A DNA stretch of 64,000 nt from Rhodospirillaceae bacterium (GTDB lineage: Bacteria; Pseudomonadota; Alphaproteobacteria; Rhodospirillales; JABHCV01). The notes beneath the pieces are model-generated. The model did not search any database and was not told the origin of the DNA. It saw only the letters and a program-made list of their open reading frames with translations. The stretch covers positions 1 through 64,000 of the forward strand of contig JABJHA010000008.1 in NCBI GenBank assembly GCA_018662005.1. Direction: 5' to 3'. Below are positions 1-64,000 of this stretch, one piece after another. Position 1 is the stretch's first letter. Each line of letters starts with the position of its first letter. The position numbers were made by a program, and so were the translations under genes.

Positions 1-32
1 CATTTTTTGATAACGTCGTGCTGATCCAACAT

Positions 33-64
33 AAAAACCCCAGGCTTTAGGCCTGGGGTTTTTA
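33..64 (-). terminator. Rho-independent terminator after tRNA-Val
   Basis: An A-run, a GC-rich inverted repeat (AACCCCAGGC / GCCTGGGGTT with a short TTTA loop) and a T-run form a near-perfect bidirectional intrinsic terminator. It lies immediately 3' of the minus-strand tRNA gene, so it most likely ends that transcript. It could also stop transcription entering from the left edge. Confidence 0.85.
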
Positions 65-139
65 TGGTGGGCACGACTGGGATTGAACCAGTGACCCCTG
101 CAATGTCAATGCAGTGCTCTCCCGCTGAGCTACGCGCCC
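65..139 (-). tRNA. tRNA-Val (GAC anticodon)
   Basis: Read on the minus strand the sequence folds as a complete cloverleaf. The acceptor arm is GGGCGCG paired with CGTGCCC (one G-U pair), the D-arm is GCTC..GAGC, and the anticodon stem CTGCA/TGCAG encloses loop TTGACAT. The T-arm contains GGTTCAATCC. The anticodon GAC reads valine GUC/GUU codons. The 3' CCA is encoded (positions 65-67). The gene stands alone and is followed by an intrinsic terminator. Confidence 0.95.
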
Positions 140-246
140 TTTTATCGGCGGCTGTTGGTGCGCCGTAAGGAAGGGGGTTTTAGTCCGATCCGGCGAGCTT
201 GGCAAGTCCTAGTGCACCGTAAAGCATCCTGTGTTATTAGAAAACA

Positions 247-1131
247 ATGTCTGGCTCCCCGAACAACACCCCGTCCTCACCTTTGGACATCCTGCGCCCC
301 GGCAAGTGGTCGGCACCGCTGGTCTTTGCCTCGCCCCACAGCGGCCAGGATTATTCGCAGGCGTTTATCGATGCCTCGCGGCTCGACCCGCTTGCTTTGC
401 GCCGCTCCGAAGACGCCTTTGTCGATGAAATTTTCGCCGCCGCGACCGCTTACGGAGCCCCCCCGCTGCGGGCCCGTTTCCCCCGCGTCTATGTGGACCC
501 CAACCGGGAACCCTTCGAGCTTGACCCCGCCATGTTCAAAGACGCCCTTCCCGCCCACGTCAACACGACCTCGAGCCGGGTCGCCGCGGGGCTTGGCACC
601 ATGGCCCGGGTGGTCACCAGTGGTGAGGAAGTTTACAACGACAAGCTGCACTTTGATGATGCCAAAAGCGCCATCGAAGCCACTTACATCCCCTACCACG
701 AGGCCCTGAAGGGGTTGCTTGAAGAAGCCCGCCAGCAGTTCGGCGGATGTTTGCTCGTTGATTGCCATTCCATGCCGTCGGTCGGCGGCCCCATGGACCG
801 GGATCCCGGTTTCCGGCGTGTCGATTTTATCCTTGGCGACCGCTACGGGGCGTCGTGCGCGCCTGAACTCACCGATCTGGTCGAACAGACCCTGCAGTCC
901 ATGAATTACGTGGTCACCCGCAACAACCCGTACGCTGGCGGCTTCACCACCGAGCATTACGGAAAGCCCGAAGCCGGCTGTCACACCCTGCAAATTGAAA
1001 TCAACCGGGCGCTCTATATGAACGAGATGAAAATTTCCCGCAGCGACGGCTTTGAGAAATTGACAGAAGACATCAACCGATTGATGGAGGTTCTCGCCAC
1101 AATCGATCCCAAAACCCTGGTGGCCACATGA
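247..1131 (+). CDS. N-formylglutamate amidohydrolase family protein
   Basis: A 294-residue cytoplasmic protein of the N-formylglutamate deformylase family (PF05013), whose members hydrolyse N-formyl-glutamate or related N-acyl amino acids, usually at the end of histidine degradation. The sequence shows the family's early FASPHSG motif (about residues 27-33), the DPNREPFELD stretch near residue 80, a CHSMPS motif near 175, and a C-terminal QIEINRALYM segment; the conserved His and Glu are candidate metal ligands. No other hut genes are nearby, so a role in histidine breakdown is not shown by context. The gene overlaps the following acetyltransferase gene by 4 bp (ATGA), suggesting co-translation. 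The ribosome-binding site is weak. Confidence 0.85.
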   Translation: MSGSPNNTPSSPLDILRPGKWSAPLVFASPHSGQDYSQAFIDASRLDPLALRRSEDAFVDEIFAAATAYGAPPLRARFPRVYVDPNREPFELDPAMFKDALPAHVNTTSSRVAAGLGTMARVVTSGEEVYNDKLHFDDAKSAIEATYIPYHEALKGLLEEARQQFGGCLLVDCHSMPSVGGPMDRDPGFRRVDFILGDRYGASCAPELTDLVEQTLQSMNYVVTRNNPYAGGFTTEHYGKPEAGCHTLQIEINRALYMNEMKISRSDGFEKLTEDINRLMEVLATIDPKTLVAT

Positions 1132-1655
1132 ACAACACGCTTGTCCGTGACGTCACGGAAGATGACTGCGCCGCCATTCAGGCTATTTACGCCGACCATG
1201 TCCGGGACGGGCTGGCCAGTTGGGAAGAAACACCGCCGGACGTGGCCGAAATCAACCGTCGCATGGCGGAGATAAAAAAGGGTGGATTCCCTTACCGTGT
1301 CATCGAGCTTGATGGCGTCGTCAGGGGCTACGCTTACGCAGGTTCCTACCGGCCCCGGCCAGCCTATCGCTTCACCGTTGAAAACAGCGTCTATGTGGAT
1401 AGCGCCAGCACCGGAAAAGGCCTTGGCGGGCGCTTGCTGGAAGACCTGATTGAACAATGCACAAGCCTTGGATTCAGGCAGATGATCGCCGTCATCGGGG
1501 ATTCGGCCAATACCGCCTCGATTAAGCTTCATGCCCGTTACGGCTTCGCCCATAGCGGTGTTATGGGGGCGCTCGGCTTCAAGCACGGACGCTGGCTTGA
1601 TCAGGTATTGATGCAATTACCGCTGGGCGAAGGCGACAAAACCCCGCCCCAGTGA
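1128..1655 (+). CDS. GNAT N-acetyltransferase, phosphinothricin/methionine sulfoximine type
   Basis: A 175-residue GNAT-fold acetyltransferase of the Pat/MnaT group, which transfers acetyl from acetyl-CoA to the amino group of phosphinothricin, methionine sulfoximine, methionine or related compounds. Family marks are VRDVTEDDCAAIQAIYADHVRDG at the N-terminus, the GYAYAGSYRPRPAYRFTVENSVYV strand region, the acetyl-CoA loop STGKGLGGRLLEDLI near residues 90-105, and the C-terminal LGFKHGRWLDQVLMQ. It overlaps the amidohydrolase gene by 4 bp, so the two are probably translated together. The native substrate cannot be read from the sequence. Confidence 0.85.
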   Translation: MNNTLVRDVTEDDCAAIQAIYADHVRDGLASWEETPPDVAEINRRMAEIKKGGFPYRVIELDGVVRGYAYAGSYRPRPAYRFTVENSVYVDSASTGKGLGGRLLEDLIEQCTSLGFRQMIAVIGDSANTASIKLHARYGFAHSGVMGALGFKHGRWLDQVLMQLPLGEGDKTPPQ

Positions 1656-1708
1656 GTTTTTGGCACGACCATTGCTAGATACCTTACGGGTATTTGGAGC
1701 AACGGTTT

Positions 1709-2587
1709 ATGTTTATACGGTTTTTACTGGTTTTAACGGCGTTGACGGCGGCCTTTGCGGGCTCCCGTACCGTCCATGCTGAAACGGTTCAAGCCATTGG
1801 AAACGCTCAAGAATTATGCGATATCCAGGTCGCCCGGGTCGAACGGGCCAGAAGCATCCCGCAGCACCTTCTAAAAGCCATTTCACTGGCTGAAACTGGT
1901 CGCTGGGACGCGCTCCGGCAGGAAAATTATGCCTGGCCATGGACCGTAACGTCCCTTGGTAAGGGTCATTTCTTCCCTGACAAGCAATCCGCATTGCGAT
2001 TCGTTCATCGCCTGAAAGCGCGCGGTATCACCAATATTGATGTCGGTTGTATGCAGATAAACCTGTTTTACCACGGTAGCGCCTTCGCCAGCCTTGAGCA
2101 GGCCATGGACCCGGCCACAAACGTCGCTTACGCCGCCCGTTATCTGAACGGGCTGTACAGGACGACCCGGTCATGGACCAAGGCGTCGGGCTTTTATCAT
2201 TCGACCACCCCCAAGCGCGCCAAGGCCTACAAGATGAAAGTTTTGAAGTACTGGAACCAGCAACGCAAATACGCAGCACTTCAGGATCGCAAATCTGTCG
2301 ACTACGCCCGCATGGCGACCCTGAACAAAAACCACAAGGCGCAAAAAGAAGCCGCCCTGAGCAGCGCCGGCAAATCGGTTCGCGGCAACCAGATGGCGGC
2401 CTGGCGGACGGATGATCCGTCCGGCCACGACATGGCGACACTGGCGGCCATGCGACGGGTTTCAAAACAGGCCCAGTGGCATGAAAAGTATTTTGGCAGC
2501 ACCAACAAGGGCAAAGGCGAGGCCTTCGCTAAAAAGCGCCGCAAACAGCTTGATAAGTGGCGGCTGACACGGGTAGCCGCAAACTAG
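1709..2587 (+). CDS. Lytic transglycosylase SLT-domain protein, secreted
   Basis: A 292-residue exported protein with an SLT (soluble lytic transglycosylase, lysozyme-like) domain, expected to cleave the MurNAc-GlcNAc bond of peptidoglycan in the periplasm. A signal peptide ([24 protein letters not shown]) is followed by the catalytic region with SLAETGRWD, whose Glu is the likely acid catalyst, and by [12 protein letters not shown], the GxMQI signature. An [12 protein letters not shown]-like helix (as NVAYAARYL) and a YHS segment complete the domain by about residue 165. The C-terminal 120 residues are basic and low in complexity. The ATG at 1709 is preferred over a TTG at 1694 because GGAG lies 9 bp before it. 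The stop overlaps the convergent CoA-transferase gene by 4 bp. Confidence 0.85.
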
Positions 2588-3798
2588 ACCACCCCGGCCT
2601 TCCTCAAGGCGGCAATTTCCCCCTCATCAAGGCCGAGCATGTCTTCTAAAATCTGGACTGTGGCCGCGCCCAGCGCCGGGCCCAGACTGTCGACCCGGCC
2701 CGGCGTTTCCGACAATTTGGGCATCACGGCCGGGATAACCACCTCGCCAATGGCCGTATCCTTATCGGTGATCGTCGCCAGGTTGCCGCGGGCATCAATA
2801 TGGGGATCTTCAAAAATGTCGGCGATGGTGTTTAAGGGGGCGCACGGAACCTCGAACTTCAGGCACAGTTCCATGACCGCCTGTTGGTTCAGTGAACCGC
2901 TCCAGGCGGCTACCAGTTTGTCGACACGATCACGGTTGGCAAGGCGCTTGCGTTGCTCGCCATAACCTTCTTCGCCACCCAGTTCGGGACGCGCCATAGC
3001 CGCGACAAGGCGCTCGAACATTTTATCGGTGGTGCAGGCGATGGCCACCCATTTGCCGTCACCTGTCGGGAAGTGTCCATGCGGACAGGCATTGGCGGTT
3101 CCGACCCCTTCGCGACCACGCACGGCGCCGTCTTTGGCATAAACCGGGGCGATTTCATCGAGCACCCGGAACACGGATTCATAGAGCGCCACATCGACCA
3201 TCTGACCGGTGCCGCTGGTATCACGCTGACGCAGGGCCAAAAGCACGCCAACCGCCCCGTACAGGCCGGACAGGTAATCGGCAAGGGATGTCGAACCCGG
3301 TGTCACCGGTGTCTCACCGGGCATCCCGGCGAGATGGCTTAGACCGCCAAAAGCATGGGCGATCCGGGCAAATCCGGGGCGATCGCTATAGGGGCCTGTT
3401 TGCCCGTAGCCCGATACCCTGAGCATCACAAGCCTGGGATTGATCCGGGATAATTCATCCCAGCCCAGACCCCATTTCTCCATCGTGCCAGGGCGAAAAT
3501 TTTCGCACACCACATCGGCCTCACAGGCGAGCTTTTTGAATATATCGGCGCCTTCAGGGTGGGAAAGGCTAAGGGTCAGCGAGCGCTTGTTGCGCGCTTC
3601 GGACAACCAGGCCAGGGTCGAATCGGGACGCCCCGAAGGGGTGCCGAAACGACGGAACGGATCGCCACTGCCGGGCTGTTCCACCTTAATAACCTCGGCC
3701 CCGAATTCTCCCAGGATGGAGGCCGCATACGGGGCGGCAATAAAGGTCGCCACATCAAGCACGCGGATACCCGTAAGTGGTAAGTCTTGCATTGTCAT
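2584..3798 (-). CDS. CaiB/BaiF family (family III) CoA-transferase
   Basis: A 404-residue family III CoA-transferase, the group containing formyl-CoA:oxalate CoA-transferase, carnitine CoA-transferase and alpha-methylacyl-CoA racemase; it moves CoA between carboxylic acids through an aspartyl-CoA intermediate. The N-terminus has the family's [18 protein letters not shown] and [17 protein letters not shown] motifs. The candidate catalytic Asp is in [15 protein letters not shown] near residue 170, and [13 protein letters not shown] is also characteristic. The start has GGAG 8 bp upstream. The gene stands alone and convergent to the lytic transglycosylase gene, so the acids used are unknown. Confidence 0.85.
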
Positions 3799-3915
3799 CG
3801 AATCATCTCCACATCAGATAACAACAACCGGAAACAAAATAAATTCAAGACTTTTCATTTACGGCCCTTTGAGTCTACAAGGTGCGTCGTTAAACTTGCA
3901 GAAGATCCCAAGACA

Positions 3916-4599
3916 ATGAAATCACGCCAAAACGCCGACGTTCTGCCCTCCATGATCGAACTCAAAGGCAAGAAAGTCGCCGACATCGGTTGCGGTGATG
4001 GCTCGCTGACCCGCCTGATGACCCGCCACGGCGCCGATGTTATTGGCGTCGAACCTTCCCAAGAACAGTTGGAGCGGGCACGCGCCGCCAAACCGGCGGG
4101 CAATGAGATCTATACCGAAGGCCAGGGCGAGGATCTTTCCTTCAAGGATAACAAGCTGGACCTGGTGGTTTTTTTCAATTCCCTGCATCACATCCCCATC
4201 GACAGCCAAGACAAGGCGCTTTCGGAAGCGGCCCGGGTTCTTAAGCCCGGCGGTATGGTTTATATCAGCGAGCCCATGGCCGAAGGCGAACACTTTGAAC
4301 TGATGAAGCCGGTCCACGACGAAACCAGCGTCCGCAACGCCGCCTGCAAAGCCATCGGCAAAGCCGCCGGGCACGGCCTGACCCCGGAAACCGAAACCAC
4401 TTACCTTCATCAGTCGCTCTACCCGGACTACGACACATTTCGCAACCGCATTCAGGCGATCAACCCTGGTCTTGATGATGATTTTGACAAACTTGAAAAG
4501 ACCCTGAAAAACAACTTTGACAGCCTTGGCCACAAAACCGAGGAAGGAACCTGCTTTGGCCAACCCATGCAGGTAAACTTGCTCGTTAAAACCGGCTAA
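3916..4599 (+). CDS. Class I SAM-dependent methyltransferase
   Basis: A 227-residue methyltransferase with the UbiE/type-11 fold. SAM motif I is VADIGCGDGSLTR, the acidic residue after strand 2 is in VIGVEPS, and LDLVVFFNSLHHIP and LKPGGMVYISEPM are the motif II/III region. The substrate is not identifiable. The ATG at 3916 is chosen because the open frame upstream (from 3787) is compositionally unlike the protein and the Rossmann core starts soon after 3916; the ribosome-binding site is weak, so the start is uncertain by a few codons. It is divergent from the CoA-transferase gene and has no clear operon partner. Confidence 0.8.
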   Translation: MKSRQNADVLPSMIELKGKKVADIGCGDGSLTRLMTRHGADVIGVEPSQEQLERARAAKPAGNEIYTEGQGEDLSFKDNKLDLVVFFNSLHHIPIDSQDKALSEAARVLKPGGMVYISEPMAEGEHFELMKPVHDETSVRNAACKAIGKAAGHGLTPETETTYLHQSLYPDYDTFRNRIQAINPGLDDDFDKLEKTLKNNFDSLGHKTEEGTCFGQPMQVNLLVKTG

Positions 4600-4730
4600 T
4601 CCCCCGTCGTTATCTCCTCTATTGTTCGGTCAACCAAATATGATACCTTTTTGAGGCGATCAGGGACGAAGAAGTCGGTTCTGTCCTGGGTGTTATGGCG
4701 TGTCTGAAACACGCTAACGGACTGGGTTAA

Positions 4731-6926
4731 ATGAGCAAAAAGATAACTTTTGAAGTTCAGATCCTGCAAGGCGGGCGTTGGGAAACCCACGCCTCGTATC
4801 CGGGCGACCAACAGGGTCAGGCGATCCAGGACGCCAAGGCGCTGGAGAACATTTCCACCGTCACCAGCGTCAAGGTCATTCGCGAGGAAATTGACCCCGA
4901 TAGCGGGGCGGCACAGGAAAACAACATCTTCGCCAGTTCCAACTTGCCCGATGACCAGCAACCGGTCGGCAAAATGGAAGCCAAGAAAGCCAAGGTAGCC
5001 GGTGGCGGGGGTGGGGCAAAAAAAGCCGCCCCTGCGGCAAAAAGATCGGCCAAAAAAGCAGCACCCAAGAAATCATCCGGGATGATGGCCGGGGCGGAAA
5101 TTCCACAGCAAATTGAAAGCTTCAACCCCGACGATGAAAAGGAAGAAGCGACGTTTTCTATCTTTGGCTTGCTGATCAAGCTGTTGATGGCGTTGATGTT
5201 CAGCACCATCATCGCTTCCTTGATTTCCAGTCTGGTTGGTGTGTGGTTGCGTGAATCATCGTTCCGGGCCAATACCCAGTCCAATATTCTTTTCGGGCTG
5301 TTCATCGGCACCTTTGCCATTTCTTTGATTTCCATGGGTATGTCGCTTATTTCCAAGGCGAGATTGAAATCCGCCGGCAGGCCCAGGCCGGTCAGGGCGG
5401 CGGCCCCTGCCAAAGCCAGCACTGCCAAGCCGAAACCGGTTGATAGCAAGAAAGATCACTTACCCACCAGCTTCCGCGATGAGGCCGAAAAAACGGCGAA
5501 AGAAAGCAAGGAAGACGCTGATCCGGAAGAAGAAAAAAAGAAAGACCTGGAAGAAAAGAAAGAGGAAGAAAAGAAGGAAAAAGAGGAAAAGGCGACGCCT
5601 GAAGCAGACGCCGAAGCCGACGCCGAAGCCGACAGCGAAATCGGCGCCGAGGTCGGCGCCGGGATCAACGCGCCCTGGGTCAAAAAGCAACAAAAGTTTG
5701 TTATGGATTATCTGCTCGCTGCCATGGAGCAGGGCGGCGTCGACAAAACAAAACTCGACAATTTCAACAAGTTCGGGGTCAACCTGTTCATCGCCGGGGC
5801 CTGTGAAACCCTGTCCCAGGAACACAATCTGGACGGCAAGACCATGTCGATGGTGATCAGCAAGCCGGTCAGCTATATGGGCTTCAAGCAACGCGATGCC
5901 GAGGCCTTCGCCGACCGGATTCAAGGCTACCTGCTTGCCGATTCCAAATATATGCAAGCCTATCAGGCCGGTCGCAGCGCCATGAAGAGCCACCTGGAGG
6001 AAGACCCGGAAGCCTCTGAACAACTTCAAAAAGCGCTCGAAGAATGGAACAAGCCGAAAGAAAAGGCTGAATCCTCTGGGCCTGTCACCGTTCTGTTCAC
6101 CGATATCGCCGGATCAACAAACATGACCCAGACCATGGGTGACGCCGTCGCCCAGCAAGTTGTGCGCGCCCATAACCGCATCGTCCGCGATGCCCTGGCG
6201 CAGTTCAACGGCACTGAAATCAAGCATACCGGTGACGGTATCATGGCGTCCTTCTCGACCACATCCAACGGCATTGACGCGGCAGCGGACATGCAAATGG
6301 GGACGCTCAAGCACAATGCCAACAACCCGGACCTTCCCCTGGGGTTGAAGATTGGCCTTAATGCCGGTGAGCCGATCGCCGAAGACAACGACCTGTTTGG
6401 CACCACCGTTCAGTTGGCGGCGCGTATTGTCGACAAGGCCCAGGCCGGGCAAATTTTCGTCTCTGCCACGGTCCACGGTATATGTGGAGGCAAAAATTAC
6501 GCCTTCGTCACCCGCGGCCCCTTCGAGATGAAGGGCTTCGACGGTGGCCTGACCCTGCACGAACTGATATGGGACAAGGATGGCGTTATGCCCGAACCGG
6601 ATCCCGTGCCTGTTCCTGAACCGGAGCCAGAGCCGGAGCCGGAGCCGGAGCCAGAGCCAGAGCCAGAGCCGAAACCGGAACCGGAACCGGAACCGGAACC
6701 CGAACAGACCCCGGAGCCGGAGCCCGTTGCCGAACCAGCCCCGGCGCCAGCGCCTGAACCTGAACCGGCTGCAGAGCCCGAAGACATCGAAACACCCGCC
6801 CCACAACCAGCCCCGGATGCTGAACCCGCTGCCGCGCCTGCACCTGAAGAGCCGCAACAAGCAGCCCCAGCTCCCGCAACCGCCAACGGCGACACGCTCG
6901 AGGCAGATGAAACCAAGGATCAGTGA
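4731..6926 (+). CDS. Membrane-anchored class III adenylate/guanylate cyclase with Pro-Glu repeat tail
   Basis: A 731-residue class III nucleotide cyclase with an unusual layout. An N-terminal domain of about 70 residues and a basic Ala/Lys-rich linker precede two membrane segments (about 145-170 and 185-210). A highly charged Glu/Lys stretch ([18 protein letters not shown]) and an Ala/Glu/Asp repeat follow, then a helical domain of about 110 residues. The cyclase domain (about 445-620) has metal-binding aspartates in [10 protein letters not shown] and [11 protein letters not shown]. The usual transition-state Asn is Gln in TTVQLAARI, with the Arg kept; this variant occurs in other proteobacterial cyclases as far as I recall. 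The last 110 residues are a Pro-Glu repeat and a Pro/Ala tail. It is translationally close to the next gene. Confidence 0.88.
6595..6790 (+). repeat. Tandem Pro-Glu codon repeats in cyclase gene
   Basis: About 30 consecutive hexanucleotide-like units of CCNGAR encode alternating Pro-Glu in the C-terminal tail of the cyclase. The core at roughly 6615-6700 is nearly uniform (GAGCCG/GAACCG), and units further 3' diverge into PAPAPEPEP. Near-identical short units are prone to length change by slippage, so the number of units may vary between strains. On the protein side this would be a stiff, extended acidic spacer, as in TonB-like or wall-spanning linkers. Confidence 0.85.
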
Positions 6927-6952
6927 CCCCTCGTGTGATGGGACAAGGGCGC

Positions 6953-7630
6953 ATGAAACGTTGGTATTCCCTGTTTTTACTTCTTCCCGCACTTGTCCTT
7001 GCGGGCAGCCATGCGGCTTTTGCGGCCCCCCGCTGCCCGCCTCCTGCGCAACCGGCTCGCGTTAACATCACGACCGCCCCGGCCAAGGTGGTTTATAAAA
7101 CCGGCCACAGCCGCAGCGACCTTAAGCGTATGCAAAGGGCAAAGGGTAGACATCAGGGGGCCGGAAACTGGCGGGTTCTGGGTCTGACCCTGACCGAATT
7201 CAGGTACGCCATCAAGACTTCGGCGAGGCTCATCCCGATCAACGGCGGCGGTTATTGCGCGCAGCCGGTATCCTACGATCTGACCATCGGGTTTTCCGAT
7301 TTTCTGGTCCATATCGACCGCCAATACCGGCGTGGCAGTTGTGAATTTGCCGCCATCCGCGACCATGAGATTTCTCATGTGACGCTTTTTCGCAGTAATC
7401 TTTCGCGTTACATGCCGATCATCAGGCGTCAGGCCAGGGAGGCGGCAGCCAGGGTCAGATCGGTGAGCGTGCGCGACCCGAACAGCGGCGCGGAACGCCT
7501 TCAGGACCAGATGCAGCGCCGCATGAACCCGCTGATCAGTAAACTCAACCGCGAGGCCGATAAATCCAACGCCCGCATCGATACACCGGGCAGCTATCGC
7601 AATGTCCACATGCTCTGCGATAATTGGTGA
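6953..7630 (+). CDS. Secreted protein with HExxH motif, DUF922-like putative metalloprotease
   Basis: A 225-residue exported protein whose function I cannot name with certainty. A signal peptide (MKRWYSLFLLLPALVLAGSHAAFA) is followed by a mature region with a conserved-looking RDHEISHVTLF segment (HExxH, typical of zinc metallopeptidases) after DLTIGFSDFLVHIDRQYRRGSCEF. This arrangement resembles the DUF922 group of predicted secreted Zn proteases. The C-terminus is helical and basic. The ATG at 6953 is preferred over a GTG at 6923 because the signal peptide begins there and AAGGG lies just upstream. Its TGA overlaps the ATG of arfB. Confidence 0.6.
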   Translation: MKRWYSLFLLLPALVLAGSHAAFAAPRCPPPAQPARVNITTAPAKVVYKTGHSRSDLKRMQRAKGRHQGAGNWRVLGLTLTEFRYAIKTSARLIPINGGGYCAQPVSYDLTIGFSDFLVHIDRQYRRGSCEFAAIRDHEISHVTLFRSNLSRYMPIIRRQAREAAARVRSVSVRDPNSGAERLQDQMQRRMNPLISKLNREADKSNARIDTPGSYRNVHMLCDNW

Positions 7631-8067
7631 TGGCAAAAACCCCGATCCAGATTACTGATGACCTGTTTCTCGACCCCGGTGAAATCGAAGAGACCTTCAT
7701 TCGCGCCGGTGGCCCTGGCGGTCAGAACGTCAACAAGGTTTCCAGCGCCGTCCAGTTGCGCTTTGACGCCCGCCACAGCAAAGCACTGTCCAATGCGGTT
7801 TATTTGCGCCTGAAGTCTCTGGCCGGACGGCGGATGACATCCGAGGGCATCATCATCATCGAGGCGAAACAATTCCGCTCCCAGGAGCGCAACCGCGAAG
7901 ACGCCCTGAACCGGCTGACCGCTTTGATCCGCGAAGCGGCAGAACCGCCAAAATACCGCCGCCCGACCAGGCCCAGCAAGAAAGCCAAAGCCAAACGGAT
8001 GGATACCAAGAAACAGCGAGGACAAACAAAAAAAGACCGCGGGCGGGTTTCAAAATTTGACGAGTGA
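7630..8067 (+). CDS. arfB: Alternative ribosome-rescue factor ArfB (YaeJ), peptidyl-tRNA hydrolase
   Basis: A 145-residue release-factor-like protein that rescues ribosomes stalled on non-stop mRNA by hydrolysing peptidyl-tRNA. The catalytic GGQ loop appears as FIRAGGPGGQNVNKVSSAVQLRF near the N-terminus, with no codon-recognition domain. The C-terminus is a basic tail (RRPTRPSKKAKAKRMDTKKQRGQTKKDRGR) of the kind that enters the empty mRNA channel. Length fits the ArfB family. The ATG at 7630 overlaps the upstream stop (TGATG), so translation is probably coupled to the preceding gene. Confidence 0.92.
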   Translation: MAKTPIQITDDLFLDPGEIEETFIRAGGPGGQNVNKVSSAVQLRFDARHSKALSNAVYLRLKSLAGRRMTSEGIIIIEAKQFRSQERNREDALNRLTALIREAAEPPKYRRPTRPSKKAKAKRMDTKKQRGQTKKDRGRVSKFDE

Positions 8068-8082
8068 TCTTGTTTAAGAACC

Positions 8083-8751
8083 TTAAATCAATTGAGCAAT
8101 GGTCGGCTTGAGATTGGCAAAATTATCGATCACCCTGTCTGCGCCGGCTTGCATCAGGTCGGCTTCATGGTCATCCAGGCAATGATCGCCGCCGCTGAAA
8201 CCGACCACCACCATGCCGGCCGCTTTGCCAGCCAGGACACCATTGCAGCTATCTTCCACGACAAGACAATTTTGCGGCTTCACATCCATGGCCTTCGCCG
8301 CATGTAGGAAGAGATCCGGTTCGGGCTTGCCCCTGCTCACCATATCGCCGGAAAACACCGCATCTGTAAAAAGGTCGGCAAGCCCGGTATGGCCCAGTTT
8401 CCAATGCAGACCTTCATTGCCTGTGCTGGAGGCGACACATCGGTTGATACCCAAGGAGAGAATGGTTTCCCGGACACCTGAAATCACGCTCAGACCGGTT
8501 TCAAATTGTTCCCTGATATAGTCATTCAGGGCCTCAAAAAAGTCCTCCGCAAGCGGTTCGCCAAGGCGCTTCTCGGCTTCGGCGGCCAGTTTCAGCTGCC
8601 AGGCGTCGTACGGCATGCCGGTGAAGTCTTTCATATATTGCCGACGCTCATACGCCAGTCCCGCATTTTTGAGGAATTTCAGTTCCGCCGGAATTAAGAT
8701 TGCCTCGCTGTTTACCAGCACCCCGTCACAGTCAAAAATCACCAGTTTCAT
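8083..8751 (-). CDS. HAD superfamily hydrolase, subfamily IA
   Basis: A 222-residue haloacid dehalogenase-type phosphatase or phosphomutase. Motif I FDCDGVLVNSE carries the nucleophile and acid Asp, motif II is VASSTG, motif III is RGKPEPDLF, and motif IV is VVEDSCNGVLAG. An alpha-helical cap lies between residues 15 and 80 (FTGMPYDAW), as in phosphoglycolate phosphatase and beta-phosphoglucomutase relatives. The substrate cannot be fixed by sequence; a sugar phosphate or phosphoglycolate is typical. It is convergent with arfB. Confidence 0.85.
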   Translation of the reverse strand: MKLVIFDCDGVLVNSEAILIPAELKFLKNAGLAYERRQYMKDFTGMPYDAWQLKLAAEAEKRLGEPLAEDFFEALNDYIREQFETGLSVISGVRETILSLGINRCVASSTGNEGLHWKLGHTGLADLFTDAVFSGDMVSRGKPEPDLFLHAAKAMDVKPQNCLVVEDSCNGVLAGKAAGMVVVGFSGGDHCLDDHEADLMQAGADRVIDNFANLKPTIAQLI

Positions 8752-8981
8752 AGAAGACCATACCTTGTTGCCGGGAACATGAGCCTGTTTGAATTGACCA
8801 TAGAAAGGTCTTATCGACCAATCACGATTTATTACGGATCGATGATCATATTCGCCAGAACCACACTGGTTTTTACAGCCTTTTTCATGTACAATAATCT
8901 ATTGGAGAATGTCCCTCTTTCAAGCGGCGGGGATGGTCTTCCAATCCACGATCTCCGCCCGGAACCATAAGGAGACGGATC

Positions 8982-9452
8982 ATGGGTATGGCCATCACAC
9001 TTAAACAATATCTCAACGACTGTCAGGTCAGTTTTGAAGAGATCGAGCATCCCTATCAGGCGACATCCATCAGCACCGCTAACAGCGCCCGCGTCGCCAG
9101 CGAGCTTCTGGCCAAAGGCGTCCTGTTGTATGACGAGGAAGCCTACGTCATGGCCGTCCTGCCAAGCGATCACATGATTGACCTGGACAAGATGAATAGC
9201 TGCTTCGACCGGCGTTTCAAAATGGCCGATGAAAAGGAAATAGAAGCCCTGTTCGAGGATTGCGATCCCGGCGCGGTTCCCCCCATCGGCGCTGCATACG
9301 GCATGAAAGTGATGTGGGATGACAGCCTGTCAGGGAAACCGGATATCTATTTTGAAGGCGGCGATCACCGCACCCTTATCCATATCTCGGGCGATGATTT
9401 CAGCAAACTGATGACCGGCGCCAAACACGCGGGTTTCAGCACCCACGTTTAA
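8982..9452 (+). CDS. YbaK/EbsC-type aminoacyl-tRNA deacylase
   Basis: A 156-residue protein of the YbaK/ProX editing family, which hydrolyses mischarged aminoacyl-tRNAs in trans (for example Cys-tRNAPro or Ala-tRNAPro). Visible family features are the N-terminal YLNDCQVSFEEIEHP stretch, GVLLYDEEAYVMAVLPSDHMIDLDK around residues 45-70, and the GAVPPIGAAYGMKVMWDDSL loop near residue 105, which corresponds to the substrate-binding Gly-Pro-Pro region. AAGGAG lies 7 bp upstream of the ATG. The gene overlaps the convergent GST gene by 4 bp. The tRNA specificity is not readable. Confidence 0.8.
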   Translation: MGMAITLKQYLNDCQVSFEEIEHPYQATSISTANSARVASELLAKGVLLYDEEAYVMAVLPSDHMIDLDKMNSCFDRRFKMADEKEIEALFEDCDPGAVPPIGAAYGMKVMWDDSLSGKPDIYFEGGDHRTLIHISGDDFSKLMTGAKHAGFSTHV

Positions 9453-10069
9453 TCCTGTGACGGATGCGTCGATGAGAACCCTTCGAGGGCGTTCATGCGC
9501 CCGACAAGCGCCCCAAGGCGCGGGAATTTCGCCTCGTCGATGAGGTCCGGCAGGACGATGTTGATGAATTCGTAAGTCACCGCGGTGGTGATGTCGACTT
9601 GGCTCATTTCAGGCCCGGCCAGCCAGCCGCCGTCTTCGGGGGCCGCTGCTTCGAGCGCGCTTAATCCCGCCAATGCCTGCCCGGTGGCAGCGTCGAACCA
9701 CTGATCCCAGAACTTGTCTTCGGGACGGCGGTTCTTCTCGTAGTGGGCGACAACGCCCTTTTCAGCTGCCCCGACAGCCAGCGACAAGAGCCTGAGTGCT
9801 TTGCGGCGTTCAGGCCCCGCAGCCGGAAGCAAGGCCCGCTCAGGGCCCACCAATTCGTCGAGATACTCAAGAATGGCGATACTGTCGATCAGCACTTCGC
9901 CATCATCAAGAACCAGCGCCGGGACCCGCCTGAGCGGGTTGAGTTCACCAATGGCCTGCACGTCGGTGGCGGTGCTCAACGCTTTGCGCTGACATTCAAA
10001 ACCAAGCACGTTAAGGCTCACCAGTGTTCGCCTGACAAACGGCGACAACAATCGACCGATAAGTATCAC
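9449..10069 (-). CDS. Glutathione S-transferase family protein
   Basis: A 206-residue GST. The N-terminal thioredoxin-like domain has LIGRLLSPFVRRTLVSLNVLGFE with a candidate catalytic Ser/Arg near residue 9, the cis-Pro motif RRVPALVLDDGEVLIDSIAI, and a helical C-terminal domain with the N-capping SQVDITTAVTYEF. The start is GTG with AAGGA 8 bp upstream. It lies 18 bp downstream of the dimethylglycine dehydrogenase-like gene in the same direction and is probably in its operon, but no role of glutathione in that pathway is evident. Confidence 0.85.
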   Translation of the reverse strand: MILIGRLLSPFVRRTLVSLNVLGFECQRKALSTATDVQAIGELNPLRRVPALVLDDGEVLIDSIAILEYLDELVGPERALLPAAGPERRKALRLLSLAVGAAEKGVVAHYEKNRRPEDKFWDQWFDAATGQALAGLSALEAAAPEDGGWLAGPEMSQVDITTAVTYEFINIVLPDLIDEAKFPRLGALVGRMNALEGFSSTHPSQD

Positions 10070-10087
10070 GTCTTGTATTCCTTTCTT

Positions 10088-12544
10088 CTAGGCCTTGATC
10101 CGTTCACTTTTGGGATCATAGAACGGTTTTAGCGAGGCCGTTGCCGGGAAACGCTGGCAAGAGACTTCGATTTCATAGCTTCCGGCGTTAACGTAATCCG
10201 CATCGACACCGTCATCACATTCCACATACCCCATGCCGAGGGATTTACCGAGCGCATGGCCGAACATGCCTGATGTGATGTAACCGACGATTTCGTTGTT
10301 GCGCCAGATCGGTTCGTTGTGAAACATCAGTGGTTCCGGATCATCAAGGGCGAACTGGACAAGCCGTTTCTTGACACCATTCTTGCGTTGCTCTTCGAGC
10401 GCATCCTTGCCGATAAAGCCGCCCGGCTTGTCCCAGGCGACGGCGAAGCCAAGGCCCGCTTCAACGGGGGTGTCTTCACCGGCAATGTCATGGCCCCAGT
10501 GGCGGTAGGCTTTTTCGGTGCGCAGGGAATTCATGGCGTGCATCCCTACGTGTTGCAGCCCATAATCTTCCCCCGCCGCGACGATCAAGTCGTATACGCC
10601 GGTGGCGAATTCTGTCGGGATATAAAGCTCCCAACCCAGCTCACCAACATAGGTAATGCGCGAGGCCCGGACCATGGCGTAACCAAGCTCAATCTGCTGA
10701 CTGGTGGCGAACGGGAAGGCCTCATTGGACAGGTCCGCCGGGGTCAGGGTTTGCAAAAGCTCGCGGGATTTCGGCCCCATGACGCTGACCATGGCCATAC
10801 CGGAGCCAACATCGGTCAGGACGGCGTGAGCACCTGTCGGGATATTCTTCTTCAACCAGTTGAAATCCTTAGCTGCCGACGAGAAAGCGGTGACGACCAT
10901 ATAGCAGTCTTCGGCGGTCCTGGTGACGGTCAGATCGGCCTCGATGCCACCCTGTTCATTAAGCCACTGGGTGTAGACGATCTTGCCCACGGGCACCGAC
11001 ATATTATTGGCGGCAACCTTGTTGATAACCGCCTCGGCGTCGCGCCCCTGCAGCAGGAATTTTGCAAACGAGGTTTGGTCCAGCAAGCCGACGTTTTCAC
11101 GGATGGCCATGTGTTCCTTGCCTGAATGGGGGAACCAGTTTTGCCGCCCGTATGAATATTCATAAACGGGCTCGACCCCTTCGGGTGCGAACCAGTTTGC
11201 CCGCTCCCAGCCACCGGCCTCGCCAAAACAGGCGCCTTTGGCTTTCAGACGGTCATGCAGGGGGGAGGTTCTGGCCATCCGTGCCGATTCAAACTGACGG
11301 AACGGCCAGTGCATGGCATAAAGAAGCCCCAGCCCTTCGACCGTGCGGTCATGCAAATACTTGGCGTTATTCTGAAACGGCAACATGCGGTTGATGTCCA
11401 CATCCCACAGGTCCATCGGCGGGCGCTTGTTGACGATCCAGTCGGCCAAAACCTTGCCTGCCCCGCCAGCGGACTGGATACCCGTCGAATTGAAACCGGT
11501 GGCGACGTAGAAATTTTCGACCTCCGGCGTCGGCCCCAAATAATAGCGATCATCGGGGGTGAAGCTTTCCGGCCCGTTAAAGAACAGCTGGATGCCGACA
11601 TTTTCCAAGGCTGGCAAACGGCGCATGGCGGTTTCCAAAATCGGCTCGAAATGGTCGAAATCATCGGGCAGCTGGGTGAAGGAGAAATCATCGGGGATGC
11701 CGCCCATGCTGGCCATACCCCACGGCTTGGCAACCGGCTCGAAGGCTCCCAGCAACAGTTTGCCGGCGTCTTCCTTGAAATAGGCGCAGTTGTCCGGATC
11801 GCGCAATACCGGCAGGCCGGGAGTCATGCCTTCAAAATTATCGGTGACGATATAAAAATGCTCGGCGGCGTGTAAGGGAACATTGGCCCCGGCCATCAAA
11901 CCAAGCTCGCGCCCCCACATGCCGGCGCAATTGACGACGACCTCTGCCTGGATGTCGCCCTTGTCGGTGGCGACGCCGGTGATCCGGCCATCCTTTTTAT
12001 GAACAGCGGTGACCTTGGTGTCTTCAAAGATTTTGGCACCGCCCATTTTCGCACCCTTGGCCAGCGCCTGGGTCAGGTCGATGGGATTGACCTTGCCGTC
12101 TTTGGGCAGGTAGACCGCGCCGACCACATCGTCAATGTTGATCAGCGGCCACTTGGCTTGCGCTTCCTTAGCCGATATGACGTCAACTTCCAGGCCAAAA
12201 ACCCGGGCCATTGATGCGCCACGCTTGAGTTCCTCGAAACGGCCTTCGCTGGTGGCAAGCGAAAGTGAGCCATGCTGGGCGAAGCCTGTCGCCTGCCCGG
12301 TTTCTTCTTCAAGACTGCCAATCATCTCGGCCGTGTACTGGGCCAGCTTTGTCATGTTCTGGGTTGCCCTAAGCTGCCCGACAAGACCGGCGGCATGCCA
12401 GGTGGTGCCACAGGTCAACTGCTTGCGCTCAAGCAGCACGACGTCACTCCATCCCAGTTTGGTCAAATGATAAGCCAGTGAACAGCCAACAATACCGCCG
12501 CCAACGATGACGACCTGGGCCTGGGTGGGGAATTGTTTCGACAT
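10088..12544 (-). CDS. FAD-dependent oxidoreductase fused to GcvT, dimethylglycine/sarcosine dehydrogenase family
   Basis: An 818-residue two-part enzyme. The N-terminal DAO-type FAD domain has the dinucleotide fold VVIVGGGIVGCSLAYHLTKLG, followed by LLERKQLTCGTTWHAAGLV, where a His can hold covalent FAD in this family, and ends near residue 430. The C-terminal part is a GcvT tetrahydrofolate-binding domain (RENVGLLDQTSFAKFLLQG and EKAYRHWGHDI.GEDTPVEAGLGF). Family members oxidatively demethylate dimethylglycine, sarcosine or related methylamines and pass the one-carbon unit to THF. Exact substrate is inferred, not proved. It follows an XRE-cupin regulator gene by 23 bp, and glycine formed could feed the gcv operon at 57 kb. 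Confidence 0.85.
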   Translation of the reverse strand: MSKQFPTQAQVVIVGGGIVGCSLAYHLTKLGWSDVVLLERKQLTCGTTWHAAGLVGQLRATQNMTKLAQYTAEMIGSLEEETGQATGFAQHGSLSLATSEGRFEELKRGASMARVFGLEVDVISAKEAQAKWPLINIDDVVGAVYLPKDGKVNPIDLTQALAKGAKMGGAKIFEDTKVTAVHKKDGRITGVATDKGDIQAEVVVNCAGMWGRELGLMAGANVPLHAAEHFYIVTDNFEGMTPGLPVLRDPDNCAYFKEDAGKLLLGAFEPVAKPWGMASMGGIPDDFSFTQLPDDFDHFEPILETAMRRLPALENVGIQLFFNGPESFTPDDRYYLGPTPEVENFYVATGFNSTGIQSAGGAGKVLADWIVNKRPPMDLWDVDINRMLPFQNNAKYLHDRTVEGLGLLYAMHWPFRQFESARMARTSPLHDRLKAKGACFGEAGGWERANWFAPEGVEPVYEYSYGRQNWFPHSGKEHMAIRENVGLLDQTSFAKFLLQGRDAEAVINKVAANNMSVPVGKIVYTQWLNEQGGIEADLTVTRTAEDCYMVVTAFSSAAKDFNWLKKNIPTGAHAVLTDVGSGMAMVSVMGPKSRELLQTLTPADLSNEAFPFATSQQIELGYAMVRASRITYVGELGWELYIPTEFATGVYDLIVAAGEDYGLQHVGMHAMNSLRTEKAYRHWGHDIAGEDTPVEAGLGFAVAWDKPGGFIGKDALEEQRKNGVKKRLVQFALDDPEPLMFHNEPIWRNNEIVGYITSGMFGHALGKSLGMGYVECDDGVDADYVNAGSYEIEVSCQRFPATASLKPFYDPKSERIKA

Positions 12545-12567
12545 GACGTTACCTCGTTTTTAAATGT

Positions 12568-13140
12568 TCAATATGATGGTGGGGTAACAACCCAGACGAC
12601 CGCCGTTGGCACGTCGCCGGGATTGTGACAGGTGTGAGGAAGATGGCTTTCAAAGGCGAAGCTGTCACCGGTCGCCAGAGTTTGAGTGTTACCGGCAACG
12701 GTCAGCTCAAGGACGCCTGAAACCACATAGCCGCCCTCCTCGCCTTTTCGGGAATAGGGCTCGCCGGTGCTGGCCCCGGGTTCCAGGGTGGTCATCAGCA
12801 TCTCGATTTGACGACTCAGGTTTGGCGACAACAGCTCTTCACTGACCCCGGTTCCCGTGTAACGCAACTGTCGCCGGGTATCCTTGCGGACAATGAAATC
12901 ACGCTCGTCTTCTGCGGCCACCGCATTGCCCTGAAAGAACCAGGTGATCTGAACAGCCAGCGCGTCGCTGATCAATTTCAGATTGGGAATGGTGACCGGG
13001 GAGATATTGCGTTCAACCTGGCTTAACCAGCCCGTCGAACGACCGACTTTAGCAGCCAGCTGCGGTATGGTCAGGCCCTTGGCCTTGCGCAGATCGCGGA
13101 CCTGAAAGCCAACGGGGATTGAGTCATTGTGCTTGATCAT
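12568..13140 (-). CDS. XRE-family transcriptional regulator with cupin domain
   Basis: A 190-residue regulator. The N-terminal helix-turn-helix (about residues 12-66; LRKAKGLTIPQLAAKVGRSTGWLSQVERNISPVTIPNL) is XRE-type, and the C-terminal cupin_2 domain (about 110-185) has GEEGGYVVSGVLELTVAGNTQTLATGDSFAFESHLPHTCHNPGD. The cupin is the expected effector-sensing part. Such regulators commonly sit next to amine or amino-acid catabolic genes; here the gene is first in line before the dimethylglycine dehydrogenase-like gene, so it probably controls that unit and itself. The AT-rich inverted repeats at 13220-13257 are candidate operators. Confidence 0.88.
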   Translation of the reverse strand: MIKHNDSIPVGFQVRDLRKAKGLTIPQLAAKVGRSTGWLSQVERNISPVTIPNLKLISDALAVQITWFFQGNAVAAEDERDFIVRKDTRRQLRYTGTGVSEELLSPNLSRQIEMLMTTLEPGASTGEPYSRKGEEGGYVVSGVLELTVAGNTQTLATGDSFAFESHLPHTCHNPGDVPTAVVWVVTPPSY

Positions 13141-13219
13141 CTGACTGTCTTCTGATCACCGGGAGATCGTGTTGACGGACAACTTCAAGGGAAAAATTAG
13201 GCCTCATCCCGGCAAAAGT

Positions 13220-13257
13220 AAATGAAATAAACAATGTAAAATTTCATTTTTATGAAA
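13220..13257. promoter_or_regulatory. Overlapping AT-rich inverted repeats upstream of XRE-cupin gene
   Basis: AAATGAAAT (13220-13228) is repeated inverted as ATTTCATTT (13241-13249), and the second arm also pairs with ATGAAA at 13252-13257 across a TTTT spacer. This makes three ATGAAA half-sites in 38 bp, about 80 bp upstream of the regulator start. They could be an autoregulatory operator or a promoter for the divergent 13370 ORF. The evidence is symmetry and position only. Confidence 0.35.
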
Positions 13258-13369
13258 AATATTGAAAAAACAGACCCTTGGCGGCGCATTTTTTACACTT
13301 GCCAAATCTCTAATACACGATATGAAGAGCCCCTCTTTCCTCGCCCCCTGAAAATGGACATGCCAAACC

Positions 13370-13669
13370 GTGATCAAGCCAACGCTTGCAGCTTTTGCCG
13401 ATCGCCTTTCGGCAGCCGATTGGCGAGACAGGGAACTTCCCCCGTTCACCCCCGGCCGCATCAAGACCGAGGTGCTTTCGGGGCTGACCGTTGCCCTGGC
13501 CCAGAAATACGAAACCCTTGGCAAGACCATCCAGTTGCGCCATCTGTCGCCAGACTGTCACCGGTTGCTCAATCGGGCCGGTCAATTGATGGTCGATTCA
13601 GATGATGATCCCAGTTACGGCATCGCCGTCGACTATTCCATCAAAACCGGAATCATGGGCAGCCATTAG
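13370..13669 (+). pseudogene. SulP anion transporter remnant with in-frame internal deletion
   Basis: A 99-codon ORF from GTG 13370. Residues 24-44 (PPFTPGRIKTEVLSGLTVALA) look like the region just before and into the first membrane helix of SulP anion transporters. Residues 45-99 (QKYETLGKTIQLRHLSPDCHRLL... and a DSDDDPSYGIAVDY segment) look like the C-terminal end of the STAS domain of the same family. The membrane core of several hundred residues is missing and the frame is preserved, which suggests a deletion joining the two ends near position 13501. The product would have no transmembrane bundle, so transport is impossible; a small STAS-like peptide could still be made. Family assignment is from memory of SulP motifs. 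It overlaps the convergent cyclase gene by 4 bp. Confidence 0.55.
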
Positions 13670-14703
13670 GCGGCTGTCCGAACAAGGGTGAACAATTCCG
13701 TTTCGTGGGCCCGCCCACGCAACTGAACAACGCCCTTTGAGACGGCCTGAAAAGCTGTGTCCAGGGTGATGTGTTCGAGTAATTCACCTGAAATCAAAAG
13801 TCCACTTTGCAACGCCTTGCACTGTTGCTCGATACGCGCCGCCGTGTTGACGGTGTCGCCGAAATAGGAAATTTCCTGTTTCTGGTCGCCGATCTGACTG
13901 ATCACCACCGGGCCGCCGTGCAGGCCAATGTGGTAAGACGGCACGGCCCCGAACTCAATTTCATACTGGTCAGCCTTGCCAGCCACGTAATCGTCAATGG
14001 CGAAGCAACAGCGGATCGCGCGCATATTGGCGGCCCCGGTTTTAAGTGGCCACGTCACCACCACCTGATCACCCACATAACGATGAATATCGCCACCATG
14101 TTCGATGATCGGTTCGGTGATATCGAAAAAAAATTTGGTGATCAGCTTTTGCACCCCAACATCACCTAGACGCTCGGCCAGCGCGGTCGAACCGGCCAGA
14201 TCAAGAAACATGAAAATCTTGTCCTCGCGAACTGGCTGGCGGTATCTGCCGAGGATAATATTTACCAGGGTATGACCGCCTAGAATGCGGATAATCTGAT
14301 TGATCGTCTGAACCACGAAGACGACCGACAAGACGACAATCAGGATGCGAAGGAATTCGGGTTTGAAAATAAAGTCCAGGCTATAAAGCCCATGGAATAT
14401 CGCCCGCCCGAAGATACCACCACCGATGACGATAAACACCAGCACCAAAGACTTTAAGGCGATGGCGGTGAGAAAATAGAGCTGCCTGATCCTGGCGCCA
14501 TAGCGGCTTGGAATCAGAACAATTTCGAAGAACCAGACCAAAGACCCACCAAACAGCCACATAATGCCGCCATGGACCATGGCCGTGGGCCGATCCACTT
14601 CGCTGCCCAAGTCACCCACAGAGGCGTAAAAGACTCCCGTCAGTCCGGCCAGGATCGACAGAATGACGAACAGTCGAAGCCGGGATGCCATCAATCGGGA
14701 CAA
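13666..14703 (-). CDS. Membrane class III adenylate/guanylate cyclase
   Basis: A 345-residue cyclase with an N-terminal membrane domain of about four helices (residues 8-28, 40-62, 75-100, 117-137) and a cytoplasmic catalytic domain (about 160-345). Metal-binding Asp residues lie in FMFLDLAGSTALAERLG and DIHRYVGDQVVVTW, and DTVNTAARIEQQ carries the transition-state Asn and Arg, so the site is complete. A TTG start at 14703 is chosen because GGAG lies 5 bp upstream; the ATG four codons later is too far from it. It follows mmsA by 23 bp in the same direction, so it may be transcribed with the beta-alanine genes. ATP or GTP preference is not decided. Confidence 0.88.
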   Translation of the reverse strand: MSRLMASRLRLFVILSILAGLTGVFYASVGDLGSEVDRPTAMVHGGIMWLFGGSLVWFFEIVLIPSRYGARIRQLYFLTAIALKSLVLVFIVIGGGIFGRAIFHGLYSLDFIFKPEFLRILIVVLSVVFVVQTINQIIRILGGHTLVNIILGRYRQPVREDKIFMFLDLAGSTALAERLGDVGVQKLITKFFFDITEPIIEHGGDIHRYVGDQVVVTWPLKTGAANMRAIRCCFAIDDYVAGKADQYEIEFGAVPSYHIGLHGGPVVISQIGDQKQEISYFGDTVNTAARIEQQCKALQSGLLISGELLEHITLDTAFQAVSKGVVQLRGRAHETELFTLVRTAA

Positions 14704-14726
14704 ATCAACTCCCCTGTTTTAGGATC

Positions 14727-16232
14727 TCAGTGGTCGGAGCCGCGCTTGAAATTGAATTCGGCGCCCTCGCGTATGCCTGAAGGCCAGCGCGTGGTCATGG
14801 TTTTCAGGCGGGTGTAAAAGCGTACGCCCTCCATGCCATGGATATGGTGATCACCGAAAAGCGAGCGCTTCCAGCCGCCGAAGCTGTGATAGGCGACGGG
14901 AACCGGGATCGGCACGTTAATACCGATCATGCCGATTTTGGCGCGGCTGGCGAAATCGCGGGCCGCGTCACCGTCGCGGGTGAAGATCGCGGCACCGTTG
15001 CCATATTCATGATCGTTAACCAGGCCAATGGCGGTGTCATAGTCCTCGGCGCGAACGACGGAAAGAACAGGTCCGAAGATCTCGTCCGTATAAATGGACA
15101 TGTCAGGGGTGACCTTGTCGAACAGGCAGCCGCCAACGAAGTAACCGTTCTCATACCCTTGAAGGGATATATCACGGCCATCAACGACCAGTTCGGCACC
15201 GGCGGCGACACCGGCATCCACGTAACCCTTGATACGATCCTGTGAGTCCCGCGAAATAACCGGACCCATTTCAGAGTCTTCATCGGAATAGGGGCCAACT
15301 TTCAGGGCACTCACTTTTGGCGCAAGTTTTCCGACCAGCGTATCGGCGGTCGCGTCACCGACACAGACGGCGACGGAAATCGCCATGCAGCGCTCACCGG
15401 CTGATCCGTATCCGGCACCCATCAGGGCATCGGTGGCTTGATCCATATCGGCGTCGGGCATGACGATCATGTGGTTCTTGGCGCCGCACAATGCCTGCAC
15501 CCGCTTGCCGTGGGCGCAACCGGTTTTGTAAATGTATTCACCAATCTGGGTCGAACCGACAAAGCTGATGGCGTCAATGCGCTCATCTGTCAGCAACACA
15601 TCGACGGCTTCCTTGTCGCCGTTGACGACGTTGAGAACACCATCGGGCAGACCGGCCTGGCTTGCCAGTTCGGCAATCCGAATGGCGACAGATGGGTCAC
15701 GTTCGGACGGCTTCAGGACGAAGGTATTGCCACAGGCAAGGGCCACCGGATACATCCACATGGGGACCATGGCCGGAAAGTTAAACGGCGTGATACCGGC
15801 GACGACGCCGACAGGCTGACGAATGGTGTAGCTGTCAACGCTGGAGCCGACATTTTCGGAATACTCACCCTTCAAGGCCTGCGGGATACCGCAGGCGAAT
15901 TCGACAACTTCAATGCCCCGGCCAAGCTCTCCACGGGCGTCGGGCAGGGTTTTGCCATGTTCCGCCGACAGCAGTTCAGCCAGTTCGTCCGTATGCTCGA
16001 TCAGCAGTTCACGCAATTTGAACAGCACCTGGGTGCGTCTGGCTGGCGGGGTCGCGGCCCAAGCCGGAAGGGCGGCGGCGGCGGCGGCTATAACATCACG
16101 AACCTCATCGGCGCTTGCCAATGGAACCTGGGCCGTCACATCGCCGGTTGCCGGGTTGAAAACGTCGCCCAGGCGGCCGCTTTTCCCTTCGACTAATTTA
16201 CCATCGATAAAATGGTTCAGCGTCTTGGTCAT
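14727..16232 (-). CDS. mmsA: CoA-acylating methylmalonate/malonate semialdehyde dehydrogenase
   Basis: A 501-residue aldehyde dehydrogenase of the MmsA/IolA group, which converts malonate or methylmalonate semialdehyde with NAD+ and CoA to acetyl- or propionyl-CoA and CO2. Marks are GVVAGITPFNFPAMVPMWM, the NAD-binding FVGSTQIGEYIY, the catalytic Cys in GYGSAGERCMAISVAV near residue 286, and the terminal AYHSFGGWKRSLFGDHHIHG, which is specific to MmsA. Length matches the family. The start has AAGGAG upstream. It lies 15 bp after an omega-aminotransferase gene; together they would take beta-alanine to acetyl-CoA. Confidence 0.93.
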   Translation of the reverse strand: MTKTLNHFIDGKLVEGKSGRLGDVFNPATGDVTAQVPLASADEVRDVIAAAAAALPAWAATPPARRTQVLFKLRELLIEHTDELAELLSAEHGKTLPDARGELGRGIEVVEFACGIPQALKGEYSENVGSSVDSYTIRQPVGVVAGITPFNFPAMVPMWMYPVALACGNTFVLKPSERDPSVAIRIAELASQAGLPDGVLNVVNGDKEAVDVLLTDERIDAISFVGSTQIGEYIYKTGCAHGKRVQALCGAKNHMIVMPDADMDQATDALMGAGYGSAGERCMAISVAVCVGDATADTLVGKLAPKVSALKVGPYSDEDSEMGPVISRDSQDRIKGYVDAGVAAGAELVVDGRDISLQGYENGYFVGGCLFDKVTPDMSIYTDEIFGPVLSVVRAEDYDTAIGLVNDHEYGNGAAIFTRDGDAARDFASRAKIGMIGINVPIPVPVAYHSFGGWKRSLFGDHHIHGMEGVRFYTRLKTMTTRWPSGIREGAEFNFKRGSDH

Positions 16233-16247
16233 CTTTCTTGATCTCCT

Positions 16248-17558
16248 TTAGAGGTTCGCCAGAACATCGCGCAGGATGCCGCCGATTTCGTCAATATCAC
16301 TCTTTTGGGCAATAAATGGCGGGGCGACCAGGGCGCAGTCCCCGGTAAATTTAACATGCAAGCCAGAAGCAAAGATCTTCTTCATGGCCCGGGTGCCGGC
16401 GATGCCGGGGGCCTCGCCGGTTGAAATGTCGATACCGGCAAGCATCCCGTAACCACGAATATCGGTAACCTTGTCCAGATCCTGCATATCATAAATCATG
16501 TCGAGGAAATATTCGGACATTGCCGCTGACTTATCGAACAGGCCATCATTTTCATAAATGTCCAGGGTCGCCAGGCCAGCCGCGCAAGACGCCGGATTGC
16601 CCGAATAGGTGTAACCGTGGAAGAATTCGACCGCCCCGTCGGGTGCGGCATCAACGACGGTGTCGTAGATTTCATCCCTGACGGCGACAGCGCCCATGGG
16701 CAGCACGCCATTTGTCAGGGCCTTGGCCATGGTCATGATATCCGGGGTGACGCCGAATTCCTGGGCGGCGAATGGCTTACCCAAACGCCCAAAGCCTGTG
16801 ATCACTTCATCAAAAACAAGCAGGATGCCGTGGGTGTCACAAATTTCGCGAAGCCGTTCAAGATAGCCCTTGGGTGGCACCAGACAACCTGTTGAACCGG
16901 CAACCGGCTCGACAAAACAGGCCGCAATGTTACGCCCACCGAGCAACTGGGCGAAACGTTCAAGGTCTTCAGCCATTTCGGCGCCGTGTTCGGGCTGGCC
17001 GCGACCAAAGCGGGCTTCCGGCGTCCAGGTGTGGCGCATGTGCGCGATACCGGGCATCACGGAGCCAAAAATTTCGCGGTTTTTCATCAGGCCGGAAAGC
17101 GAAGTGCCGCCAATGTTGACGCCATGATAGGCGCGCTCGCGCGAGATAAACCTGGAACGGTGCCCCTCGCCGCGGGCGCTGTGATAGGCCATGGCGATTT
17201 TCAGGGCAGTGTCGATGCTTTCAGAACCGGAGTTGGTAAAGAACACATGGTTGATTTCATCGGGGGTCAGGGCGGCGACACGGCTTGCCAGCTCGAAAGA
17301 CGGCGGCGAGCCGATCTGGAAATGCGGGCTGTAGTCGATTTCCATCAACTGCTTGGCCACGGCGTCGGCGATTTCCTGACGGCCATGACCGGCAGCGCAA
17401 CAGAACAGGCCGGATGAGCCATCTATGACGCGGCCGCCGTTATGATTGGTGTAGTGCATGCCCTCGCCCTTGACGACAAGCCGGGGGTCGGCCTTGAAGT
17501 CGCGGTTGGCGGTAAATGGCATCCAATGGCTTTCAAGACTGTTGGTCGTATACTGCAT
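16248..17558 (-). CDS. Class III aminotransferase, beta-alanine/omega-amino acid:pyruvate type
   Basis: A 436-residue PLP enzyme. The sequence has LESHWMPFTANRDFKADPRL at the N-terminus, typical of beta-alanine-pyruvate transaminases, with FTNSGSESIDTALKIA, the PLP-Asp motif LLVFDEVITGFGR, and the Schiff-base Lys in MTMAKALTNGVLPMGAV. It would move the amino group of beta-alanine or another omega-amino acid to pyruvate, giving a semialdehyde and alanine. The ATG at 17558 is preferred to an upstream start at 17597 because AGGAG lies 8 bp before it. Context with mmsA downstream and a divergent MocR regulator supports a beta-alanine-type pathway. The exact donor is inferred. Confidence 0.88.
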   Translation of the reverse strand: MQYTTNSLESHWMPFTANRDFKADPRLVVKGEGMHYTNHNGGRVIDGSSGLFCCAAGHGRQEIADAVAKQLMEIDYSPHFQIGSPPSFELASRVAALTPDEINHVFFTNSGSESIDTALKIAMAYHSARGEGHRSRFISRERAYHGVNIGGTSLSGLMKNREIFGSVMPGIAHMRHTWTPEARFGRGQPEHGAEMAEDLERFAQLLGGRNIAACFVEPVAGSTGCLVPPKGYLERLREICDTHGILLVFDEVITGFGRLGKPFAAQEFGVTPDIMTMAKALTNGVLPMGAVAVRDEIYDTVVDAAPDGAVEFFHGYTYSGNPASCAAGLATLDIYENDGLFDKSAAMSEYFLDMIYDMQDLDKVTDIRGYGMLAGIDISTGEAPGIAGTRAMKKIFASGLHVKFTGDCALVAPPFIAQKSDIDEIGGILRDVLANL

Positions 17559-17605
17559 TGGATAAGCTCCTGTTTCACGCACCCTGGTTTGGCCCATCGG
17601 TGCAG

Positions 17606-17619
17606 ATCATTTCAATGAT
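17606..17619. promoter_or_regulatory. Palindrome between aminotransferase and MocR genes
   Basis: ATCATT-TC-AATGAT is a perfect 6+2+6 palindrome in the 161-bp divergent region, about 48 bp upstream of the aminotransferase start. It may be a regulator site, but MocR proteins often bind direct repeats, so the assignment to MocR is weak. Confidence 0.3.
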
Positions 17620-17719
17620 AAATAAGGGCGTCTAACTTGTCCCCGTATAGCAAACACCGTAGTCTTTCCGGCTTCGGATATTGTAGAGCCAATTAACGTT
17701 TTTTGCCTAGGCCAACACC

Positions 17720-19204
17720 ATGCGAGACCAGCTTTTTCATCTTCGCCGCGAGGCGGGAAGCAGCATTCAGGTGCAAATCCGTGAAATGCTGGTTTCGGCT
17801 ATCCTTAGTGGCCAGATGCCCGGCGGCGACCCACTGCCGTCCAGCCGCAAGATGGCGAAAATCCTGAAAGTTTCCAGAAACACGGTGGTCCTCGCCTATC
17901 AGGGGCTGGCCGATGACGGTTATCTGATATCGAAAGAGCGCAGTGGCTTTTACGTCGATGAAGATATCCTCGCCGGTCGCCTGATCCCATCGGATGGGAC
18001 AAAAGAGAAAACAGAAGAACCGGCCACAGCCGATGCCCCGGACTGGGAAGGCCGCTTTCGCCTGCGCCCCTCGCAGGGGCGCAGGGTCAATCGACCGGTC
18101 GACTGGATGGATTACCCCTACCCCTTTATCTTCGGCCAGGTTGACCACACCCTGTTTCCGCTTGCCGCTTGGCGCGACTGCAACCGCCAGGCCCTGGGCT
18201 CGAAGGAGCTGGAAGCCTGGACCCGGGACGCCTACGGCGCCGATTATCCAATGCTGATTGAACAAATCCGAACCCGCCTTTTGCCGCGCCGGGGCATCCG
18301 CGCTGATAATGACCAGATCCTGATCACCATGGGCGCACAAAACGCCCTGTACATGCTCGCAAGTTTGCTGGTTTCAGAAACCACCACTGTCGCCCTTGAG
18401 GAACCGGGCTACCCGGACGCCCGCAATATTTTCAGCCTGAAGACACGGCACCTGAAACCCATTGCTGTCGACGAACACGGATTGCCCGTCGATGATCGCC
18501 TTGACGGTTGCGATCTGGTTTATGTCACCCCCAGCCATCAATACCCGACCACCGCGACCATGCCCCTTGAACGCCGTCAGGCGTTGCTCAAGCGCGCGGC
18601 GGAAAAAGATTTCCTGATTATCGAAGATGATTACGAACCCGAAGCCAGTTACGTGGCCGAACCGACACCGGCCCTGAAATCACTGGATGACAATGGCCGG
18701 GTGATTTACATGGGCAGCATGTCAAAATCCCTGTTTCCGGGCTTGCGCATCGGCTATCTGGTCGCCTCCAAAACCTTCATAGACGAGGTCAGGGCCCTGC
18801 GTTACCTGATGATGCGTCATTCACCGACCAACAACCAGCGAACAACCGCCCTGTTTCTGTCGCAAGGCCATCATGACTCGCTGGTCCACCGCCTGCACCG
18901 GGCTTACCGGGCGCGCTGGGAACGCATGAACGAAGCCCTGTCCCGACATCTTCCCCGGTCCTCGAAAGCACCATCCATCGGCGGCACCAGTTTCTGGGTC
19001 GAAGGCCCTGACGGACTTGATGCTGAGAGGCTTGCAAAAACCGCAGACGGGCGCGGCCTTATCATTGAGCCCGGGCGCATCAATTTTCTGGAAGCGGACG
19101 CACCAAGCAATTTCTTCCGGCTCGGCTTTTCGTCAATCCCGACGGAACGAATTGATCCCGGCATTGAATTGCTGGCGCAACTGATCGAAGAGCAAGTCGG
19201 TTAG
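17720..19204 (+). CDS. MocR-family PLP-dependent GntR transcriptional regulator
   Basis: A 494-residue regulator with an N-terminal GntR winged helix (residues about 12-80; LPSSRKMAKILKVSRNTVVLAYQGLADDGYL) fused to a fold-type I aminotransferase-like domain (about 120-490). The PLP Lys is in YMGSMSKSLFPGLRIGY and the domain also shows EEPGYPDARNIF, VTPSHQYPT and IIEDDYEPE. MocR proteins sense an amino compound through PLP. It is transcribed divergently from the aminotransferase-mmsA-cyclase unit, which is its most likely target. Relatives include TauR, GabR and EnuR; the proximity of an AsnC-type gene and a DoeB-like gene leaves an ectoine role open. It overlaps the convergent Lrp-type gene by 4 bp. 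Confidence 0.9.
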   Translation: MRDQLFHLRREAGSSIQVQIREMLVSAILSGQMPGGDPLPSSRKMAKILKVSRNTVVLAYQGLADDGYLISKERSGFYVDEDILAGRLIPSDGTKEKTEEPATADAPDWEGRFRLRPSQGRRVNRPVDWMDYPYPFIFGQVDHTLFPLAAWRDCNRQALGSKELEAWTRDAYGADYPMLIEQIRTRLLPRRGIRADNDQILITMGAQNALYMLASLLVSETTTVALEEPGYPDARNIFSLKTRHLKPIAVDEHGLPVDDRLDGCDLVYVTPSHQYPTTATMPLERRQALLKRAAEKDFLIIEDDYEPEASYVAEPTPALKSLDDNGRVIYMGSMSKSLFPGLRIGYLVASKTFIDEVRALRYLMMRHSPTNNQRTTALFLSQGHHDSLVHRLHRAYRARWERMNEALSRHLPRSSKAPSIGGTSFWVEGPDGLDAERLAKTADGRGLIIEPGRINFLEADAPSNFFRLGFSSIPTERIDPGIELLAQLIEEQVG

Positions 19205-19662
19205 GACAGAGGAAAGACAGATTTCTTGCACACGGTCCTGAGAGCGAAGTTGGACTGAATGCGCAAAACGTTGGGAAGCCGCGACAGGTAAAGCGTGTGA
19301 ATACGCTCGTAGTCAGAAGCATCCGATGCGGCGACCCTGAGAAGATAATCGAAACTGCCTGCCATCAAATAGCACTCCATGATTTCAGGACACTCCGAAA
19401 CCGCCGCCTCGAAATCACCGAGATTTTTCTCGCTTTGCGAGGTCAGCGAGACCTCGACAAAAATATTTGACAACTTGCCGATAGCGGCCTGATTGACGAG
19501 CATCGTATAGCCTTCAATGATACCCGATTCCTCCAGCAGGCGGACCCGTCGCAAACACGCCGAAGGCGACAAGTTAATGCGCTCGGCAAGCTCTGCATTG
19601 GACAGGCGGCCTTCCATTTGCAGGTTTTTTAAAATCGTAAAATCTATGTCATCAAGTTTCAT
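19201..19662 (-). CDS. Lrp/AsnC-family transcriptional regulator
   Basis: A 153-residue regulator with an N-terminal AsnC-type HTH (DDIDFTILKNLQMEGRLSNAELAERINLSPSACLRRVRLLEESGII) and a C-terminal RAM ligand-binding domain (NIFVEVSLTSQSEKNLGDFE to the end). The gene is divergent from alanine dehydrogenase, a common arrangement in which the regulator activates ald in response to alanine. The site TAGAATATTATTCTA lies 3 bp upstream of its start and matches the E. coli Lrp consensus, suggesting autoregulation and control of ald. Confidence 0.92.
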   Translation of the reverse strand: MKLDDIDFTILKNLQMEGRLSNAELAERINLSPSACLRRVRLLEESGIIEGYTMLVNQAAIGKLSNIFVEVSLTSQSEKNLGDFEAAVSECPEIMECYLMAGSFDYLLRVAASDASDYERIHTLYLSRLPNVLRIQSNFALRTVCKKSVFPLS

Positions 19663-19665
19663 AAT

Positions 19666-19680
19666 TAGAATATTATTCTA
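19666..19680. promoter_or_regulatory. Lrp-type operator in lrp-ald divergent region
   Basis: TAGAATA-T-TATTCTA is a perfect 15-bp palindrome fitting every position of the published E. coli Lrp consensus YAGHAWATTWTDCTR. It begins 3 bp upstream of the Lrp/AsnC gene start, a position expected to repress that gene. It is 130 bp upstream of ald. Binding is inferred from the match and position. Confidence 0.75.
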
Positions 19681-19810
19681 CTAAATACAGATAAATCAAA
19701 ATAATTCGCGTCTTTTAGCCCTTTATCCCATCAAATTTTGAAAGCACCTTCAACGCCAATCCTCCTACACTCGGTCCATTATTTTCTTAAACCAGATTAT
19801 GGAGGCAGCA

Positions 19811-20926
19811 ATGTTGATTGGCGTTCCCAAAGAGATTAAAAACCATGAATACCGGGTCGGCATGACCCCGACAGCGGTCAGAGAGCTGATCCATCACGGT
19901 CATAAGGTGATTGTCGAAACCAACGCCGGTATGGGCATTGGAATGGACGACGGAACTTATGAAGCCGTCGGCGCAACGGTCCTTGGGACCGCAGCGGAAG
20001 TTTTTGAAAAAGCCGACATGATCGTCAAGGTCAAGGAGCCCCAGCCCGGCGAATGCAAAATGTTGCGCGAGGGGCAAATCCTGTTCACCTATCTGCACCT
20101 GGCCCCGGATCCGGAGCAAACCAAACTGCTGGTCGAATCCGGCTGCATTGCCATTGCCTACGAAACCGTGACCGACCGCAAGGGCGGCCTGCCGCTGCTC
20201 GCCCCCATGTCGGAAGTCGCCGGACGGATGTCCATTCAGGCTGGTGCCAGTTGCATGGAGAAAGCCCACGGCGGCGCCGGTGTCCTGATGGGCGGTGTTC
20301 CGGGTGTCGCCCCTGCCGAGGTTGTCGTTATCGGCGGCGGTGTGGTTGGCACCAATGCGGTAATGATGGCCATGGGCATGGGCGCGCACGTCACCGTTCT
20401 GGATCGTTCCATCGACCGCATGCGCGAACTGGACACGGAATTTGGCAGCCACCTGAACACCATTTATTCGACCGTCGATGCCATCGAGAATTATGTTCTG
20501 GCTGCCGATCTGGTCGTCGGAGCGGTGCTGGTGCCGGGTGCTGCTGCACCCAAACTGGTGAGCGCGGAAATGATCAAGAACATGCATGCAGGATCGGTCA
20601 TCGTCGATGTCGCCATTGATCAGGGCGGTTGCTTTGAAACGTCCCACGCGACGACCCATGCCGACCCCACATATATCGTTGATGACGTCGTCCATTACTG
20701 CGTCGCCAACATGCCCGGCGGTGTCGCCCGCACATCGACTTTTGCGCTCAATAACGCTACCCTGCCCTTTACCACGGCACTTGCCAACAAGGGCTACGCG
20801 CAGGCATTGCTTGATGATCCGCATTTCCTTGAAGGACTGAATGTCCACACCGGAAATGTGACATACAAAGCGGTTGCAGATGATCTTGGTTACGCGTATC
20901 AACCTGCTAAGGAAGCTCTTGGATAA
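19811..20926 (+). CDS. ald: Alanine dehydrogenase
   Basis: A 371-residue NAD-dependent L-alanine dehydrogenase (alanine + NAD+ + H2O to pyruvate + NH4+ + NADH). It starts with the family's [20 protein letters not shown], with active-site Lys in [11 protein letters not shown] and His in [10 protein letters not shown]. The NAD-binding Rossmann fold is [28 protein letters not shown] near residue 170. The ATG at 19811 is preferred to 19799 because GGAGG lies 5 bp before it. Recycling of alanine to pyruvate would support the pyruvate-dependent aminotransferases on both sides. An Lrp-type regulator is divergent upstream. Confidence 0.95.
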
Positions 20927-20947
20927 ATCCTATATGGAGAAACGTCG

Positions 20948-22318
20948 ATGACCCACGCACCCAACTCGCTCGCCGCCAGGGATCTTGCCTATAGCTTGCA
21001 TCCTTACACCAATCTGGCAGTCCATCAGGAGCGAGGCCCCATTGTTATCACCCGGGGCGAGGGAATCTACGTTTATGACGATCAGGACAATCAGTACATC
21101 GAGGGCCTTGCCGGCCTTTGGTGTACTGGCCTGGGCTTCAGCGAAAGCCGCCTTTTCAAAGCAGCCCAAACACAGTTTGAGCAGTTGCCGTTCTCTCATT
21201 CGTTCGCCCACCGGGCAACCGTGCCGGTCATCGAGTTATCTGAAAAAATGGTCGAAATAGCCCCGGGTGACTTATCGAAGGTCTATCTGGTCAATTCCGG
21301 ATCCGAAGCCGTTGATACGGCCATCAAGATGGTCTGGTACTATCACAACGCCATCGGCAAGCCCGAGAAGAAGAAAATCATTTCACGCAAGCGGGCCTAC
21401 CACGGCGTCACCGTCGCCGCCGGTTCCCTGACCGCGCTTCCTTACGCCCAGGACGGATTTGATTTACCCATCGACCGCATCCTGCACACCGATACGCCTT
21501 GCTTCTATCGCAATGGCGAGGAAGGCGAGTCCGAAGAAGATTTCGCCACCCGGTTGGCCGACAATCTGGATAAACAGATTGAGTCTGAAGGCCCTGATAC
21601 AGTTGGCGGTTTCATCGCCGAACCGGTGATGGGCGCGGGCGGCGTCATGTTGCCGCCCAAGACCTACTTTGAAAAAATCCAGAAAGTGCTTAAAAAACAC
21701 AGTGTTCTTATGATTGCCGATGAAGTCATTTGCGGCTTTGGGCGGACCGGCCAGATGTGGGGCTGCGACACCTATAATATCAAGCCCGATCTTCTGACCT
21801 GCGCCAAGCAATTGTCATCGGCGTATCTGCCTATTGGCGCTGTCATGGTCACCGAACCCGTATATGAAGCCTTTGTCGAGCACAGCCGCAAACTGGGTAT
21901 TTTTGGAACCGGCAACACTTACGGCGGCCATCCGGTCGCCGCCGCCGTTGCCCTTGAAACCCTGAAAATTTACGAAGACGACGACATCATGGGCCATGTG
22001 CGTGACGTTTCGGTCAGGTTCCAGCAACGCCTTGCCGGACTTGCCAGCCATCCGTTGGTCGGCGAAGCCCGCGGTGTCGGCTTGATCGGTGGCGTGGAAA
22101 TCGTCGCCAACAAGGAAACCCGGGAACAATTTCCGCCTGCGACCAAGGCCGCTGCGCTCGTTGCCGAGAAAATTCTTGGCGAAAAACTGATCATCAGGCC
22201 CCTGCCCGGCGACGTTATCGGCATTTGCCCGCCGCTGATTGTCACCGATCAGGAAATCGACGATATCTTTGATCGCATCAAACGTGGATTGGACGCCGCC
22301 CAGGAAGCTCTCGGTTAA
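20948..22318 (+). CDS. Class III aminotransferase (omega-amino acid/diamine:pyruvate type)
   Basis: A 456-residue PLP-dependent transaminase resembling the SpuC/taurine-pyruvate/DoeD group. Features are LHPYTNLAVHQERGP, the GLAGLWCTGLGF segment, YLVNSGSEAVDTAIKMVWYYHNAIGKPEKKKIISRKRAYHG, the PLP-binding LMIADEVICGFGRTGQMWG, and the catalytic Lys in LTCAKQLSSAYLPIGAVMV. It lies 21 bp after ald, so alanine made by the transaminase can be returned to pyruvate. The amino donor could be a polyamine, taurine, diaminobutyrate or an omega-amino acid; sequence reading cannot decide. Confidence 0.85.
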   Translation: MTHAPNSLAARDLAYSLHPYTNLAVHQERGPIVITRGEGIYVYDDQDNQYIEGLAGLWCTGLGFSESRLFKAAQTQFEQLPFSHSFAHRATVPVIELSEKMVEIAPGDLSKVYLVNSGSEAVDTAIKMVWYYHNAIGKPEKKKIISRKRAYHGVTVAAGSLTALPYAQDGFDLPIDRILHTDTPCFYRNGEEGESEEDFATRLADNLDKQIESEGPDTVGGFIAEPVMGAGGVMLPPKTYFEKIQKVLKKHSVLMIADEVICGFGRTGQMWGCDTYNIKPDLLTCAKQLSSAYLPIGAVMVTEPVYEAFVEHSRKLGIFGTGNTYGGHPVAAAVALETLKIYEDDDIMGHVRDVSVRFQQRLAGLASHPLVGEARGVGLIGGVEIVANKETREQFPPATKAAALVAEKILGEKLIIRPLPGDVIGICPPLIVTDQEIDDIFDRIKRGLDAAQEALG

Positions 22319-22385
22319 AGGTAAACAGGCTTGCAAGGGCATTAATGGCTTCTTACATTAGTACGCACTCGTTGTTTTTTAGCCG

Positions 22386-23504
22386 ATGAGAAAGCGTCTG
22401 ATGGACGGAAATCCAAACCTCACCGTACCCCATATCTATATCGTTAATGATGAGCGCGTGCATCTCGAAGAAATTCGCCTTGTCCTGAGCCACCTGTTCG
22501 AGGTGAGATCTTTCGATAGCAACAATGCAGTCCTCGAAGCCATGGCTGTAAGCAAGCCCGATCTGGTCATCGTTGATGAGAGAATGCTTGAAAGTGGCAA
22601 GGGCTGCCTTTTCGACAAACGCAAACATTCTGATCTGAAATCAGTCCCATTTATCGTCTCGGGCCATGCAAGCGCCAGTCAATATATAAGCGGCGAGGGC
22701 TCCGGGGCTGATCGCCTTCTGATCAGGCCGTTTTCCAAAAACGCCATCCTCATGCAGGTATCGGACGCCATCAGCTACAACTTTGAACAGAAATGGGAAA
22801 ATCTGCCGGAACTTGAAATGACGACCCTGCAAAGCACGCTTGGGGAATTTCAGGATATTTCCAAGGCAATCGAGGAAAACCGGCCTCTTGACCTTCAGGC
22901 TTCAAGCGATAGCTGCCAACCGCTGGTCCAGTCCGTCAACGATCAGAATTTCCATGGCATTCTCGATAATATCCGCGGCCACCACAACTACACCTACGTT
23001 CACTCACTCAGGGTGGCCACGTATCTGTCTATTTTTGGTCACGCCATTGGCATTCGCGATGACGACCTGCTGACCCTGGCCACCGGCGGCCTGCTCCATG
23101 ATGTGGGCAAGATGGTGACACCCCAGGAAGTGCTCAACAAAAGCTCCAAACTGGACGACACCGAATGGCAGTGTATGAAGCAGCACGTGGAGAATTCTTC
23201 AAAAGTCTATGATCAAACACCGGATATCACCCAAGGCATCCGGATCATCGGCGAACAACACCACGAAAAGCTCGATGGCAGCGGCTACCCCTTGGGCCTG
23301 AAGGGCAAGGAGTTAAACGAACTGGCCCGGATGTCGGCGATTGTCGACATCTTTGGCGCACTGACTGACGAGCGCTCCTACAAAGAGGCATTCCCGCCTG
23401 AAATGGCCTTTGATATTCTCGGCGAAATGACGGCCCAGCTTGACCAGCGACTTGTCGGGATATTTCGCGAAGTTCTGGAAGGGCATGGAGAGCTGGCCGC
23501 CTAA
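22386..23504 (+). CDS. Response regulator with HD-GYP domain (putative c-di-GMP phosphodiesterase)
   Basis: A 372-residue protein with an N-terminal receiver domain (about 15-135; phospho-acceptor Asp in PDLVIVDERM) and a C-terminal HD-GYP domain (about 175-370). The metal-binding HD pair is in GGLLHDVGKMVTP, with HHEKLDGSGYPLGLKGKEL carrying the GYP loop, so catalytic c-di-GMP hydrolysis is plausible. The receiver is divergent: the usual acidic pair appears as NDERVHLEE and the Lys near the end is in IRPFSK. No cognate histidine kinase is adjacent. The first ATG at 22386 or the one at 22401 could be the start. It overlaps slyX by 4 bp, convergent. Confidence 0.88.
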   Translation: MRKRLMDGNPNLTVPHIYIVNDERVHLEEIRLVLSHLFEVRSFDSNNAVLEAMAVSKPDLVIVDERMLESGKGCLFDKRKHSDLKSVPFIVSGHASASQYISGEGSGADRLLIRPFSKNAILMQVSDAISYNFEQKWENLPELEMTTLQSTLGEFQDISKAIEENRPLDLQASSDSCQPLVQSVNDQNFHGILDNIRGHHNYTYVHSLRVATYLSIFGHAIGIRDDDLLTLATGGLLHDVGKMVTPQEVLNKSSKLDDTEWQCMKQHVENSSKVYDQTPDITQGIRIIGEQHHEKLDGSGYPLGLKGKELNELARMSAIVDIFGALTDERSYKEAFPPEMAFDILGEMTAQLDQRLVGIFREVLEGHGELAA

Positions 23505-23716
23505 TAATGGGGCGGCGGCGGATCACCCGATTCGGGTGCGTCAGCGGCGGCAATACGGGTCGCCACTTTTTCTTCCAGTTCCTTTATACGGCGGGTCAGG
23601 CGCTCAATGGTCTGCCATTGTTTGGCCAGCTCGTCGCTCAAATCATGGCTCATCACCTCTTGATGGGCCAGCGCTTCTTCCAGCTGATTAATCCGTCCCG
23701 ACTGCTCCTCACTCAT
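23501..23716 (-). CDS. slyX: SlyX family protein
   Basis: A 71-residue protein of the SlyX family, a short coiled-coil protein of unknown function common in proteobacteria. The sequence has QEVMSHDLSDELAKQWQTIERLTRRIKELEEKV followed by the family's Pro-rich C-terminus ending PPPPHY. The ATG at 23716 overlaps the stop of the upstream deacetylase gene (ATGA), favouring this start over the longer frame from 23755. It is probably co-translated with that gene. Confidence 0.88.
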   Translation of the reverse strand: MSEEQSGRINQLEEALAHQEVMSHDLSDELAKQWQTIERLTRRIKELEEKVATRIAAADAPESGDPPPPHY

Positions 23717-24744
23717 TGACCATCCCCGTAATCTTCGGCGACAACCGCCAGACAATCGCCTTTGCCGACAAGCCCCGGCACCCCTTTACACAGGATAACA
23801 CCGGAACGTCCGGCATGATGCACAAGGGGTGAGCGTTCGGGCGTTTCGATAAAATGGATCTGCCCCAGCGGCTGGTCCTTCTCAACATCATCGCCAAGCC
23901 CCATGAAGGGCTCATAAAGACCATTATCCCGGGCACTGGTGAAGCACGCGCCGTCCGGCGTACACATCAGGCGTGTCGGTGGCAGGCCCAGCTCTTCGCG
24001 GCTAACCGGCTTTTCATCAACAATACCAAGGTGGGCGAGAATGTTCCTGACCCCGGTTTCGGCAATGGCGATGGTTTCAGGCGTTGCCGTACCGCCGCCG
24101 CCAAGTTCCGTTGACAGGAAGACCTTGCCCATTTCTTCGGCCGTTGTGTCGATCATTCCCGCCGCGTCCAGTTCCCGCAAAACTAGTCCGGTCGGGGCCG
24201 CGAAGGCTTTCATGGCGGCCAGGGTTTGGCTCATTTGCTTTTCGTCGTCCAGTTCATGGATAACCGCGCAGGGCATGAAATCCAGGGTCTTGCCACCGGC
24301 GTGAAGATCGACGGCCACATCGACCATCGGCAGGATGTGGTGGCTGACAAAGTGGGCGATCATCGAGGTGACGGTGCCATCACGGCTGCCCGGAAAGGCG
24401 CGGTTCATGTTCATGCCATCAAGGGGCGACAGGCGCTGGGCGGCGCGAAAGGCCGGCAGGTTCAGCGCCGGCATGATGATAACCGTTCCACGCACCTGAC
24501 CCGGTTCCAGTGAACCCATCAGTTTTGCCAGGGCTATCGGGCCTTCGTACTCGTCACCGTGGTTGGCGCCGGTGAAAAAGACCGTTGGACCCTGACCACC
24601 GGAAATCACGGCGACGGGAATTTCAATGGCCCCCCAGGCGGACTGGTTGGTTGAATGGGGGACGACCAGATGGCCGTACTGTTTTCCCGTAGCGCCAAAA
24701 TCTACTGTGGCGGATATTTTTGATGTTTCTGTCGACGCTTTCAT
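23713..24744 (-). CDS. Succinylglutamate desuccinylase/aspartoacylase family deacetylase, DoeB-like
   Basis: A 343-residue zinc-dependent carboxypeptidase-like deacylase. Zn ligands are expected in FTGANHGDEYEGP and VAVDLHAGGKTLDF. The pattern SAWGAIEIPVAVI, GMNMNRAFPGSRDGTVT and TAEEMGKVFLSTELGGGGTATPETIAIAE closely recalls DoeB, the N-alpha-acetyl-L-2,4-diaminobutyrate deacetylase of ectoine breakdown. A DoeA-type M24 ectoine hydrolase is not present in the window, so the pathway is incomplete here. The class III aminotransferase, MocR and AsnC-type genes within 7 kb are the kinds found in ectoine clusters. The slyX ATG overlaps its stop. Confidence 0.75.
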   Translation of the reverse strand: MKASTETSKISATVDFGATGKQYGHLVVPHSTNQSAWGAIEIPVAVISGGQGPTVFFTGANHGDEYEGPIALAKLMGSLEPGQVRGTVIIMPALNLPAFRAAQRLSPLDGMNMNRAFPGSRDGTVTSMIAHFVSHHILPMVDVAVDLHAGGKTLDFMPCAVIHELDDEKQMSQTLAAMKAFAAPTGLVLRELDAAGMIDTTAEEMGKVFLSTELGGGGTATPETIAIAETGVRNILAHLGIVDEKPVSREELGLPPTRLMCTPDGACFTSARDNGLYEPFMGLGDDVEKDQPLGQIHFIETPERSPLVHHAGRSGVILCKGVPGLVGKGDCLAVVAEDYGDGQ

Positions 24745-24829
24745 GACCCTGCCCGGTTGCGGCGTAAAAAATTAATCCGTAACCGATTTAGGCCCTTGGG
24801 CCCGCCATCGTCAAGAAAGATGCGCTCTA

Positions 24830-24889
24830 GAGCCGATCACACATAAACGGAATCACTACTTGATTCCATTTAAGTGTGTGAATCGGCTC
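24830..24889. repeat. Long imperfect palindrome (60 nt)
   Basis: GAGCCGAT..ACACA..GGAATCA (from 24830) pairs with TGATTCC..TGTGT..ATCGGCTC (to 24889), with arms of about 27 nt around a CTACT loop and a few mismatches. It lies between the small ORF at 25155 and the DoeB-like gene. It may be a terminator for minus-strand transcription from the small ORF or a palindromic extragenic repeat of the type dispersed in alphaproteobacterial genomes. Confidence 0.8.
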
Positions 24890-24903
24890 GCTCTTTTAAA
24901 ATC

Positions 24904-24961
24904 GATCAGTTTTTCACGTTTCGTTTGAACACAATGTGTTCAAACGAAACGTGAACTGATC
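24904..24961. repeat. Second long palindrome (58 nt), adjacent
   Basis: GATCAGT..TCACGTTTCGTTTGAACACA pairs almost perfectly with TGTGTTCAAACGAAACGTGA..ACTGATC, leaving essentially no loop. It starts 14 bp after the first palindrome, and the two have similar length and arm size but unrelated sequence. The outer edge touches the stop codon of the minus-strand small ORF at 24961. An RNA from either strand would form a strong hairpin. Confidence 0.85.
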
Positions 24962-25155
24962 TAGTCATTGTTCTTTGCAGGATTGGATTTTCTTTTTTTG
25001 GAAAGTTTTGAAGCATAAAGAAGGGTCTCATCAACCATGGACGCACATTCTGATTGGCGCTGACAGACCGGGCAATTTCCATCGCCAAAAAAATAATTCT
25101 GGCAAATAGCGTTGCGGATGCCATTTCTTGCATCACTGTCTTCCCCCATCCCCAT
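24961..25155 (-). CDS. Small Cys-containing protein of unknown function
   Basis: A 64-codon ORF supported by AAAGGA 8 bp upstream of its ATG. The product is hydrophilic and has FGDGNCPVCQRQSECASMVDE in the middle, with CxxC and a third Cys five residues later, followed by a basic KLSKKRKSNPAKNND tail. The Cys pattern could bind a metal. I do not recognise a family. An overlapping longer frame on the same strand (24906-25178) lacks these signs and runs through the palindrome. Confidence 0.5.
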   Translation of the reverse strand: MGMGEDSDARNGIRNAICQNYFFGDGNCPVCQRQSECASMVDETLLYASKLSKKRKSNPAKNND

Positions 25156-25242
25156 TGACGTTTTTCCTTTAACATCAAGATAACTAAATCGAAACTTGTA
25201 ACTATTCTTAATTGGTTACTTTTACGGGAAAAACATTGGAAT

Positions 25243-25271
25243 TGACACTGTCACTTATGACAGTTTCTACA
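25243..25271 (+). promoter_or_regulatory. Candidate promoter with operator palindrome upstream of luxR-like gene
   Basis: TTGACA at 25243-25248 is a good -35 hexamer; at 17 bp spacing the -10 would be the weak TCTACA. ACTGTCA-CTTA-TGACAGT (25247-25264), a perfect palindrome, fills the spacer. A regulator binding there could block this promoter. The next plus-strand gene starts 150 bp downstream. Confidence 0.4.
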
Positions 25272-25422
25272 ACGCTGTTTTAAAATTACTATGAGAACTT
25301 GTTACATGGCTGAAAAGGAGTCTGAAGACTGATCACGATGATCGGCAATGTTGAAAAACATCACTTAAAGATGCCCCAACGGCTTTCTATCAAACATCCA
25401 GCAGCAATAGGGTGAGCCAAAA

Positions 25423-25644
25423 TTGGATAATAACGACAACATTAGCACTTTAACCAGCAGACAGCTGGAATGCCTGACCTGGAGCGCCGCCGGCAAAAGT
25501 TCGTTCGAGATCGGCCAAATTCTTGAAATTTCCGAACGTGGTGTCAATTGGCACATCAACAACGCCAAGAAGGCGCTCAGTTCAGTATCCCGCATTCAGG
25601 CCGTTGCCCGGGCCGTTCACCTGGGCCTGATTTCTGTAAAATAA
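25423..25644 (+). CDS. Stand-alone LuxR-type HTH protein
   Basis: A 73-residue protein consisting almost only of a LuxR/GerE DNA-binding domain (LTSRQLECLTWSAAGKSSFEIGQILEISERGVNWHINNAKKAL), with no ligand-binding or receiver domain. A stop codon lies five codons upstream of the TTG start in the same frame and AGGGTGAG is well placed before it, so the protein is complete as read. It may act as a small regulator or as an interfering partner for full-length LuxR proteins, or be the remnant of one. Confidence 0.75.
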   Translation: MDNNDNISTLTSRQLECLTWSAAGKSSFEIGQILEISERGVNWHINNAKKALSSVSRIQAVARAVHLGLISVK

Positions 25645-25679
25645 AAACCAGATTTCGAGCGCCACAGCCTGGGGAAATT

Positions 25680-26558
25680 CTATTTCCCTTCTTCAACATC
25701 CACTTGATCCCTGTGGGTGGTGACAATCCAGACCCCCAATATCACGATGACACCGCCCATGAGTTCGACCAGTGACAGGCGTTCGCCCAGGAACAGCATA
25801 CTACCGATAATGGACATAACCGGGACCAGCAACAGAAACGGCATCACCTGATTAACCTTGTAGATGCCAAGCAATCTATACCAGATCGCATAGCCAAGGG
25901 CGGTCATGATCAATCCCATATAGATAACGACGCCCCAGCCGATCCAACCGGCGTTCTGAATGGCTTCCCACTGGCCATCCTCGAACAACCAGGAGGAAAC
26001 AAACAGTTGTGGCGCTGCAAAGACGGCGACCCAGGCGATCAGGGTAAAGCCGCCGAGCTTGCCGCCCAGGCCCTTGATCATAATCTGCCCGAAGGACCAC
26101 ACACAGGCGCCGCTGGCAACCAGAAGAACGGGCAGCAGATCACCCTGCAAGCGCGGCTGTCCAGCGATCAGCATGACACCGGCAAAAGCCAACGCCATGC
26201 CAACGGCGCGGCGCCAACCAAGATGTTCCTTTAGAAGAATCGTTGCGAACAGGGCCAGGAACGGCGCTTCAAGCTGCACGATGATAACGGCGAGGGATGC
26301 GTCAATGCCGTTCAGGCCTGTAAACGTCAAACTATACTGAAAGCTGGCACTGACTATAGCGATCCAGAAAATTTTCCACATCAGCCCCCATGGCGGTCGG
26401 ACAAACCAGACCAAGGCAAGAGCCGTGACGCTAAAGCGGAAAGCCATCAGCAGGATCGGCGGGAAGCTGACATAAACGAACGCGACCTTGGCAAGGGTAA
26501 AGCCAAGACCCCATAACATGGGAACGGTAATCGCCAACAGAATATCGACAGGTTTCAC
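25680..26558 (-). CDS. EamA/DMT-family transporter
   Basis: A 292-residue inner-membrane protein of the drug/metabolite transporter superfamily with about ten predicted helices in two EamA repeats (residues about 5-140 and 150-285). The N-terminus ILLAITVPMLWGLGFTLAKVAF and the second-repeat MGLIMTALGYAIWYRLLG are typical. Substrates in this family include amino acids and other metabolites. The GTG at 26558 is preferred to a TTG at 26564 because AAGGA lies 7-8 bp before it. It lies downstream of nirN on the same strand, separated by a small inverted repeat. Confidence 0.85.
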   Translation of the reverse strand: MKPVDILLAITVPMLWGLGFTLAKVAFVYVSFPPILLMAFRFSVTALALVWFVRPPWGLMWKIFWIAIVSASFQYSLTFTGLNGIDASLAVIIVQLEAPFLALFATILLKEHLGWRRAVGMALAFAGVMLIAGQPRLQGDLLPVLLVASGACVWSFGQIMIKGLGGKLGGFTLIAWVAVFAAPQLFVSSWLFEDGQWEAIQNAGWIGWGVVIYMGLIMTALGYAIWYRLLGIYKVNQVMPFLLLVPVMSIIGSMLFLGERLSLVELMGGVIVILGVWIVTTHRDQVDVEEGK

Positions 26559-26571
26559 ACGCAAATCCTTT

Positions 26572-26596
26572 TTTTCCTTCTTAAACCAAGAAGGAA
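26572..26596. terminator. Inverted repeat between nirN and EamA gene
   Basis: CCTTCTT-AAACC-AAGAAGG forms a 7-bp stem just downstream of nirN. On the minus strand the hairpin is followed by an A-run rather than T-run, so it is not a standard terminator for nirN; its purine-rich arm also lies near the ribosome-binding site of the EamA gene. Confidence 0.35.
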
Positions 26597-26616
26597 AACA
26601 TAGCTAAGGAAATGCT

Positions 26617-28176
26617 CTAGTGACTTGTGCCGCTGGAATAGGTGATCTTGTTGAAGACATTATACTTTCCTGAAGGCTTGACCATCTTGATGCGCTTGAC
26701 CTCTTTAAAGGTCTCTGCGTCGTAGATAACCAATGCCCCGTCCATATCCCAAACACTGACCAGGGCGAATTTGCCATCACGGGTAAATTCAACATGGGCG
26801 CCGGTTTTGCCCGGTGCCGGTTTCAGGGTTTTGACGATTTCCAGGGTTCGCTTGTCGATAATGTGCAACAAGTCCTTGTTGGGGCCGAAGAAAACATCAG
26901 TCCAGGCGTAGGGGGTGTTGTCGTGGCTGCGCATGAAAAAGCCGGGGCCTTTGGTTTCAATACGCTTGATGGTTTTCCATGACTTTAAGTCAATAACGCT
27001 GATCACCGCATCCTTCAGGTGCGGGGTCGCCATCACCGGGCGGCCTTCGTATTCAAAGGTGATGCCAGAACCCAAATGGGGCATCCCCGACAGATCAAGA
27101 TCGGCGATTTTTCGTCCCACCCGCATGTTGACGACCTGGCCGTTTTTACCGTTGCGGGCCGCACCAATCAGGTTGACGTAGGACTGGTCGAAAAAGAAAT
27201 CGTCAAGATAATCATCAAGGATAATCCGCCGCACCGGGAACGGTCCGTAATCGAATGCCCCCTCCTCCATGCCCGGCTGGTAATTATGGATCAGGCCCTG
27301 GGGCACCGGTTCGGGATCGTCCTCGTATGACATTTCCCAAATTTCCGGAATATCTTTCAACGCCGCGATAAAACTGTTGCGCGGCGGGGCTGTGTAAACG
27401 GCGCTGACGCGCGAGGGTGTTCCGTCCTTGCCGATAACAGGAATAATCTTGACCGGCTTCAGGGTTTCACTGTCCATGATCACCAGCGTATGAGGCAGGG
27501 TATTACCGGCCGCCACCCAGCGACCATCGCCGGAAACGGCAATATTGCGGGTATTGATACCGATACGGATTTCGGCCACCGTTTTAAAACTGAACAGATC
27601 GTACTTGCTGACCCAGCCATCGCGGGAAGCCAGATAGACAAAACGCCCGTCCGGTGAATACTTGGCCCCGCCATGCAAGGCGAAGCGGGATTTAAACCGC
27701 CACAGGGTCTCGAAACTGTCACCGTCAAGAATACTGACATGATGATCGCCGGTTTCGACCACCGTAAACAGGTTCAGTGGATCGGCGTTATGTTTTGGCG
27801 TCTCTGGAAGTCCAGCGGGGTCGTTGTGGATGATATGGCTGGCGTTCATTTCAGGCAATTTCCACTGCGGGATAGCGTCCAGAGGGGTGTAAATGAAATC
27901 CACCAGCGCCTTGATCTCGGCATCGTCAAGGGAGCCTTCGTAAGCAGGCATTTGCACCGCCGGGCGACCATCGGCAATGACCTCAATCGCCTTGTCTTTG
28001 GGCAAGCGGCCAAGATTTTCAGGAAGCAGCGGCGTGCCCATGCCGCCCAATCGATCCGCGCCGTGGCATTCAGCACAGTGTTCAGCGTAAAGGGCCGCGG
28101 TGTCAGGGGTTTCGGCGCGCGCCACAACAAGGCCGCCAATCAACAAGGCGGCAACAATAGAAATCAAGAAACGCAT
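26617..28176 (-). CDS. nirN: NirN, cytochrome c/d1-domain protein of heme d1 synthesis
   Basis: A 519-residue periplasmic protein with signal peptide, a class I cytochrome c domain (heme motif CAECH at about residues 34-38, followed by GADRLGGMGTPLLPENL) and a C-terminal eight-bladed d1-type propeller (about 130-519). NirN resembles NirS in layout but catalyses the last step of heme d1 synthesis, dehydrogenation of dihydro-heme d1. The c domain resembles that of NirC in this locus, as in known NirN proteins. Last gene of the nir set, 4 bp after nirJ. It is not NirS, because nirS is separate at 33729. Confidence 0.88.
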   Translation of the reverse strand: MRFLISIVAALLIGGLVVARAETPDTAALYAEHCAECHGADRLGGMGTPLLPENLGRLPKDKAIEVIADGRPAVQMPAYEGSLDDAEIKALVDFIYTPLDAIPQWKLPEMNASHIIHNDPAGLPETPKHNADPLNLFTVVETGDHHVSILDGDSFETLWRFKSRFALHGGAKYSPDGRFVYLASRDGWVSKYDLFSFKTVAEIRIGINTRNIAVSGDGRWVAAGNTLPHTLVIMDSETLKPVKIIPVIGKDGTPSRVSAVYTAPPRNSFIAALKDIPEIWEMSYEDDPEPVPQGLIHNYQPGMEEGAFDYGPFPVRRIILDDYLDDFFFDQSYVNLIGAARNGKNGQVVNMRVGRKIADLDLSGMPHLGSGITFEYEGRPVMATPHLKDAVISVIDLKSWKTIKRIETKGPGFFMRSHDNTPYAWTDVFFGPNKDLLHIIDKRTLEIVKTLKPAPGKTGAHVEFTRDGKFALVSVWDMDGALVIYDAETFKEVKRIKMVKPSGKYNVFNKITYSSGTSH

Positions 28177-28180
28177 AAGT

Positions 28181-29383
28181 TCAGCCTGCCTTGCGGGAAG
28201 CGGAAAACGGCGTCATTTTGATTCTTCCGGTGGCGCTGTTTTCGTCAATTCCGATTTCATCATCATCCAGATAACAGGCCGGATCTTCGGCCCACGGATC
28301 GCCGGTGATCTGATCGGCCCGAACCCGGGTATTGCCGCCGCAAATATCAACATGGCAACAAGCCGCACAACGGCCTTTCAGGGGCCTGGGACGGCTTTTC
28401 AGGCCCGCCATCAGCGGATCGGAAGTATCTTGCCAGATTTCCGAGAACGGCCTGTCCTTGACGTTGCCAAGGCCATAATGCCACCACATGGTGTCCGGGT
28501 GCACTTCCCCGACGTTATCAATATTGGCGACGTTGACACCCGAAGCGTTTCCGCCCCACTGAACCAGCTTGGCGCGCATGTGTTCTGCGTGATCGGGGTA
28601 ATTTTTTTCAATCCACTTGAGCAGATAAACCCCATCGGCATCATTGTTGCCGGTAACGAATTCCTTGGTCTCACCTTTACGGATTCCTTCAAGACAGCGC
28701 TCGAACAGCATATCCATGGCGTTGCGGGTCATCTGGAAAATGGCGTCGTCCTTGCGGTTATGGTTGCCGCGGCCAGCGTAATTCAGATGCGAGAAATAAA
28801 ACCTGTCGATATTTTCCTGATCGAGAAGGTCCAGCATATCACCCAACTCTGCGGCGTTGTCCTGGGTCATGGTGAAGCGCAAGCCGACTTTAAGGCCCTT
28901 TTCACGACACAGGCGCACCCCTTCCATGGATTTATCGAACGCCCCTTCGAGACGACGGAACTTGTCGTGGGTGTCGGCCATACCATCGATGCTGACGCCA
29001 ACATAGTCGTAGCCGATGTCGGCGATTTCATCGATCCGGGTTTCGTCGATCAGGGTGCCGTTGGTTGACAGCCCGGCGTAAAAGCCTAAGGATTTTGCCT
29101 GCCTTGAAATCTCATAAATATCTGGGCGCAACAGCGGCTCGCCACCCGATAAAATCAGCGCCGGCACCCGAAAAGTCTTCAAATCGTCCATCACCGCAAA
29201 AATCTGCTCGAGCGACAGCTCACCTGGGAAATCCTTGTCGGCCGAAATCGCGTAGCAGTGCTTGCAGGTCAGATTGCAGCGCCGGATCAGGTTCCAGATC
29301 ACGACGGGACCGGGTGGATCACGCCGAACGCCAACCGGGGTCGGGTTGTCTATTTCGCTGAGGAATTTGGTTAAACGGAACAT
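28181..29383 (-). CDS. nirJ: Radical SAM heme d1 biosynthesis protein NirJ
   Basis: A 400-residue radical SAM enzyme that replaces the propionates of didecarboxysiroheme with oxo groups during heme d1 synthesis. The [4Fe-4S]-SAM cysteines are in CNLTCKHC (residues 36, 40, 43), with a GGEPLLRPDI motif. A C-terminal SPASM-type region has RCAACCHVDICGGNTRVRA and a final Cys in DPACYL for auxiliary clusters. Length and motifs match NirJ. It lies 4 bp downstream of nirH. Confidence 0.93.
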   Translation of the reverse strand: MFRLTKFLSEIDNPTPVGVRRDPPGPVVIWNLIRRCNLTCKHCYAISADKDFPGELSLEQIFAVMDDLKTFRVPALILSGGEPLLRPDIYEISRQAKSLGFYAGLSTNGTLIDETRIDEIADIGYDYVGVSIDGMADTHDKFRRLEGAFDKSMEGVRLCREKGLKVGLRFTMTQDNAAELGDMLDLLDQENIDRFYFSHLNYAGRGNHNRKDDAIFQMTRNAMDMLFERCLEGIRKGETKEFVTGNNDADGVYLLKWIEKNYPDHAEHMRAKLVQWGGNASGVNVANIDNVGEVHPDTMWWHYGLGNVKDRPFSEIWQDTSDPLMAGLKSRPRPLKGRCAACCHVDICGGNTRVRADQITGDPWAEDPACYLDDDEIGIDENSATGRIKMTPFSASRKAG

Positions 29384-29387
29384 TTCT

Positions 29388-29861
29388 TCAAGCCTGCAGT
29401 CTAAGACCGGATTTCTTCAATATCCGGGTGGAGTATAATATTCTGTGATCGCGGGCGGCGTCGCCCAAAATCGTCAAAATTTGCCGGGTATGATTTTCGA
29501 CACTTTCGTGATCCCGGCCATGGACCATGCAAAACAGATTGTAGGGCCAGTCGGGCAAATGCCGGGGCCGGTGATAACAGTGGGAGACAAAATCCAAAGC
29601 CCCGACCCGGCGACCCAGGGCGCTGATTTGATCATCGGGAACATCCCACACGGTCATGCCGTTGGCCTTGTAGCCGAGCGCGTAATGGTTCGGCACCACG
29701 CCGTTACGACGAATGACGCCGGATTCCAGCATTTTTTTCATACGGGTCATAACTTCTGACGGTTCCGCCCCGACAGAGCGAGCAACATCGTCATAGGGTC
29801 GCAAGGAAAGCGGCAGGCCTTCCTGGGTGGCGACGACAATGGCGCGATCAAGATCGTCCAT
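29388..29861 (-). CDS. nirH: Heme d1 biosynthesis protein NirH (siroheme decarboxylase component)
   Basis: A 157-residue AsnC/Lrp-like protein of the NirDLGH group, which decarboxylates siroheme to 12,18-didecarboxysiroheme. The N-terminal HTH-like part (LPLSLRPYDDVARSVGAEPSEVMTRMKKMLESGVIRRNG) no longer needs to bind DNA; the C-terminal part has ANGMTVWDVPDDQISALGRRVGALDFVSHCYHRPRHLPDWPYNLFCMVHG. The HCYHRP motif pairs it with NirL in this cluster. The assignment to H rather than L is from gene order D-L-G-H. Confidence 0.88.
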   Translation of the reverse strand: MDDLDRAIVVATQEGLPLSLRPYDDVARSVGAEPSEVMTRMKKMLESGVIRRNGVVPNHYALGYKANGMTVWDVPDDQISALGRRVGALDFVSHCYHRPRHLPDWPYNLFCMVHGRDHESVENHTRQILTILGDAARDHRILYSTRILKKSGLRLQA

Positions 29862-29863
29862 GA

Positions 29864-30319
29864 TCAGGCCTCGAACCTGAGGCCGATAAAGAATTCTTCC
29901 TTTTTCGGCATGTTGTGAACGACAAGCCCGGTCGCTGCTTCGATTTTGGAAATGGTTTCAGCCACCCCTTCCGGCGTTTCAGTGGCGAGAACGAACCACA
30001 TGTTAAAATCATGGTCGCGGGCGTAGTTGTGGGCGACTTCATCAAATCCGTTGACGATTTCGGCAATTCGCTCGTAGTCATCTTCGGGGACTTCCAATGC
30101 CGCCAGGGTCAAACCACCACCCATTTTTTCGGCATGATACATGGGCCCGAAACGGCTTAAGGTTCCGTCTTCCAGCAGGCGTGTTACCCGGGCCAGGGCT
30201 TCTTCGGCGTCGATACCAAGGCTGGCCCCGACTTCGGCGAACGGTTCCGCTGACAGCGGAAATCCGCCCTGATAATCGTTGATCAGGGCGCGATCGATGG
30301 CGTCCAGTTGAGCGCTCAT
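29864..30319 (-). CDS. nirG: Heme d1 biosynthesis protein NirG (siroheme decarboxylase component)
   Basis: A 151-residue paralogue in the NirDLGH siroheme decarboxylase group. It has the AsnC-like N-terminus (FPLSAEPFAEVGASLGIDAEEALARVTRLLEDGTLSRFG) and a C-terminal NGFDEVAHNYARDHDFNMWFVLATE segment that groups it with NirD rather than NirL/NirH. It overlaps nirL by 4 bp (ATGA) and is 2 bp before nirH, indicating tight co-translation of the components. Confidence 0.88.
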   Translation of the reverse strand: MSAQLDAIDRALINDYQGGFPLSAEPFAEVGASLGIDAEEALARVTRLLEDGTLSRFGPMYHAEKMGGGLTLAALEVPEDDYERIAEIVNGFDEVAHNYARDHDFNMWFVLATETPEGVAETISKIEAATGLVVHNMPKKEEFFIGLRFEA

Positions 30320-30822
30320 GCCACCGACTCCAGTTTTTGCGGGCTGTTGCCATAATGGGCACCGCGTTGTTTGAAACGGCGGCTGCTGAACAGCACATCC
30401 CGAGCAGCCGCATCGGCGCCACAGGTGCGGGCAAGCTGTTCGACCTGCTCAAGAACATCGTCGCGCTTTTGTCCGTGGACCATGCAAAACAAATTGTAAG
30501 GCCAGTCAGGCAAGCGGCGGGGACGGTGGTAACACAGGGTGACAAAATCAAACTCACCGAAACAGCGGCCGACCTGGGCGACCTTATCATCGGCGACATC
30601 CCAGACTGTCATGGCGTTGGCCCGGTAACCCAGTTCGTGATGGCGGACGATCAGGCCAAAGCGCTTGATGCGCCCGTCAACCTGCATGGCCGACAGGGTT
30701 TCAATGACGGCGGCTTCGCTGATGCCGACCTGTTCTGCGATAACGGCAAAAGGTCTGGAAACCAGTGGCAAACCGTCACCAAGGGCGGCTACAAGTTTTT
30801 TTTCGTGGTCGCTTAATTCCAT
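30316..30822 (-). CDS. nirL: Heme d1 biosynthesis protein NirL (siroheme decarboxylase component)
   Basis: A 168-residue member of the NirDLGH siroheme decarboxylase group. AsnC-like helices (LPLVSRPFAVIAEQVGISEAAVIETLSAMQVDGRIKRFG) are followed by ANAMTVWDVADDKVAQVGRCFGEFDFVTLCYHRPRRLPDWPYNLFCMVHG, nearly identical in plan to NirH. Overlaps nirD by 10 bp and nirG by 4 bp. The short C-terminal extension after RRFKQRG is not seen in NirH here. Confidence 0.88.
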   Translation of the reverse strand: MELSDHEKKLVAALGDGLPLVSRPFAVIAEQVGISEAAVIETLSAMQVDGRIKRFGLIVRHHELGYRANAMTVWDVADDKVAQVGRCFGEFDFVTLCYHRPRRLPDWPYNLFCMVHGQKRDDVLEQVEQLARTCGADAAARDVLFSSRRFKQRGAHYGNSPQKLESVA

Positions 30823-31262
30823 TGCAAGTCAAATCCCAAATCAAGGTGGTAATCTTCCAGCATTGGCAGATTGAGCACCTTGATCCCGGTCATGTGTTCG
30901 ATGTCGTCAATCACCTGATCGACGCCCTGAGCGTCAGCGGCGGTGACGACAAACCATAAATTCAGTCGGTGCTCGCGCTCATAGTTGTGGTTGACCGCGT
31001 CGAAATTACTGACCACCGCGGCCACTTCCTCCAGCCGGTCAGGCTCGACGGCCATCGCCGCCAGGGTGCTGTGACCGACCGTGTTGGGTTTGAAGACAGC
31101 GCCGACGCGGCTCAAGGTACCGTTTTCTTTCAGCACTTTCAGGGCCTCGATGACATCGTCCTCGCAGACCCCCAGCTTTTCGGCAATGGCGGCGTAAGGA
31201 CGTTCAACCAGCGGGACGCCGCGCTGAAACCCGTCGATCATTTTCTTGCTCAGCTCGTCCAT
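30813..31262 (-). CDS. nirD: Heme d1 biosynthesis protein NirD (siroheme decarboxylase component)
   Basis: A 149-residue NirD. It has VPLVERPYAAIAEKLGVCEDDVIEALKVLKENGTLSRVGAVF and NFDAVNHNYEREHRLNLWFVVTA, the D/G-type signature. NirD and NirL are separate genes here, not the fused NirDL of some species. The ATG at 31262 is 2 bp after the nirF stop; the longer open frame to 31397 lies inside nirF and is not used. Confidence 0.9.
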   Translation of the reverse strand: MDELSKKMIDGFQRGVPLVERPYAAIAEKLGVCEDDVIEALKVLKENGTLSRVGAVFKPNTVGHSTLAAMAVEPDRLEEVAAVVSNFDAVNHNYEREHRLNLWFVVTAADAQGVDQVIDDIEHMTGIKVLNLPMLEDYHLDLGFDLQWN

Positions 31263-31264
31263 TT

Positions 31265-32503
31265 TCAAAGTCCGGTCTTGTGGGCGCGTGCCGTGAAAAA
31301 GATACCGCTTGGCTTGAGAGCCGGAAGTTCTTTTATGACTTCTGCCGTTTTGGTGTCGTAAACCTTGACCACATCCAGATCGCGCACCGATAGCCACACT
31401 TCTTCGCCGCGTGGCGTAAATTCCATGTGCAGGACGCCTTTGCCGGGGGTCAGTGTCTTAACCAGTTTCATGGTTTCCGCATCGATGACCTGCACCGTAT
31501 CGTTACGGGGAACGGCGAAGTTGACCCACACCTGGCGTCCGTCAGGGCGGGCCATGACAAACACCGGCTGGCCATGAACCGGGATACGGGCGACCTGTTT
31601 CCATGTCGTCATGTCGACGACCAGAACCTCGTGATGGCCGACCGCAGGCATGAACGCGTAGCCACCGGCGACGGCCCAACCTTCCAGATGCGGCATCTTG
31701 TAAACGGGCAGCTTTTCTTCACCCCTGCCATAATTATCAAGAATACGGGTGACGCCTTTTTCAAGATGCCACAGGTCGAGCATGGCCATACCATCCTCGC
31801 CGAACAGCCCTGAAATATAAGTGCGACCGTCAGGCGTTATCAGGCCGTCATAGGGTTGATGGCCGATGTCGGTGAACTTGGTAATGGCAGGTTCTTCAGG
31901 GTTGCTCATATCGGCGACCCAGATTTCGTCACTGTCATAAAGGGCGAAGACGAACAACTGCCCCGGCGCGTCAACCAGACCGATGACTTTTGACTGTGTT
32001 GGCAGATCGGCGACCAGTTCCAGCGTTCCCGTATCAAAAATTCGCACCCCGCCGGGTTCATAATTGGAAACGGCGACGAGACTGCCATCCTGTGAAATCG
32101 CCCCGCCGATGGCGTTACCGGCCTGGATGACACGGGCAACCACTTTGGCCTTAAGCATATCAACCTTGCTGAGGCCGCCGTCACGGCCAAAGACGAAGGC
32201 GTAGCGTTCATCGCGGGAGAAAACCACCGAGGCGTGACTCAAATCACCCAAGCCATGAACCCGCGCCAGACGCTGACGGTTGCTGCTATCGACGATCAGG
32301 GCAGAGCTGTCGGCGCGTTCGATAATCAGGCCAAGATCGCCAGTCCCCCGTAACGGCGTGCCCGAACAGCCGCTAACCATCAAAACAAATGCGAGGACCG
32401 CCAATATTGGCTTGGCTTCCAGAGGCCCAAAAAGCCAAGCAAGCGGAGCGCGCGCCCGGCACCTGAGGGGCAACGCACTTAACCGAATTCTTATTTTTTC
32501 CAT
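31265..32503 (-). CDS. nirF: NirF, heme d1 biosynthesis lipoprotein with atypical signal peptide
   Basis: A 412-residue d1-propeller protein related to the d1 domain of NirS and NirN, without a cytochrome c domain; needed for heme d1 synthesis in the periplasm. The propeller (about 50-412) shows ALIVDSSNRQRLARVHGL, YAFVFGRDGGLSKVD, and WAVAGGYAFMPAVGHHEVLVVD. The lipobox VLMVSGC directs lipidation. The start at 32503 has AAGGA 6 bp upstream and overlaps the nirC end by 13 bp. It gives an unusually long n-region of about 30 residues (RLSALPLRCRARAPLAWLFG, then PLEAKP) before the hydrophobic core; a perfect 8-bp inverted repeat (32410-32417/32433-32440) lies in this stretch. Confidence 0.88.
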   Translation of the reverse strand: MEKIRIRLSALPLRCRARAPLAWLFGPLEAKPILAVLAFVLMVSGCSGTPLRGTGDLGLIIERADSSALIVDSSNRQRLARVHGLGDLSHASVVFSRDERYAFVFGRDGGLSKVDMLKAKVVARVIQAGNAIGGAISQDGSLVAVSNYEPGGVRIFDTGTLELVADLPTQSKVIGLVDAPGQLFVFALYDSDEIWVADMSNPEEPAITKFTDIGHQPYDGLITPDGRTYISGLFGEDGMAMLDLWHLEKGVTRILDNYGRGEEKLPVYKMPHLEGWAVAGGYAFMPAVGHHEVLVVDMTTWKQVARIPVHGQPVFVMARPDGRQVWVNFAVPRNDTVQVIDAETMKLVKTLTPGKGVLHMEFTPRGEEVWLSVRDLDVVKVYDTKTAEVIKELPALKPSGIFFTARAHKTGL

Positions 32504-32829
32504 TTGTTTTCCTTTATCGCCCGGACCAGCCAGCGCGCCTCTTCCTCGCTCAACAGTTCTTTCCATGGCGGCATCGGGGTTCCGGGCAATCCCTCCATAA
32601 TGATCTGCGTCAAATCATCATCACTGCGCGTGGCCATGGTTTCAGGCAACAAGGGCGAACCAAGACCACCGCTACGGGTGAGGCCATGACAGGAACCGCA
32701 ATCATGTTTGAGGAAATACAACAACTCTACTTGTCGCTCAGCCGAAATTCCGGCCCGGGCGGGGGCGGCCAACAGCAACAAGACAAACAGCAGCAGAGCT
32801 CCCTCAGGCTTGAGCCGAAAGGACTTCAT
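32491..32829 (-). CDS. nirC: NirC, periplasmic c-type cytochrome (cytochrome c55x)
   Basis: A 112-residue exported monoheme cytochrome c. Signal peptide MKSFRLKPEGALLLFVLLLLAAPARA precedes the heme site CGSCH (residues 44-48), GLTRSGGLGSPLLPETM, and a candidate Met ligand in TPMPPWKELLSEEEARWL. NirC can pass electrons to NirS and takes part in heme d1 maturation. The ATG at 32829 gives the more usual signal peptide; an in-frame ATG at 32865 is possible. The gene overlaps nirE by 26 bp and nirF by 13 bp. Confidence 0.88.
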   Translation of the reverse strand: MKSFRLKPEGALLLFVLLLLAAPARAGISAERQVELLYFLKHDCGSCHGLTRSGGLGSPLLPETMATRSDDDLTQIIMEGLPGTPMPPWKELLSEEEARWLVRAIKENKWKK

Positions 32830-33619
32830 CACAGGCAAGTTCCAGCTGGCTGTAGGCATCTTCATAGATCATTCCCTGCCAATTCAGCATATCAGCCAAA
32901 CTGACCACTTTGCCGACGATAACAAGTACCGGCGACGGCAAGTCAAGATCATCAACCATCATCGGCAATCCGGCAAGGGTGCTGATGCACTGACGTTGCC
33001 CATCGACGGTTCCCTTGGAGATCGCGGCAGCCGGCGTATCAGAAGGCAGGCCCTGGGCGATCAAATTGCTCGATATGTCAGGAAGATTGGAAAGTCCCAT
33101 GTAGAAAACAAGGGTCGTTTGCTCACAGGCGAGGCTTTTCCAGTCAAGATCCAGACTTTCGCCAGCCCGGGCGTGGCCGGTAACGAAGCGCACACCGGTG
33201 GAAAGGCCGCGGTGGGTCAGCGGAATACCAAGCGCCGCACTGATCCCTGAAGCGGCCGTGACACCGGGCACCACTTCAAAAGCGACGCCGCGATGGGCCA
33301 GATATTCGGCTTCTTCGCTGCCGCGCCCGAAAATAAACGGGTCCCCGCCCTTAAGCCGGACAACCATGTGATTGCTGTGGGCCAACTTGACCAGTAAGGC
33401 GTTAATGTCCTCCTGGGCAAGATGATGATTGCTGGCCGCCTTACCGACAAAAATGCGGGCGATGCCGGGTCCGATAAGATCAAGAATTTGTTGGGAAACC
33501 AGCCGGTCATAGACAATCACGTCGGCCTTTTTCAAGGCATTCAGCGCTTTGACCGTCAGCAGTTCCGGATCGCCCGGACCAGCCCCAACCAAAAATACTT
33601 TGCCAGTTTTTTCAGCCAT
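32804..33619 (-). CDS. nirE: Uroporphyrinogen-III C-methyltransferase NirE
   Basis: A 271-residue SUMT-type methyltransferase that makes precorrin-2 from uroporphyrinogen III, the entry into heme d1 (and siroheme) synthesis. Motifs are VFLVGAGPGDPELLTVKAL, VIVYDRLVS, VVRLKGGDPFIFGRGSEE, and VEVVPGVTAASG in the form FEVVPGVTAASGI. It lacks the CysG oxidase domain. ATG at 33619 has GGAG 7 bp upstream and is favoured over 33649. It follows nirS after a 109-bp gap with a hairpin. Named nirE from its place in the nir set. Confidence 0.92.
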   Translation of the reverse strand: MAEKTGKVFLVGAGPGDPELLTVKALNALKKADVIVYDRLVSQQILDLIGPGIARIFVGKAASNHHLAQEDINALLVKLAHSNHMVVRLKGGDPFIFGRGSEEAEYLAHRGVAFEVVPGVTAASGISAALGIPLTHRGLSTGVRFVTGHARAGESLDLDWKSLACEQTTLVFYMGLSNLPDISSNLIAQGLPSDTPAAAISKGTVDGQRQCISTLAGLPMMVDDLDLPSPVLVIVGKVVSLADMLNWQGMIYEDAYSQLELACDEVLSAQA

Positions 33620-33695
33620 CTTGATCTCCGATGTTTTGTTTATTGTCACAAAAAAAATTTATTCGGGGATGTTCTTAAAAATAAATGTCTAAAGC

Positions 33696-33722
33696 GGGGG
33701 CAAGACCTTGAGCCCTGCCCCC
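33696..33722 (-). terminator. Intercistronic hairpin between nirS and nirE
   Basis: On the minus strand GGGGGCA pairs with TGCCCCC around a 13-nt loop, 6 bp after the nirS stop and followed by a mixed T-rich tail. It may be a partial terminator or an mRNA-stabilising 3' hairpin, which would make nirS transcript more abundant than the heme d1 genes behind it. Confidence 0.6.
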
Positions 33723-33728
33723 AAAGTT

Positions 33729-35931
<2,203 letters not shown>

Positions 35932-35932
<1 letters not shown>

Positions 35933-36003
35933 ATAAAACGCAGGTTGCTCGTTATTAATAGAATCGAGCAACTTACCTGCATTTGATAAAACGCAGGTTG
36001 CTC
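35932..36003. repeat. Direct repeat with internal inverted copy between convergent genes
   Basis: GATAAAACGCAGGTTGCTC occurs exactly at 35932-35950 and at 35985-36003, with an inverted, slightly longer copy (GAGCAACTTACCTGC, 35966-35980) between. The RNA can form one of two alternative hairpins. It separates the convergent bacteriohemerythrin gene and the 36006 gene and may act as a two-way terminator. Confidence 0.7.
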
Positions 36004-36005
36004 TT

Positions 36006-36749
36006 TTACTCCAGCGTAAAATGCCCGGCGGCGTTATCGAAACCGATCACCAGAATTTCACGGGCCGCCAGATCGACGTCCCGCTCAAGGATAAAATCAT
36101 GATCTCCCGGGGAAACCGTATCGCGGGAATCCCACATACCGACCTTTACCCGGTGTTTGCCCGCAGTGACCGGGAATTGCTGATAAAAACTGGAATGGCC
36201 GTCCTTCGATAAACCCGCAGGCCGGGCGGCACCCCGATAGACATTTTTACCATCCAGGGCGAGATCGATAATCAGGGGCCAGCGTTCGCGCGAGCATTTC
36301 ATCGGCGCACGCATGTTGGCGGCCAGTTTGGCCAGCTCCTCACGGGTGCGCTTCTTGCACTCTTCCCGGTGCTGGCCTGCATGGGTGAAACTGAGCATGA
36401 CCTGTGCCTGTTCAGGCGGATGGGCGACGTAGACCGGAGAGCTTGAGAAATAAACAACCAGCAGCGCAAACAGAGCAAAGAAAATGGTCTGACCAAGTAA
36501 TTGCAGGGGGGTTTTTCTGGCCACCTTCATTTTCAGGCCCGACGCCTTAATTTTGGCGTGACGATCATTGGCCTGGCGGGCCTTTTCTTCCTTAAATAAT
36601 CTTTTTTGCTCGCGCACTTCCGCTGAAGGATTGATGATTTCTTTCAGTCCCAGATGATAGAGAACCAGAAAGAAAATCGGGCTGAAAACAATAAATGGCA
36701 CCAGATGGAAAATCGGAATGCTGGGATCAATGCCTAAAAACTCGTTCAT
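36006..36749 (-). CDS. Membrane protein of unknown function linked to cytochrome b fusion
   Basis: A 247-residue protein I do not recognise. Two predicted membrane segments lie at about residues 13-34 and 82-104, separated by a very basic cytoplasmic loop (EVREQKRLFKEEKARQANDRHAKIKASG). The C-terminal 140 residues would be periplasmic, contain two Cys (REECKKRTREE and APMKCSRER) and end in a beta-rich part (TAGKHRVKVGMWDSRDTVSPGDHDFILERDVDL) suggesting a small sandwich domain. Its ATG overlaps the stop of the cytochrome b fusion gene (ATGA), so the two are probably made together and may form a complex. Confidence 0.7.
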   Translation of the reverse strand: MNEFLGIDPSIPIFHLVPFIVFSPIFFLVLYHLGLKEIINPSAEVREQKRLFKEEKARQANDRHAKIKASGLKMKVARKTPLQLLGQTIFFALFALLVVYFSSSPVYVAHPPEQAQVMLSFTHAGQHREECKKRTREELAKLAANMRAPMKCSRERWPLIIDLALDGKNVYRGAARPAGLSKDGHSSFYQQFPVTAGKHRVKVGMWDSRDTVSPGDHDFILERDVDLAAREILVIGFDNAAGHFTLE

Positions 36750-38317
36750 GAGGCATCACCCTTATCATCGGGGAGCGCATCAAGGGTTTTCCTGAAATCG
36801 TCTATTTCGTTGCATAAGGGTTGTTCCTGAACCCGCGACGCCCAGAACACCTTGATACGGTCACGTTCGACCCGCTTGCGCAAATAGGGATCGCGAACAC
36901 CGGCAATGCGTTCTTCTGTCCAACGGTTGCCAAGGCGGTTAAAGCAATCGCAGGACTGGCAACCGGTAATCAAAATTCCGTCAACGCCGTCCTGGCTTAA
37001 CGTGAAATCCATGAAAGACGGCGGCAACATGCCAATACAGGGCATACTTAAACCGGCAACCCCTGGCTCTTCGACAGTGTTGGTGTCGGCACCAAAATCG
37101 CAGCCAAAGACTATAACACCGGGCTGCCCTTCGGCGCCGGTTGCTAACCTTTCAACGGCTTTGACGGTTTTGTCGCGAAGCTGCTTCAGGTTCAGGTCAG
37201 GCAGGTCGATACCGGTGATCAGTTCTTCGGTGCGCCTGAACGGGGTTGAAACCGGGCACGAGCCGACGCAAATTCCGCAACTCGTACACAGGTCCGAATC
37301 GACGACGGCTTCACGCTCGAAGGGCCTGCCGTCGGTTCTTGGAACCATGCTTATCGCCCCGAACGGGCAATCCACGAAGCAGCGCGTACAACCGTTGCAT
37401 TTTTCCAGATAGACGACCGCCGGTTTCGGGCGTTTAAGTGGTGGCATCCACGGCATTGCCGCAACAATGATTGACACCCCGATGGCCAGCGCCCACAGGG
37501 TTCCCGCACCCCAGGCATCGAAAACCGGATACAGGAACATATAGAACCAGTCCAGATTGAGTTCGCTGGGCACCATGCTCAAATCAGCCGGCGCATGGCT
37601 GACAGCCGGTTTGGCAAGCGCCAGGGCGACAAACATGACAAGCGAGCCAATGGCCAACCCGCGCGGCGGGTTGATTTTAGGCTGACTGACCCGCATCACG
37701 TGGATCCACATCACGAACAGCAGGAACAAGGGGCCAAAGATGTGCATGAACACCAGCAGGGTGAAGAACCTGTCTGTCAGGCTGCTGGGCGTCAGGAAAT
37801 TATTGGCCACCGGTTCACCAAAAATCCCCAGCCAGTCAATCCATTCCATGGAACTGATGGCCACATACTGGGCCAGCATGTCCCAGACCAGCCAGTAACC
37901 GCTGATCCCGGAAATAAACAGCATCCAGATAATCGGCACCCCGGTGAACCATGTGAACCAGCGAACATCGCGGTAACGATCCATGATGAATTCACGGCTC
38001 AGGTGAAACACCATGGTCACGATCATCGCGTCTGAGGCGTACCGGTGCAGGCTGCGCACGATGCCGCCCAGATACCATTGCTGATGGGTCATCACCTCAA
38101 CGGATTGATAAGCCCCGCCAACGGTGGTGTCGAAAAGGATATAAACATAGATGCCGCTGGCGGCGACAATCCAGTAATAGAAAAACGACAGGGTTCCCAT
38201 CTGGCGCAGTGGATTCCACTCCGGCCCGAAAGGCCGGTCCAGCGCTGCCTCAAGATGCAGAACAGCATTTTGCAGGCGTTTTCGGAAACTTAAATGAGAT
38301 AACGATGATGGCAACAA
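36746..38317 (-). CDS. Cytochrome b - bis[4Fe-4S] ferredoxin - MvhD-like fusion protein
   Basis: A 523-residue fusion. The N-terminal membrane part (about 1-295) is a cytochrome b of the bc1/b6 type with two His pairs, H91/H105 and H192/H206, each spaced 14, for two hemes b. A dicluster ferredoxin follows (Cys 307/310/313/317 and 344/347/350/354, in CNGCTRCFVDCP and CTSCGICVGSCP). The C-terminus (about 400-475) resembles MvhD/FlpD iron-sulfur domains, with VIVFGCDFGAD, PCIGMLPPSF and ITGCQSCDCFNRLGN. It should carry electrons between the quinone pool and a partner unknown here. Start is TTG (38317 or 38314), set by GGAGG upstream. A perfect FNR box lies 68 bp before it. It is not an ordinary cytochrome bc1. 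Confidence 0.85.
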   Translation of the reverse strand: MLPSSLSHLSFRKRLQNAVLHLEAALDRPFGPEWNPLRQMGTLSFFYYWIVAASGIYVYILFDTTVGGAYQSVEVMTHQQWYLGGIVRSLHRYASDAMIVTMVFHLSREFIMDRYRDVRWFTWFTGVPIIWMLFISGISGYWLVWDMLAQYVAISSMEWIDWLGIFGEPVANNFLTPSSLTDRFFTLLVFMHIFGPLFLLFVMWIHVMRVSQPKINPPRGLAIGSLVMFVALALAKPAVSHAPADLSMVPSELNLDWFYMFLYPVFDAWGAGTLWALAIGVSIIVAAMPWMPPLKRPKPAVVYLEKCNGCTRCFVDCPFGAISMVPRTDGRPFEREAVVDSDLCTSCGICVGSCPVSTPFRRTEELITGIDLPDLNLKQLRDKTVKAVERLATGAEGQPGVIVFGCDFGADTNTVEEPGVAGLSMPCIGMLPPSFMDFTLSQDGVDGILITGCQSCDCFNRLGNRWTEERIAGVRDPYLRKRVERDRIKVFWASRVQEQPLCNEIDDFRKTLDALPDDKGDAS

Positions 38318-38384
38318 AAAGCCTCCGGGGGGAAAATCGGGTCGATAGGTGCATCCTTAATGAAGCCCAATAGGGCACATTACA

Positions 38385-38398
38385 TTGATGCTGATCAA
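38385..38398. promoter_or_regulatory. FNR box upstream of cytochrome b fusion gene
   Basis: TTGAT-GCTG-ATCAA is an exact match to the FNR consensus, 68 bp upstream of the fusion gene start on the minus strand and 18 bp from the end of the SCO gene. It suggests oxygen- or NO-responsive expression of the fusion gene and the 36006 gene as a separate unit. Confidence 0.85.
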
Positions 38399-38415
38399 GG
38401 GGGTTATAAAGGCCC

Positions 38416-39267
38416 TCAGGCCGATGACTGACGATGAGATGATGAACCGGGTTTACGACGGCGGGCCCTGAATATGCGAACCCATTCGCGGACGACAAAG
38501 ATGAACATCCCGCCGACGATCAGGGTGCCGACAAAAAGCTGGATGAAAATCGAATAGTCAAAACGGTAGCGGTCCTGTGCCGGGTCATAAATGGTGCAAA
38601 ACAGCCGCACCTTCTTGATCAGGTCGCCAACACTGGCAAACGGCGTCGGCGTACCGAAAACAAGTTCCTTCAATGGTTCGACCAGCAGCGGCAAGTCAAA
38701 AGTCTGGCCATAAACCTGCCGGTAGACGACCCCCTTGCCATCAAGAACCGTCACTTGCGATAAGTGATCGTAACCCTTGGGCGAGGAATAGAAAATAAAG
38801 CCCAGGTTTTCAGCCAGGCCCACCATGGATGGCAAGTCGCCGCTCAGAAATTTCCAATCGGCAACGTCAATACCTTGCTGGGTGGCGAAGTAGCGCATCC
38901 GGTCGGGGCTATCCGCGGCGCTGTCGAAGCCGACGGAGACAACGGAAAAACTGTCATTCCCCAGGGCGTTGCGGGCGCTGGCGGCGGCGTCGGCCAGGGT
39001 CTGGGTGATGATCGGGCAGCTATCGGCGCAACTGGTGTAGATAAAGCTGACAACCAGTGGTTTGCCACGGAAATCAGCCATCGTCACCGCCTCGCCATGG
39101 CTATCGGTGAAGGCGTAATTGGCAAGGGTGCGGCCAATGGCGGCTTGTGAATAGGTCAGCGCCTGTTCTGGCGTGTAATCGGATTTGTCAGTTGCGGCCA
39201 GCGGCGCGCCCGGCAAAAAGGCGACCCAGGACATCAGTAAAATTAAAAGTGAAAATGATCTTTTCAT
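38416..39267 (-). CDS. SCO1/SenC family copper-binding protein
   Basis: A 283-residue SCO protein, a periplasmic thioredoxin-fold copper chaperone for CuA centres. A signal peptide is followed by ALTYSQAAIGRTLANYAFTDSHGEAV, the copper-binding Cys pair in SFIYTSCADSCPIITQTL, and the His ligand in KGYDHLSQVTVLD. Unlike many SCO proteins it also has a C-terminal membrane segment (about 242-264) with a basic tail. It sits directly behind the NO reductase-like genes, whose subunit II has a CuA site, so that is the likely target. Confidence 0.9.
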   Translation of the reverse strand: MKRSFSLLILLMSWVAFLPGAPLAATDKSDYTPEQALTYSQAAIGRTLANYAFTDSHGEAVTMADFRGKPLVVSFIYTSCADSCPIITQTLADAAASARNALGNDSFSVVSVGFDSAADSPDRMRYFATQQGIDVADWKFLSGDLPSMVGLAENLGFIFYSSPKGYDHLSQVTVLDGKGVVYRQVYGQTFDLPLLVEPLKELVFGTPTPFASVGDLIKKVRLFCTIYDPAQDRYRFDYSIFIQLFVGTLIVGGMFIFVVREWVRIFRARRRKPGSSSHRQSSA

Positions 39268-39303
39268 AACCCTCAGCTCATTCCCCCCGAAATGATAAAA
39301 GCG

Positions 39304-39331
39304 GGACGGGCGGCATGATAACCGCCCGTCC
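39304..39331 (-). terminator. Strong hairpin after heme-copper subunit I gene
   Basis: GGACGGGCGG pairs perfectly with CCGCCCGTCC around an 8-nt loop, 10 bp after the subunit I stop. On the minus strand it is followed by CGCTTTTAT, a short T-tract. It may terminate most of the transcripts before the SCO gene. Confidence 0.7.
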
Positions 39332-39340
39332 TTGTTGCCT

Positions 39341-41035
39341 TTAGCTTAAGCCCCAAACGCTGCTCAAATACTTCCAGTTAACGAAGTAATAGAGAACGAA
39401 CGAGACCAGGAAGATCATCGCCAACACGAAGGTTCCGGGAACCTCCATGGTTCCGGCGCTGCCATAACTGGTGGCGGCTCCGGTGACGTTGGGTTCTGCC
39501 GGTGCTTCTTCGGCAGGTGCAGCAGCTGCTGGCACCTTGGCCTTACCCCACAGGATCGTACCGACCATGTTGAGGATGAAGATCGCAGCACCTATAGAGC
39601 CCATGACCGCGGCGACACCGTTCAAACCCATCATCAGGTTGGCGGCTGCCGGGAAGTCATAGCCCATGGCGGAGTCGGCAAAGGTCATATCCCAGTGCCG
39701 GCGCGGAACACCCAGTGTACCCGCCCCCATCATGAAGGTCGCGGCCAGTCCCATGCCAATACCGAACAGGTAAGGTTGCCATTTGGCGAGACCGGGGAAG
39801 ACCAGCTCTTTTTGCCACAACGTCGGCACGATCCAGTACGAGATCGCCATAAACGTTAGCGTCGTACCGACCACCACAGTGCCATGGAAGTGACCGGGCA
39901 CGTAGATGGTGTTGTGGGTGATCAGGTTGAGCTGCTCTGTGCCCATCATGACGCCCGAGATACCACCCAGGAAGCCGAACAGGACCACCGACAGGGCCAT
40001 ACCGGCAAACACCGGGTTACCCCACGGCGCCTTGGTCAGCCATTCAAACAGACCCTTGTTAAGACCCTTCTTGCGCTGCGCCGCCTCGATGGCGCCAGGA
40101 ACGGTAAGCCCGTGGATCATCGAACCCAACACCGCCAGATACAAAGCGTATGAGGTGTTGAAGATCTTGTATTCCGAGCTCAGTCCCGGGTCGACCAGCA
40201 GATGGTGGGCGCTGGCCAGTTGCAGGAACAGGATGTACAGCAGGAAGGCCGTACGGCTGACCTTTTCGCTAAGCGGTTTGGCACCGAACAGGATCGCGGC
40301 AATCGCATACCAGCAAGCAATCTGGGCGGCGACGTTGACCTGTTGGGAAGAGTGACCCATGCCCCACCAGATCACCCGATACATGATGGTGTCGATGTGA
40401 GACAAAAGCCCCAGGGACCAGAACCAGGTCGGGACCAGGATAATGGCGCCGGACAGGATCGTGAAGACGGCGATAATCGCCGCCGTCATGGCCCCGAAAG
40501 TGACCAGCGGAATAGACCCTTCATAGGTTTTTTCCTTGCGCGCCATGTGCAGAGTGGCAAAAAATACCAGACACCCCAATAGCGCACCGACGGCGAACAG
40601 GATAATACCCAGATAGAAGTCCTGGGCCGCCATCATTGGCGGATAGGATGTGAACATCACCGAGCTGTCGCCCCTGAGCACCGCAATATTGGTAATGACG
40701 GCGCCTATCAGCATCATCCAGTAACCAATCCACGCGATCTTTGGAAAGACCATGCGTGCATTGAGAAGAATGGCCGAGGTGAAATACAACAATGCAATTT
40801 CAAAGAAAATGCACCAAACCAGCAAAACGTCCAATCCGTGCGCAGTTAGCGCCAGATAGAACAGGTCTGCATCAAGAAGGTGAACTGCGGGCCAGCGGGT
40901 CAAAGCGACCAGCAGGCCGAACAAGCCACCAACCAACAAGAAAACAACAGCCGTTACCGCGTTCCATTTGATCAACTTGTCAGCATTAAGATCAATTTTG
41001 AAACCAGTATCGGGACACGTTCTGAATTCTGCCAT
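39341..41035 (-). CDS. Heme-copper oxidoreductase subunit I, probable eNOR-type NO reductase
   Basis: A 564-residue membrane enzyme of the heme-copper superfamily with about 13-14 helices. Heme and metal ligands are present: H66 (low-spin heme), H228, H277/H278 and H382/H384. The residue four after H228, tyrosine in O2-reducing oxidases (HxxxY) and glutamate in cNOR, is Gln232 (GHSSQQVN), so a cross-linked Tyr is absent. From established knowledge, loss of that Tyr marks NO reductases. I infer the eNOR group, which keeps a CuA subunit II. Gene context with nirS, hemerythrin and SCO agrees, and no norCB is in the window. GGGAGG precedes the ATG. Alternative: a divergent oxidase. Confidence 0.75.
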   Translation of the reverse strand: MAEFRTCPDTGFKIDLNADKLIKWNAVTAVVFLLVGGLFGLLVALTRWPAVHLLDADLFYLALTAHGLDVLLVWCIFFEIALLYFTSAILLNARMVFPKIAWIGYWMMLIGAVITNIAVLRGDSSVMFTSYPPMMAAQDFYLGIILFAVGALLGCLVFFATLHMARKEKTYEGSIPLVTFGAMTAAIIAVFTILSGAIILVPTWFWSLGLLSHIDTIMYRVIWWGMGHSSQQVNVAAQIACWYAIAAILFGAKPLSEKVSRTAFLLYILFLQLASAHHLLVDPGLSSEYKIFNTSYALYLAVLGSMIHGLTVPGAIEAAQRKKGLNKGLFEWLTKAPWGNPVFAGMALSVVLFGFLGGISGVMMGTEQLNLITHNTIYVPGHFHGTVVVGTTLTFMAISYWIVPTLWQKELVFPGLAKWQPYLFGIGMGLAATFMMGAGTLGVPRRHWDMTFADSAMGYDFPAAANLMMGLNGVAAVMGSIGAAIFILNMVGTILWGKAKVPAAAAPAEEAPAEPNVTGAATSYGSAGTMEVPGTFVLAMIFLVSFVLYYFVNWKYLSSVWGLS

Positions 41036-41047
41036 GATTGCCTCCCT

Positions 41048-41590
41048 CTACTTAGCAACTACGTGGATTTTGCCAACCATTGTATGGTGGCCAATCCCGC
41101 AGAATTCGTTACAAATAACGCCAAACTCGCCAGAACTGGTCGGTTTGACAGTGAAGATCATCTCGTAGTTGGGGTGCACCTGAATATTGATGTTTTCAGG
41201 CAGCAGTGACCAACCGTGCATCCAGTCAAGTGACGACAGATGGAAACGATAAGATTGCCCCTCTTCCAACTCGATAACCGGCCACCATTCCCACAACCGG
41301 CCAAGCATATAGACGTCGCCTCCGGCAGGTGGATGAACGACCGGGATGCCGGTATCGCCTTCTTCGCGGACCGTATACTTGGCTGCCCACGTTTCGACTT
41401 TTTCGGCATAAACGTCCGGTTTGATCTTATAGGCCTCGTTCGACAGATTCTGTTCGCCGACAAGGTGCCAATACGGCATCATGAAAAACATCACCAGGGC
41501 CCAGATAAAGGCGATGGTGATCCACATGACCTCCGATTTTTCGATTGGTTGGTTCCACCAAACCCGCTGTGGTGGAGGAAAAATACCCAT
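41048..41590 (-). CDS. Heme-copper subunit II with CuA site, NO reductase partner
   Basis: A 180-residue protein with one N-terminal membrane anchor (about 22-42) and a periplasmic cupredoxin domain. The CuA ligands are complete: H125 in LDWMHGWSLLP and C160, E162, C164, H168, M171 in CNEFCGIGHHTM. A single anchor and short length resemble B-family oxidase subunit II. It would accept electrons from a soluble cytochrome c and pass them to subunit I, 12 bp downstream. The gene is preceded by a small TM-protein gene and lacks a coxIII or ctaG partner, unlike an aa3 operon. Confidence 0.85.
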   Translation of the reverse strand: MGIFPPPQRVWWNQPIEKSEVMWITIAFIWALVMFFMMPYWHLVGEQNLSNEAYKIKPDVYAEKVETWAAKYTVREEGDTGIPVVHPPAGGDVYMLGRLWEWWPVIELEEGQSYRFHLSSLDWMHGWSLLPENINIQVHPNYEMIFTVKPTSSGEFGVICNEFCGIGHHTMVGKIHVVAK

Positions 41591-41611
41591 AATAAAAATT
41601 CCCTCTTTTTC

Positions 41612-41779
41612 TTATTGAGCCAGCGGGATGGCGATGGTTTCCATCACACCCCATACGATATACAAAACCATCGGCGAAACGATGCCGATGACGAGCAACA
41701 GAAGCGGGCTATCCAGCAGCTGTTGCATAAATGGAATTTTTTCGTCCGTTCCACCGGGACCGGTGTCAAAATCGCTCAT
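41612..41779 (-). CDS. Small single-helix membrane subunit of the heme-copper complex
   Basis: A 55-residue protein with one membrane helix (about 25-50; LLDSPLLLLVIGIVSPMVLYIVWGVMETIAIPLAQ) and an acidic N-terminus (MSDFDTGPGGTDEKIP). GGGGA lies 5 bp before the ATG at 41779. It is first in the unit, 21 bp before subunit II, so it is probably a small structural subunit. No function is known from the sequence alone. Confidence 0.75.
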   Translation of the reverse strand: MSDFDTGPGGTDEKIPFMQQLLDSPLLLLVIGIVSPMVLYIVWGVMETIAIPLAQ

Positions 41780-42043
41780 AAGTCCCCTCTCCTTCCTTAT
41801 CATTGACAATCCCCGAGCATGCTCTGGCGGGGCCTTAACCTCATAAAAGCGCGTTTTAGCTTGCTCCAATCAGCCATGGTTACCCGGTGGCTTCCTTAAC
41901 CGAGGTCAAATGGGCGCACTTTTTCTATTTTTGCCGAGCCGCCGAATCTGTCGAAAAAGCCAACTAATCCTTGCCTTTAGCTGTGCCAACGGGCACATAA
42001 AGTAAAGACCGGAACATTCCGCGCCTGATGGAGAATTCAACCC

Positions 42044-42991
42044 GTGCCCGCCAACGACGACTCCGACACCATCAACAACAATGACGCAGCCGAACAGACG
42101 CGTGCGCCAAATTTGCGGGTTGTTGAATATGCCCTGCTGTTAAAGCCCAGGGTGATGTCGCTGGTCGTCTTCACCGCCTGGACCGGCATGATGATGGCGC
42201 CGGGTTCGATTGACCTGCCCACCGGCGTCATTGCCATCATCTGTATCGCCGTCGCCGCAGGGGCGTCTGGGGCGATTAACATGTGGTATGACCGCGACAT
42301 CGACATCATCATGAAGCGAACCCAGCACAGGCCGCTGCCAGCGGGCCACCTTGAACCGCTCGAAGCGCTCGGTTTTGGCGTCTTCCTGTCCGTCGCCTCG
42401 GTCTCCGTCATGGCTATTTTTGTCAATATCGCCGCTGCCGGCTGGTTGATGACGACCATCGTCTATTACGTTTTCATCTACACCATCTGGTTAAAACGGC
42501 GGACCCCGCAAAACATCGTCATCGGCGGCGCTGCCGGTGCCTTCCCGCCAATGATCGGCTGGATTGCAGTCACCGGCGGGGTTGAATCCAACGCCTGGAT
42601 TCTGTTCCTGATTATTTTTCTGTGGACGCCGCCCCATACCTGGGCCCTGGCCCTGTTCAGAAGTGGCGATTACGAAGCCGCCGGGGTGCCGATGATGCCG
42701 GTTGTCGTCGGCCACCACAAAACCGCTGTGCAGATGCTGATTTACACGCTGGTTCTGATACCGGTGACCCTGTTGCCAACGATTCTGGGCCTTTCCGGGC
42801 GCGTCTACATGGCCGCGGCTATCGTCTTAGGCGTCGGCCTTCTGCGCCATGCCATCATTGTGCTGAAAGACGACGACGCCAAAAAGGCCCGCTCGATGTT
42901 TCTATTTTCGATCCTCTACCTGTTCATGATCTTCGTCTTCCTGCTCGTCGACAAAGGCCTGATGCTGTGGTTGCCTGATTACTTCTCATGA
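42044..42991 (+). CDS. ctaB: Protoheme IX farnesyltransferase (heme O synthase)
   Basis: A 315-residue UbiA-family membrane prenyltransferase that adds farnesyl to heme B, giving heme O. About nine helices; the Asp-rich motif is NMWYDRDIDIIMKRTQHRPLPAG, and the second conserved loop is DYEAAGVPMMPVV. The start is GTG with GGAG about 10 bp upstream. It is divergent from the NO reductase-like genes. No ctaA is present in the window, so whether this complex contains heme O/A or the gene serves another oxidase is open. It overlaps the next gene by 4 bp. Confidence 0.93.
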   Translation: MPANDDSDTINNNDAAEQTRAPNLRVVEYALLLKPRVMSLVVFTAWTGMMMAPGSIDLPTGVIAIICIAVAAGASGAINMWYDRDIDIIMKRTQHRPLPAGHLEPLEALGFGVFLSVASVSVMAIFVNIAAAGWLMTTIVYYVFIYTIWLKRRTPQNIVIGGAAGAFPPMIGWIAVTGGVESNAWILFLIIFLWTPPHTWALALFRSGDYEAAGVPMMPVVVGHHKTAVQMLIYTLVLIPVTLLPTILGLSGRVYMAAAIVLGVGLLRHAIIVLKDDDAKKARSMFLFSILYLFMIFVFLLVDKGLMLWLPDYFS

Positions 42992-44481
42992 CCGCTACTG
43001 CTTACGAAAAGCTTGAGCAACGTTTCCGTCGTATTCTGGTTCTTGGCGATGCCGGCGAGGCCCTGCAATGGGACTACGCGACGATGATGCCCGCCGGAGG
43101 CGGCCCCGGTCGCGGTGAACAACTGGCCGAATTAAGCGGCGTCTGCCATTCCCTGCTCAGCGACAGCGAAACCGGTGATTTGCTGGAAGAGGCTGATCAG
43201 GATGGCAATCTGAATAACTGGCAATCCGCCAATTTACAGGCCATGAAGCGCAAGTGGGTCCACGCTACGGCCCTGTCGGAAGATCTGGTGCTGGCTTTTT
43301 CAAAAGCCTGTACGGGGTGTGAAACCGTCTGGCGCGAGGCCCGCGCAGCAAGTGATTTCGCCGCCGTCCTGCCCCATATGGAGGCCCTGCTGGGGCTGGT
43401 TCGCCAGTGCGCCAGTGCGAAGGCGGAAAAACTGGGCCTTTCCCCCTATGACGCGCTGCTTGACGAATTCGAGCCTGGTGGCCGCAGCGCCGATATCGAC
43501 GTGCGCTTCGCCGAACTGGAAGCCTTCCTGCCGGATTTTTTGGGCAACGTGCTGGAAAAACAGAAATCCGATCCGGCCCCGGCCTTTCCGCAAGGGCCAT
43601 TCGCAGCTGAAACACAGCGCCAGCTGGGTCTGAAACTGATGACCGCGCTGGGCTTCGATTTTAACCACGGCCGTCTTGATGTCAGCCTGCATCCGTTTTG
43701 CGGCGGCACCCCGGATGATGTCCGCATCACCACCCGCTTTGACGAAGATGATTTCTCCTCGGCCCTGATGGGTGTCCTGCATGAAACCGGCCACGCCCTG
43801 TATGAGCGCGGCCTGCCCGCCCGCTGGCGTTACCAGCCGGTCGGTCAAGCCCTTGGCATGGCGATCCACGAAAGCCAGTCGTTACTGATCGAAATGCAAA
43901 TGAGCCGCTCGCGCGGATTTCTGGAATTTGCCGCCCCCCTGATGCGCGACGCCTTCAACGGTTCGGGACCGGCCTGGGATGTCGAGGCGCTTTACAGGAA
44001 CCTGATAAAAGTCGAGCCGGGCTTCATTCGCGTCGATGCCGATGAAGTGACCTACCCGCTGCATGTGATCCTGCGCTACCGGTTGGAAAAACAGATGATC
44101 GCGGGCGATCTTTCCTTGTCCGACTTGCCAGCCGCCTGGAACGACGGCCTCGAAGACCTGCTTGGCATCCGCCCAGCCAATGATCGCGAAGGATGCCTGC
44201 AGGATATTCACTGGTATGACGGGGCCTGGGGCTACTTCCCGACTTACACACTGGGCGCAATGACGGCGGCCCAGTTATATTCTGCGGCTCTGGAAGAAAA
44301 GCCTGATATATCAACAAGCATCCCGCAGGGAGACTTCACCCCCCTGACCGATTGGCTGATTCACAATGTTCACGCATTGGGCTCGTCGCTTGGCGCCGGT
44401 GAGATGGTCGAAAAAGCAACCGGACGGCCCCTGGATGGCGCCGCCTTTACCCGTCACCTCAAATCCCGCTATCTGACTTGA
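42988..44481 (+). CDS. Carboxypeptidase Taq family metallopeptidase (M32)
   Basis: A 497-residue zinc carboxypeptidase of the M32 family. The catalytic motif is GVLHETGHALYERGLP (HExxH, about residues 260-264) with downstream GMAIHESQSLLIEMQM, which supplies the third ligand Glu. DVRITTRFDEDDF and the C-terminal YFPTYTLGAMTAAQLY are family marks. It releases C-terminal amino acids, with broad specificity, in the cytoplasm. ATGA overlap with ctaB suggests co-translation, though no functional link is apparent. Confidence 0.93.
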   Translation: MTATAYEKLEQRFRRILVLGDAGEALQWDYATMMPAGGGPGRGEQLAELSGVCHSLLSDSETGDLLEEADQDGNLNNWQSANLQAMKRKWVHATALSEDLVLAFSKACTGCETVWREARAASDFAAVLPHMEALLGLVRQCASAKAEKLGLSPYDALLDEFEPGGRSADIDVRFAELEAFLPDFLGNVLEKQKSDPAPAFPQGPFAAETQRQLGLKLMTALGFDFNHGRLDVSLHPFCGGTPDDVRITTRFDEDDFSSALMGVLHETGHALYERGLPARWRYQPVGQALGMAIHESQSLLIEMQMSRSRGFLEFAAPLMRDAFNGSGPAWDVEALYRNLIKVEPGFIRVDADEVTYPLHVILRYRLEKQMIAGDLSLSDLPAAWNDGLEDLLGIRPANDREGCLQDIHWYDGAWGYFPTYTLGAMTAAQLYSAALEEKPDISTSIPQGDFTPLTDWLIHNVHALGSSLGAGEMVEKATGRPLDGAAFTRHLKSRYLT

Positions 44482-44533
44482 ATGGCGCAACCGCCGGGTA
44501 TAGGTTGTGCCGCTTGAAAGGTCGGTTATCCAT

Positions 44534-45940
44534 TTGAAATATGTCAGCACCCGGGGACAGGCCCCGATTTTGGATTTTGACGATGCGTTGCTGAGCGGCC
44601 TGGCCCGCGACGGCGGCTTGTATGTGCCTGAAAACTGGCCCAGCTTCAGCAGCGGCGATATCAGCGCGCTGAATGATTTGAGCTACGCCGAAACTGCCTT
44701 TCGCGTCATGCGCCCGTTTACCGGCGAGAGCATTTCCGATGATGAACTGGGGTGGTTGATCGAAGACGCCTACGCCAGCTTTGATGATCCGGACGTCGCC
44801 CCCATGAAACAACTGGCTGAGGGCGAATGGCTGATGGAATTATTCCACGGCCCGACCCTCGCCTTCAAAGACGTCGCCATGCAGTTCCTGGGACGCATTT
44901 TTGACCATGTTTTGCAAAAGCGCGGCAAGCGGGTGACCATTGTCGGCGCAACATCGGGTGACACCGGTTCGGCTGCCATTGAGGCCTTTCGTGGTCGCGA
45001 CGCCATCGAAATCTTTATCCTTCACCCTGAAGGACGGGTTTCGGACGTGCAGCGTATGCAAATGACCACCGTTGTTGATGCAAATGTTCACAACATCGCG
45101 CTCAAAGGCACCTTTGATGACTGCCAGAATATGGTCAAGGCGATGTTCAATGACACCAGCTTCCGTGACCGCTGCAATCTTTCTGCCGTCAATTCCATCA
45201 ACTGGGCGCGGGTGATGGCCCAGAGCGTCTATTACTTTTATGCGGCCGTCAGGCTGGGAAACCCACTGAGGCCGGTTTCCTTCGCTGTGCCGACGGGTAA
45301 CTTCGGCAATGTCTTTGCCGGTTACGGTGCCGCCCGCATGGGTCTGAACATCGAACAGCTGATTATTGGGTCCAACAACAACGATATCCTGACCCGCTTT
45401 TTCGAGACCGGCAGTATGGAAATGACAGGCGTCAGCCCAACCATCAGCCCCAGCATGGACATTCAGATTTCCAGTAATTTCGAGCGACTTTTGTTTGAAC
45501 TTTACGGGCGCGATGGCAATATCATTAAAACCATGATGGACGACTTTAACGATACCGGTTCCTTTAGCGTCGGCCCCGAACAAATGGAGCAGGCCCACAA
45601 GCTGTTCAGCGCCCAGCGCTTCAGCGACGATGAAACCCGCCAGATGATTGCCCGGGTGTTCGCCGAAAACAATGAGCTTCTCGACCCCCATTCGGCCATC
45701 GGCGTTGCCGCCGGCAGGGCCAGGCGCAGCAATCCCGAAACCCCGCTTGTCGCCATGGCGACAGCCCATCCGGCCAAGTTCCCTGACGCTGTCGAGCAAG
45801 CCAGTGGCCAGTATCCGACGCTGCCGGAAAAACTATCCGGTCTGTTTGATCGCTCCGAACATTTCACGATCCTTGAGAACGACATGAGCCAGGTTCAGGC
45901 CTTTATCGAAGCCCACGGCACCGATGGTGCCGTCAGATGA
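44534..45940 (+). CDS. thrC: Threonine synthase
   Basis: A 468-residue PLP enzyme converting O-phosphohomoserine to threonine. The N-terminus KYVSTRGQAPILDFDDALLSGLARDGGLYVPE is the long-form ThrC type. The PLP Lys is in GPTLAFKDVAMQFLG, and VGATSGDTGSAAIEAF is the phosphate-binding loop. A TTG at 44534 gives the standard M-K-Y-V-S-T-R start; a GTG at 44507 is also open. thrB, for the previous step, is 8 kb away at 53455. The stop overlaps the M16 peptidase start. Confidence 0.95.
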   Translation: MKYVSTRGQAPILDFDDALLSGLARDGGLYVPENWPSFSSGDISALNDLSYAETAFRVMRPFTGESISDDELGWLIEDAYASFDDPDVAPMKQLAEGEWLMELFHGPTLAFKDVAMQFLGRIFDHVLQKRGKRVTIVGATSGDTGSAAIEAFRGRDAIEIFILHPEGRVSDVQRMQMTTVVDANVHNIALKGTFDDCQNMVKAMFNDTSFRDRCNLSAVNSINWARVMAQSVYYFYAAVRLGNPLRPVSFAVPTGNFGNVFAGYGAARMGLNIEQLIIGSNNNDILTRFFETGSMEMTGVSPTISPSMDIQISSNFERLLFELYGRDGNIIKTMMDDFNDTGSFSVGPEQMEQAHKLFSAQRFSDDETRQMIARVFAENNELLDPHSAIGVAAGRARRSNPETPLVAMATAHPAKFPDAVEQASGQYPTLPEKLSGLFDRSEHFTILENDMSQVQAFIEAHGTDGAVR

Positions 45941-47193
45941 GTATCCGGACGACAACCCTGAAGGGCGGCCTTCGGGTCGTCTCCGACCCCATGGCGACGG
46001 TTGAGTCGGTTTCACTGGGCGTTTGGGTCGGCGTCGGCACCCGCCACGAGAAGAAGGAAATGAACGGTGTTTCCCATCTGCTCGAACATATGGCTTTCAA
46101 AGGCACACACCGGCGTTCCGCGATAGCCATCGCCGAGGAAATCGAGGCCGTTGGCGGCCACATTAACGCCTACACAACCCGCGAAAGTACTGCCTATTAC
46201 GTCCGTGTCCTGAAAGAAGACGTCCCCCTGGGCGTCGACCTGATTGCCGATATCCTGCAACACTCGACCATGGAGAACGAGGAACTGGAGCGCGAGCGGA
46301 CAGTCATCCTGCAGGAAATTCATCAGGCCCAGGACACCCCGGAAGATGTCGTCTTCGACAATTTCCAGCAAGCCGCTTTTCCCGACCAGCCGCTTGGTAG
46401 GCAAGTGCTTGGCGATGCCGGAATCGTCGGCGCCATGGACCGGGAAACTATCGTTGACTACATGAACGCCCACTATAATGCGGATTCCATGATCCTTGCA
46501 GCTGCCGGGCGTGTCGATCACGACCAACTGGTCGCCCTGGCCAGCGAGGCTTTCTCCGTCTTGCCACAGGGCCCTGAAGCCGAACGCGAGGCAGCCCACT
46601 ACACCGGCGGCCACATCATCGAGGAACGCAAGCTGGAACAGGCCCACCTGCTGCTCGGCTTTGAAGGTGTCGGCTACCGGGATCCGGATTTTTACTCCGT
46701 TGCCGTTCTCTCGACCCTGTTCGGCGGCGGCATGTCTTCAAGACTGTTTCAGGAAATTCGCGAAAAGCGCGGCCTCGTCTATTCTATTTATTCCTTTGGT
46801 TCCAGCTATAGCGATGGCGGCCTGTTTGGCATCTATGCCGGCACCGGCAAAGATGAAACAGCCGAATTGATTCCGCTGGTCTGTGAGGAAATTCACAAAA
46901 TGATGGACAGCGTCGGTGAGCAGGAATTGACCCGGGCCCGGGCCCAGATCAAGGCCTCGATCCTGATGGGGCTGGAAAGTTCGTCTTCGCGCTGTGAACA
47001 GCTGGCCCGTCAAATGATGGTCTTCGGACGGCCGTTGCCGACAGAAGAAACCGTCGCCCATATCGAAGCGGTCGACGTGGAAGCCATCCTGCGGGTCGCC
47101 CGACGCATTTTCACAAGTTCCCTGACCGTCGCCGCCCTCGGCCCGGTCTCAAAGCTTGAAGCTTATGGTGATATTCAAAAACGACTTGCCTAG
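45937..47193 (+). CDS. M16 family zinc peptidase (processing peptidase-like)
   Basis: A 418-residue inverzincin-type protease related to the mitochondrial processing peptidase beta subunit. Zn motif HLLEHMAFKGT (HxxEH) is at about residues 48-52, with a further Glu in the ERERTVILQEIHQ region. The C-terminal half contains GGGMSSRLFQEIREKRGLVYSIYSF, the conserved R-Y segment. Gene order thrC-M16 peptidase is common in alphaproteobacteria. ATGA overlap with thrC. Confidence 0.93.
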   Translation: MSIRTTTLKGGLRVVSDPMATVESVSLGVWVGVGTRHEKKEMNGVSHLLEHMAFKGTHRRSAIAIAEEIEAVGGHINAYTTRESTAYYVRVLKEDVPLGVDLIADILQHSTMENEELERERTVILQEIHQAQDTPEDVVFDNFQQAAFPDQPLGRQVLGDAGIVGAMDRETIVDYMNAHYNADSMILAAAGRVDHDQLVALASEAFSVLPQGPEAEREAAHYTGGHIIEERKLEQAHLLLGFEGVGYRDPDFYSVAVLSTLFGGGMSSRLFQEIREKRGLVYSIYSFGSSYSDGGLFGIYAGTGKDETAELIPLVCEEIHKMMDSVGEQELTRARAQIKASILMGLESSSSRCEQLARQMMVFGRPLPTEETVAHIEAVDVEAILRVARRIFTSSLTVAALGPVSKLEAYGDIQKRLA

Positions 47194-47203
47194 TGGCGAG
47201 CAT

Positions 47204-47779
47204 TCAGGCGTGACCGGCTTCGTCCGAGAGCATACGCGGGTCGATGCCTATTTTGGCCATCGCCTGCGACCATTTGCATTCCAGGTCTTCGCCGAAGACC
47301 AGATCGTCGTCGGCATCGACATTGAGCCAGCCATTATTGAGAATTTCCGTGTCCAGTTGTTCGGGGCCCCACCCGGCATAACCCAGAGCCAGCAAACAGC
47401 GGCGCGGGCCGAAGCCATCGGCGATGGCGCGCAGAATGTCCAGGGTCGCGGTTAAGGCCGTGGCCTCATCGACGACCAGAGTCGCCTCGCGAATGTAATC
47501 GGGGCTGTGCAAAACAAAGCCACGGGAAACCTCGACAGGTCCGCCGCACTGGATATCAATGCGGTTTGTACCACTGCAATCGGAAACACCCAGTTGTTCA
47601 AGAAGGTCGGGGAATGAGATGGCGTCGAAGGGTTTGTTGACGATCAGGCCCATGGCCCCATCGGAACTGTGGGCGCAAACATAAATGACGGATTTCTCAA
47701 AGCGCGGGTCGGACATTCCGGGCATGGCAACGAGAAGCTGCCCGGAAAGTGAATTTTCGATGTCCTCGCGATAAGCCAT
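47204..47779 (-). CDS. YqgE/AlgH family protein
   Basis: A 191-residue protein of the UPF0301/DUF179 family, whose molecular role is not settled. Marks are [40 protein letters not shown], the [16 protein letters not shown] motif, and [24 protein letters not shown]. It is convergent with the M16 peptidase gene, 10 bp away. The 218-bp gap to the next gene at 47998 shows no clear gene or repeat. Confidence 0.92.
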
Positions 47780-47997
47780 GTGATCTCTTTCAAGTCGGTT
47801 TTTGCCGTCCCGAACGCCCTATAATGCCATAACAGGCTGCCTTAAACAAAACACTTCGAGGCAATAAACCGTTTCCATATGTCATAATTTGGTCACAAAA
47901 CCCTCTTAATTCAAGGGATAACCTGCTCTCTCAACAGTCTGTGAAGAAAGCCATCTTTCACTTCGTAAATACGCAAAAAAGGGTATCATCCGCGGCT

Positions 47998-50127
47998 ATG
48001 ACGTTGCTTTCCCGGTTTTTCCGATTCGCCGCCCTGGCCCTGATCCTGTCCCTGTACGCCCTATTTCCGGCGATGGCCCAGGACGTGTCGGCTTCATCGC
48101 AGACCATTAAAACAGATCACACGACCCTGCGCCTGATTGCCGCCAGTGAAGGCGTGGGCGATGCCGAAAGCCTGAAACTGGGCCTCCATTTTACCTTGAA
48201 GCCGGGATGGAAGGTCTACTGGCGCAGCCCCGGCGATGCGGGCTATCCGCCGAGCATCGACTGGACCGGATCGGACAATGTCGCAGAGGCCCACATGTTG
48301 TGGCCAGTGCCCCATCGCTTTTCCGTGCTCGGCCTTGAAACGCTGGGCTACAAGGATGAAGTCGTCTACCCGATCACCCTGACCCCGACGCATCCCGGCC
48401 AATCGGTCAACGCCGTCGCCAACGTCGACTACCTGACCTGCAACGACATCTGCGTGCCTTATCAGGCAAAATTGAACCTGACGCTACCGGCGGGACCTGC
48501 GAGCCCAAGCGCCTTCGCCCACCTTATCAACCGGTTTGCCGTACAGGTGCCGGGCGACGGCCTCGCCCACGGCCTGTCCATGGATAAACTTGAGGTTCTG
48601 GGACAAGGCAAGGAAGCCCTGCTGCGGCTTTCCTTAAGCGCCCGAACGCCGCTTGTCGAACCGGACGCCTTTTTTGAAGGTCCCGACATCCTTGCCTTCG
48701 ACAAACCGACAATCCGCCTGATCAACAATGGCCTGTCGGCCGTGTTAACGGCCAAGGTCTATGGGGCCGAGGAACTGGCGGCACCGGGCTTGCCGGATAT
48801 AAAGATCGGGGTGACGCTCAGCGATGGCGAGCGCACCGCCATGGGCACCCTTAGCGTCATTCAGGGAACCGGCAGCGCCGCCGCGGCAACCGACTTGTCG
48901 CTGCCGGTTATTTTGGCGCTGGCCATTCTTGGCGGCCTGATTCTCAACCTGATGCCCTGCGTGTTGCCGGTGCTGTCGATCAAACTGCTCAGCATCGTTG
49001 GTCATGGCGGGGCCGAAAGACGAAAGGTTCGAGCCAGTTTCGTAAGCTCTGCCGCCGGTATCGTGTTTGCCTTCCTGAGTCTGGCGGCCGTCCTGGTGGC
49101 TTTGAAAAGCGCCGGCATGACCATCGGATGGGGCATCCAGTTCCAGCAACCCTGGTTCCTGATCGCCATGACCCTGATCATCACCCTGTTCGCCTGTAAT
49201 CTTTGGGGATTGTTTGAATTTCGCCTGCCCGGCTGGCTTGGCGATATGGGGGCGCGGACAGCCCATGTTCACGGTATGGGCGGGCATTTCCTGACCGGTT
49301 GTTTCGCGACGTTGCTGGCGACACCCTGCTCGGCGCCGTTCCTGGGCACCGCCGTCGGCTTCGCGCTGGCCCGGGAAGCAGGTGATATCTTCGCCGTCTT
49401 TGCCGCCCTTGGGCTTGGACTGGCCGCACCCTACCTGTTGATCGCCCTGATGCCGGGACTGGCGACCCGGTTGCCGAAACCCGGCCCCTGGATGCTGACA
49501 TTACGCAAGTTCATGGGTTTTGCCCTCGCCCTCACCGGACTTTGGCTGGTCAGCGTTCTTGCTGCGGTGATCGGCCTGAATGGCGGTGCTGTCGTTGGCT
49601 TGTTGATGGTCGGCGTCATTGCCTTTGTCTTCATGGGATTTCGTGCGGGCAAACTGTGGCAAATCGGTGGCATGGGCGTCATGGTGATGGCGTTGCTCGC
49701 TTTTGCCGTCCCGACCCTGCTCCCCAACACAACATCGGGGGCGCGGATGCTTGATAAAGACCCGCGTTTCACCGGCCTGTGGCAACCCTTCGATGCGGCG
49801 GCAATACCTGTGCTTGTCAGTGAAGGCAAAACCGTGTTCGTCGATGTCACCGCCGACTGGTGCCTGACCTGTCAGGTCAACAAAGCTTTCGTGCTGGCCA
49901 AGGACGACATGATAAAGCGGCTGGGGGCGCAAAACGTCGTTGCCATGCAGGCCGACTGGACGCTCCCCGATGACGCCATATCCGCTTATCTGGCGACGTT
50001 TGGTCGCTACGGCATTCCGTTTAACGCCGTCTACGGCCCAAACTTGCCGGGAGGCCTTGCCCTGCCCGAATTGCTGACTCGCGATATTGTCACAGAAGCC
50101 CTCGACAAAGCCGCCGCCAGTAATTAG
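47998..50127 (+). CDS. ScsB/DsbD-like thiol:disulfide interchange protein
   Basis: A 709-residue membrane reductant conduit. After a signal peptide (MTLLSRFFRFAALALILSLYALFPAMAQ), a periplasmic N-terminal domain (about 30-295) has a CNDIC pair. The DsbD-type membrane domain (about 300-560) has LMPCVLPVLSIKLLS and FATLLATPCSAPFLGTAVGFA, with Cys that pass electrons across the membrane. A C-terminal thioredoxin domain carries ADWCLTCQVNK. It should deliver cytoplasmic electrons to periplasmic thiols. ATG 47998 is preferred over GTG 47941 by the signal peptide; neither start has a strong ribosome-binding site. The peroxiredoxin gene follows by 35 bp. Confidence 0.88.
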   Translation: MTLLSRFFRFAALALILSLYALFPAMAQDVSASSQTIKTDHTTLRLIAASEGVGDAESLKLGLHFTLKPGWKVYWRSPGDAGYPPSIDWTGSDNVAEAHMLWPVPHRFSVLGLETLGYKDEVVYPITLTPTHPGQSVNAVANVDYLTCNDICVPYQAKLNLTLPAGPASPSAFAHLINRFAVQVPGDGLAHGLSMDKLEVLGQGKEALLRLSLSARTPLVEPDAFFEGPDILAFDKPTIRLINNGLSAVLTAKVYGAEELAAPGLPDIKIGVTLSDGERTAMGTLSVIQGTGSAAAATDLSLPVILALAILGGLILNLMPCVLPVLSIKLLSIVGHGGAERRKVRASFVSSAAGIVFAFLSLAAVLVALKSAGMTIGWGIQFQQPWFLIAMTLIITLFACNLWGLFEFRLPGWLGDMGARTAHVHGMGGHFLTGCFATLLATPCSAPFLGTAVGFALAREAGDIFAVFAALGLGLAAPYLLIALMPGLATRLPKPGPWMLTLRKFMGFALALTGLWLVSVLAAVIGLNGGAVVGLLMVGVIAFVFMGFRAGKLWQIGGMGVMVMALLAFAVPTLLPNTTSGARMLDKDPRFTGLWQPFDAAAIPVLVSEGKTVFVDVTADWCLTCQVNKAFVLAKDDMIKRLGAQNVVAMQADWTLPDDAISAYLATFGRYGIPFNAVYGPNLPGGLALPELLTRDIVTEALDKAAASN

Positions 50128-50162
50128 ATATCCATCACCATGACTCATAAGGGATAAGCAAA

Positions 50163-50645
50163 ATGACCATTAAAGCAGGCGATAAAATTCCTTCAGCCAC
50201 CCTCTACGTGATGACCGCCGACGGCCCGGACGGCCTCTCCACCGATGAGCTTTTCGGCGGCAAGAAAGTCGCCATGTTCGGTCTTCCCGGCGCTTTCACG
50301 CCCACCTGTTCGGCCCAGCATGTGCCGAGCTACCTGAGCAACGCGGCAGCGCTTAAGGAAAAAGGCATCGATACGATCATCTGCCTGTCCGTCAACGACG
50401 CCTTCGTGATGGGTGCCTGGGGCAAGGATCAGGGCGTCGGCGACACCATTGTCATGGCCGGTGACGGAGCGGCTTTATTTTCCAAGGCGATGGGCCTGGA
50501 CATGGACCTGACAGAACGTGGCATGGGGGTGCGCTGCCAACGCTTTTCAATGGTCGTCACTGACGGCGTAGTCACCGTGCTCAACCACGAAGCCCCCGGC
50601 GAATACCGGGTCAGCAGCGCCGAGGCGATGCTGGAGCAGCTCTAG
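50163..50645 (+). CDS. Peroxiredoxin (Prx5-type redoxin)
   Basis: A 160-residue thioredoxin-fold peroxidase. The peroxidatic Cys is in the family motif LPGAFTPTCSAQHVPSYL (about residues 40-57); the C-terminal RCQRFSMVVTDGVVTVLNHE is typical of the Prx5/AhpE-like redoxins that reduce H2O2 and alkyl peroxides with glutaredoxin or thioredoxin. No signal peptide, so it is cytoplasmic. AAGGGA precedes the ATG. It follows the ScsB-like gene, but the two proteins act in different compartments. Confidence 0.92.
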   Translation: MTIKAGDKIPSATLYVMTADGPDGLSTDELFGGKKVAMFGLPGAFTPTCSAQHVPSYLSNAAALKEKGIDTIICLSVNDAFVMGAWGKDQGVGDTIVMAGDGAALFSKAMGLDMDLTERGMGVRCQRFSMVVTDGVVTVLNHEAPGEYRVSSAEAMLEQL

Positions 50646-50664
50646 AGGCAATGTTGGATACGCT

Positions 50665-50856
50665 CTAGACGCTGCAGCTCATATCCTGGCCGCAGCACAT
50701 GGGTGATTTGATCTTGCCGTGATCGTTGGGGCATTTGGAAACCTGAACTTCGCCGCCATCTGGCAGGGTCAGGGTATCGTTTACCAAGGGGGCGTCGCAT
50801 TTGCCGCAGCTGGCGTTGACGCTCATACCGCATTTATCGCATTCGTAGGTGGCCAT
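50665..50856 (-). CDS. Small zinc-ribbon protein, conserved hypothetical
   Basis: A 63-residue-class small cytoplasmic protein (MATYECDKCGMSVN to MSCSV) with CDKCG, CGKCDAP, CPNDH and MCCGQDMSC. Paired CxxC motifs suggest one zinc or iron site like a rubredoxin/desulforedoxin-type knuckle, and KIKSPMCCGQDM recalls the desulforedoxin N-terminus of superoxide reductases. The ATG at 50856 is chosen because the core begins there; the frame extends to 50931 without support. It is convergent with the peroxiredoxin gene. Function unknown. Confidence 0.75.
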   Translation of the reverse strand: MATYECDKCGMSVNASCGKCDAPLVNDTLTLPDGGEVQVSKCPNDHGKIKSPMCCGQDMSCSV

Positions 50857-51021
50857 TTTTTTTATTTCCCCGTCTCTGATTGTTAGTTTTGTATCCGGAC
50901 TCAATATATGGACACGCCGGGGCCTGTTCAAGCATCTTTAAGAGACCCGGAAATCAAGAATTTGGCCGATCTGTGGGAGCGGACGTAAAGTCTGTCCGCC
51001 CCACATATCAAATGCAAACAA

Positions 51022-51855
51022 TCAGGCAGCCCAGGCACCTGTTTGTGCTACGTCACGGGCGTAATCCGTGAAGTCCTTGGGCGGACGCCCCAGGGCGCGC
51101 TGAATACCGTCGTTCACATGCTCATTACGACCGTCCAGAACGGTCGTAAACAAATACATGATCAGCCAAATCATATCTTCGGGAAGCTGATGGGCGATCA
51201 GGAGTTCCTTGTACTCATCGGGGGAAACCTCGATGAACTCGATGTCCCGGCCACAAGCGGCGCTAATTTCCCTGAGCCCGTCGGCAAAAGTCATCAACCG
51301 TGAGCCCGTCACCTCATACAGTTGACCTATATGATGATCGTTTAACAGGGTCTCGACAACCACGTCCGCAATATCATCGGCATCGACGAACGGTTCTTTT
51401 GTCGAAAGCGCCGGCAGCACAACCTGTCCCGCGAGGACGCCATCCATCAGGAAACTTTCGCTGAAGTTCTGGGCAAACCAGCCCGCACGAACGATTGTCC
51501 AGTCGGCACCGCTGTTCTGCAAGACTTGTTCGGCGCGCTGCGCTTCCTCTTCGCCGCGTCCCGACAACAGAACAAAGCGGGCAATCCCCGCCGCCATTGC
51601 CTGTTCAACGAATTGTTTGACGGTTTCGACGGCCCCCGGAACGGCAAGATCCGGCTGATAGGTAATGTAGACAGAGCCTATGCCTTGCAACACGTCCGCC
51701 CAGGTTTCGGGATCATTCCAGTCAAAACCCGGAGTCGTTGAACGTGAGACGGCACGGACTTCTCGTCCCCGGCTGTGAAGGCGTTCAACCACCCGACGAC
51801 CGGTCTTTCCTTTTCCGCCAAGCACGAGGATCGGCCTTTTTGTTACATTTTTCAT
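51022..51855 (-). CDS. NmrA-like NAD(P)-binding oxidoreductase
   Basis: A 277-residue atypical short-chain dehydrogenase. The Rossmann fold LVLGGKGKTGRRVVERLHSRGREVRAVSRS is at the N-terminus, followed by FVLLSGRGEEEAQRAEQVLQNSGADWTIVRAGWFAQNF, as in NmrA/QorB-type NAD(P)H-binding proteins that act as redox sensors or quinone reductases. ATG 51855 has AAGGA 7 bp upstream, preferred over 51981. It lies 50 bp after the DUF4345 gene, with which it probably forms an operon under the divergent TetR. Confidence 0.85.
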   Translation of the reverse strand: MKNVTKRPILVLGGKGKTGRRVVERLHSRGREVRAVSRSTTPGFDWNDPETWADVLQGIGSVYITYQPDLAVPGAVETVKQFVEQAMAAGIARFVLLSGRGEEEAQRAEQVLQNSGADWTIVRAGWFAQNFSESFLMDGVLAGQVVLPALSTKEPFVDADDIADVVVETLLNDHHIGQLYEVTGSRLMTFADGLREISAACGRDIEFIEVSPDEYKELLIAHQLPEDMIWLIMYLFTTVLDGRNEHVNDGIQRALGRPPKDFTDYARDVAQTGAWAA

Positions 51856-51905
51856 TGTTCTTTCCTTTTCATATTGGATGATCTGAGAGAAATTTTTCTG
51901 ATGGG

Positions 51906-52313
51906 TTAGGTTGGCCGGTTTTGTTTTTTGTGAAAGCGCAACAGCGCGCAAAGGCTCATTAATCCGATGATGATTTCGCAAGCCGTGGCGGCGACAACAG
52001 CATTGCCCGGAACACCGTCAATCATCACACCAACAAGACGGGAAGCTCCGTACGAAAGATAAAACAGGCAAGATAACAAGATTGACGTCTGGGTGATTTT
52101 TTGAACAAAAGCACCAGACACAATGATGATTCCGGCGGCCAATAAGGCGCCCCCGGGGGCTCTGATTTCGCTTAACAGATTGACATCATCTGCAAGGTTG
52201 ATGCCTGAAGATGCCTGAAATTCTACAGGCGTGAACAAGAGAGCGCCGCCAATAGCGATTCCAATGAGGCCAGAGACGGCCAGGAACACTCTCGTCGATA
52301 ATGAAATTTGCAT
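51906..52313 (-). CDS. DUF4345 family membrane protein
   Basis: A 135-residue protein with four predicted membrane helices (about 7-27, 52-72, 76-96, 104-124) matching the DUF4345 pattern (VSGLIGIAIGGALLFTPVEF, EIRAPGGALLAAGIIIVSG, SYGASRLVGVMIDG). Function unknown. First gene of the unit divergent from the TetR gene; the operators lie 40-95 bp upstream of its start. Confidence 0.82.
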   Translation of the reverse strand: MQISLSTRVFLAVSGLIGIAIGGALLFTPVEFQASSGINLADDVNLLSEIRAPGGALLAAGIIIVSGAFVQKITQTSILLSCLFYLSYGASRLVGVMIDGVPGNAVVAATACEIIIGLMSLCALLRFHKKQNRPT

Positions 52314-52352
52314 ATCCCATTCCTTTTAAATTGTAGCGTTTTCAATGTTTAC

Positions 52353-52408
52353 TTGACACGGTGTCAATTGACAGGGTGTCAAATACGAGTTACTTTACAC
52401 CATGTCAA
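52353..52408. promoter_or_regulatory. Three TetR-type operators
   Basis: TTGACACGGTGTCAA (52353-52367, perfect palindrome) is followed without a gap by TTGACAGGGTGTCAA (52368-52382, one mismatch), and TTTACACCATGTCAA (52394-52408, degenerate) overlaps the ATG of the TetR gene at 52402. The shared half-site TTGACAC/GTGTCAA is the likely recognition element. The arrangement would let the TetR protein repress both divergent units. Confidence 0.8.
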
Positions 52409-52998
52409 GAGATATTAATGAAACGCGCAATCGTATTTTGAACGCCGCCTGGAAACTGCTGGAGGCAGGACAGGGTAGTGGCGTCAGAATGAGCGACATT
52501 GCAAAAACCGCAGGCATCAGTCGTCAGGCGGTTTATCTTCACTTTCCCACCCGCGCCGAATTGCTAACGGCAACAACCCGCTATCTGGATGAAATCAACA
52601 ACGCTGACGAGAGGCTCATGGCCAGTCGGAATGCAGCCACGGGCCTTGAGAGGTTGGAGGCTTTCATTGAAGCCTGGGGAAACTACATTCCCGAAATATA
52701 CGGCGTTGCCAGGGCCCTTATGGCCATGGAAGATACGGACGAGGCCGCAAAGCTGGCCTGGGCTGACCGCAAGGCGGCCATTGCCCATGGCTGCCAGGCA
52801 GCGGTAAAGGCACTGAAGAATGATGGCGTGCTGTTACAAGAACACACCATTAAAGAGGCAACGGATATTCTCTTCTCATTGCTATCGGTACAGACCTGGG
52901 AAAACCTCACCCAGGACTGCGGATGGTCGCAACGTCAATATGTTAAAAAAATGAAAGCCTTGGCAAAAAAGATGCTGGTTGCCGAAAAAGGTTCTTAA
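52402..52998 (+). CDS. TetR/AcrR family transcriptional regulator
   Basis: A 198-residue regulator. The N-terminal HTH (NETRNRILNAAWKLLEAGQGSGVRMSDIAKTAGISRQAVYLHFPTRAELL) is canonical; the C-terminal all-helical ligand domain is unassigned. Its start codon lies inside the third operator copy, so it almost surely represses itself. The divergent DUF4345-NmrA pair is the likely target, suggesting a response to a small electrophile or redox signal, which is inference. Confidence 0.92.
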   Translation: MSRDINETRNRILNAAWKLLEAGQGSGVRMSDIAKTAGISRQAVYLHFPTRAELLTATTRYLDEINNADERLMASRNAATGLERLEAFIEAWGNYIPEIYGVARALMAMEDTDEAAKLAWADRKAAIAHGCQAAVKALKNDGVLLQEHTIKEATDILFSLLSVQTWENLTQDCGWSQRQYVKKMKALAKKMLVAEKGS

Positions 52999-53018
52999 AT
53001 TCCCGCACCAAGGACCCC

Positions 53019-53465
53019 CTACTCACCCCGATAAAGCGTCATCCCCTGACGGGCCAGTTCGTCGGCGCGTTCGTTCTCCGGGTGTCCGGCGTGACCCTTG
53101 ACCCAGTGCCACTCGACCTGATGGTCTCCGACGGCCGTCTCCAGCCGTTGCCATAAATCAACATTTTTGACCGGCTTTCTGGCCGCCGTTTTCCAGCCGT
53201 TTTTCTTCCAGCCGTGAATCCACTTGGTGATGCCATCGCGTACATAGGTGCTGTCGGTATAGAGATCGACCGCCATCCCGCGCTTCAACGATTCCAGCCC
53301 CATGATTGCAGCCATCAGTTCCATGCGGTTGTTGGTGGTCTCGAACTCGCCTTCGCACAGTTCCTTTTCGTGGTCGTTCCACAACATCAAAACCCCCCAT
53401 CCACCGGGGCCGGGGTTGCCGCTGCAGGCGCCGTCGGTATAAAGCTGGACGCGCTCAGAGGCCAT
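53019..53465 (-). CDS. rnhA: Ribonuclease HI
   Basis: A 148-residue RNase HI degrading RNA in RNA-DNA hybrids. Catalytic acidic residues are in [17 protein letters not shown] (Asp), [18 protein letters not shown] (Glu), [14 protein letters not shown] (Asp) and [14 protein letters not shown] (Asp), with His in [10 protein letters not shown]. Length fits. It overlaps the thrB end by 11 bp; the thrB-rnhA order is common in alphaproteobacteria. Confidence 0.96.
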
Positions 53466-54423
53466 AGTCGCCGGGCCCTTTGACGCCTTGATGAAATTTC
53501 AGTTTTTCCAAATATTCAAGGGGATCCTTTGGCGTCACCAGCGCGTCCTTGGGTGTGTTCAGCCAATCATACAAACGGGTCAGCAGGAAACGCATGGCGC
53601 TGCCCCGGGCCAACAGCGGCAGGGCGGCCAGTTCGGCGTCAGAAAAATCACGCTGCTTGCGATAGGCGGTCAGCAACCGCCGCGCCTTGGTCACGTTGAA
53701 GCTGCCATCGGCCTCGAAACACCAGGCGTTCAGACAAATGGCCACGTCATAGGCGAAGACATCATTACAGGCGAAATAAAAGTCGATCATCCCCGACAGC
53801 GCCCCGGACTTGAAAAATACGTTGTCGGGAAAAAGATCGGCGTGGATAACGCCCGCAGGCAAGACCGACCCGGAGTCAGGCCAATCGGCTTCCAGTTCGT
53901 CGAGTTCGCGGGTCAAAAGATCAGCAAGACCGGGCTTGACCTCGTCGGCGCGGGCCCCTGACGCCTGCAACAGGGAACGCCAGGAATCAACAGACAGGGC
54001 GTTAGGGCGTTTAATAGCAAAATCAGCCCCGGCCAAATGCAACCTGGCCATGGCGGCGCCGACACCGGCGCAGTGTTCAGGGGTGATCCGGCGCGGCCAC
54101 ATACCGTCCAAAAAGGTGATGATCGCGGCGTGACGATCACATAACTGCCCCAGGGCCTCGCCCTTGTTGTCTTCAAGCGGCGTTGGGCAGGCAATGCCCT
54201 TACCCGCCAGATGGGCCATCAGGCCGAGAAAGAACGGCAGGTCGTCCGGATTCACACGCTTTTCATAAAGCGTCAGAATGTACGAGCCGCTTGTCGTGTT
54301 GAGCAGGTAGTTGGAATTTTCCACCCCCTCGGCAATGCCCTTGCACGAGGTCACCTCGCCGATGCCATAAGCGGCAACGAAAGTGATTAATTCCTCGTCT
54401 GAGACCTCGGTATAAACGGCCAT
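53455..54423 (-). CDS. thrB: Homoserine kinase (ThrB, APH-fold type)
   Basis: A 322-residue homoserine kinase of the aminoglycoside phosphotransferase-like fold, making O-phosphohomoserine for ThrC. It begins [24 protein letters not shown], has [13 protein letters not shown] as nucleotide loop, catalytic [11 protein letters not shown], and the metal-binding [24 protein letters not shown]. Start at 54423 has GAGGG about 5 bp before the ATG and is preferred over 54465. It overlaps rnhA by 11 bp. Confidence 0.95.
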
Positions 54424-54534
54424 GGCACCCTCGTTAATCTCTGCACAGGCATTCTTTAGCACCACCGGCGGGCCAGCCGCAACGAAACAACATCTTGTCT
54501 CGAAGCGCCGGTAGCGCGATAGTCCTTTTCTGTT

Positions 54535-56256
54535 ATGCCCTTATTCCCTTTCATAGGCCTTCTGGCCATTCTCCTTGCCTTGCCGGTAAGCGACGCTGTT
54601 GCGGCGCGGGCCAGGGATGAACTGCCTGCTGTCACCTACAACCCGCTGGAACTTCCCAGCTTCAACGCCACAGTTCAAAGGGTGCAACGGGCACTCATCG
54701 AAGCCGGATACTACAAGGGCGAGGCTGACGGGGCCTTCAACGAACAAACCGACAAGGCCATCCGCACTTACCAACGCCGTGAAAGATTGCCGCAAACCGG
54801 CATTGCCGACGAAGCGTTGGCTATTCATATCGAGACCAGCGCCAAGGTTCAGTCGCTACTCAAGCAACTGCAACGCCAACGCTTGAGTAAAATGGACGAA
54901 GCCCGGGCGGCCCTGCTGGCAAGACCGGAAACCCGCGATCTGGTCACCGATCCCGACCAGCGTCAAAAGCGCGCGACGCCTGAGCGCGATCCGACAGAGT
55001 GTTTTGCTGATCCGGCCCCCAAATGCCTGCTCGACGAGGCATCCCAGAGCGCCATCGCCATTTTCAAGAATGAGCTTCGCGACTGGGCGCTTGGCGAAAT
55101 CCTTGTCGCCGAAGCCAAAGCCGGGCTGGTCGGCGAGGCGATGGATACGGTACGGCTGATTGGCGATCCGCGACTGGTCATGGTGGCGCTGCGTGACATT
55201 GCCACAGCCCAGGCCAGCGCCGGCAGGCCCGTCGAAGCGCTGGCCGCCGCCGAAATCATCCCCGATGCCGTCAAACGGCTGGAAGCGCTCGCCGCCATCG
55301 CTGCCATTCAGGCCAAAAAAAATGATCTAGAGGGAGCCCAGGAAACCGCCCAACTGCTGCTTGACGGACTTGTTGAAATTGATGACAGCCTGAAACGGGT
55401 TTCACTGGCAAGCGGCACGCTCAGCATTCTGACGCAAGCAGGCAAAACCAAAATCGCAGAAAGGGAACTCGATAAAATCAGGGAAATGGCCCGGGCGGAA
55501 GAAGACCCCACTCATCGCAGCGCCGCCTTGCGCCATCTGGCAAGCGCCCTTGCCGAATCCGGCAAGCCTGATCAAGCGCTGGCGATACTCAAGGATTTGC
55601 CTGACGTTTCCGAACGAACACCGGTGCTGGTTTCCGCCGCCGCGGCACAAGCCAGGGCCGGTCATGCCGAACAGGCGATTTTGACGGCCCAGACCATTAA
55701 AGCCGTTCGCTATCGCGCCGTTGTCCTGACCCGCATCGCCCTGGCCCAGAAAAAATCCGGCGACAGAGCCGGCGGTCGCAATACACTTGATGCAGCCCTG
55801 CAAGCGGCGTCGACAATCAAGCGTCCTTTTGCCAAAGCCTACGCTTATGAGCGCATCGCCCTGGCGTTGATGGAAATTGACGGATTAAAAGAAGGCCGCA
55901 ACTTCGATCAAGCTATAGATACCGCCATCTTGATCAGCGATGACAAATTACGGGCGCAAACCCTGTGGACACTGGCCACTGGCCAGCGCATGGCGGGGGA
56001 TGGCCCGGGGGCCGATGAAACCATGGCCCTGGCCGAAACCGCCACGGCGGAAATCAAAAGTCCGTTTACCCGGGTCTGGATGTTTTCGGAAATCGCCCTT
56101 AACCATTTGTCGGCAGACAGGGAACAGTCCGCCTGGGCCGCCTTTAATCGGGCATTGGGAATTGCAGAAGGTATTGACGGTGCCTGGGGGCGCGCGCGGG
56201 CCTTGGCGAGACTGGCCTCGACTTTAAGTGAACTGTCGGAATATGTGAAAAAATAA
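54535..56256 (+). CDS. Secreted peptidoglycan-binding-domain protein with TPR-like repeats
   Basis: A 573-residue exported protein. A signal peptide (MPLFPFIGLLAILLALPVSDAVA) is followed by a PG_binding_1 domain (about 45-100; VQRVQRALIEAGYYKGEADGAFNEQTDKAIRTYQRRERLPQTG), a short linker with two Cys (ECFADPAPKCLLDEA), and about 370 residues of helical repeats rich in ALA/ALAEAG (LVMVALRDIATAQASAGRPVEALAAAEII, ALRHLASALAESGKPDQAL). It should be periplasmic and scaffold-like; no catalytic domain is seen. It is divergent from thrB and followed after 59 bp by a lipoprotein gene. Confidence 0.8.
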   Translation: MPLFPFIGLLAILLALPVSDAVAARARDELPAVTYNPLELPSFNATVQRVQRALIEAGYYKGEADGAFNEQTDKAIRTYQRRERLPQTGIADEALAIHIETSAKVQSLLKQLQRQRLSKMDEARAALLARPETRDLVTDPDQRQKRATPERDPTECFADPAPKCLLDEASQSAIAIFKNELRDWALGEILVAEAKAGLVGEAMDTVRLIGDPRLVMVALRDIATAQASAGRPVEALAAAEIIPDAVKRLEALAAIAAIQAKKNDLEGAQETAQLLLDGLVEIDDSLKRVSLASGTLSILTQAGKTKIAERELDKIREMARAEEDPTHRSAALRHLASALAESGKPDQALAILKDLPDVSERTPVLVSAAAAQARAGHAEQAILTAQTIKAVRYRAVVLTRIALAQKKSGDRAGGRNTLDAALQAASTIKRPFAKAYAYERIALALMEIDGLKEGRNFDQAIDTAILISDDKLRAQTLWTLATGQRMAGDGPGADETMALAETATAEIKSPFTRVWMFSEIALNHLSADREQSAWAAFNRALGIAEGIDGAWGRARALARLASTLSELSEYVKK

Positions 56257-56315
56257 TGACACAGAGGGCAGCGGATATTAGGTTTTGGTTTCTAAAATTC
56301 TTTAGGGGAGCGGTA

Positions 56316-56885
56316 ATGAGAGTGACGACGGGCAAGCTAGCCAAACTGATCCGACCTGCCATACTGGCCGGTCTGCTGCTGTTGCCCGCCTGCACATATC
56401 TTCCCGGTTCCGAAAATGCGCCACCCTGCCCGCTGGTTTCAACACTGGGCGACGCCGAAATCATCACCCGCTATATCGACGGTCCGGGTCGCGATTTGGT
56501 CGATCTTGATTTCACCGGTCGGATCAGCAATTTGAGCGGTAAATGCTTTTATGAAATTGATGATGACACTGGCGAAGGTGTCGTTAGGGTCAAGATTAAT
56601 ACTGAATTCAAAATGGAACGCGGCGCCGGCAACAAAACCCGCGAAGCGGCTTTTGAATATTTTGTCTCGTTGCTTGATGGCGATGGTAACGTTCTCGACA
56701 AACTGAGCTTCCCGTTCACGGCGAAATACTGGAAAAATCGCTACGTCGTGACCGAAAGGGACGCCCCGGTCGAGCTTTCCATTCCCTTGACAGGTGGCCT
56801 CACCGGGGATGATTTTTCCATCTATGTGGGCTTCCAGTTAAACCGCGAGGAACTTGATTTCAATCGCGGCAACATCGTGCAGTAA
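56316..56885 (+). CDS. Lipoprotein of unknown function
   Basis: A 189-residue protein with basic n-region, hydrophobic core and lipobox LLLLPACTYLPG, so it is a predicted lipoprotein with Cys26 lipidated. The mature part is beta-rich (DFTGRISNLSGKCFYEIDDDTGEGVVRVKINTEFKME and FSIYVGFQLNREELDF) and not assigned to a family. ATG 56316 has GGGAG 5 bp upstream and is chosen over the frame opening at 56256. It may be co-transcribed with the preceding gene. Confidence 0.78.
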   Translation: MRVTTGKLAKLIRPAILAGLLLLPACTYLPGSENAPPCPLVSTLGDAEIITRYIDGPGRDLVDLDFTGRISNLSGKCFYEIDDDTGEGVVRVKINTEFKMERGAGNKTREAAFEYFVSLLDGDGNVLDKLSFPFTAKYWKNRYVVTERDAPVELSIPLTGGLTGDDFSIYVGFQLNREELDFNRGNIVQ

Positions 56886-56961
56886 CAATCTGACATTTCG
56901 CGCTGTTGACCTGACGGACGGAAACGCTAAACTGACTGAAAGATTACTCAACTAGACCTCT

Positions 56962-57198
56962 ACGGGAGAGATCGTTTGCTCCAAGCACTGGCAAGGTGCA
57001 AGACGACGAGTGAACGACGCCGAAGGAGCAACCGCCCCGGAAACTCTCAGGCCCCCGGACCGTAGTGGAATGAGTCTCTGGAAAGCAGATCTTTGATACC
57101 AAGGCTTTGAAGATCTCACCGAAGATGTAACCTGGTCATCGAATCCGTCCGAGAACGGGATCAGGGAATCTTTCAGGTTCAAAGACAGAGGGGGCACC
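56962..57198 (+). ncRNA. Tandem glycine riboswitch upstream of gcvT
   Basis: Two glycine aptamers in series. The first (about 56962-57065) has ACGGGAGAG, CCGAAGGAGCAA and the conserved CCGGAAACTCTCAGGCCCCCGGACCG-type core in two pieces. The second (about 57072-57198) starts GAGTCTCTGGAAAG and has CACCGAAGATGTAA followed by AATCTTTCAGGTTCAAAGACAGAGGGGGCAC. The layout matches the Rfam glycine class, with the linker TAGTGGAATG between. It is 59 bp upstream of gcvT and should turn on expression when glycine is high. The whole intergenic stretch 56886-57256 holds little else. Confidence 0.93.
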
Positions 57199-57256
57199 AT
57201 TAAGCGGTCGTGGTTTATCGACCGGGTGCGCCCTGAATTTACTGTTGGAGAACCAA

Positions 57257-58369
57257 ATGACCGACCAATCACAAGAATTGAAAAAGACACCGCTGGATGC
57301 CCTGCACAGGGAACTGGGCGCTAAAATGGTGCCTTTCGCTGGATACGATATGCCCGTCCAATACAGTGCCGGGATTCTTAGCGAACATCTGCACACCCGC
57401 GAACAGGCTTCCCTTTTCGACGTCTCGCACATGGGCCAGGCGGCTATCCGGGGCGAGGACCCCGTCGCCGCCCTCGAAACGCTGGTGCCGGGCGACCTTG
57501 CCGCTTTAAGCGACGGGCAGATGCGCTACACCATGTTCACCAATGATCAGGGCGGCATCCTTGACGACCTGATGGTGACCCGGCGCGGCGATCATCTGTT
57601 TCTGATCGTCAATGCCGCCTGCAAGGATCAGGACTACGCTCTTATGGAAGCGGGTTTACCCGCGGGCAACACCCTTGAGGTCATCGAAGGCCAGGCCCTG
57701 CTCGCCTTGCAAGGACCTAAGGCTGCCGCGGTTCTGGGACGCCTTGCCCCGGCCGTGCGGCTGATGGATTTCATGACCTCTGAACCGATCAGCATTGGCG
57801 ATATCCACTGCATTATTTCGCGTTCCGGCTACAGCGGCGAAGACGGTTATGAGATTTCGCTACCGGCAGAAGACGCCGAGCGCCTGGCCCGTTTGCTGCT
57901 CGATGAGCCAGAAGCCAGGGTCGCCGGTCTGGGGGCCCGCGACTCGCTCAGGCTGGAAGCCGGGCTTTGTCTTTACGGAAACGACATCGACGAGACGACA
58001 ACCCCTATCCAGGCCGGATTGATCTGGACCATTTCCAAGCGTCGCCGGGCCGAGGGCGGTTTTCCTGGGGCCGCTGTCATTCAGGGCGAAATAGAAAACG
58101 GCGCGCCAAGAAAACGCGTCGGCATCAAGCCCGAAGGCAAGGCGCCAGCCCGGGCGCACACAGAAATCACTGACAAAGACGGCACTGTTATTGGCGAAAT
58201 CACCAGCGGCGGCTTTGGCCCCAGTGTTAACGGTCCCGTCGCCATGGGCTACGTGAAGACGGAATTCGCAAAGGTTGATACGGCCCTCGATCTGATGGTT
58301 CGTGGCAAAGCGCAACCGGCACAGGTTTTCAAACTACCATTTAGCGAACATCGATATTACAAAGGTTGA
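57257..58369 (+). CDS. gcvT: Aminomethyltransferase (glycine cleavage T protein)
   Basis: A 370-residue GcvT that transfers the aminomethyl unit from the H-protein lipoyl arm to tetrahydrofolate, releasing ammonia. It has TPLDALHRELGAKMVPFAGYDMPVQY, REQASLFDVSHMGQ, SRSGYSGEDGYEIS and GARDSLRLEAGLCLYGNDI typical of the family. ATG 57257 has GGAG 7 bp upstream. First gene after the glycine riboswitch; gcvH follows by 22 bp. A GcvT-like domain also occurs at 10088 in the dimethylglycine dehydrogenase-like protein. Confidence 0.96.
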   Translation: MTDQSQELKKTPLDALHRELGAKMVPFAGYDMPVQYSAGILSEHLHTREQASLFDVSHMGQAAIRGEDPVAALETLVPGDLAALSDGQMRYTMFTNDQGGILDDLMVTRRGDHLFLIVNAACKDQDYALMEAGLPAGNTLEVIEGQALLALQGPKAAAVLGRLAPAVRLMDFMTSEPISIGDIHCIISRSGYSGEDGYEISLPAEDAERLARLLLDEPEARVAGLGARDSLRLEAGLCLYGNDIDETTTPIQAGLIWTISKRRRAEGGFPGAAVIQGEIENGAPRKRVGIKPEGKAPARAHTEITDKDGTVIGEITSGGFGPSVNGPVAMGYVKTEFAKVDTALDLMVRGKAQPAQVFKLPFSEHRYYKG

Positions 58370-58391
58370 TAGCAAAAAAAGGATAAGACCC

Positions 58392-58766
58392 ATGAGCATG
58401 AAATTTACCAAAGATCACGAGTGGATCAACGTCGATGGCGACACCGCGACCATCGGCATTACCAGCTACGCCCAGGAACAACTGGGTGATGTTGTGTTCG
58501 TTGAAATCCCCGATGCGGGTAAGGATGTCGATCAGGGTGATGACGCCGGCGTCGTCGAATCGGTCAAGGCGGCCAGTGAAATTTTCGCCCCGATCAGTGG
58601 TCAGATAACCGAAGGTAACGCCGTTCTTGAAGATGCCCCGGCGACCATCAACGCCGATGCCGAAGGCGATGGCTGGATTTTCAAGATGACCATCAGCGAT
58701 GCCTCACAGCTTGATGACCTGATGGACGCCGACGCTTACAAAACTCACCTCGCCGAGTTGGAATAA
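58392..58766 (+). CDS. gcvH: Glycine cleavage H protein
   Basis: A 124-residue lipoyl-carrier. The lipoylated Lys is K59 in [16 protein letters not shown]-terminus [37 protein letters not shown] and C-terminus [25 protein letters not shown] are canonical. AAGGA lies 8 bp upstream of ATG 58392; the frame opening at 58302 overlaps gcvT and is not used. It shuttles the aminomethyl group between P and T proteins. Confidence 0.97.
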
Positions 58767-58780
58767 GGTTTAGCAATACC

Positions 58781-60124
58781 ATGCGCTATCTACCGCTCAC
58801 CGATGCCGACAGGAGCCAGATGCTGGCTGCAACCGGGTCGAAATCCATGGAGGACATCTACTGTGATGTCCCGGCCGAAGCCTTGCTCGCCAAGACCATT
58901 GATCTGCCCCCCCATCAGGGCGAAATGGAAGTCGAGCGGGCTATTTCGGCAATGGCGGCAAAAAACCTGAATACCGCAGAAGCCCCTTCGTTCCTGGGTG
59001 GCGGGGCTTATCGTCATCACGTTCCGGCCACTGTCGATGCCATGATCCAGCGTGGTGAGTTTCTGACTGCCTATACGCCGTACCAGCCGGAGGTATCCCA
59101 GGGCACCTTGCAATACCTGTTTGAATTCCAGACCCAGGTCGCCTTGATGACCGGAATGGAAGTCGCCAACGCCTCCATGTACGACGGGGCGACTGCCTGT
59201 GCCGAAGCGGTGTCGATGGCTGGGCGGGTCAGCAAACGTAAAGGAGCCGTCGTCTCGGGCGGTCTGCATCCCCATTACCGTGATACCACCAGCACCATTT
59301 CCGGTATTCACGGCATGGACATCAATCTGGCCGAAGCAAATTACACCGGCGATGAAGACCTGATCTCCCTGATTGATGACGACACTGCCTGTGTGGTTGT
59401 CCAGAACCCGGATTTCTTCGGCCATGTCAGCGACTTAAATCCCTTGGCAACAGCCTGTCATGAAGCCGGTGCCCTGCTAATTGCCGTGGTTACCGAAGTC
59501 GTTTCCATGGGCGCTATCACCTCCCCCGGTGCCATGGGGGCGGACATTGTCGCCGCCGAAGGCCAATCCATCGGCAACGCCCTCAATTACGGGGGGCCGA
59601 CAGTCGGCCTGCTCGCCGTTCACAACAAGCACCTGCGCCAGATGCCGGGCCGCGTTTGCGGTCAAACCACCGATACGGATGGCAAACGAGGTTTCGTGCT
59701 GACGCTGTCGACCCGTGAACAGCACATTCGCCGCGAGAAGGCGACGTCAAACATTTGTACCAATTCGGGCCTGTGCGCCCTGGCCTTCACCGTTCACATG
59801 ACGCTGCTGGGCGAGACCGGGTTCGCCCGTCTGGCCCAACTGAACCACGCAAGCGCCGTGACATTGGCCGACAAGCTGTCGGGCATCGCGGGGGTCCAAG
59901 TAATCAACGAGACCTTCTTCAACGAATTCACCCTCAGGCTTTCTGGGCCTGCCGCTGCGGCGGTTGAAGCGATGGCGGCAAAAGGGGTACTGGGCGGCAT
60001 TCCCGTTTCGCGCCTGTATCCGGATAATCCTGATATGGAAAACCTGTTGCTTGTCGCCGCCACCGAAGTCACCACCGGGGACGACATGGACGCCCTGGTC
60101 TCTGCATTAAGCGAGGTGCTGTAA
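58781..60124 (+). CDS. gcvPA: Glycine dehydrogenase (decarboxylating) subunit 1
   Basis: A 447-residue N-terminal half of the P protein. Two-subunit P proteins (GcvPA/GcvPB) occur in many bacteria in place of one 950-residue chain. It starts [19 protein letters not shown] and has the [48 protein letters not shown] block. It forms a heterotetramer with GcvPB; the PLP Lys is in the other subunit. Overlaps gcvPB by one base (TAATG), indicating coupled translation for equal subunit supply. Confidence 0.96.
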
Positions 60125-61641
60125 TGGCTGATACACTTGGGACCATCACCGGCAACCGTGGCCTGCATATAGAAGAACCACTGATTTTCGAGCAGAACTC
60201 GAAAGGTCGTCTAGGTGTCGATCTTGCTGAAGCGCCGCAAGTGGAAAACCGTCTTGGCGGGCTGGAACGCAAAGACCCTGTCGGTCTTCCCGATTTGTCC
60301 GAGCCGCAAACCGTGCGTCATTACACCCGCATCAGCCAGAAGAATTACGGCATCGACTCCGGATTTTATCCGTTGGGTTCGTGCACCATGAAACACAATC
60401 CCCGCCTGAACGAGAAAATGGCCCGTCTGCCGGGCTTTGCCTCATTACATCCCTTGCAACCGGTTTCAACGACGCAAGGCGCGCTTGAGGTGATTGACGC
60501 CTGTGCCCATTGGCTGAAAGTGATTTGCGGGATGCCCGCCGTCACCATGTCTCCGGCGGCAGGGGCGCAAGGCGAACTGTGCGGCATGATGGCGATCCGC
60601 GCCGCCCTTGAAGACCGCGGTGACGTTCGCAAACGGGTGCTGGTTCCCGAATCCGCCCACGGCACCAACCCGGCGACGGCGGCGGCCTGCGGTTACGCTG
60701 TCGATACCATTCCCGCCAACGAGCGCGGGCGTGTTGATTTTGACGCCTTCATGGCCAAGCTCGACACCGATGTCGCCGGTATCATGCTGACCAACCCCAA
60801 CACCTGCGGCCTGTTTGAAAATGACATCATCAAAATCGCCGATGCCATCCATGATGCCGGTGCTTTCTTTTACTGCGACGGGGCTAATCTGAACGCCATC
60901 ATGGGCCGGGTCCGTCCCGGCGACCTTGGCATCGATTGTATGCACATCAACCTGCACAAGACATTCTCCACCCCCCACGGTGGCGGCGGTCCCGGTGCCG
61001 GTCCGGTGGTCCTGTCCGAAGCGCTGGCCGACTACGCCCCCCTGCCCTTCGTCACCCACGGCGAGGATGGTTTCGGGCTGGTTGAGCACAAGACCGGCGA
61101 AGGCGCCAAGGCATTTGGCAGGCTCAAGGGTTTCCATGGCCAGATGGGTATGTTCATCCGCTCGCTGGCCTTCATGATGAGCCATGGTGGTGACGGCATC
61201 AGGCAAGCCAGCGCCGACGCCGTGCTTAACGCCAACTACCTGCTTGCCCAGTTGAAGGACACCTTGAGCCCGTCCTTCGACGGACCGTGTATGCACGAAG
61301 CCCTGTTCGACGACTCATTCCTGAAAGACACCGATGTCTCCACCCTTGATTTCGCCAAGGCGATGATCGATGAAGGCTTCCACCCGATGACCATGTACTT
61401 CCCGCTGGTTGTCCACGGAGCGTTGTTGATGGAACCGACAGAGTCCGAAAGCAAGGAGACCCTGGATCAGTACATTGATGCCTTAAAAGGACTGACCGCC
61501 AGGGCTAAGGCGGGCAACGCCACTTACTTCCACGACGCGCCCAGGCTGACGCCGCGGCGCAGGTTGGATGAAACTTCGGCCGCCAGGAACCCGATTCTGC
61601 GCTGGCGTCCGCCGGTGGATGAGGCCGAAGCGGCGCAGTAG
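60124..61641 (+). CDS. gcvPB: Glycine dehydrogenase (decarboxylating) subunit 2
   Basis: A 505-residue C-terminal half of the P protein bearing the PLP Lys in MHINLHKTFSTPHGGGGPGAGP. SCTMKHNPRLNEKMARLPGF, PESAHGTNPATAAACGY and the NPNTCGLFE segment are typical. With GcvPA it decarboxylates glycine and loads the aminomethyl group onto GcvH. The lipoamide dehydrogenase (L protein) gene is not in the window. Last gene of the riboswitch-controlled gcvT-H-PA-PB unit; the convergent aminotransferase gene ends 3 bp away. Confidence 0.96.
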   Translation: MADTLGTITGNRGLHIEEPLIFEQNSKGRLGVDLAEAPQVENRLGGLERKDPVGLPDLSEPQTVRHYTRISQKNYGIDSGFYPLGSCTMKHNPRLNEKMARLPGFASLHPLQPVSTTQGALEVIDACAHWLKVICGMPAVTMSPAAGAQGELCGMMAIRAALEDRGDVRKRVLVPESAHGTNPATAAACGYAVDTIPANERGRVDFDAFMAKLDTDVAGIMLTNPNTCGLFENDIIKIADAIHDAGAFFYCDGANLNAIMGRVRPGDLGIDCMHINLHKTFSTPHGGGGPGAGPVVLSEALADYAPLPFVTHGEDGFGLVEHKTGEGAKAFGRLKGFHGQMGMFIRSLAFMMSHGGDGIRQASADAVLNANYLLAQLKDTLSPSFDGPCMHEALFDDSFLKDTDVSTLDFAKAMIDEGFHPMTMYFPLVVHGALLMEPTESESKETLDQYIDALKGLTARAKAGNATYFHDAPRLTPRRRLDETSAARNPILRWRPPVDEAEAAQ

Positions 61642-61644
61642 CTA

Positions 61645-62934
61645 TTAAGCGATTGCAGCGTCCAGGGCTTCCAGATAGGCGTCGACGGCGGCAGCGTCGT
61701 GGGCCAGGGAAACGTAAATTTTAGTCAGCATGGGATTGATGAAAATACCCAGCCGGACCAGTTCCAGGTCAATCTCCCGACGCCGCTTACGGTCACCAGT
61801 GGTCTCGCTTTGCATGTCGACAACGGCGATATCGGTCAGTTGAAACTGGGCCAGCGGCCCTTGCCCGTATACCTGGGCGGCAATTCCCCGTTTGGCGAAA
61901 GTGGCGGCGATGCCGTCTCTCAGGCGTGCCCCCATGGCGAACAGGTGTTCATACGCGCCCGGCGCGCCCAGCACATCCAGAACCGCATGGGCCGCAGCCG
62001 ATGTTACCGGCCCGCCGCCGGTGGTTGATGCCGCCCACACATAGCGATCGGTTTCGTGTCGATCCTCGCGGACCTCATCCATGACATCGGCGCGACCGCC
62101 AAGGGCGGCGATGGGGAAGCCGCCTCCCAGCGCCTTGCCGTAAGCCAGCAAGTCCGGGGTGACGCCGTAGTAGGCGCAGGCGCCGCCCAAGTCCAATCGA
62201 AACCCGGACACCACCTCGTCGAAAATCAACAATACGCCGTGGCGTTCTGTTATTTGACGCAAGCCGGTCATAAATTCCTGGGTCGCCAGCACCGAACGCT
62301 GAACCGGGTCGATGATGACGGCGGCCAGATCATCCGCATTGTCGGCAATCAGTTGTTCTGCCGCGCCCAGATCATTATAGGGTGACACCAGAAGGTCCAT
62401 GACGGCGCTGGCGCCGCCTGTGCCGGTTGCTTCGGCGGCAGGCAGGCCGCCTTTACGGGACCAGAAAAAATTGGCCACGCCCTCGACGTGTGAGCCATGA
62501 AAAGCGCCCTCAAATTTCAGAATCTTGGATTTTCCGGTCGCCCCGCGGGCAATGCGGATACAGGTCATGGTCGCTTCGGTGCCGGTTGAAACGAAGCGCA
62601 TACGCTCAAGACACGGCGAAATTTCAGCCAGCCGTTCGGCAAGTTCGACCAGTGGCGTGCTCATGGCGGCAAAATTGATGCCCAGGGCGGCCTGGCGGGC
62701 GACCGCTTCGACAACCTGCGGGTGGCCATGGCCGATCAGGGCCGAGCCCCAGGCCATGGTGTAGTCAAAATACTCGCGGCCCTCAGAATCCCAGATCCGG
62801 CAACCCTGACCGTTCTTGAAGACCCGCACCAGATCATTTGGCAAGTCGTATTCGCCGTTTGATCCGGCCGGGAAAAGCCTCTTCGCCCGTTCGGCCCAGT
62901 CAGATTGAGGGGGGTTTTTGTTAGCCGCTTCCAT
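61645..62934 (-). CDS. Class III aminotransferase, glutamate-1-semialdehyde aminomutase-like
   Basis: A 429-residue PLP enzyme resembling glutamate-1-semialdehyde 2,1-aminomutase: RAKRLFPAGSNGEYDLPND at the N-terminus, FDYTMAWGSALIGHGHP, VSTGTEATMTCIRIARGATGKSKILKFEGAFHG, the PLP Asp in LLIFDEVVSGFRL, and Lys in LLAYGKALGGGFPIAALGG. The usual HemL N-terminal and GGxxNxP details differ, and no hem gene is near. It may be an amine transaminase or aminomutase of another pathway. Alone on the minus strand, convergent with gcvPB. Confidence 0.8.
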   Translation of the reverse strand: MEAANKNPPQSDWAERAKRLFPAGSNGEYDLPNDLVRVFKNGQGCRIWDSEGREYFDYTMAWGSALIGHGHPQVVEAVARQAALGINFAAMSTPLVELAERLAEISPCLERMRFVSTGTEATMTCIRIARGATGKSKILKFEGAFHGSHVEGVANFFWSRKGGLPAAEATGTGGASAVMDLLVSPYNDLGAAEQLIADNADDLAAVIIDPVQRSVLATQEFMTGLRQITERHGVLLIFDEVVSGFRLDLGGACAYYGVTPDLLAYGKALGGGFPIAALGGRADVMDEVREDRHETDRYVWAASTTGGGPVTSAAAHAVLDVLGAPGAYEHLFAMGARLRDGIAATFAKRGIAAQVYGQGPLAQFQLTDIAVVDMQSETTGDRKRRREIDLELVRLGIFINPMLTKIYVSLAHDAAAVDAYLEALDAAIA

Positions 62935-63022
62935 TGTCCACTCCCATCCTTGCCGTCACGTTAGCCGCGCCCGGTCTTCGTAGGCGGAGTAGCAATTACG
63001 GCACCGGGATATAAAAAGCCCC

Positions 63023-63394
63023 TTAAATATACCCGCCTTCATCGTTGCCGGGAAATTCTTCTTCATCTTCTTCGCTGCCGAACAGGGTTTCGACATAAGC
63101 AAATTCCTTGCGCAGACCGCGCCTGGCGAGCAGTTTTTGCTGCGCCGGTTCGGGCAGGTCGGTGAAGCGGAAGGTGCCTTTTTCGATCAGTAAGTCGATC
63201 AAATCTTCGAGAACACGGGCAAGGCCCAGATCGGATTCAATCATATCCTTCTTGGCGGCGGCGTCCGTATCGCCATCGTAGAGGAAGTCGATCAATTGCG
63301 GATCATTGGAATTGACCTCGTCCAGACCCGGTATTTCAGCCGACGAATAAACGGCAATAATTTTTCCGGTGTCGTCGCGTTTGACGAAAGGCAT
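63023..63394 (-). CDS. Conserved hypothetical protein
   Basis: A 123-residue cytoplasmic acidic protein beginning MPFVKRDDTGKIIAVYSSAEIPG and ending EDEEEFPGNDEGGYI. The middle helix DLGLARVLEDLIDLLIEKGTFRFTDLPEPAQQKLLARRGLRKEF is the most conserved-looking part. From memory, databases label similar proteins tryptophan synthase subunit beta-like, but no catalytic motif of TrpB is present, so that name should not be taken as function. GGGGA lies 8 bp upstream of ATG 63394. It is preceded by the hydroquinone reductase gene on the same strand, 58 bp away. Confidence 0.7.
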   Translation of the reverse strand: MPFVKRDDTGKIIAVYSSAEIPGLDEVNSNDPQLIDFLYDGDTDAAAKKDMIESDLGLARVLEDLIDLLIEKGTFRFTDLPEPAQQKLLARRGLRKEFAYVETLFGSEEDEEEFPGNDEGGYI

Positions 63395-63452
63395 TGATAA
63401 ATTCCCCGCTAATTTCACTTGCAACCAAGTGTAACGTCCGGGGGCGTACCTG

Positions 63453-64000
63453 TCACGTGATCGTGTCGCGCCGGTGCGGGCTAGTAAAGTCGATGTCCGG
63501 CCCTTTGGGGACGATACCCGATGGGTTGACCATGGTGTGGCTGGCGTAATAGTGGCCCTTGATTTGATCCATATTGACGGTTTCTGCGACACCCGGATGC
63601 TGATAAAGCTCACGCAGATAGCCCCACAAGTTCGCATAGTCGACAATACGTCGCAGGTTGCACTTGAAGTGACCAACATAGACAGCGTCAAAGCGTACCA
63701 GTGTCGTAAACAGGCGCCAGTCGGCTTCGGTAATCCGGTCACCGACAAGATAGCGCTGACCCGACAGGCGTTCTTCCAGCGCGTCAAGGCAATCGAACAA
63801 GGCGTCAAAAGCCTCTTCATAGGCTTCCTGGGTGGTCGCGAACCCGGTTCGGTACACGCCGTTGTTGACGCGGCTGTAAACGTCTTCATTGATAGCGTCG
63901 ATATCGGCCCGCAGGTTCGGGGGGTAATAGTCAGTCGTGTTATCGCCGAAAGCGGAAAATTCGCTGTTCAGCATACGGATAATTTCAGAGGACTCGTTGT
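63453..64000 (-). CDS. Glutathionyl-hydroquinone reductase / omega-type GST (partial)
   Basis: C-terminal about 180 residues of a xi-class GST (YqjG/PcpF group); the 5' part is cut by the right edge of the window. The reading frame enters with NESSEIIRML, the conserved active-site-proximal motif of this family, then TTDYYPPNLRADIDAINEDVYSRVNNGVYRTGFATTQEAYEEA and RYLVGDRITEADWRLFTTLVRFDAVYVGHFKCNLRRI. These enzymes reduce glutathionyl-hydroquinones. The catalytic Cys lies in the missing N-terminus. Stop is TGA at 63453. Confidence 0.88.
   Translation of the reverse strand, partial: NESSEIIRMLNSEFSAFGDNTTDYYPPNLRADIDAINEDVYSRVNNGVYRTGFATTQEAYEEAFDALFDCLDALEERLSGQRYLVGDRITEADWRLFTTLVRFDAVYVGHFKCNLRRIVDYANLWGYLRELYQHPGVAETVNMDQIKGHYYASHTMVNPSGIVPKGPDIDFTSPHRRDTIT

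Follow-up and report, generated by a model that had tools for sequence, protein, structure and literature searches.

Between nirS and a pair of heme-copper oxidase-like genes in a Rhodospirillaceae bacterium lies a gene encoding a protein that joins a cytochrome b to a dicluster ferredoxin and an MvhD-like domain, raising the question of what such a fusion contributes to nitrogen oxide respiration. The locus was studied within a 64,000 nt stretch of contig JABJHA010000008.1, referred to here as the window (Table 1). The fusion gene has an open reading frame of 523 aa, with a TTG start codon, a GGAGG motif a few bases 5' of this on the gene strand and a stop at position 36746; the start of the gene for its partner, P36006, overlaps it by 4 bp in the window.

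Table 1. Positions of the fusion gene and its neighbours within the window
Feature	Position	Strand	Evidence and context
nirS, cytochrome cd1 nitrite reductase	33729..35525	-	PF02239 E 1.2e-148
Hemerythrin-domain protein	35540..35932	+	PF01814 E 9.5e-10; adjoins the module in many loci
P36006, membrane-anchored, predicted periplasmic beta domain	36006..36749	-	Pairs with the fusion at nearly every locus
Fusion: cytochrome b (helices A-D with four heme His, helices E-F), 2x[4Fe-4S] ferredoxin and FlpD/MvhD	36746..38317	-	
Perfect FNR/DNR-type box TTGATGCTGATCAA	38385..38398	not assigned	Precedes the fusion gene by about 75 bp
SCO1/SenC copper chaperone	38416..39267	-	PF02630 E 1.8e-14; conserved neighbour
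eNOR subunit I, heme-copper oxidase superfamily	39341..41035	-	PF00115 1e-67; Gln signature HSSQQ
eNOR subunit II	41048..41590	-	CuA ligands intact (H125, C160, E162, C164, H168, M171)
P41612, small membrane protein	41612..41869	-	First gene of the eNOR operon; order conserved
CyoE-like heme O synthase	42044..42991	+	Transcribed divergently here; many relatives have it within the operon

All three domains proposed by the first-pass annotation score above their curated Pfam cut-offs: Cytochrome_B at residues 39-210 (3e-13), a Fer4 dicluster at residues 306-356 (8e-10) and FlpD/MvhD at residues 417-515 (PF02662, E 4.5e-12; 46.5 bits against a cut-off of 22.3). The last of these is a clear match, where a lack of MvhD similarity had been named as grounds for abandoning the proposal. 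Solved relatives are cytochrome b6 for the first domain and MvhD chains, including 5odc_D, for the last. When aligned with a canonical bc1 cytochrome b (HHalign probability 99.4), D256-W257 takes the place of E-W in the PEWY Qo motif, such that the fusion has a DW(F/Y) version of this motif in its helix E-F part. The C-terminal half resembles the end of HdrA2, with the same ferredoxin-MvhD order (NF040770 positions 571-771, E 5e-20), whilst the best NCBIfam match of the protein is to ExtP, the cytochrome b of a selenite/tellurite operon (9e-25), at 87.7 bits, well short of the equivalog cut-off of 290. By homology, the N terminus is predicted to be inside, followed by six helices and a cytoplasmic Fe-S tail; the AlphaFold model, made from only eight usable sequences, has a mean pLDDT of 46.

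An alignment of 73 rows, representing about 72 orthologues, was used to determine which residues are conserved. The two heme His pairs first suggested, H91/H105 and H192/H206, are invariant throughout, as are D256 and W257. The eight Cys of the two [4Fe-4S] motifs are likewise upheld, being invariant, along with C406, C427, C453 and C458, bar one domain-swapped paralogue and one truncated row. However, the set of five Cys originally ascribed to the MvhD site stands only in part, as C456 is kept in just 16 of the 73 rows; this leaves the site, as read from the alignment, with four conserved Cys, a number sufficient for a single [2Fe-2S] cluster. The conserved DW(F/Y)/PEWY region suggests that the cytochrome b may retain a working quinone site. 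A selenocysteine in the MvhD domain was considered and rejected: the gammaproteobacterial matches with an apparent internal TGA, at query positions 516-517, represent a normal stop codon that was read through. Elsewhere in the relatives, frames of 745-806 aa match the ferredoxin-MvhD part at 27-32% identity (G018:C95:74538-75197, G012:C1:52889-53530, G053:C1:579013-579630 and others) and are perhaps HdrA2-like or dehydrogenase-like.

A Gln at the site where oxygen reductases have their catalytic Tyr is a criterion for eNOR (PMC8756737). The HSSQQ motif of the window protein aligns with HPAVY in the A-type oxidase encoded by the window genome, its Gln coinciding with the oxidase Tyr in helix VI, and the eNOR of Thermus and Thermomicrobium have HGAQQ at the same Gln site; the CuA ligands of subunit II are invariant in 47 sequences. 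By these two sequence characters, Gln-for-Tyr and a CuA-containing subunit II, the oxidase-like genes in the window are those of an eNOR. Three Pfam COX1 matches were found in the window genome, namely the eNOR, a cbb3-type match adjoining ccoG- and fixH-like genes and one of the A-type; hence the eNOR is the only heme-copper-type NO reductase candidate detected by this search, which missed HCO2, a weak fourth representative of the superfamily. A Haloarcula 'eNOR' considered as a fusion-less control was dropped, as its active-site Tyr (HPVVY) marks it as an ordinary oxidase. Adjoining nirS, at 26617-33649 in the window, are heme d1/nir-type genes, named by eye as nirJ-, nirF- and nirE-type and a nirN-like cytochrome, together with four small ORFs resembling regulators of the nirDLGH type.

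To establish how closely the fusion is associated with eNOR, three samples were used, drawn from the same order (100 genomes), the phylum (398 genomes) and the class (385 genomes), with a few genomes, including that of the window, shared between them. Within the order, 32 genomes have the fusion and 30 a close eNOR, all 30 of the latter having both; at the phylum level, 34 have the fusion and 29 of the 30 eNOR genomes have both; for the class, the fusion is present in 24 and in every one of the 23 eNOR genomes. The Fisher p values of 1.7e-23 (same order) and 8e-38 (phylum) are inflated by shared ancestry, though many families are involved. The sole eNOR genome lacking the fusion (G168) has a contig that ends 58 bp past SCO. 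Conversely, the fusion was found without a detected full eNOR in eight genomes (G016, G045, G220, G236, G244, G324, G374 and G737), in most of which it lies near a contig end or the assembly is an incomplete draft; G045 has an eNOR_I fragment at a contig edge and G324 an 80-residue eNOR fragment, leaving G236 and G737 not accounted for. The same cluster is found on a Defluviimonas plasmid, a named record in which the homologue is called just 'cytochrome b N-terminal domain-containing protein' by RefSeq and the CyoE-like homologue is annotated as heme o synthase. Hence the fusion is a near-constant companion of eNOR in the sampled proteobacteria and belongs to the eNOR system. Outside the Pseudomonadota, it was not found near two eNOR clusters, on Thermus and Thermomicrobium plasmids, and is therefore probably dispensable for eNOR function.

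The usual gene order is small protein, eNOR II, eNOR I, (cyoE), SCO, fusion, P36006 and hemerythrin, and this is essentially fixed in alphaproteobacterial neighbourhoods; in those with enough sequence the fusion follows SCO, mostly after eNOR, and thus lies among assembly genes. In several gammaproteobacteria (L114, L115, L117, L121 and others), the fusion and P36006 are instead near nirS, with eNOR not adjoining. Nearly all gammaproteobacteria with such a detached pair have eNOR elsewhere in the genome, and the link is therefore not merely positional. As the fusion keeps P36006 beside it even where the operon order is broken, the two form a stable unit. In one gammaproteobacterial family (L115, L117, L126, L127, L129, L134 and L124), the pair is divergent to CysE- and IscS-like genes, which belong by sequence to the isc group. 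L109, L111, L122 and L139, from small genomes within a single family, have the fusion duplicated in tandem; in those copies that were read, the Cys and His sets appear to be retained.

P36006 itself has no family match in Pfam or NCBIfam-type searches. Its beta domain comes after the last membrane helix, and H123, C131, the NMR motif at 145-147, C152 and H199 are each kept in 91% or more of the 67 rows aligned, the Cys pair (C131, C152) being 97% conserved. Its structural model resembled nothing more specific than a generic beta-sandwich (best Z 9.7, with 6% identity; Foldseek gave no match with E <0.001), and kinship with CcoG_C or FixH was rejected at an hhalign probability of 0.2. An HCO2-type protein of about 460 aa, which keeps the helix VI His and an HxH motif but not the helix VII His pair (CuB ligands), follows the fusion and P36006 in four loci (L109:1-1401, L111:469-1908, L122:11290-12666 and L140:6626-8056). 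It was discounted as a special partner of the fusion, since relatives are present in 43 of 44 fusion genomes and mostly located elsewhere; the CuB-less oxidase homologue of the window genome (G000:C14:13103-14410; L173:8007-9440) lies in an A-type cytochrome oxidase cluster, beside a small membrane protein.

The perfect FNR box noted in the first-pass annotation was recovered and is the only one in the window, where 0.07 would be expected. Across 1.11 Mb of fetched loci, allowing at most one mismatch, boxes were found upstream of the eNOR operon in 20 cases, of nirS in 19 and of the fusion in 14; these 14 all lie within 150 bp, against about 1.2 expected in the 150 bp upstream of 72 fusions. 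The co-occurrence with eNOR in three samples and the FNR/DNR-type boxes before fusion, eNOR and nirS bear out the link to nitrogen oxide respiration that had been suggested from the window alone, and the wide occurrence beside unrelated pathways that would have spoken against it was not seen within the Pseudomonadota samples.

The fusion has parts in common with several known systems. Like the C-terminal module of HdrA2 and stand-alone MvhD, it has a dicluster ferredoxin followed by an MvhD domain, with Cys positions in common, but it lacks the FAD-binding HdrA domain, HdrB/C and hydrogenase and is joined to a membrane cytochrome b. It shares with the cytochrome b/b6 of bc1/b6f complexes the same four axial His, helices A-F and a PEWY-like motif (with E replaced by D), differing in its cytoplasmic Fe-S tail; no Rieske Fe-S or cytochrome c/f gene was found among the neighbours in the Defluviimonas cluster or the conserved neighbours. 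In terms of role, the comparison is with CcoG/FixG, likewise a dicluster-ferredoxin membrane protein beside a heme-copper enzyme and assembly genes (PMC7558416). However, CcoG lacks the b hemes and MvhD domain, the fusion lacks the FixG_C domain, and the weak similarity between them is significant only around the ferredoxin part; the sole FixG_C match in the window genome is another gene, beside the cbb3-type oxidase genes. As judged by these membership tests, the fusion is not CcoG, nor part of an Hdr complex, nor of a bc1 complex. The b-heme metalloreductases (FRE, STEAP, Dcytb) pass electrons from a cytoplasmic donor through transmembrane b hemes to metal outside, as proposed below for the fusion; their cytochrome family is unrelated, and metalloreductase activity of the fusion is only proposed. 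The window cluster resembles those of eNOR (ba3-a1) in having eNOR I and II with SCO and CyoE. Whilst the ba3-a1 operon of Magnetospirilli is noted to contain SCO (Degli Esposti et al., PMC6431628), the text of that paper, as distinct from its figures, in which the gene may be drawn, does not describe a cytochrome b-Fe-S-MvhD protein, and a search of the open-access full-text literature found no published description of this architecture.

A natural domain swap offers a hint as to the direction of electron flow. In one genome (G459, 100% complete), a cytochrome b is fused to Fer2, FAD_binding_6 and NAD_binding_1 domains, in place of the ferredoxin-MvhD part; this protein (L140:10139-12118, minus strand; contig C34) occupies the slot after eNOR-cyoE-SCO and is followed by P36006 and then a normal fusion. 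It shares its FAD/NAD(P)H module with the b-heme metalloreductases. Such [2Fe-2S]/FAD/NAD(P)H reductase modules usually carry electrons in from NAD(P)H, whilst transfer from ubiquinol to low-potential clusters is uphill without coupling. The swap and the potential of ubiquinone together favour electron entry from the cytoplasm; the exchange, seen in one genome, suggests that electrons flow from cytoplasm to membrane through the fusion, which probably feeds them into either making or running eNOR.

The explanation we favour, if tentatively, is that the fusion is an eNOR-dedicated transmembrane reductase for cofactor maturation; here we infer the direction of electron flow, a periplasmic acceptor and the maturation role itself. 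A low-potential cytoplasmic donor would supply the electrons, either a flavoprotein or ferredoxin that docks on the MvhD-like domain or, in one lineage, NAD(P)H itself; these would pass via the [2Fe-2S] and two [4Fe-4S] clusters to the cytoplasm-side and then the periplasm-side b heme, and thence to a periplasmic acceptor or quinone. With P36006, and alongside SCO and CyoE, the fusion would spend this reducing power at the periplasmic face on the maturation or repair of eNOR: where oxygen is absent and NO abundant, it would keep copper in the Cu(I) state, and thiols in the reduced state, so that CuA and CuB can be loaded. Its role would resemble that of CcoG for the cbb3 oxidase, or of eukaryotic b-type metalloreductases for copper and iron, with unrelated parts. 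Maturation is favoured by the location of the fusion gene together with SCO and cyoE, by the conserved Cys pair in the periplasmic part of P36006, by the reported use of cytochrome c as electron donor to eNOR (PMC8879329) and by the precedent of CcoG, a comparable Fe-S reductase serving the cbb3 oxidase (PMC7558416). A CcoG gene is, however, already present in the window genome, next to those of the cbb3-type oxidase, and this weakens the need for general copper reduction by the fusion. Also against maturation are the apparent lack of relation between P36006 and the CcoG periplasmic domain or FixH, and the putative quinone site, superfluous in a pure metalloreductase; the Thermus and Thermomicrobium clusters argue that the role is probably not essential.

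Almost as likely is a role in respiratory electron input, in which the fusion would oxidise a reduced ferredoxin or a flavoprotein, or NAD(P)H where the module is swapped, and pass electrons through its b hemes to ubiquinone, or through P36006 to the CuA of eNOR, giving NO reduction its own electron supply. This reading is supported by the retention of the four His and of D256-W257, making a quinone site likely, by the exchange for an NAD(P)H module, which fits an oxidoreductase, and by the FNR-type boxes and strict linkage to eNOR. Yet eNOR has an intact CuA and a reported cytochrome c donor, the fusion gene lies among assembly genes, the Thermus and Thermomicrobium eNOR lack a local fusion, and no donor enzyme genes are nearby. 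Rather unlikely is that the fusion is a dedicated input arm of eNOR, using its MvhD docking domain and cytochrome b to bring electrons from the ferredoxin/flavin or NAD(P)H pool of the cytoplasm into NO reduction, and so partly bypassing the bc1-cytochrome c route; if true, this would be a new kind of electron path in denitrification.

Beyond assembly and electron supply, the fusion might protect eNOR-containing cells from NO, reducing nitrosylated clusters or thiols together with the hemerythrin; the adjoining hemerythrin gene in many loci and the NO-producing nirS next door fit this, but other denitrifiers face equal NO stress and the fusion is absent from many sampled genomes without eNOR, making this role improbable. 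Still more doubtful is the direction originally suggested, from quinol through the cytochrome b to a low-potential or thiol acceptor via the MvhD domain. In anaerobes, HdrA receives electrons from MvhD domains, and the quinone-site-like residues are conserved; nonetheless, this is the uphill direction with ubiquinone, and an NAD(P)H entry module fills the same slot in G459. The absence of an HdrA-like partner, first noted locally, holds genome-wide: in the 96.5% complete window genome no HdrA scores above cut-off, the fusion being itself the best HdrA2 match and the only FlpD match, no other Hdr protein was found, and the operon has no flavoprotein. Least probable is the earlier suggestion of a sensor signalling redox, quinone or NO state to the cytoplasm, for which no positive evidence was found beyond the NO sensitivity of Fe-S clusters in general and co-regulation with nirS and eNOR, whilst a signalling output domain is absent, the full electron chain is strictly conserved and a catalytic reductase module has naturally replaced the Fe-S part.

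eNOR makes N2O, and the cluster that encodes it is commonly interpreted as consisting of oxidase subunits and SCO. A near-obligatory, uncharacterised redox protein would mean that a component of the proteobacterial eNOR system, serving either assembly or electron supply, has been overlooked. The fusion would also serve as a marker separating eNOR from look-alike oxidases in metagenomes, and would be a rare case of an MvhD domain working outside the Hdr systems of methanogens and acetogens.
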